IMG/VR virus record: IMGVR_UViG_3300031977_002332
Location: 1-27,650 of that record
DNA length: 27,650 nucleotides
Source of the DNA: a virus
Direction: 5' to 3' (one strand)
Positions 1-27,650 of the stretch are shown here, piece by piece. The position numbers and the translations under genes were made by a program. Numbering within the stretch: position 1 is the stretch's first letter; every line of letters starts with the position of its first letter. A model generated the notes under the pieces. That model was not told the DNA's origin. It worked only from the letters and a program-made list of their open reading frames with translations, and ran no database searches.

Positions 1-433
1 TATCTCTGTTAAGTTTCCACTGCTTCTTTAGATTGTTTTCTGTTTCAACAAATATTCTAAGATCAGAAATTTCAGACATCTCACCATGCAAAGAATGAAG
101 ACCTTCATAAACAATATACTTACTTGGCAATATCTCTACTGGCTCATCAAACTTACCTGTATCGTGATTGTATTTTTTTCTCTGTATTGATTTATTTTGA
201 ATAAGAGTAGAAATACTTTTTACTTCATCAGTCAAGTTGTTTGCTTTTGGATTTAAGTGGGTATAAACGTTCCAATTAGGATCTTGTCTTTCCCATTTAT
301 GTGAGTCATCACCGTTCACCACAGTTACGTTTTTGTCTTTCAAAACAAAACGTATGAGTTCAGATAAAGTTGTCTTGCCAACACCCGAACTACCAGAGAT
401 GGTGATTAACTCATTCAATGAATAGTCACCCAC
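1..433 (-). CDS. Phosphoribulokinase/uridine-kinase-family protein, 3' end cut by window
   Basis: P-loop kinase of the phosphoribulokinase (PRK)/uridine kinase family; 144 codons are present and the C-terminus lies outside the window. Counted from the GTG at 433, the Walker A motif GSSGVGKTT is at residues 14-22, followed by GDDSHKWER (41-49), THLNPKANN (58-66), YNHDTGKFDEP (88-98), YEGLHSL (109-115) and WKLNRD (139-144). These blocks, in this order, resemble the cyanobacterial/plant-type PRK pattern (DDYH..DR, L.P.ANN, IYNH.TG..D.PE, EGLH.L, WKI.RD) more than ordinary uridine kinases. The family phosphorylates a sugar or nucleoside with ATP; the substrate cannot be told from sequence. The start is uncertain: the GTG at 433 overlaps the upstream gene by 19 bases, and a TTG at 418 would give a 4-base TTGA overlap. 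Neither has a clear ribosome binding site, so translational coupling to the upstream gene is likely. Confidence 0.8.
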   Translation of the reverse strand, partial: MGDYSLNELITISGSSGVGKTTLSELIRFVLKDKNVTVVNGDDSHKWERQDPNWNVYTHLNPKANNLTDEVKSISTLIQNKSIQRKKYNHDTGKFDEPVEILPSKYIVYEGLHSLHGEMSEISDLRIFVETENNLKKQWKLNRD

Positions 434-1086
434 TCATCTTGATGATGAAAAGTTCTGTTTTCTTTTGACCATTGTGGCACACCCATAAACTCTGGATCGC
501 TACTTTGATAAAGTCTCTTTTTAAAATTAAATGGTTCTGTTTGAAGGCCTTGCGTTACGATTGATTGATTTATTGTATGGTGTGGTGTTGGTTCTTCAAA
601 TGACTTCCCCTCTGTATGAAAAACTTTTTTGAACACTTCTGGTGTCATCAGACCAATATTATCAAAAGGTAAATTCCATGGCATCCAAGGAGCATAGTAA
701 GTATTTTCTTTTATGACCTCAGGCACCTCTATGCTCAACAACTCACAATCTATTCTGTGACGAAGAACACAATCAAACGATAATAAGTTTTCTACTTTTT
801 CTGCAAGAAGTTCTATGCATCTCACCATTCTATAATTGTTACCATTGTAACCGCCGATGACCTCTTCAATCGGATCAATCAGGAAAAGGTTAACATTCAA
901 GTTTTCGTTTTTAATTTTTTCTTGTAGTTTTAGAGACTCATCAGTTTTGTATGTCAGAGCATAATGCTCGCAGTCATGTTCTGAGAGTGCTTCGATGGTT
1001 GTTTTAATGTTTTGAAAAACTCGCTCTGCGTCGGGTCGAGTCGCACCGGTTATTAAATTACAAATATTCAAAAGAAAAATCCTCAC
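415..1086 (-). CDS. Glycosyltransferase-like protein (WavE-like, tentative)
   Basis: A 223-aa soluble protein starting at GTG; the nearby ATG at 1088 is out of frame and stops at once. The layout suggests a nucleotide-sugar glycosyltransferase: a hydrophobic first strand (MRIFLLNICNLITG), a mid-protein YRMVRCIELLAE helix, then a strand ending in CVLRHRIDCEL that sits where such enzymes carry the acidic metal or sugar-nucleotide motif, and a later DNIGLMTPEVFKKVF segment. This resembles the WavE lipopolysaccharide-synthesis type, but a plain DxD motif is absent, so the call is tentative. The gene overlaps the kinase downstream and follows a TATAAATA-like element at 1105-1112. Its position beyond the tail-fibre genes would suit modification of a virion or host-surface glycan. 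This is inference. Confidence 0.5.
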   Translation of the reverse strand: MRIFLLNICNLITGATRPDAERVFQNIKTTIEALSEHDCEHYALTYKTDESLKLQEKIKNENLNVNLFLIDPIEEVIGGYNGNNYRMVRCIELLAEKVENLLSFDCVLRHRIDCELLSIEVPEVIKENTYYAPWMPWNLPFDNIGLMTPEVFKKVFHTEGKSFEEPTPHHTINQSIVTQGLQTEPFNFKKRLYQSSDPEFMGVPQWSKENRTFHHQDEWVTIH

Positions 1087-1104
1087 ATAACAAATAGTCT
1101 TAGG

Positions 1105-1112
1105 TATTTATC
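1105..1112 (-). promoter_or_regulatory. T4-type late promoter element (GATAAATA)
   Basis: GATAAATA reads on the minus strand, 7 of 8 matches to the T4 late consensus TATAAATA. It sits in the 26-base gap after the 111-aa gene. T4-like spacing would place the transcript start near 1099, leaving a leader of about 13 bases before the GTG at 1086. It would drive the glycosyltransferase-like and kinase genes. Confidence 0.5.
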
Positions 1113-1448
1113 TCAAGATTTTGTAACTTCTGGCAAAACTGTAGCAACTCCCTCAACAATTCTCTTAACAACACCAGATGCATTGAAAACTTCAAGATCA
1201 TAAACATATCTACCAGCAGTTATGCTTGCGGTCGTAGCAGCAGTTTTTGATAGAGTCAGATTACCACCAGTCGTGTCTGTAATTGTAACGTCTAAGTCAA
1301 TCGCAGTTGAAGATGAGTGACTTCTTCTCATCTGAGATCTGCCAGTGTAACCATCGAGATCAAATGTAACACCGGTATCATCTGTTAGTTCTAGACCAAT
1401 TGAAAATGTAGCCCCTTGTTCTATGTTTAAATTTAATTTACTTGCCAT
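1113..1448 (-). CDS. Small beta-sandwich phage structural protein
   Basis: 111-aa protein with the pattern of a small all-beta phage tail accessory protein: LNLNIEQGATF near the N-terminus, LDGYTGRSQMRRS in the middle, then AGRYVYDLEVFNASG and RIVEGVATVLPEVTKS at the end. Proteins with this layout (polar strand, G-Y-T, YDLE, EG...V.PEVT) are frequent beside tail-fibre genes in marine phages and prophages and recall BppU-like N-terminal domains. That is a remembered resemblance, not a search result. Its ATG overlaps the stop of the 581-aa gene by one base (TAATG), so it is probably co-translated. Likely a baseplate or fibre accessory; exact role unknown. Confidence 0.6.
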   Translation of the reverse strand: MASKLNLNIEQGATFSIGLELTDDTGVTFDLDGYTGRSQMRRSHSSSTAIDLDVTITDTTGGNLTLSKTAATTASITAGRYVYDLEVFNASGVVKRIVEGVATVLPEVTKS

Positions 1449-3193
1449 TATTCTTCCCTAAGTAAAGGCCTCATTGAGGCGCCGCACGTTCTTACTCTAT
1501 TTTTCATTCTATTTGCTTCGGTGGATCCATTTATCGCACCAAGATTCAAGAATGTAGGAAAACAAACTGTTTCACCAAATCCATCATTAAAAAACTCTCT
1601 AGCAGGATAAAAGTATATTGCCCGATAATCAAATTCCTCATTGTTTGGATCAAAAGCAACCTTTGTCTTATCTTCGTTAAGTATAATTATGTATAACCCT
1701 CTTCGTGTATCTTGGTCTGTGGCACCTGGTATTCTACCTACCCCACCAGGATCTACAATACTGTTTTCGGCGTCCATAAGAAATGCAAATAAAACACGAT
1801 CATCAAGTGAGTAAGAATTACCATCTGAGTCTGTGCCTTTGACACCAAAGGCGTTTGTTGTATCGCAAATCATGGCACTTGGACATACGGGCTTAATAAT
1901 ATTGTTGTCGGGATCAACAGGAAATCCATTTCTATCTGTTTTTTCGGTTCCGTCTGCGTTGTAACCACCATTACCAGGAACCAACTTACTGTGTTTAATA
2001 ACAGAAAAAGTTCCTGATGTAAACTCGTCTGTGTCTCCCGCTTCTGCTGTAGTGTCTTGATTGGTTACAAGTTTTATTAGTTTTCCGCTTGTTGTCCAAC
2101 CAAGAAAAACATTTCCCGATCTATCAACACAGGCCGAACCTTCGAATCCACCAAAGAAAATATTGCCCTCATTATTAAGACCTGTTTGAATAGTAGCAAA
2201 ATCTGGAATTGGATTACCATCTAAGTCAAGACCATTCAAGTGGTTTGCAAGTCCTTGGGCGCTGTTTATGTATGGAGCAACTGTTACACCAATTGTAGTT
2301 TGTTTCAGTTGTTTCGCTGTTGTGTAGTCTTCAGGAACATTTCTTTCAGGAGGAATGAATTCTGTAGTTGTTGAGGCAGTTGCGGCTGCAAATCGAAGAA
2401 GGTTAACTTCGAGAAAAAACTCTGTGTTAGTCAGATTATTTGTATCACCAGAAAGCCCTCTAGTCAATGTTATAAAACCAACTGGATCATTTATCTGAGA
2501 ATTATCTCCGCTTACTTCTCTGAAACGACTAGAGTAAGGCTCCATTCTACAAACATCATATGCTTCGCCGTGTGCCATTACGTTATCATCATTTGCATTA
2601 CCTTGAAAGGGACTTTGATGTGCAGGACCAAGAGCATTATCTTCAGTGGTAATAGCCCATGTAAAAAATGTTCCATTTTGTATGAAAGATCTGTCTTCTA
2701 AAAGATCACCTACAGACACCCATGCTCTACGACTTAGAAATTCAAAACCGCAAGGACAACAATTAAGACCCATTACATTGCTTCCAATTATTGCAGTTGG
2801 ACTTGAAACATCACCAGGACTAATTCCGCTACCTAAACTAGGATCAAGAACGGCTTGACCATTTGTTTTACGAAGGCCTACAGACCCACCTGTGTAACCA
2901 CCAGAACCAAAAACACCACCGTTGTAGTAAAAAGGATCAGAAAACTTCACACTAATAAAACGATTAAGAGTATTACCTCCACTTGGATTAGTTGAACTAC
3001 CGTCGTCACCCTCTAGTGGTGTGCCGTCTGCTTTTAGACCATAAATGTTTGAAAGATCAAAAACACCAGAAATTGGAATTTGTTCGTTTCCGCCGACCGG
3101 CGTGGCGTTTTGCCTATTACCACAGATAAAGTAAACATTAGGAATACCTAACGCATCAACTTCAAAAGCCTGAGTTGAAAACATATTACTCAT
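1448..3193 (-). CDS. Cys-rich hypothetical protein, probably tail/fibre associated
   Basis: 581-aa protein that I do not recognise. It is rich in Gly, Asn and Asp with short predicted beta strands and no signal peptide or membrane segment. It has ten cysteines, unusually many for a cytoplasmic phage protein, including a CCPCG cluster near residue 144 and PVCPSAMIC near residue 438. The segment SACVDRSGNVFLGW resembles a single propeller- or fibre-like repeat. The ATG at 3193 has a good upstream AGGT ribosome binding site 8 bases after the collar-fibre gene. It lies between that fibre gene and the small beta-sandwich protein, so a fibre-associated or receptor-contact role is plausible but not shown. 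Confidence 0.6.
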   Translation of the reverse strand: MSNMFSTQAFEVDALGIPNVYFICGNRQNATPVGGNEQIPISGVFDLSNIYGLKADGTPLEGDDGSSTNPSGGNTLNRFISVKFSDPFYYNGGVFGSGGYTGGSVGLRKTNGQAVLDPSLGSGISPGDVSSPTAIIGSNVMGLNCCPCGFEFLSRRAWVSVGDLLEDRSFIQNGTFFTWAITTEDNALGPAHQSPFQGNANDDNVMAHGEAYDVCRMEPYSSRFREVSGDNSQINDPVGFITLTRGLSGDTNNLTNTEFFLEVNLLRFAAATASTTTEFIPPERNVPEDYTTAKQLKQTTIGVTVAPYINSAQGLANHLNGLDLDGNPIPDFATIQTGLNNEGNIFFGGFEGSACVDRSGNVFLGWTTSGKLIKLVTNQDTTAEAGDTDEFTSGTFSVIKHSKLVPGNGGYNADGTEKTDRNGFPVDPDNNIIKPVCPSAMICDTTNAFGVKGTDSDGNSYSLDDRVLFAFLMDAENSIVDPGGVGRIPGATDQDTRRGLYIIILNEDKTKVAFDPNNEEFDYRAIYFYPAREFFNDGFGETVCFPTFLNLGAINGSTEANRMKNRVRTCGASMRPLLREE

Positions 3194-3201
3194 GTGTTAC
3201 C

Positions 3202-6200
3202 TCAAGAAAGTGCAGTGTTAAAGTTGCAGAGAAGTTTGTTACCGCTTGATGTTGGAACACAAACAATATTGATCATGTCAATTGCATCACCAGACTTTGT
3301 AAGTGCTGGTTCAATTCCATTTGGGAAAAGATAGTTTGAGTTGATGTTCGTAATCGCTGATGGGTTAGAACTCGGCTGCACAAAAACAAGTGTATAGTAA
3401 GCACCTGGTTGAATGTTGTTTGGTGATGCAAGCGTATAAGATTTTGACTCTGCAAGTTCAAACGTTTGAATGTTACCCGTATCAAAGTCTGGTGTGATTG
3501 TTGTCTCGGATGAAAGAGATGTAGTTTTATCACCACCGATTGATTGACCAGTGATTGCCTTGATGTTACCAAGAACTTCGAGACCTGTGGTCGTTGGTGT
3601 GTATTTTTCTACACCAGTCTCGTCACCATCACTTCTAAAGTAGTGCTTACCATCTGTGCCGACATGAAGAAGTTCACGACCGTGATCAAACGGGTTAACG
3701 CTGTTATCTGTTTTGTCTGTATAAACAATAAACGAATCTGCGACTGTTTCAGCACTGTCATTTAAACCAACACCGACAAGGTAATCATTTGCAGCACCAA
3801 CAACACCGTGATCGGTGTGGAAGATATGAGGCCCACTTGGTCCACCAGTAATCTGAACATGTGGGAAAGTTGTGCCTGATGCTCTAGTGAAGCCTAGACC
3901 AAATGCAGTTGCACCAGCAACACTTGGTGTTGCAATTGTTGAGCCGCCTAATATTGTTGGATAACGATCATCGTGATTGTGTCCTGTAAACACAAGAGCG
4001 TTGACACCTGGCTTCGCACGAATGATAAAGTTCGTAGCAAGGAATGGGTCGAGTGTGCCATCAGAACCTGAATCATCTGATCCACCTTGCTCGCCTAGTG
4101 TTCTTACAAGAGAATTTGTATCGTTTCGACCGATACCGATTGCACTTCTGTTTCTTAGATCAGGCAAGAAGAAGTTTGTGTTGTCATCTGAACTTGCCTT
4201 AACTGTGACATCGCCTGTTGCAACAGGTAGTGTACCAGAAACTCTTGTAAAGGTAATAACTTTTGTAGACTCGTTTACATCACTAACATTCACTGCTGCT
4301 GTGACACCATCAGACTCTCGCTCAAGAATCAAACGACCAAGATCGTTATCTGATGAGAATGTTAAAATACCTCTTGTGCCACCTGTTAGACTAATTGTTC
4401 CATTGTCAGCGTCGGTTCTAGTAAACAGAACATTCTGTACACTGTAAGTATCGGTAATGAGATCGCCCAGATCTGGGAACTCACTTCTCTTTTTCAGGTC
4501 ACCATCACAGAAAAGGAAGTCAGTGTTTGGTATGACATTACCAGAGAATGGATAAATTGTTCCGATAGGAATTATACCTTGCAGATACAACTCATCTGTG
4601 GCTTGTTGAACTTGTTGGCCAATGTATGGAACAACGTAGCCAGAATCACCATCGAAGCCAACAAACATAGGTTTCTGAACGAGATTCGGGCCCTCATCAT
4701 ATGATGGTGTTGTTGTTGTAAGACCACCTGTGATTGTTCTCGACAAGAAGAATACTTCGCCCCCTGTAATGCCTTCAATCTTTGAACTGTTCGCTAGACC
4801 TGAAACAAAACCAGACTGAACAACCGATACGTCATTTCCGTCAATGCCTGATACGATACCAATCGATTCTGCTTCTGCTGGTGTAGTGCCAATTGCAGAT
4901 GTTAAACTACCTGTCAGAGGTATTCTAACTGCTTCACCAACAGTCAGGCCGTGTCCTGCAACTGTGAATGTTCTTTGTGTGTTTGAGTTGTCTAGCCAAT
5001 CTTCGTTGATAATACCATTTGCACCTGCAATGGGAATCTTGTAAGCACCTGCTGTGATAGAAGCATGGGCACCATCAAGTTGATCTGCGTTAAAGTTTTC
5101 TGCAAACATTGAGTTTGGCACACCAGAAAGTTGTTGACCACTAGCACCAGACCCACCATAGAACTTAAACACAGCATCATCTTTTGTTCCTGTTGGACCA
5201 GAAAGACCAAAACTAAACGCAAGTTCGTTTATCTTTCCACCAACACCACCTGTTCCGAGTGTTGCTGTGAACACGTTACCGGTCATGTCTTCTGCGATAG
5301 AGAATACTGTATTTGATCCTCTGTCTGACTTGAACACGAAGTTGTTAGCAAGAGTGCCGTAGAGAGAAGACTCTTTTGAATCGTAAACAGCAGACTTAAT
5401 CGCACCTTCAGCAGTTGTGCCAAGATTAGTATTGACTAAGAAAGAGTTGTGATCAACATACCATAAAATTTGTTTATCACCAGAAGCACCTTTGATAACA
5501 ATACCAGGAGGGTTCAAGTAACCTGTATCTGTTGGGAAGCCACTCGCCCCGACCGGAGTATCTACAATAGCGTGTGTAGCACCAGCGATTGCACCAGTTG
5601 GGCTTGTGCTGATGAAGCCACCATTTTGAAACTCAGAAGGTCCACCTGTTGCAAACGGGCCGTGAACAACGACGTTTGCGGTTGCTGCTGTTCCACCAGC
5701 ACCAAAAACGGCTGAGTATGAGCGAACAAAACCAACTGCTTCGGAACTACCTGCGGTTGCGTTTGCTGCTGCGTCTGCATAGAAAGCAGTCTGACCAACC
5801 GTTAAAGTTCCAGCAGTAAGCGTTGATGGGCCTCCAACATTGCCCGTAATTTGAAAACGAATTTCATTTTGAAAGGCGAGTTCAATTTGTTCATCTTCTG
5901 TTCGAAGATCATCAGAGTTGATTGTGGTTTGTGTTCCGTTGACTGTGAGGTTACCACCAATAGTAACATTGCTCTGGAAGGTGTGATTGCCTGAAATTTC
6001 TAGAGGCAGAACCTTCGAGGCAATAACTTTCTTTGTGACACCAGCGTTGACATCAAAAACTGCAATCAGGTCATCATTAGAGATGCCGTCAGCGATATCA
6101 TCCATACCTCTGAAATCAAGACCTAAAACACCAGATGTATTTGCAGATATACCTTGTTCACCACCTTTATGGTTTAGCGTTAGAGTTACAAGACCTGTTG

Positions 6201-6387
6201 AAAGTGCATATGAAGAAGGTCTACCTTCAGTAATACCAGAAGCGGTAGCAGCCTGAACATCATATAGGTTCAGGGGGCTTAGATAATCAATAACTGTATT
6301 TGTTCTGTTAAGCCACTCATTGAATGTATCAGACAATAGCAGGTTGCTTAATTCTGGCGATAGTAGATCAGATGTTTGACTCGGCAT
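3202..6387 (-). CDS. Tail fibre protein with phage tail collar domain
   Basis: 1061-aa fibre. The N-terminal part carries FQSNVTIGGNLTVNGTQTTI and SDDLRTEDEQIELA (about residues 133-173), the repeat-like beta unit common in T4-like marine phage fibres. A collar-type domain (Pfam Collar, PF07484) follows at about 599-760: IPIGTIYPFSG, FLFCDGDLKKRSEFPDLGDL, then FFLPDLRNRSAIGIGRND. The last ~100 residues (TITPDFDTGNIQTFEL, YTLVFVQPSS, LFPNGIEPALT) form a tip-like beta domain shared by many fibres. The ATG at 6387 is preceded by GAGAAG within the end of the 70-aa gene. A TATAAATA element lies 62 bases upstream. The role is most likely attachment to the host surface. Which T4 fibre (gp12, gp36 or gp37) it replaces cannot be decided. 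Confidence 0.85.
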   Translation of the reverse strand: MPSQTSDLLSPELSNLLLSDTFNEWLNRTNTVIDYLSPLNLYDVQAATASGITEGRPSSYALSTGLVTLTLNHKGGEQGISANTSGVLGLDFRGMDDIADGISNDDLIAVFDVNAGVTKKVIASKVLPLEISGNHTFQSNVTIGGNLTVNGTQTTINSDDLRTEDEQIELAFQNEIRFQITGNVGGPSTLTAGTLTVGQTAFYADAAANATAGSSEAVGFVRSYSAVFGAGGTAATANVVVHGPFATGGPSEFQNGGFISTSPTGAIAGATHAIVDTPVGASGFPTDTGYLNPPGIVIKGASGDKQILWYVDHNSFLVNTNLGTTAEGAIKSAVYDSKESSLYGTLANNFVFKSDRGSNTVFSIAEDMTGNVFTATLGTGGVGGKINELAFSFGLSGPTGTKDDAVFKFYGGSGASGQQLSGVPNSMFAENFNADQLDGAHASITAGAYKIPIAGANGIINEDWLDNSNTQRTFTVAGHGLTVGEAVRIPLTGSLTSAIGTTPAEAESIGIVSGIDGNDVSVVQSGFVSGLANSSKIEGITGGEVFFLSRTITGGLTTTTPSYDEGPNLVQKPMFVGFDGDSGYVVPYIGQQVQQATDELYLQGIIPIGTIYPFSGNVIPNTDFLFCDGDLKKRSEFPDLGDLITDTYSVQNVLFTRTDADNGTISLTGGTRGILTFSSDNDLGRLILERESDGVTAAVNVSDVNESTKVITFTRVSGTLPVATGDVTVKASSDDNTNFFLPDLRNRSAIGIGRNDTNSLVRTLGEQGGSDDSGSDGTLDPFLATNFIIRAKPGVNALVFTGHNHDDRYPTILGGSTIATPSVAGATAFGLGFTRASGTTFPHVQITGGPSGPHIFHTDHGVVGAANDYLVGVGLNDSAETVADSFIVYTDKTDNSVNPFDHGRELLHVGTDGKHYFRSDGDETGVEKYTPTTTGLEVLGNIKAITGQSIGGDKTTSLSSETTITPDFDTGNIQTFELAESKSYTLASPNNIQPGAYYTLVFVQPSSNPSAITNINSNYLFPNGIEPALTKSGDAIDMINIVCVPTSSGNKLLCNFNTALS

Positions 6388-6389
6388 AT

Positions 6390-6602
6390 TTACTTCTCAA
6401 TCAGTTTTGTAAGCAGACTTTTGATATCGGTTAAGTCGCTCTTGATGTTATTTATATCTTGTTCCATGGTCATAACCTTTTGCTTCTCTTTTTGTGCCAT
6501 TATAAACCTTTGCTTTTCTTCTAGATTAGAAGCAAGTATGGCTTTACTCTCGGTATCACGAATATAAGTTGACTCTTCAATCGGAACTTTACTTATTTTC
6601 AT
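6390..6602 (-). CDS. Small coiled-coil protein of the fibre region
   Basis: 70-aa basic/acidic protein. It starts MKISKVPIEESTYIRDTESK, and the second half is heptad-like and rich in Lys, Glu and Gln, with regular Met/Ile/Leu spacing (MTMEQDINNIKSDLTDIKSL), predicting a coiled coil. Similar short proteins beginning with a KVPIE..TY.RD pattern occur beside tail genes of T4-like marine phages (recollection). The ATG overlaps the stop of the 1683-aa gene by four bases (ATGA) and lacks its own strong ribosome binding site, indicating translational coupling. It ends two bases before the collar-fibre start and carries a late-promoter-like element inside it. A fibre chaperone or connector is possible; function unknown. 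Confidence 0.65.
   Translation of the reverse strand: MKISKVPIEESTYIRDTESKAILASNLEEKQRFIMAQKEKQKVMTMEQDINNIKSDLTDIKSLLTKLIEK
6449..6456 (-). promoter_or_regulatory. T4-type late promoter element (TATAAATA)
   Basis: Exact TATAAATA on the minus strand, inside the 70-aa coding sequence and 62 bases upstream of the collar-fibre ATG. T4-like spacing puts the transcript start near 6443, giving a leader of about 56 bases. Being intragenic and longer-leadered than the other sites, it is less certain than those in gaps. Confidence 0.45.
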
Positions 6603-9600
6603 GTTGCGGCACCATGAGCAATTGCTGTTAGATTACGAACTTTAGGAACATCAACAGAGTCTGTTGAATCGTACATGACAACCTTGACGGCAAACTTATC
6701 GAACGGGAAGTTGTTGCCAGTGATTGTTCCTGCTGTCAATGTATAATCAACACTAATAAACTCATCTTCGCCTTGAATAGTCGATGCCTGTGCGGTCGCA
6801 GCATTCATCTTGATAAATGGCTGCTCTTCAAACTTACCGCTGTCATCGCCTAGAACTTTTGCGAGAACAAAGATATTTGATGTTGTATTTGGTCTGTGTT
6901 GCTCAAGAGTAACTTTCAGATCAGTAGATTCAAATCCAGGCTCAAGATTAACCTGTCTCGTGATATATCTCATCAAAGGCAACTCAGATGATGTGGCGCC
7001 AACAGGCGTGGCAAATTTTTCTAGTTCAATCTTATCTTGCTGTGCGTTAATCTTATTTTCGATAAGGATCATATTCAAACGATCAACATCAATCACAGGA
7101 GAAACGTGATCACTATCAGAGGACATGGTAGCAAGAAGTTGAATCTCGTTGGTTGCATCAGGATCAACCTCTCTCTTCAAGCGATCTGGGAACTTAATCG
7201 TATCGTTTACTTCAGTATCAACGGCACTTTCAAACGAACCACCAGCAGTTTTCTTAGTTTTCTGTTGATATGAAATGGCTGTTGTTGGAAGTTTAAGTTC
7301 TGACACATTCACATGATACTCGTGACCAAGAAGCGTCGTTGTTCCGTAGTCTGTTGTAAGACCATCAGATTTCAATGTGATTAATCTGTTACCCTCAGAC
7401 TGACTTCGACCAGTAAACTTGCACTTATTAATTCTAAATGCCAGTGACTTAATTTTATTTTCTTCTCTCGAACTTGCGTTTTGCGATTCGAAAAGACCAC
7501 CGACGTATGGTTGTTTACCAATAATTTGATCGGTTGTGTTGATTCTATATTCACCTTCTTCGCCAACCCATAACTTGTGCTTCGAATCGTTTGTTTGAAC
7601 AACGATACAGTATTCACCAGGAGACAAATACACGGGCGATTCAAACTTAAAGTTTGTTGCTGAATCGGGATCCATTGTCGTTGTTGTTGTCACAGAGTCA
7701 GCGTTAACTGTTGCTGTTGCAAAAGGTAAAACTTTAGATGGGCTTGGGTAGCCATTGATAACTGGCCTGATTTGAACTGTAACAGGAAGTTCATCACCCT
7801 TCTCTCTAAAGTAAAGATCAACACTCTCTACAAATAGTCCAGCAGAGTAAGCGTATGATTGAACACTGAAAAGTTGTGCAACAGGATCATTCAGACCAGG
7901 TCTTGTATTGTCTTTGCTCTTTGCGTCTTCGAAAATTCTTTCATCTTTGACTGTCTCACGCTGGAAATCAATTTCTCTTGTTGAAAGAATATTTGAATCT
8001 TGATTACTGACAAAACCTTGAACAACATAAAGTTTTTCGGCAACTGTTGTTGCGTTTGATGAGTTGTTTGAACTATCATCAATTAGACGGAACAACAACT
8101 TACCCTGTCTAAACGTTGCGGCTGGTATTGCAAAGGTAAGTGTTACCGAACCATTTGCATCGGTTGTTAATGTTCCTCCCAGAGTTCCGCCATTTGGTGT
8201 ACAGTTTGAACTAACGTCTACACCAGAGAAGAAAGGATGAACAACTGTATTAGGTTTCATACCCTTAGCAACAATAGTAATTGTTTTTGATCTAATAAAT
8301 CTTACAACGTCTTTTTCAATTCTCTTTCCTAGATTAGTATCGAAAATTGTATTTGGTTTACTTCTTCTGATTCTAAATCTTCCCTTTTTCCTCAACTTAG
8401 CAACAAGAGAAAAGAAGTTTCGAAGACCATCTATTCCGACACCTCGGCGAGCAAGACGTTGAATAAACTTACCTCTTGATCTGTTATCAAGACCAAACCA
8501 TGTTGCTTTCCAATCATTAAATCTTGTGCCAAAACCAAAACTATTGTTGTTAAACTTCCAAGCGTCGTTTTGACCCTCTTGATTAGTTAAAACTTCAGGT
8601 CTTTGTCCATCATCATACCAAGTATCACTTGATGGTGTTAGAACCATTGTACCGATAAAGTTAATATTCGCTAGTGGGTTTACTAATGCATCTGTGTTGG
8701 CAAAAATTTGATTGATGTATTTTTCTGTTGTGTAGTTCAATGTCAATACAGAACCACCAGAGTTTGTGATACCTGCTGTATAGGTTGAATCTGGTGTAAA
8801 GTCAACACTTCGACTCTCAAATGTTGGTCGCAATTCACCTTCTTCAAAATCAATCGCAGCCTTGTAGTGATCGTTTAAGACATCACCAACATTGTGTCCC
8901 TCAAACGAGTCAACAAGAATACCATTTTTAAACTGCTCTGTGCCATCAGCACCGAGAACAATAGCGTTAACCGCACTCTCTTCTTCAAGAGAAAGTTTTG
9001 TGAAGTATTCTAGATCCTCAACTCGCTTTTCGATCTCACCAATATCACGCATGGTGTATCTACGATTTTCTTGTTTCTGAATAGTCAAATCAGAACCATT
9101 TCTAGTATCCGCATTTACATCCACTGTAAACAGTGTCATTGCATCTGGCAAATCAGTTGGTTCTCTTGGTGTGATTGAGGGAACACCTTCTACAATTTTA
9201 AAGTTTCTATCTTTTGACAGAACAACTTTATCAACACGAGGTAAGTAGAAACTACCCTCAACAGTTGATGTTTCAATTTCTCTTGTAGGAATTAAGGCTT
9301 GTGCGTTACTCGCAGATCCTGTAATGTTGCTTGCTGTGGGGCTGCTACCAAAAGTAAAGCCTGTGCTATCACGATCTGGTCTAAAGTCAATTACGTTAGC
9401 GAGTCGTGTAACCACACCACTGTTGGGGCTGGTATATTCTGGAATGGCACTCGTAGAAAGACCAGAGTATGAGTTTACAATAAATGGTCCCTCATCACCA
9501 CTTCTTGCAAAGTGCCTATAGGTGATATCAATCGCTGTAAGACCAAGTTCGTTGAACTGATCTTTAAGAACAAATCTTGACCAGTCGTACATGTTATCAC

Positions 9601-11650
9601 GCTGACCTGTGTCCAATGTAAAGTAATCAGTAACACTAAAGTCAACACCTGAGGCTGTTTGCCCTGTGATAGAGATAATGTCAAAAACATCAACATCACC
9701 ACCAAAGAATCCAAACTTCTCTGTGTTTGTAATACCGACAGGATCTAATCTTTGATTCGTAAGTGTTTTTGTGGTGAGAGTTTTTGTTCTAATAGTATCA
9801 ATAGAGTTGATCTTCATGTTTGCAACGACATAGGCAGATGTAATGCCTGTATCTGTGAGATCAATAGACGCTTGGCTACCGTCAGCGTTTCTCTGACCAT
9901 TGCCAGCAAGAACAGTACCATCTCGCTCAAACGCCACAGAGAATGTGTTGTTTGGTATTGCACTAACCGAATCTGTACCCGCGAAGGTAACATTAGAATC
10001 ATTGATACCAAAATCACTTCGAGAGAATGTTTTCTCACCAGATGACAAGTTTGTAAAGTATCTTGTTCTCTTAAAGTGAATTTCTAAGTCTGTGATATTT
10101 TTCATCGCCTCTACGTTTGGCACTTCAAACAAAAGTTTGTTTTCATCAGAAGCGGTCAAGTTTCCTGTTGAACCTGTCAACGAGAATATAGGAGCAGTTG
10201 CACCACCACCCTCTCTAAAGATGTGTGTTACATCAGAGAAAGGTATATCGTCTTTCATACTAATATCATAAAGATAGGCTCTAAACTTTTTAGGATCAGT
10301 TGAAGAATCTTCAACACCAATCTGCCTTAATCTCGCATGACCAGCAGCACCAGTAACACTTGTGGTTGCAGTTCCAACAGACAGATCATTACCAGTTGCA
10401 AGAATGACTGTGGGATGTGTTTCAAAATCTAATGACTCGCCGAAGGCGTTAATCGTTGCGCCCGTTGGGAAAGTAACAACTGAGAAGTTGCCCATATTTG
10501 TACTAATAGAAGAATCGTCAGCAAGAACGGCAGTTGAAATTGCTTTGTTCAGAGTAAGATCAGTAGGTGAAATGGTTTCAATTTCATAACCAAGAACGTA
10601 TGCTTTACCAGGTCCAAGGCTAGCCGTAAGAGATGTCACTGCTCCACCAGTGATATTTAAATCAAAATCACGAATTGAGTAGTTACCTGATTCATCATAT
10701 GTTCGTCTTGCTAGTGTATCTAGAATAAAAGAATAGTCTGGATACTTTTCTCTTTTTGTAACCACATCATTTTCAAGTCGATAAATTTCAATAAAGTTTG
10801 ACTCTGGTCCTGTAACAGCGGTGCTGCTAGGATCAAAACTAATATTCGAAAGTTCTAAATCAACCTTAAATCTGTCTGCACCAGGAGCAGCATAGTTGTA
10901 GAAACCGTTTGCTGGATCTGTTAGAGAAGAATCGTCTGTGCTTGAAACAATTGTTTTCTTTACGTTATAACCAACCTTAGTTGTAAGGTCATCGAAAACA
11001 CGAATAGAATTACTGTCTTCTAAGAACAGAGGTATTTGTTGCTGTAAAGACTTAACGAAGTAACCGTCAACATATCGAATACCTGGATTTGTACCCACGA
11101 GTTTTGCAGTGCCAATTGAAGTACCTGTGATTGTTGGGCCTGCTGCAACGTGTCCAGTAATTGTGAATTGAACTGTGGCTGTATTGTCATTAGATGCAGT
11201 TGCGGTAAGAACATTGTCTGTAGTAAATCCTACTTCGCCGTGTGCGCCTGTGTTACCGTTAAGTTCTTTGTAGAAGAGAATACTGAAGTTGTCTGAAGTT
11301 GTTGCCTCAAGAACCTTAATGACTTTGGCCTTCTGTCCTGTCGTTCCAGCATGATTGAAAATTGTGGCGTCTTCGAAGGCAGCAGTAACGCTTGATGTTC
11401 CTGTGATGTTTTTGATACGAAGAAATTTTACGTCCTGGTCGTTCACTTCACAGCCGACAACCTTTGAACCGTTTTCAAAGATGTGATCGCCAAATCTTTG
11501 AACCTGTGTCTGTAAAATTGTTTGTACTTGTGTTAACTCTCTTGCTTGCAAACCAAAACCTGGACGAAACAAAACACGAAGAAATTGCTTATCTTCGTCG
11601 TAGTCATCGTAGTATGGGTTTACATTAAACAGGCTTGGGTCATACGCCAT
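6599..11650 (-). CDS. Giant tail/baseplate structural protein, DUF4815-type N-terminus
   Basis: 1683-aa virion protein. The N-terminus (YDPSLFNVNPYYDDYDEDK, then FRPGFGLQARELTQVQTILQ) is the hallmark of the DUF4815 family, large proteins encoded next to gp8 in T4-like marine phages and thought to belong to the outer baseplate or fibre network. The DUF4815-like part probably covers about residues 1-600. A strongly basic stretch (about 1056-1103) is followed by beta-rich modules including KTITIVAKGMKPNTVVHPFF and TLTTDANGSVTLTFAIP (about 1110-1180), and YLSPGEYCIVV near residue 1340. The ATG at 11650 has a clean GGAG ribosome binding site. It sits directly after gene 8 and overlaps the coiled-coil gene by four bases. 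Function is inferred from family and context; no catalytic motif was seen. Confidence 0.8.
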   Translation of the reverse strand: MAYDPSLFNVNPYYDDYDEDKQFLRVLFRPGFGLQARELTQVQTILQTQVQRFGDHIFENGSKVVGCEVNDQDVKFLRIKNITGTSSVTAAFEDATIFNHAGTTGQKAKVIKVLEATTSDNFSILFYKELNGNTGAHGEVGFTTDNVLTATASNDNTATVQFTITGHVAAGPTITGTSIGTAKLVGTNPGIRYVDGYFVKSLQQQIPLFLEDSNSIRVFDDLTTKVGYNVKKTIVSSTDDSSLTDPANGFYNYAAPGADRFKVDLELSNISFDPSSTAVTGPESNFIEIYRLENDVVTKREKYPDYSFILDTLARRTYDESGNYSIRDFDLNITGGAVTSLTASLGPGKAYVLGYEIETISPTDLTLNKAISTAVLADDSSISTNMGNFSVVTFPTGATINAFGESLDFETHPTVILATGNDLSVGTATTSVTGAAGHARLRQIGVEDSSTDPKKFRAYLYDISMKDDIPFSDVTHIFREGGGATAPIFSLTGSTGNLTASDENKLLFEVPNVEAMKNITDLEIHFKRTRYFTNLSSGEKTFSRSDFGINDSNVTFAGTDSVSAIPNNTFSVAFERDGTVLAGNGQRNADGSQASIDLTDTGITSAYVVANMKINSIDTIRTKTLTTKTLTNQRLDPVGITNTEKFGFFGGDVDVFDIISITGQTASGVDFSVTDYFTLDTGQRDNMYDWSRFVLKDQFNELGLTAIDITYRHFARSGDEGPFIVNSYSGLSTSAIPEYTSPNSGVVTRLANVIDFRPDRDSTGFTFGSSPTASNITGSASNAQALIPTREIETSTVEGSFYLPRVDKVVLSKDRNFKIVEGVPSITPREPTDLPDAMTLFTVDVNADTRNGSDLTIQKQENRRYTMRDIGEIEKRVEDLEYFTKLSLEEESAVNAIVLGADGTEQFKNGILVDSFEGHNVGDVLNDHYKAAIDFEEGELRPTFESRSVDFTPDSTYTAGITNSGGSVLTLNYTTEKYINQIFANTDALVNPLANINFIGTMVLTPSSDTWYDDGQRPEVLTNQEGQNDAWKFNNNSFGFGTRFNDWKATWFGLDNRSRGKFIQRLARRGVGIDGLRNFFSLVAKLRKKGRFRIRRSKPNTIFDTNLGKRIEKDVVRFIRSKTITIVAKGMKPNTVVHPFFSGVDVSSNCTPNGGTLGGTLTTDANGSVTLTFAIPAATFRQGKLLFRLIDDSSNNSSNATTVAEKLYVVQGFVSNQDSNILSTREIDFQRETVKDERIFEDAKSKDNTRPGLNDPVAQLFSVQSYAYSAGLFVESVDLYFREKGDELPVTVQIRPVINGYPSPSKVLPFATATVNADSVTTTTTMDPDSATNFKFESPVYLSPGEYCIVVQTNDSKHKLWVGEEGEYRINTTDQIIGKQPYVGGLFESQNASSREENKIKSLAFRINKCKFTGRSQSEGNRLITLKSDGLTTDYGTTTLLGHEYHVNVSELKLPTTAISYQQKTKKTAGGSFESAVDTEVNDTIKFPDRLKREVDPDATNEIQLLATMSSDSDHVSPVIDVDRLNMILIENKINAQQDKIELEKFATPVGATSSELPLMRYITRQVNLEPGFESTDLKVTLEQHRPNTTSNIFVLAKVLGDDSGKFEEQPFIKMNAATAQASTIQGEDEFISVDYTLTAGTITGNNFPFDKFAVKVVMYDSTDSVDVPKVRNLTAIAHGAAT

Positions 11651-11662
11651 TTTTTTCTCCGA

Positions 11663-13984
11663 TTAGAATCCAAGAATAATTCTTGTGTCTTCAGTTTGCT
11701 CCAGGTTTCTACTAATTGGTCTTATGTTTTGAATGTATTCAACAGTTCTCGATACATTTTTTAACTCTTGTTCGTGTGTCACACCTGTTACTTTAACGTT
11801 CAGGGGTGTGCTATCTGATGACTTGAAGAAGTTATCTACAACAGGATTATTGAACATGTTTGTGAGTGTTAGTGTGCCACCAGTAAAGTTATATTCTACA
11901 ATATCCGCTTCAGCCAAAATAGACGATGTTGAACCAGTGTGGTCTGAAAACGTCAATGAGGCATCAGCAGCGAAAGAGTTAATTGTTAGATTACTTCCAT
12001 CGCCAGTTATATTTAGCACTCTTCTCTGATCGTATAGAACCTTAGAGTCGATTGTTCCTGTAGATATTTTTTGTATTCTTGCTTTGTTTATAAACTTGTC
12101 TGTCAGATCGTAATCATACTCGCTAATATTCTCATCGATCTTGTATGTGCCAGACACATTCTTGAGTCTAAGATCTCCTGAGTTTAGTGATGGATCTACT
12201 TGCCAACTATCTACTTTTCCAAGAGCATAAGATCTAGAAAGAGGCTCTCGGAAAGTTTCACCTGTTAATGTGTTCCCATCACCAAAGATATAACTACCTG
12301 TGATAAAACTACCTGTTGAAAAATTAGCCGAAAGGCCTGTTGGCAATAATGACAAGATTAAAAGATCAGATTTTTCTGTACCTGCAATTTTGTTTTCACG
12401 CACATCAATAATTGTTGCTGTGGCACCATCATTTGCCTCAAGAATACCAAGTGGTTGAAAAGTTAAACCACCACCCGCTGCTGTTGCTGCGGTTAGTCCT
12501 GCGATTGAATCGACTACAACCTCAGAGCATCCAGTGACTGCACTACTGACAAACGAACTTACTGTGCCACGAACAAGATTGTACGCTGTGACACCTGCAC
12601 TCGTTGTAAATCCCTGTTGTGCTGTTTCCCCCACAGTAAAATCTGTCGAGACGGTAGGTTCCAAAAGAGATAAAGTAAATTTTCGATTGTTAAGTTCTGG
12701 GTTTCGAATAAGACCAAACTGTCTAAAATCATTACTCACATCAAGATTAGATGATTCTGAAGATACAAAAGACTTAGATAAGAGAATCTTTGATGCCCCA
12801 AGTTCCTCTGGTACATTTGAACCATGACCACCCTTTGGTGATATAACAGGTCTCAGAGATGCTGATTGATTTGACGAATCTTCAAAGGGATCTTTTGGCA
12901 AGACTTCTAGTTTTGCGTAATTATAATTTTGCCCAGAGTCAAGTATTTCTACTTTGTCAATTCTATTATCAGCAGAAAGGAGAACACTAAATTCTGCGTG
13001 AGGATTTGTTGAGTTTAGTGTATTGCTTCGTGAAGAGCCATCGCCTCGAACAACCACAGTAGGAACAAGAGAGAACTTTGAACTGGTTGAACTCAAACCA
13101 ACATCAAAGACACGATCAACGGTAATTACTGCCGATGATGGTGTGACCTGTGACGCTGCGATAACTCTTCTTTGCTGCCCAGAACCTTGCCCCGAATCAA
13201 TTTTCACAGAGTAATCTACAATTTTTGTAGCATCAATAAAACTTGTTTCTGAAGATATGATTCCTGTCGTGCCGATACCAGCAGTCACATCGGTTGCAAA
13301 AACGTTGCTACTTACACCAGCAGTGATGCCCGATATAAACGTGGCCCCAACAGACTCAATTTCAACATGATCTATGGCACCGTCAACAGCAGCCTGCTGA
13401 ACGTTATATTGAAGAAGTTTTGTTGTGTTTGTTGGTCTATCATTTAAATATTCAACAGGAATAAAGTCATCAAGAAGAAAGTTTTCTTCGTTATCTTCTG
13501 TGAGTGTAAACAAAAACTTCCACTTGTAACCATCAGCAACTTCACGAATCGCTGTGTCTGTGTGTGTTGGTGCTACGGTGCTTGCAGAATCATTCTTATT
13601 AAAGATACATTTATAGACTCTTCTGTTTTCAACTAAAACATAAAAGTTTGCTGGGCTTACATCATCGAAAAGATCAACTTTGTCATCATATTGTGTGTAG
13701 ACTGTGTTTGCTTCCCAGTTTATTCTTGGCACAATCATTGAAACATCGGCAGGAAAGATTCTTTTCGCTGCTAACATATTTCTGCTAAAGTTAATTTTTG
13801 ATTCTACTGAGTCTAAATTTGTTGGGGGTGATGTGTCGGTATTATTGTCAAAAGAATCTTTCCATGGTGTTGACTTGCCGATACCTAAAAACCAATACTC
13901 ATTAGATAAGAACTGATACTTATCGAAATGAATACCATTCAGAAAATACTTATAACCTTGACGAAATGGGTCGCAAACTACCAT
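11663..13984 (-). CDS. 8: Baseplate wedge protein gp8
   Basis: 773-aa protein whose N-terminal ~190 residues follow the T4 gp8 pattern: YWFLGIGKSTPW (T4 has FGRSEPW), a spacer with paired prolines, AAKRIFPADVSMIVPRINW (T4 has VLPSMLDAVIPRRDW), then YKCIFNKN, and VADGYKWKFLFTLTEDNEEN (T4 has GDGYVWEYLFEI). gp8 is part of the wedge that links gp7 and gp6 to the baseplate periphery. T4 gp8 is 334 aa; this version is more than twice as long, with added beta-rich domains, as seen in marine relatives. Gene order gp25-gp6-(gp7 position)-gp8 supports the call. The leader contains TTTGGAG before ATG at 13984 and is preceded by a late-promoter element. Confidence 0.88.
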   Translation of the reverse strand: MVVCDPFRQGYKYFLNGIHFDKYQFLSNEYWFLGIGKSTPWKDSFDNNTDTSPPTNLDSVESKINFSRNMLAAKRIFPADVSMIVPRINWEANTVYTQYDDKVDLFDDVSPANFYVLVENRRVYKCIFNKNDSASTVAPTHTDTAIREVADGYKWKFLFTLTEDNEENFLLDDFIPVEYLNDRPTNTTKLLQYNVQQAAVDGAIDHVEIESVGATFISGITAGVSSNVFATDVTAGIGTTGIISSETSFIDATKIVDYSVKIDSGQGSGQQRRVIAASQVTPSSAVITVDRVFDVGLSSTSSKFSLVPTVVVRGDGSSRSNTLNSTNPHAEFSVLLSADNRIDKVEILDSGQNYNYAKLEVLPKDPFEDSSNQSASLRPVISPKGGHGSNVPEELGASKILLSKSFVSSESSNLDVSNDFRQFGLIRNPELNNRKFTLSLLEPTVSTDFTVGETAQQGFTTSAGVTAYNLVRGTVSSFVSSAVTGCSEVVVDSIAGLTAATAAGGGLTFQPLGILEANDGATATIIDVRENKIAGTEKSDLLILSLLPTGLSANFSTGSFITGSYIFGDGNTLTGETFREPLSRSYALGKVDSWQVDPSLNSGDLRLKNVSGTYKIDENISEYDYDLTDKFINKARIQKISTGTIDSKVLYDQRRVLNITGDGSNLTINSFAADASLTFSDHTGSTSSILAEADIVEYNFTGGTLTLTNMFNNPVVDNFFKSSDSTPLNVKVTGVTHEQELKNVSRTVEYIQNIRPISRNLEQTEDTRIILGF

Positions 13985-14004
13985 CTATTTTCTCCAAACT
14001 ATCC

Positions 14005-14012
14005 TATTTATG
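14005..14012 (-). promoter_or_regulatory. T4-type late promoter element (CATAAATA)
   Basis: CATAAATA on the minus strand (7 of 8 to TATAAATA), overlapping the last codons of the gp7-position gene and 21 bases upstream of the gp8 ATG. T4-like spacing gives a start near 13999 and a 15-base leader carrying a GGAG ribosome binding site. Confidence 0.55.
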
Positions 14013-15801
14013 TCGTGGAATAGCCATCGCTTCTACGACAATCAAATGTTGGCGTAAAACCTGCTCCCTCAATTAAAGAGCGAATGAATATTTTTCGCAT
14101 CTCTGTTTCGCCTCTGAAGTATTTGAGAGAAACAAAAGCGTTGTCGCCAGTAAAAGCGTTAAACCATCCATCAGCACCATTTGACAAACCTGGTTCGCCG
14201 TTGGGCCCATACACACGCTGAAACTCTTTCCAGCCTGTCGAACCATCAGGGTTCGATTCGTTATACACTTGATTCTTAAATGTTGTTGAGACACGACCAT
14301 TTACAACTTTTTGATCTAACTCAACATTTGGGTGTGACTCAATAATATAGAAAGGCTCTGCAAAATCACCAAAGTTTGGCCCCGAAAGTGGATCTGGTGA
14401 TGCACCGTACTCTTCGAAAAACAAAGATGCTGAAATTGGGTTGCCTGTCAATGGTGTGCCAAATTGATCGTTCACTGCACCCGACTCTGTAGTTATTGCT
14501 CTATCGTGAAAAGCAGGATCATACCCTTGTGTTGCACCATCAACGCTTGTTCTGAACCAATCATTTAGATTATCTTTTGTGTTGTTTGTATATGCAGAAA
14601 AGTTACCAACGAGTTTGTTACGGATCACAAACGCTAAGTTATGGTTTGGTAACTCAGATTCAGCACAACGAATAAAACGAACTTGACCAAAGAAACCAAA
14701 TCCTGCTGGGTGTGCAATCTTTAAAAGTGCATCACGATACTTATCAATTGTTGCTTCTGTTCGAATCACATAAGAAAAGTTTTGATAAAACTTGTTGTCT
14801 TGAACTTTTTTATTTGTTGACAAAACACCATCGTTTGATGAGTAGTATCCTGGATACTCACACAGAGAACCAATAGTTGTTGTAATTCCTGTCACGCCAC
14901 CAGAGCCAAAAACAGATTCTACTTTTGTGATATTTGGATTTTTTTCATAGTTGAAACCAAAGTTATCAATGTTTATGGTTCTTATTTCACCACTAGAGCC
15001 AATAGATCCTACTGATGCTGCAACGCTTTGACCTTTATCACCAGACACGGTTTCAAAAATAACTTTGTCACCAACCTCATAGTTTTGACCTGCGTTGTTT
15101 TTATCTGGTGTCACAGAAGTAATGACAGATAAAATTTCTTTTTCTATTATCGTAGAACCTTCATTGTTTACAAACTCAACCGGACTGTTTGCTTGAAACC
15201 CAGATCCATTAATGTCTTTGATAAAAAACTCTGAAATTTTACCTGTTGAAGTATCAAAGAAGTTTACTGTTTGAACTTTTGCTCTTGTAGTTATCGTGCC
15301 CGAAGAGTCTCTTTGAATCAACTCTTTGCCTGGTGAATCAAACAAACTAGAACCTTGTGTTGAAGTTGTTCGAATAGATTTATTCTGAATGTATTTACCG
15401 TCCGACAATCTAAAAACATCTCTTGATGGTTCATAGATGTCAACGTTCGTATCTAACAAAACACGAATCAAAAACTTTACAGCCTTTGGAGTTCCTTTTG
15501 ATCTGTAAAACTGATCAATATTTTTAATTAGTTTTCTTTTGTTGACAGGGTTACCTGTTTTTTCATCTAAAACAAGACTTTCAGGAAAGTCTGCGAGATA
15601 CTGGACTCTAAAGTCCTCAATGAATGTATCTAAAGTTTGATCCATATCTTGAATATCAGCAAAGTCTGTTGGTGTTTTTGGATTGTCTTGCTCTAAAAAC
15701 TCATAATATGCTTCTAGAAAAGAAACAAAGGTGGGGTGATCCACCTTGAAAAAACCAGGTAACTGATTTGAGATTAATGGTGATACTAATGGTCTAGACA
15801 T
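14008..15801 (-). CDS. Baseplate wedge/tail structural protein in the gp7 position
   Basis: 597-aa protein. The N-terminus (SPLISNQLPGFFKVDHPTF, then SFLEAYYEFLEQ) is followed by a DMDQTLDTFIEDF segment, RKLIKNIDQFYRSKGTPKA and VKFLIRVLLDTNVDIYEPS. This pattern marks a structural protein found between gp6 and gp8 in T4-like marine phages. It occupies the place of T4 gene 7, but no sequence likeness to T4 gp7 is evident, so I give no symbol. The C-terminal half is Gly/Asn-rich and beta-like. Its ATG overlaps the gp6 stop by one base (TAATG). Probable role: wedge core or scaffold between gp6 and gp8, inferred from position. Confidence 0.8.
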   Translation of the reverse strand: MSRPLVSPLISNQLPGFFKVDHPTFVSFLEAYYEFLEQDNPKTPTDFADIQDMDQTLDTFIEDFRVQYLADFPESLVLDEKTGNPVNKRKLIKNIDQFYRSKGTPKAVKFLIRVLLDTNVDIYEPSRDVFRLSDGKYIQNKSIRTTSTQGSSLFDSPGKELIQRDSSGTITTRAKVQTVNFFDTSTGKISEFFIKDINGSGFQANSPVEFVNNEGSTIIEKEILSVITSVTPDKNNAGQNYEVGDKVIFETVSGDKGQSVAASVGSIGSSGEIRTINIDNFGFNYEKNPNITKVESVFGSGGVTGITTTIGSLCEYPGYYSSNDGVLSTNKKVQDNKFYQNFSYVIRTEATIDKYRDALLKIAHPAGFGFFGQVRFIRCAESELPNHNLAFVIRNKLVGNFSAYTNNTKDNLNDWFRTSVDGATQGYDPAFHDRAITTESGAVNDQFGTPLTGNPISASLFFEEYGASPDPLSGPNFGDFAEPFYIIESHPNVELDQKVVNGRVSTTFKNQVYNESNPDGSTGWKEFQRVYGPNGEPGLSNGADGWFNAFTGDNAFVSLKYFRGETEMRKIFIRSLIEGAGFTPTFDCRRSDGYSTT

Positions 15802-17756
15802 TAATAGTATGATCCGCTAGTTGAAATGTTGGTTTCTGTTTGTGTTGTTTGTGTTGTAGTTGTAGACTGTGTTGTTGTCGAACTTAAACTGACACCTGTG
15901 TTTTTGTATTCTTTATCAAGAATATCCTGCGAAACAGAAATGGTAATCGCTGTGCTGTCTGTGCTGTCAATTGTAAGTATTTGATCACGAATAGATTTTA
16001 TATCTGTAGCACCAGCAGGTTCGCCTGGAAGAACTGTAACTTTAATAAAAGAGTCGCCAGACGAAATTGAAATTGGTCTAAAGTTTACCAATTCGATTTT
16101 GCCTGTGGTGTAATCAATTGTTCCCGCCGACTCTGTGATAAATTTTTTAACACCACCATCTAAGTAGTAAATGCGAATGTTACCATTACCATCGTCATCT
16201 AAGAAAGATGTCTTGTTCGAAAGGGTCGTACTATCATAATACTCAAACGAAGTAGAGTCAGTGATTGAGGCATGACCTGCGTGTGGATTGTGCAGTGGTG
16301 TAATAAAGTCAATTGTGTAAGATGCGGTAGAGTTTAGTGTTGGTGTCAAACGCTTTTGAACCTTTACGGTTGTGTTGTTACTCAGAATGCTAACGTCGGC
16401 AGAGTCAATTTCTTTCACAAAGGTTGAGTATCTAAATCCTCTACCAAACTTCTCAAGGCTATTATCACCGAAGTTTACAATCTTACTTCTAACCAATTCT
16501 TTGATTGCATCAGGACTTTTTACAGTTTTGTTTTGATCGTAGTAAACGTTCGTATCAACAATTAGGTACCGAGTGTCTGGATCTACAACAACAGGAATAA
16601 TACCAATAATATTTTTACCGTCAACAACTTTTCTTGCTATTGATTCTTTTTCGGTTACAGTAAGTTCATTGCCAGAGACAGGCTTTACAGCGATGAAAAC
16701 TTTGCCGTATTCTGGTGGATCATTTTCTTCACCACCCCAAACAAAAACAGATTCGATGTCTCCATACTCTTGACGAAGAATCGCTTGATAGTCCTCAGAG
16801 GTGACTGCACGATTTTGTGTTTGATACATTTTAGGAGCGTTGAAACGAATCGACTCTATGCTTTCAGACAAAGAACCACCAGAGGCTTCGCCCACAACCT
16901 TTACTGTTGCTGTCGCCTCTAGATTACCTTGAAAACTAAATGTTCTTGAACCCTCACCATCAGCCTTTCCCGCGCCGTTTGAGTCTGGACCACTTGTCAC
17001 AAGATATTGTAAGATTACTAAGTTGCCACTGTTTAGTGATTGACTAATTATACCATCACCGAAATAGACTTCGTACTTGCCGTCTTGATTCTGATCAAGG
17101 TAATAAACCTTTGACTCGCTCGTAGAATCAGAAACATTTGTTGATCTTTGCCAAACATCAGTGAAACCTGTTGTATCTGTCTTTGAGTTTTGAACACGAA
17201 CAATCAGCGTGCTTGTGTCTGCTTTATTTGTTGGTATCAAAAACTTTTGATTCTGGTCGTTAAGATCTGCAACGTATGAGAAAAAGTTAAATGCACCCTC
17301 TTTGATGTTTACATTTTTTGCCACATACTTAGAAAGAACTGTATCAAAAACAATTGAATAGTCTTTGTCAGCGATAAAGTTGTATGTTGTGCCATTGATT
17401 GTCGTGGTAAATTTTGTACCGAAAGAGATTACGTCGCTTGTAGGCTGCGTTGCAAATTCAACATCTACAACTGCTGTGGGTGCTGTAATAGACGTTGGGG
17501 TGTATCCTAGTGTCTTTGCGTTTGCAACAACAGCACTCTTTGTTACTGCTGTGCCAATGAACGCTTCGTTTGCTAACTGTTGTGCATAGAAGCCCTGATA
17601 GTGGGTGTTGTATGCGAGTATGTCAAGTAAAACAGAAAGACCTGACCCATCAAAGTCATAGTCTTTAAATTTGTCTTGTGATTTCAAGAACGACTTTAAA
17701 TTTGTTTTGATAGTATCAAAATCAAGAGCGTCTACCTTAAGATCGTTTGTTGCCAT
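15801..17756 (-). CDS. 6: Baseplate wedge protein gp6 (baseplate J-like)
   Basis: 651 aa, close to T4 gp6 (660). The N-terminus has DFDTIKTNLKSFLKSQ, DFDGSGLSVLLDILAYNTHY and ANEAFIGTAVTKSAVVANAK, the diagnostic opening of gp6/baseplate_J proteins. The middle holds RFNAPKMYQTQNRAVTSEDY, the J-like core that dimerises gp6 around the baseplate ring. gp6 with gp25 and gp53 forms the inner wedge ring that responds to the contraction signal. The last ~27 residues are a Thr/Gln/Ser-rich tail ending SGSYY, which looks disordered. It starts by a TAATG overlap with gp25 and ends by a TAATG overlap with the next gene, so the wedge genes are likely translated as a coupled set. Confidence 0.95.
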   Translation of the reverse strand: MATNDLKVDALDFDTIKTNLKSFLKSQDKFKDYDFDGSGLSVLLDILAYNTHYQGFYAQQLANEAFIGTAVTKSAVVANAKTLGYTPTSITAPTAVVDVEFATQPTSDVISFGTKFTTTINGTTYNFIADKDYSIVFDTVLSKYVAKNVNIKEGAFNFFSYVADLNDQNQKFLIPTNKADTSTLIVRVQNSKTDTTGFTDVWQRSTNVSDSTSESKVYYLDQNQDGKYEVYFGDGIISQSLNSGNLVILQYLVTSGPDSNGAGKADGEGSRTFSFQGNLEATATVKVVGEASGGSLSESIESIRFNAPKMYQTQNRAVTSEDYQAILRQEYGDIESVFVWGGEENDPPEYGKVFIAVKPVSGNELTVTEKESIARKVVDGKNIIGIIPVVVDPDTRYLIVDTNVYYDQNKTVKSPDAIKELVRSKIVNFGDNSLEKFGRGFRYSTFVKEIDSADVSILSNNTTVKVQKRLTPTLNSTASYTIDFITPLHNPHAGHASITDSTSFEYYDSTTLSNKTSFLDDDGNGNIRIYYLDGGVKKFITESAGTIDYTTGKIELVNFRPISISSGDSFIKVTVLPGEPAGATDIKSIRDQILTIDSTDSTAITISVSQDILDKEYKNTGVSLSSTTTQSTTTTQTTQTETNISTSGSYY

Positions 17757-18136
17757 TATCGTAACCTTCTAAGTGTGAATTCGAGTGTCGCTGGCTGAGA
17801 TACGTTTAAAACAGTGAAGTCGATGGTCACTTTCAAACCATTATTGTCAAAATCATCAACAACAATGACATTTTTTAGGCTTGCCCTTGGTTCAGAGTTT
17901 TCGATTGTTTGACTGATGAGTTTTTCAATCGTGTGTTTTGAACCTGGTGTTAAATGCTCAAAAAGAAGACCTGAGACACCAGCACTCAGGTCAGGTTGAA
18001 AAAGCCTCTCAAATCTACCAGGAACAATCAGATTCCGAATAGATCGTTTTACAGCATCAACATCTACTTTGGTGTTAACGTCAAGCGTAAAGGGGTTTTT
18101 TTCAAAGTCTAAATCTAGATCGACATATCTTGCCAT
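17756..18136 (-). CDS. 25: Baseplate wedge protein gp25 (GPW/gp25 family)
   Basis: 126 aa (T4 gp25 is 132). Matches the family in order: VKRSIRNLIVPGRFERLFQP, SGLLFEHLTPGSKHTIEKLI, NSEPRASLKNVIVV and VTIDFTVLN. The conserved EPR triad is present. gp25 joins gp6 in the inner baseplate and nucleates sheath assembly; despite the family name it is structural. The ATG at 18136 is the only sensible start, but there is no convincing ribosome binding site, and a perfect TATAAATA ends only 6 bases upstream, so its own transcript would be nearly leaderless. It is 18 bases downstream of the PEP-CTERM-like gene. Confidence 0.95.
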   Translation of the reverse strand: MARYVDLDLDFEKNPFTLDVNTKVDVDAVKRSIRNLIVPGRFERLFQPDLSAGVSGLLFEHLTPGSKHTIEKLISQTIENSEPRASLKNVIVVDDFDNNGLKVTIDFTVLNVSQPATLEFTLRRLR

Positions 18137-18142
18137 GCCATC

Positions 18143-18150
18143 TATTTATA
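18143..18150 (-). promoter_or_regulatory. T4-type late promoter element (TATAAATA), gp25 operon
   Basis: Exact TATAAATA on the minus strand in the 18-base gap before gp25. With T4-like geometry (element at -13 to -6) the transcript would start near 18137, within a base of the gp25 ATG. It would serve the wedge operon 25-6-(7 position) independently of the secreted-protein cassette. Confidence 0.6.
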
Positions 18151-18154
18151 CAAC

Positions 18155-18778
18155 TTATCTACGCTTTCTGGTTCTGTTGCCAATGATCGAAAGACCAAGA
18201 AGGGTGAGTGTGCCAGGTGCAGGTATTTCTTGTCCGTCAATCTCAGGAACAAAAGCAAAAAAGATCCCTGCGTCACCTCCACCCTGAACGATGCCAGGAT
18301 TCTCGATCCATCCATCCGTCCATGATATCACGAATAGAGTTGCGTATTCCCCAGGTTTCAATCCTGAGGAGAAAAAGTTTCCCTCGGCGCCCCAGTCCCA
18401 GTTGTACAACCCTGTTTCGTACGCAAAATCAACATAGTCGGGTGCGTTATATGCTTGTCTATTTTCATCATCTGTTGGTTGTTGAAAGTATCCAGGAACA
18501 GAAAGATGACTATTTTCTTCGGTTTTAGTGCCAACAAAAATATCAACGTCTTCAATTTCAGACAGTGATTCTTCGCTATTGTAGATTGTGTATGTGATTA
18601 GTATTGAACCGTCAGGTAGTCCTAGTTGATCTTGTTGCTCGTTTTCTGTGTAGACAGATGATCTAACTGTAGCAGCCCAGTTCTCGCCATAAATTTCTGA
18701 CTCAAGTGATGCCACTGGGTCTCCACCGATATCAGCAAGAGCAGCAGTCGCTAGTGTCAGCGCCAAGTATTTCATCAT
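18155..18778 (-). CDS. Secreted protein with PEP-CTERM-like C-terminal sorting tail
   Basis: 207 aa. A short signal peptide is clear: MMKYLALTLATAALA, cleavage likely before DIGGDP. The mature beta-rich domain includes LPDGSILITYTIYN, YNWDWGAEGNFFSSGLKPGE and ATLFVISWTDGW, typical of small PEP-CTERM cargo proteins. The last 23 residues (185-207) form a tripartite sorting signal: IPAPG, then hydrophobic TLTLLGLSIIGN, then basic RTRKRR. PEP-CTERM tails are processed by exosortase; the P-A-P-G form is the variant I know from Planctomycetota. No exosortase is in the window, so sorting would need the host. The start (ATGATG) has a GGAGAG site 6-8 bases upstream. A strong hairpin lies between it and the preceding gene. 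Function unknown; surface display or secretion is inferred. Confidence 0.75.
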   Translation of the reverse strand: MMKYLALTLATAALADIGGDPVASLESEIYGENWAATVRSSVYTENEQQDQLGLPDGSILITYTIYNSEESLSEIEDVDIFVGTKTEENSHLSVPGYFQQPTDDENRQAYNAPDYVDFAYETGLYNWDWGAEGNFFSSGLKPGEYATLFVISWTDGWIENPGIVQGGGDAGIFFAFVPEIDGQEIPAPGTLTLLGLSIIGNRTRKRR

Positions 18779-18798
18779 AATCTCTCCTTTTTAATCCC

Positions 18799-18839
18799 AA
18801 AAAAAATCGGTGACCGAAACTGTGAAACGGCCACCGATT
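18799..18839 (-). terminator. Rho-independent terminator or leader hairpin
   Basis: On the minus strand AATCGGTGGCCG and CGGTCACCGATT form a 12-bp stem with one G-T wobble and an 11-base loop. Eight T residues follow, two of them inside the stem. It lies 26 bases after the stop of the second dockerin-like gene and 20 bases before the PEP-CTERM-like gene, so it would end or attenuate transcription between them. A weak ACTAAATA at 18847-18854 could instead make it the 5' hairpin of the next mRNA. Confidence 0.85.
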
Positions 18840-18865
18840 GAGTAAGTATTTAGTTTTTTAGAAGT

Positions 18866-19870
18866 TTAGCAAGAACCCCATTCTGACAATACCTTAACAA
18901 TCGCTTCGAAGCCATCGACACGATATCGTCTTGCTGAGACATCAGACAAAACTTGAATCAAGTCACTAAAGCCAACAATTCCATCTTCATTCAAGTCAGA
19001 TGGACAAGAGTTGTCAGGGAAGATTTGCCCTGCTCCTGTGGCTTCAGTGTACGCTTCTTCGTTCTCTGGATTGTAAAGAACCACTCCACCAATGCCGATA
19101 TAGTCGGGACCAGTGATGCGAGCAATTCGCCAGTGATTGTCAAACTCAGTGGACTCCCACGGGTTCACATCATCGGGACCGTAATTCTTGAATCGCATCA
19201 GTTGACCAGACCAAGACCACGGATATCCAAAGTTTCCGTTTTCGTCGGGTGGAGGGCAAAGAACGGTGCCGTATTCGTTCGGGGGTGCAGCACCAGCCCA
19301 GAAAATCACTCGGTCATCTTCAAGCAGATTACCGACAAACTGTGGAATCTCAGGTTGCACTGTGAATGTGCTTGCGTTGTTTCCACTTTGTTGCCACGGT
19401 TCGTTCATCACGATCCATGAGTCTGCCCACCAGTAATCTTGTTCAATCAGTGATGTTTGTAAATCACCCCAGAACAAACCATCAACACTAGCAGTTTGAT
19501 AATAGAATCTTGGAACATCGGTGTTCTGCCAGTAGACAGTTTGGTTTGGATTGTTTTGCATACACTCCCACCATTCACCTGCTTCCCAGTCAGAGAAGTT
19601 TGGAATTTGTTGTTCCAAAAATTCAACATTTGCAGGGTCATTCAGTAGGAAGTCCATTTGCGAATCGTTGTGGTTCTTCCAAACCTTTCCGTCAATCCAC
19701 CAAGCAACAGAAGTGCCTGGACCTTCAGATCCTAATTTAACAGGAACATCACCGCGAGTGTTCTTAATGTAGACATCAATGGTTCTTCCGAACGGTGTGA
19801 GTCTACCCAAATCTTTATAAACAATTTCTGTTTGTGAAAGTGCTGTAGCACAAAGTAATTCTAAAATCAT
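18866..19870 (-). CDS. Secreted protein with C-terminal GC-type dockerin-like domain (paralog 2)
   Basis: 334 aa from ATG 19870, chosen because it has GGGGAG upstream and a 4-base ATGA overlap with the preceding gene; an ATG at 19885 would add five residues and lose this. A short hydrophobic leader (MILELLCATALSQ) looks like a minimal signal peptide without a basic n-region. The body holds GRLTPFGRTIDVYIK, WWECMQNNPN, DSWIVMNEP and RIARITGPDYIGIGGVVLYN, all shared with the neighbouring paralog. The last 48 residues (287-334) begin NSCPSD and end WGSC, and contain a calcium EF-hand loop DLNEDGIVGFSD with Asp/Asn at loop positions 1, 3, 5 and 12. This is the one-loop, Cys-bracketed dockerin-like ending typical of Phycisphaerae secreted proteins. 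Function unknown; probably exported. Confidence 0.8.
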   Translation of the reverse strand: MILELLCATALSQTEIVYKDLGRLTPFGRTIDVYIKNTRGDVPVKLGSEGPGTSVAWWIDGKVWKNHNDSQMDFLLNDPANVEFLEQQIPNFSDWEAGEWWECMQNNPNQTVYWQNTDVPRFYYQTASVDGLFWGDLQTSLIEQDYWWADSWIVMNEPWQQSGNNASTFTVQPEIPQFVGNLLEDDRVIFWAGAAPPNEYGTVLCPPPDENGNFGYPWSWSGQLMRFKNYGPDDVNPWESTEFDNHWRIARITGPDYIGIGGVVLYNPENEEAYTEATGAGQIFPDNSCPSDLNEDGIVGFSDLIQVLSDVSARRYRVDGFEAIVKVLSEWGSC

Positions 19871-20895
19871 TGACAATCTCCCCATTGCGAAATAACTTCA
19901 ATCAAAGCATCAAACTGTGTCTTTCTTGCTCCTGGTGCGTAAATGTTATTACTCAGTACAGTAAGCAAGTCTGAAAAACCAACTCTACCATCTTCGTCCA
20001 AATCAGCAGGACAAGAGTTGTCTGGTTCATACTCAAAGAAAACAGGCTCAGCAAAGTTCAGATCTTGACAATCAACTGCACTGTAAATAATCACACCGCT
20101 GATTGCGATACGATCAATACCTGTCATGCGAGCAAAGCGGTAGTGGTTTTCCATTTCGTCATCTTCCCAATCACCAGAACCAAACTCAATGACTTTACCA
20201 AATTCGTTATAGTTGTACCCACCACATTCGTAACTTTCATAACCGTCATCGGGTGTTGGTGCTTGTTCAAAGTAGTAATCGTTTTGCAACAACAATCCTT
20301 TACTTTGATCAATTCTTGGTGTGGCTTGAGCACCATTAATGTCTCCAGGAAAAATGAAACCAGGATGATTCATCACTAACCAAGATGTTCCCTTGTCCCA
20401 GTAGGAATCATAGTAAGGTTCGTTCCATCGTGGAATGCCGTAGGGACCGATGACATCCCAACGCTGTGAAACTTCGTGATTGCTGTAGAGCCAGTTGTTG
20501 TATGGATTGTCTTGCATGCAGAAGAAATATTCTCCTGGTTCACAATCATACACCCCATTAATGTTTGGACACTCATACTTGTTGAGCCAATATTCCATTG
20601 CCTCTGGTGAATTTTCGAGAGTAGGTTGGGTGTTTAAATTTCGGTTGAAGAAAAACTCACCTTCTGTTTCCCACCGAAAAGGAACAGCAAGGTCATTGTG
20701 AATGCGTGGCCAAGACGCACCCAAACCAAGCGGTCTTCGCCCGTTCGTTTTGATGTAAAGATCAAACGTTCTACCGAATGGTGTGATTCTGCCACGGTCA
20801 ACAGCGATGATATCGCCAGAAACATCTAGGCAGTCAGTGTTTGCAGTTGTATTGTATGTAAAAACACTGCAAAGCAATAAAGCAATTTTTTTCAT
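19867..20895 (-). CDS. Secreted protein with C-terminal GC-type dockerin-like domain (paralog 1)
   Basis: 342 aa, paralog of the next gene. Signal peptide MKKIALLLCSVFTYNTTANT with two lysines and a hydrophobic core; no lipobox. Shared blocks: GRITPFGRTFDLYIK, YFFCMQDNPYN, SWLVMNHPGF and RFARMTGIDRIAISGVIIYS. The C-terminal 50 residues (293-342) run from NSCPADLDEDGRVGFSDLL to WGDCQ with an intact EF-hand loop (DLDEDGRVGFSD); the second half looks like a degenerate repeat without calcium ligands. The mid-protein sequence is rich in Trp, Tyr and Asn, suggesting a beta-sandwich that binds sugar or other surface ligands. This is inference. It has its own perfect late promoter and an AAGGAG ribosome binding site, so it is expressed with virion genes, yet the signal peptide argues for export rather than virion assembly. 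Confidence 0.82.
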   Translation of the reverse strand: MKKIALLLCSVFTYNTTANTDCLDVSGDIIAVDRGRITPFGRTFDLYIKTNGRRPLGLGASWPRIHNDLAVPFRWETEGEFFFNRNLNTQPTLENSPEAMEYWLNKYECPNINGVYDCEPGEYFFCMQDNPYNNWLYSNHEVSQRWDVIGPYGIPRWNEPYYDSYWDKGTSWLVMNHPGFIFPGDINGAQATPRIDQSKGLLLQNDYYFEQAPTPDDGYESYECGGYNYNEFGKVIEFGSGDWEDDEMENHYRFARMTGIDRIAISGVIIYSAVDCQDLNFAEPVFFEYEPDNSCPADLDEDGRVGFSDLLTVLSNNIYAPGARKTQFDALIEVISQWGDCQ

Positions 20896-20916
20896 AATAA
20901 AGAATCTCCTTAAGTA

Positions 20917-20924
20917 TATTTATA
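20917..20924 (-). promoter_or_regulatory. T4-type late promoter element (TATAAATA), secreted cassette
   Basis: Exact TATAAATA on the minus strand in the 43-base gap between the small acidic gene and the first dockerin-like gene. T4-like spacing gives a start near 20911 and a 16-base leader beginning AAGGAG, an ideal ribosome binding site for ATG at 20895. This is the best-formed late promoter in the window. Confidence 0.7.
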
Positions 20925-20938
20925 CTAACACTTTAGGA

Positions 20939-21229
20939 TTACCCTCTGGTAATTTCTAAGATTCTAGTTATCTGCTCTTCGCATTGTGCGGCACGCTTTG
21001 CACCATCCCAAAGAATGTAATCTTTGGATGTATCCTTTTTCAAGTTATACAGCAATGGCAAAACAAGTTTTTCAAGAGCCTCTAATTTGCTCTTCTCATC
21101 ACTTGATGCGCCGGTGTGTTCTTTCACTTCTATATCATCAGCAAAACTAAAGTCAAAATCAAAAACATCTTCACCTGAAGAAATTAGATCTTCAATCTCT
21201 TTGTTTATCTTTTCTCTATCGAATGACAT
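20939..21229 (-). CDS. Small acidic protein of the baseplate region
   Basis: 96 aa, acidic N-terminal half with the motif GEDVFDFDFSFADDIEV, then a helical half (KLEALEKLVLPLLYNLKKD, then DYILWDGAKRAAQCEEQITR). The combination of an acidic FDF stretch followed by LPLL.NL.K...K.YI.W is one I associate with a conserved small protein next to baseplate genes in T4-like marine phages; its function is not established. It has an AAGGAAA ribosome binding site 10 bases after the beta-helix gene. It lies immediately before the secreted cassette, so the cassette appears inserted between it and gp25. Interaction or assembly-factor role is possible but unproven. Confidence 0.7.
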   Translation of the reverse strand: MSFDREKINKEIEDLISSGEDVFDFDFSFADDIEVKEHTGASSDEKSKLEALEKLVLPLLYNLKKDTSKDYILWDGAKRAAQCEEQITRILEITRG

Positions 21230-21239
21230 TTATTTTCCT

Positions 21240-22400
21240 TTATGAAACTGAAACAAACTCGAAATCTTCGTTTTGAAATGCACCTATGTTTCCAGAACCC
21301 TTAAACCTGTTGAACACGTTTGATGTTCTTTTTACCCTGTAGTCTGCATTATCATAATCAAAAAAGTCAGCGGTCACTGCCGAAACCTCGGTGTTTAACA
21401 CACTAAACTCTGTGATGCCGTTGAAGTATGCTGCCGAACCAGAGTATGAATTTTTTGACGATAACAGTTTACCCTCTGCATCAGACTCCACAAAATTACC
21501 ATCTACATTGAATGCTATGTTACCGTCAACACGATGCCCTTGTGTGGAAGTGTCTAACTCTTGAAAGTCCATAGCATCACCAGCAAGATTTACAAAAGTG
21601 TTTTTATAGATTACACTATTTCTCGATGCAGATGTCGCATCAAAATGAAATCCGTCCGCTGCTCCATCTGCCATCAATGTATAGAGTATGTGTGTTCCGA
21701 CGACATTGGATGTAGATATAATGTGATGAGCAGTCGAAGCACTGATAGATTGAGTCTTGCCTGGTCCATATATTCGACTATCTGCTATCAGAGTATTGTG
21801 CGTCCCACTTGCATCCAAAACTGCCCCTAAATTATCACTGTCTGGTTCTGCTACAACTTCACACATGATAAGATTGCCACCCACCATCTTATGAACAGAT
21901 GTGTTTGTGTTGATTGTTGTTTTTGCCTTGAAGAAGCATCCCAGATAAGACACATAAAGAATCTCACTGAAAACATTATTTACAACACCGTCACGACCAA
22001 ACGAAGAATTTGTATTCACAAAACCAATACAGTAAAAGTGACCCTGAGAGTCGCTGTCATAAATCGCTGTAGCAGCACTGTTGGTAATCATCGGGTAGTG
22101 TGTGGTGTCAAGATGCATACCAGTTTCATCAAAGGATGGTTCAAGTATTGTTCCATCTGATTTTGCACCCACCCAAAAGTTTGGTTGCGTATCTGTTGCC
22201 TCTGATCCCGTTGAAACAAGTTCGGAACTTACATTGTATGTTCCCTCTAAGAAGATCCATCTTTTGTTTTGACGATCTTGACTTTTGATTTCTGTAGACC
22301 AGTCACCTGCACCATCTGTTGCCGGCATCGCATTTGCTACAGAATCTCCTGAATTGTTACCTGCACCTGTTGGGGAAAAAAATAAATCTGTGACTGACAT
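21240..22400 (-). CDS. Beta-helix tail fibre/spike protein (paralog 2)
   Basis: 386 aa, predicted right-handed parallel beta-helix, the fold of pectate lyases and many tailspikes. Regular short strands with turn Asn/Asp residues are seen (for example FYCIGFVNTNSS, NSVIYKNTFVNLAGDAMDF, HRVDGNIAFNVDGNFV). The N-terminal segment (KRWIFLEGTYNV, then FWVGAKSDGTILEPSFDETG) and the C-terminal segment (NIGAFQNEDFEFV) are shared with its neighbour, whereas the middle differs. No signal peptide, so it is likely a virion protein. An enzymatic depolymerase cannot be confirmed because no catalytic cluster was identified. Its ATG overlaps the neighbour's stop (TAATG). Probable role: glycan or receptor binding. 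Confidence 0.75.
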   Translation of the reverse strand: MSVTDLFFSPTGAGNNSGDSVANAMPATDGAGDWSTEIKSQDRQNKRWIFLEGTYNVSSELVSTGSEATDTQPNFWVGAKSDGTILEPSFDETGMHLDTTHYPMITNSAATAIYDSDSQGHFYCIGFVNTNSSFGRDGVVNNVFSEILYVSYLGCFFKAKTTINTNTSVHKMVGGNLIMCEVVAEPDSDNLGAVLDASGTHNTLIADSRIYGPGKTQSISASTAHHIISTSNVVGTHILYTLMADGAADGFHFDATSASRNSVIYKNTFVNLAGDAMDFQELDTSTQGHRVDGNIAFNVDGNFVESDAEGKLLSSKNSYSGSAAYFNGITEFSVLNTEVSAVTADFFDYDNADYRVKRTSNVFNRFKGSGNIGAFQNEDFEFVSVS

Positions 22401-23557
22401 TATCCTGCTCCTACAAATTCAAAGTCTTGATTTTGAATCGCACCAAAGTTTCGAGTCCCACCGATACCCTTATACAAGGGTGACGTTTTTGCTATTCTAA
22501 AATCTTGGTTAGCATAGTCAACAAAGTCACTGGTCGAGACTGTTTGATTTCCGATAGTTGCCATAGATTCATACGAATCTAAATTTACAAAGTTAGATCC
22601 ACCAATGCTACCAAAAGCATTAAAGGATGCGATAACAATATCATCATCATTTGCATTTGCTTTCACACCATCACCATCTATATCAAAGAATATATTTCCA
22701 TGAATAGAAGTTCCTCTCTGATCATCTGTTCCAGTAGAGGTATCATGTCCATCACCACCAATAGAAATGACGGTGCAATTTATCATGTTAGAATTTCGAT
22801 CATTACTTGTTCCATCATAAATTGCAGGACCGTGAACATTGTAAATCAAAGTTTCAACAACAGAATCATTGAGTGTTCCTAACTCGATTCCTCGACCCTC
22901 ATTGGTTCCACTTTTACCTCCACCATACACACGACAATTTATGACAGCAGATTGATTTGTTCCTCCTGCATTGATGATGTTTTTGTAGTTGGTGCCATTC
23001 ATCACTGCTTCACACATCAATGCAGTCCCACCCCAAACTTGAAAAATAGTCGAACTCGTTCCGTTGGGTGTTATCTTACCATAACAACCAATGAATGAGA
23101 TATTCTTTGATTCATTAAAATCATTATTAATGAGAAAACCATTTCTGCTGGCATTCGTATTTTCAAAGTGGATACACTTAAAAACTTCAACCGCAGCAGT
23201 GTCGATGAGAGTGGTGTTTGCAGAGTTAATGATTTTTGGGTAGTTGTCTGTGACGAGGTGCATACCTGTTTCGTCAAACTGTGGTTCAAGAAGTGTTCCG
23301 TCACTCTTTGCACCAACCCATATGTTCGGATCTGCTATAGTCGGATCACTTGTTGTGAAGACTAATTCTGATTGCACATTGTAAGTGCCTTCAAGAAAAA
23401 TAAAGCGACGATTTGCTCTATCCGCATTTTTGATATTATTTCCCCAGTCGTCGCTCGAAGCGTTGAGTGCATTGAAAGCAGTGCCAGGTGTAGTTCCATC
23501 TTGTTGTGCTGATCTAATAACGTCACCAGCAGCAAAATATACATCAGTCAATGCCAT
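22400..23557 (-). CDS. Beta-helix tail fibre/spike protein (paralog 1)
   Basis: 385 aa, tandem paralog of the following gene. Shared N-terminal block RRFIFLEGTYNV, WVGAKSDGTLLEPQFDETGM and YPKIINSANTTL; shared C-terminal block FGAIQNQDFEFV. Between them are beta-helix-like coils (SVVETLIYNVHGPAIYDGTS, RNSNMINCTVISIGGDGHD, GTSIHGNIFFDIDGDGVKA). The ATG at 23557 has a perfect AGGAGA site that overlaps the end of the collagen-like gene. It follows that gene directly, so the three genes form an adhesion block that is probably attached to the baseplate. No signal peptide or catalytic motif was identified. Function inferred as host-surface binding. Confidence 0.75.
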   Translation of the reverse strand: MALTDVYFAAGDVIRSAQQDGTTPGTAFNALNASSDDWGNNIKNADRANRRFIFLEGTYNVQSELVFTTSDPTIADPNIWVGAKSDGTLLEPQFDETGMHLVTDNYPKIINSANTTLIDTAAVEVFKCIHFENTNASRNGFLINNDFNESKNISFIGCYGKITPNGTSSTIFQVWGGTALMCEAVMNGTNYKNIINAGGTNQSAVINCRVYGGGKSGTNEGRGIELGTLNDSVVETLIYNVHGPAIYDGTSNDRNSNMINCTVISIGGDGHDTSTGTDDQRGTSIHGNIFFDIDGDGVKANANDDDIVIASFNAFGSIGGSNFVNLDSYESMATIGNQTVSTSDFVDYANQDFRIAKTSPLYKGIGGTRNFGAIQNQDFEFVGAG

Positions 23558-23560
23558 ACA

Positions 23561-25708
23561 TTATCTCCTTTCAAATGTCACAAAGGCTTGAACTGTTGTT
23601 GCTCCTGCATCGTTTGAACCTACATTAAAGAATAAGAAATCTCCTGATGTGGCAGAGGCGAAGTCAAACGAGGTAGAACTCGCGGTGAATCCTAATGTTC
23701 CTAAAGTTGCACCATGAATCGAGTTTGTTGTGACTGCACCGAAATCTGATCCAGCAATCGTAAATGATCCTGTAAATCCACCTGTCGCACCAGATCTAAT
23801 TTGTAATTGTTTGAATGTGGCGTTGTAAGGAACTCTGAACAAGGTATCTGTTTTACTACCTGTAGAAATCGCACTTGAAGCACGAATACTAAATGTTGCT
23901 GTGTTCTCGCCTCGATGTGCTGTGTCTTGTGTTGTACCATCACCAAAAACAAGTTCTGTTAAAGCACCTAGTGTTAATCCGCTACCAGTGACGCTAACAC
24001 CACCATTAAACTGAGCATCGCCCGTGACTGTAATGCCGTTGTTAAATTGTGTCTCTGTTGAGGTAAGATCGATACCCTCTCTGCCACCAGCGAATAAAAC
24101 AAGATTGTCATTGTTAAATTGCACTTTTGTGTCACTATCACCTTCTCGTTGCATTTGTGATGAAATCGTAACGGCCCCCGCTGCAAGTTTTATGAAGCCG
24201 TTTGTTTCATCAACGGTTAGTAGTGTTGCGTTTCCACCTTCTTCAGTGTCTCCTAAAGTGATGTCTGCTCCAAGACTACCAGAAATTTTAATACCGGGAT
24301 CATTACCTCCTTGCTTTATAATTCCTGGGCTCGATTTAAGATCTAATACACCAGTAAGTTCTATATCTTTGAATATCTTTGCACCACCTGTAACAAAAAG
24401 ACCACCACCAGCAGTAAGAGGTCCTGTTACATTAACATTGCCGTTGAACGTAGATTCACCAGTCACAATAAGAGTCTGTGGAAAGTTTACTTGACCAAAC
24501 GCAGTTAAACCACCTGTGATGTTATTTGCAGATGATAAACCTGATCCATCAGCAAACTGAATACCACCCGTGGCATTGTTTGATTTAAACACACCGTCAG
24601 TATCAAAACCTCTTGGGTTGTTAACACGCTGTAGAGGATCTAAACTTGATCCATCTGCTGCAAGTTGCCCAGCAGATGTGTTGTTAGTAAATACAAGTCT
24701 GCCATTTTGTAGCACCAACATACTGCCATTTTGGGCTCGTGTCGGTGTAAACAAAACGGTCGATGCCGACTCTTCGCCTCTGGCAAGAAGTGTTGTAAAA
24801 TCATCACTTGAAACAATAAACTGAGGACCCGCTGTTCCGTGAACCTCAAAGTTTCCTGTTCCTGGCAATGTAAAAGAGTCACCGTGTGTGAACCCACTAC
24901 CTGTAATGATTACACGACCACCAAATGTAGCACCTTCTCCTGTGACTATGCTATTGAATGCTACGTTAGGTGTTGTCTCATCGATTGAAAGTGTAACACC
25001 ATCTATTCTAAGACCAGCACTTAATCCTAAGAAACCTGTCGCACCTGTCGCACCTGTCGTACCTGTCGTACCAGTTGTGCCTGTGGTACCAGTTGTGCCT
25101 GTGGTACCAGTTGTGCCTGTGGTACCTGTAGTGCCAGTAACACCTTGTGGTCCAGTGTTACCTGTAGTGCCAGTTGTACCTGTCGTACCAGTAACACCTT
25201 GTGGTCCAGTGTTACCTGTTGTGCCTGTAGTGCCAGTAGTACCTGTGGTTCCAGTTGTGCCTGTAGTACCAGTTGTACCTGTGACACCCTGTGGTCCTGT
25301 GTTGCCTGTAGTACCGGTTGTACCTGTGGTTCCAGTTGTGCCTGTAGTACCAGTTGTACCTGTGACACCCTGTGGCCCTGTGTTACCTGTGGTTCCAGTC
25401 GTACCCGTTGTGCCAGTTGTGCCTTGCGGCCCTGTGTTACCTGTTGCACCTGTAGTTCCAGTTGTACCAGTAACACCTGTTGTGCCAGTTGCCCCAGTTG
25501 TACCAGTAACACCTGTAGTGCCAGTTGCCCCAGTTGTACCAGTAGTGCCTGTAGTACCAGTTGCTCCTGTTGTGCCTGTTGTGCCTGTTGTGCCTACTGC
25601 ACCAGAAGCACCTTGAGGGCCCTCTCTTGAACCTACAACATTTACAGTATCTTGTCCAGAAACTTTAACAGAGTTGCTTGAAGATGATGATGTGACACGA
25701 ACTTTCAT
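23561..25708 (-). CDS. Collagen-like tail fibre protein
   Basis: 715 aa. N-terminal anchor [16 protein letters not shown] followed by DTVNVVG, then a collagen-like Gly-X-Y tract from about residue 30 to 226 made almost wholly of G-T-T triplets, broken by [10 protein letters not shown] units. The C-terminal two thirds are fibre-like beta segments (for example [20 protein letters not shown] and [20 protein letters not shown]) and end in a globular beta domain ([37 protein letters not shown]). Collagen-like stretches form trimeric rods in phage fibres. It starts by TAATG overlap with the 280-aa gene and ends in the ribosome binding site of the beta-helix gene. Likely a trimeric rod-and-head fibre; receptor unknown. 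Confidence 0.85.
25030..25621 (-). repeat. Gly-X-Y coding repeat tract with an 81-base near-identical unit
   Basis: About 65 nine-base Gly-X-Y units encode the collagen-like rod. Two copies of a longer block, beginning ACCTGTGGTT (plus strand) at 25241 and 25322, are exactly 81 bases apart, i.e. 27 residues or nine triplets, and differ by very few bases. This shows tandem duplication or recombination within the tract and predicts length variation between relatives. Confidence 0.85.
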
Positions 25709-26550
25709 TAAAACAGAACCCTTTGATTGCTTTCTTCATCCGCTTTACGAAGAAATTCTTTTAACTCTGGACCACCAACAAAGTTATCGACTAGAAATCT
25801 TGTGTGTGTATTTTCTTGACCAGCAAGACCGGCAATGACGGTGCCTTTTGATACCTTATTTAGAAAATCAACGATGGTATTAAAGTTGTTCATGTCTTGT
25901 GCAGCAAAACTGTCAACACCAGCAGAAATACCTTTGAATTTTGTGCTAGAGTCTATAATTAAACTGTTGTATGAATTAGAAAAGAAACGACCTTTTTCTT
26001 TGATGTTATTGAAAGCGTTATCGCTTTCGTTTTTTACCAAAGCAAAACGATTCTGTGCGTCACCAACTATGCTGTTAAATACTAAACTAAAATTATCAAC
26101 GACAGGTCTACCTTTTGCCTTATCAATAGATGCTTTAGTCAAATTATATGATGTTGCTAATCCCACCAAAGATGAAAAATCTGGCAGTGTTGAGCCATCT
26201 GGAACACCAGTTAGTCCAGATATTCTTTCACTGTGTTCTCTGTAAGTGTCGATGTTTGAAATCAAGGCTGATATGTTATGTGATATGGCAGACAGCCCGT
26301 TGTAAGATATGTCGTTTAAGATAACTGTTGATGTTGAAATTTCACCGATACCAGACCCAACAGTAAATTGACTCAGAACACCATTTATTTGACTTCTCAC
26401 TCTACTCAAAGAAGATACACAGTCTACTCTTGCTGTTGCTGTAGGATCTTGTATGCCTCTTCCCTGCGAGACTGCATCTATGATGTCAACTTGACTTTTC
26501 GTAAAGCCGTCTGCAAAAACATCAAGAGTATCGGGAAATGGTTGACTCAT
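25708..26550 (-). CDS. Conserved-looking baseplate-region protein, function unknown
   Basis: 280 aa. The N-terminus is [16 protein letters not shown]. The middle contains helical segments ([20 protein letters not shown]) and [20 protein letters not shown]; the end is [20 protein letters not shown]. Mostly alpha-helical and soluble, without signal peptide. Proteins with this profile occur immediately downstream of gp5 and PAAR genes in T4-like marine phages (recollection), which suggests a baseplate hub or tail-tip component. Overlaps the PAAR gene by TAATG at its start and the collagen-like gene by TAATG at its end. No catalytic motif was noticed. Confidence 0.65.
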
Positions 26551-26813
26551 TAGTTAACTCTCACATTCGATTGTGATGCTTTTGCTTTATGTCCACAAGT
26601 GGCAGTATCGCCCGCTTTACAAATAGGCTTGTTGTTCACAAGAACATTTGAAGTTCTTGCCCTCATTCTAGGCCCAGCCTTGTGTCTTTTTTTTCCGTGG
26701 GGCATAACAGAGTCGCCATCTAGAGCCGCTGGTCGACCACCAATAAAAACATTCGAGGCTGAACCCCGAATCGAACCACCCGCACTGTCACCATCTCTTA
26801 CTGCACTTGCCAT
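26550..26813 (-). CDS. PAAR-domain needle tip protein (gp5.4-like)
   Basis: 87 aa, entirely a PAAR-like domain. Repeated short strands carry the typical pattern: GDSAGGSIRGSASNVFIGGR, then ALDGDSVMPHGKK, SNVLVNNKPICKAGD and TATCGHKAKASQSNVRVN. The His and two Cys residues (PHG, IC, TCGH) are suited to bind the metal ion found at PAAR tips. PAAR proteins cap the trimeric gp5/VgrG needle and pierce the outer membrane. It starts one base after the gp5 stop (TAACATG), as expected for a partner assembled together with gp5. Confidence 0.92.
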   Translation of the reverse strand: MASAVRDGDSAGGSIRGSASNVFIGGRPAALDGDSVMPHGKKRHKAGPRMRARTSNVLVNNKPICKAGDTATCGHKAKASQSNVRVN

Positions 26814-26814
26814 G

Positions 26815-27650
26815 TTAGTTTAGAAGTATAGGACTTCCCCTTAGAATTAATGAGCCGCTTGCATCGATAATGTAATTGCCACTAACCCGCGTAATCTTAT
26901 TACCGCCAACAATTTCTTCGGCATTACCAGCAATATGTTGTTTAACGTCGCCATTGACTCTTTGCTTTACGTTTCCATTTTCAACGCTAATATTTATGTC
27001 ACCCTTTGTGACTTTTATTTCTATGTTGCCATCATTTACTTCAAGAGCAAGGCTTTTGTTTACCAAAAGCCTTGTATTTCCTTCTGTAGTAAGATTTGCT
27101 TCGCCTCGAACAAAAACATTTGAGTCTTTCTTTTGTATTGAGTAGTTGTTGCCAATGATTCTTTCAACTTTTGTGCCATCAGGATGAACTTCGTCAAACG
27201 TACCAGACTTGTGATATGTGTGAATTCTTTCTGCTTCTGGTGTATCGTCAAACTCTTGAATATGCCCAGACTCAGTTTGCTTTACATGATTCTTCGGATA
27301 CTCAGCAGAGTAAGGTGTCGCTGGTTCATTCCACTCTTGACCTAAAGCAGTAGGCACACCCTGTTCAACTGTATCAATTTTTTGTTGTACAATTGAATTT
27401 TCAAGACTTTCATTTCGAGCAAGTCTATTTGTGTCTGGCTCATTAAGATGCGTGTCAAGAGGATACGTTCCTGATGGATCATTGAATCCTTTCTCTGGTT
27501 CTTTTGTTGTTGGTATGCCACCGATGCTGCCAAAGATGACAGGGTGTTGCTGTGTCTCTGAGTCACGAAAGAAACCTACAACATGTGAGCCAGGTACTAA
27601 GCCAGTTGGTGTTGTTCCGACACCACTAACAGCAGCACTTGTGATTGGTT
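26815..27650 (-). CDS. 5: Baseplate hub/needle protein gp5, C-terminal part (5' end cut by window)
   Basis: The reading frame stays open to the window edge, so this is the C-terminal ~278 residues. The first part in view has GLVPGSHVVGFFRDSETQQH and PVIFGSIGGIP, matching the OB-fold (gp5N/VgrG core) pattern in which QHPVIFG is diagnostic. The last ~110 residues show octapeptide-like repeats with alternating Val/Ile and Gly-Asn or Gly-Asp turns (TEGNTRLLV, VTKGDINISVENG, VNGDVKQHIAGN, VSGNYIIDASG), the triple-stranded beta-helix of the needle. gp5 trimerises at the baseplate centre and carries the PAAR tip encoded next. The lysozyme domain of T4 gp5 is not within the visible part; whether it exists cannot be judged. 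Confidence 0.9.
   Translation of the reverse strand, partial: PITSAAVSGVGTTPTGLVPGSHVVGFFRDSETQQHPVIFGSIGGIPTTKEPEKGFNDPSGTYPLDTHLNEPDTNRLARNESLENSIVQQKIDTVEQGVPTALGQEWNEPATPYSAEYPKNHVKQTESGHIQEFDDTPEAERIHTYHKSGTFDEVHPDGTKVERIIGNNYSIQKKDSNVFVRGEANLTTEGNTRLLVNKSLALEVNDGNIEIKVTKGDINISVENGNVKQRVNGDVKQHIAGNAEEIVGGNKITRVSGNYIIDASGSLILRGSPILLN

Follow-up and report, generated by a model that had tools for sequence, protein, structure and literature searches.

A block of three consecutive genes beside the baseplate wedge gene gp25 of a marine T4-like phage is conserved and exchanged between phages, carries late-promoter and terminator-like signals, and encodes proteins whose C-terminal tags are similar to those of Phycisphaerales, a candidate host order in which exosortase is encoded. 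Judged from the sequences, the chances are about even that this cassette is mobile cargo of phages infecting Phycisphaerales-like planctomycetes, with products that enter the surface-display route of the host. If this is true, exosortase- and dockerin-type address tags are the means by which phages get proteins of their own displayed on the surface of their hosts, and phages offer a way to test what planctomycete dockerin-like modules bind and what they are for.

The window, meaning the whole stretch of 27,650 nucleotides that was analysed, carries D1, D2 and PEP as three minus-strand genes, and their positions and order between a small conserved gene and gp25 are as the first-pass annotation had reported them. 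D1 (19867..20895, 342 amino acids) is preceded by sm96 (20939..21229, minus strand), a conserved gene of 96 amino acids, and PEP (18155..18778, 207 amino acids) is followed by gp25 (17756..18136, minus strand; Pfam GPW_gp25, E 5.7e-8; PHROG 261, E 4.8e-36), with gp6 and further baseplate genes downstream. The phage is T4-like, because the closest named relative of its gp6 is that of Pelagibacter phage HTVC008M (42%), whose host is SAR11, and the T4-type baseplate genes gp25 and gp6 are both present. The region between a PAAR-like gene and gp25 is a variable island, in which positions 21240-23557 hold two related fibre/adhesin-like genes where relatives have one or two others (384-388 or 377 amino acids); the adjacent positions 23561-25708 encode a collagen-like protein with long TGTTGTTG repeats that also differs among relatives.

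D1 consists of a signal peptide, a virus-specific body with a GRITPFGRT motif, and a C-terminal dockerin-like module (19870..20031, minus strand; CPADLDEDGRVGFSDLLTVLS...WGDC). Its paralogue D2 (18866..19885, minus strand, 339 amino acids as called), 37-38% identical to it, ends in a module of the same kind (18869..19024, minus strand). The true start of D2 is probably codon 6 (19870), whose ATG would share an ATGA with the stop codon of D1, with a ribosome site, GGGGAG, lying within the Trp-Gly codons of D1; in L027 and L028 the listed first codon is TTG and the ATG at codon 6 is kept. All three genes had been described as encoding signal peptides, and this holds well for D1 and PEP, whose signal peptides look canonical, but less so for D2, which has a short signal peptide (MILELLCATALSQ) without a positive n-region; signal peptides of the D2 and D3 types are not as strong as that description suggested. 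In N-terminal hydrophobicity the three proteins together take ranks 1, 2 and 4 among the 21 coding-strand ORFs, and the signal-peptide pattern is maintained among homologues despite sequence divergence. The description of D1 and D2 as dockerin-like paralogues stands as to their paralogy and the C-terminal module; dockerins, however, have two Ca-binding F-hand repeats, whereas the phage module has one Ca-binding-type loop followed by a loop-less second half, and neither protein matches the Pfam and NCBIfam dockerin models at E <= 1. No fold was assigned to D1, whose structure model is of too low a quality (pLDDT 51); its best match, to a scaffoldin at VIA Z 3.9, is not meaningful.

PEP has a signal peptide, a beta-sandwich-type body and a sorting tail at residues 185-207 (18158..18226, minus strand). 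The tail has the layout of an exosortase substrate, with motif, hydrophobic stretch and Arg cluster following an exported-type domain and with PAP in place of PEP, and all three elements are kept in 16 of the 16 aligned PEP homologues. To this extent the PEP-CTERM-like tail is as first described, but its score against Pfam PEP-CTERM PF07589 is 15.3 bits, below the cut-off of 20.7. Since neither the curated Dockerin nor the curated PEP-CTERM cut-off is reached, we keep the ending "-like" in both names.

The first-pass annotation had noticed a perfect late promoter ahead of the cassette and a hairpin within it, and both were found. The promoter, of T4 type with the sequence TATAAATA, lies at 20917..20924 on the minus strand, 29 nt ahead of D1, and a second perfect one, just ahead of gp25 (18143..18150, minus strand), closes the cassette; over both strands the window would be expected to hold 0.69 such promoters, and it holds three, each of them in an intergenic gap of the coding strand. 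The same promoter element is also present at -28 to -30 in L001, L002, L007 and L031. Of 18 cassettes, 8 have a perfect late promoter in the 150 nt upstream, a span in which the background rate would give 0.016, although the promoter is common by descent among related phages and the 18 are not independent tests. Between D2 and PEP stands a terminator-like hairpin with a run of 8 T (18799..18839, stem 18805-18839, minus strand), with an RNA fold z of -3.6, which is kept in L007 and also in L001, there with a two-sided pair change (C-G to G-U); in other cassette groups the hairpin at this spot differs from it and is weaker. Checked as a moron-type terminator, the hairpin sits before PEP, not after it.

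A search of related phages for the block and its baseplate location, proposed with the original description, found the whole or part of it at the same site in nine other IMG/VR contigs, as D1, D2 and PEP, as a different D with PEP, or as PEP alone. PEP lacks an adjoining D gene in L012 and L013, and at L013:2190-2284 a deletion scar retains the final codons of the lost D gene (VLSEWGDCE and stop) between sm96 and PEP. In HTVC008M and in other T4-like contigs gp25 is not preceded by such a block. The PEP family is also found at other loci of T4-like contigs, mostly with one to three D genes ahead of it, adjoining Hsp20, putative head-targeted genes, or an Hsp20-dUTPase-DNA polymerase group. A D homologue about 56% identical (55-57%) to the T4-like D genes is encoded in the T7-like contig L054, which has primase-helicase, polymerase, portal, capsid and tail genes; this T7-like occurrence is that of one contig, and a search of IMG/VR found no D gene in any further T7-like contig, nor the 194-amino-acid protein (L054:7948-8532) that overlaps the D gene of L054 and itself ends in a dockerin-like module. 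The latter protein has no other relative in IMG/VR. An assembly join of phage and bacterial contigs, which had been named as a way in which the block might be an artefact, was rejected, as identical junctions recur in independent contigs and the G+C of L054 is uniform.

The cassette genes are under purifying selection, with dN/dS of about 0.06-0.2, and have recently been exchanged between phages. When the window is compared with L001, synonymous divergence is 0.08 for D1, 0.21 for D2 and 0.37 for PEP, against 1.65 for gp6 and 1.23 for the downstream neighbour of gp6. These two sets of values, the low dN/dS and a synonymous divergence far below that of gp6, argue that the cassette is both selected for and exchanged, and because it is swapped, lost and much less diverged than the flanking baseplate genes, it behaves as mobile cargo.

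The same observations bear on the possibility that D and PEP belong to the virion, as structural proteins associated with the tail or fibres, and that their N-termini merely resemble signal peptides. The late promoter and the location of the block in the window amid fibre and baseplate genes would suit such a role. Elsewhere, however, the family adjoins genes for Hsp20 and DNA polymerase, one D gene belongs to a T7-like phage, the D and PEP genes are dispensable and swapped, and the signal-peptide pattern is retained while the sequences diverge. Being independent of location, dispensable and of exported type, the genes are less likely to serve in the virion, and we consider such a role very unlikely. 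The alternative preferred from the outset, of exported-type cargo as opposed to baseplate parts, is supported by the unrelated loci, the T7-like homologue, the loss and swapping of genes, the cassette's own late promoter and the match of the tags to those on surface proteins of a single bacterial order.

Those tags point to a candidate host. A profile built from the PEP proteins of the phages has matches in 103 of 121 Phycisphaerales genomes, at up to 21 places each and, among the matches listed, mostly within the last 30-60 residues; the control, one Bacteroidetes order, gave a match in 1 of 60 genomes, outside the tail. The dockerin-like module profile matches 47 of the 121 genomes, at up to 70 places each, and in a sample of the phylum 6 of 294 genomes, at least five of them in Phycisphaerales. 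The module is homologous to bacterial dockerin-like C-termini, with per-genome E values as low as 8.8e-12 across positions 4-53 of its 54, and the Phycisphaerales protein L118 is a counterpart of its half-loop form. Exosortase is encoded in all 121 Phycisphaerales genomes and in 1 of 14 controls. The protein bodies are another matter: the D body is essentially absent (one weak partial match in 301 Phycisphaerales), and the PEP body was found in 0 of 301 Phycisphaerales and nowhere in a scan of bacterial genome contigs. We do not claim L096 (E 1.4e-5, apparently full-length) as a PEP orthologue, its match being largely to the tail. From the similarity of the tags we infer that the hosts are Phycisphaerales-like planctomycetes, the contrast being one between Phycisphaerales on one side and a single Bacteroidetes order and the phylum sample on the other, in bacterial genomes that are largely MAGs with possible contamination. 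A Bacteroidetes host, suggested by a dockerin-like match (L043), is not favoured because of the 1 of 60 in the tail control. Against a Phycisphaerales host stand the G+C of most loci examined in that order, which exceeds that of the phage, and the SAR11 host of HTVC008M, the nearest named phage as judged by gp6; a tail-matching locus in a 1.9-Mb genome (L097) has 41% G+C. The phage tRNAs gave no host clue. As they stand, the tags offer a way of seeking phages of uncultured planctomycetes from sequence.

Both kinds of tag have bacterial counterparts. The GC-type dockerin-anchored proteins of Phycisphaerales (NCBIfam NF041540) carry, as phage D does, a C-terminal CPxDLxxDGxxxFxDLLxVL...WGxC module on exported proteins and are numerous in each genome (69 and at least 83); the phage modules differ in having one loop only, in falling below the curated model, and in being joined to a body not found in bacteria. 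PEP-CTERM/exosortase proteins share with phage PEP the signal peptide and the C-terminal motif, hydrophobic stretch and Arg cluster, whereas phage PEP has PAP, lies below the Pfam cut-off, is phage-encoded, and is a predicted substrate.

We therefore picture the following course of events, as a proposal. In T4-like members the cassette would be expressed late in infection from the late promoters, and D1, D2 and PEP would be exported by way of their predicted signal peptides. The dockerin-like module of D may serve as an address tag like the one that each host genome puts on tens of its proteins, and the PEP tail is of the kind that a host exosortase would process, so that display at the surface would probably follow from the export signals together with host-like address tags. 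Having entered the display route, the proteins could coat the infected cell or the lysis debris. Masking of receptors, by which superinfecting phages or released progeny would not bind doomed cells, is our guess as to purpose; this form of superinfection exclusion seems to us the likeliest and is the one we favour, and it is also the weakest step. For freshwater Phycisphaerae, a "planctosome" of cohesin and dockerin has been proposed (PMC6461901). More tentatively, and with rather less than even probability, unrelated phages of uncultured Phycisphaerales, T4-like and T7-like, may share a mobile cassette that hijacks the two display routes of the host, exosortase sorting and dockerin docking, and late in infection rebuilds the surface of the infected cell; it would be a counterpart of the planctosome encoded by phages.

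The main rival to receptor masking has the same proteins acting as decoys, with exported D saturating the receptor sites of host dockerin-tagged proteins and PEP competing for exosortase, so that the surface coat loosens and lysis and release become easier. It would accord with the match of the phage tags to Phycisphaerales surface-protein tags in both tail and dockerin-like profiles, with the late promoter before the cassette, and with the several diverse D paralogues per phage, which could fit several receptors; Pfam cohesin as a candidate dockerin partner, however, is found in only 9 of the 121 genomes of the order, and we think this explanation rather unlikely. D and PEP might also form a self-contained pair, the PEP beta-sandwich being a cohesin-like receptor for D modules and the tail anchoring the complex on the cell. 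The two co-occur nearly always, and the PEP structure model (pLDDT 60) is a generic beta-sandwich with cohesin chain 6kgf at rank 31 among the Foldseek matches of this weak model. Those matches are nonetheless generic Ig-like ones with E > 1e-3 and VIA Z <= 8, PEP has no match to Pfam cohesin, and PEP stands in L012 and L013 without a neighbouring D, all of which leaves the pairing quite improbable.

Phage-encoded exported proteins and morons include T4 Imm and Sp, lambda Bor and Lom, and T5 Llp. Like these, the cassette is proposed to encode accessory exported proteins acting at the envelope; it is accessory, has its own promoter and is exchanged between phages, as morons are, but it differs from them in being a multi-gene late cassette. 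We know of none among Imm, Sp, Bor, Lom, Llp and the HTVC008M porin with dockerin-like or exosortase-type tags. The first-pass annotation knew of no described phage system with this pairing, which remains so for the open-access papers searched, none of which joins PEP-CTERM, phage and dockerin, and for 50,697 named phage records, in which D1 and PEP have no match.

Other envelope-type and dockerin-like genes were seen in related contigs. The annotated porin gene of HTVC008M, an accessory exported envelope-type protein that we group with phage morons, lies near gp25 and has no clear similarity to a porin-like outer-membrane protein with a signal peptide in context-B contigs (L040:5098-5898, L044:1-630, L044:769-1713), which also encode a weak PHO4-like transporter (E 0.004). 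At L044:12281-14371 and L045:18358-19287 several genes start with MKSFKRFL(K/S)E, which we take to resemble the T4 capsid-targeting leader, and contain EF-hand/dockerin-like repeats (for example DYEKLLQILSDWG...FEDLLQLLSNWG); they may possibly encode head-packaged dockerin-like proteins in the same phages.
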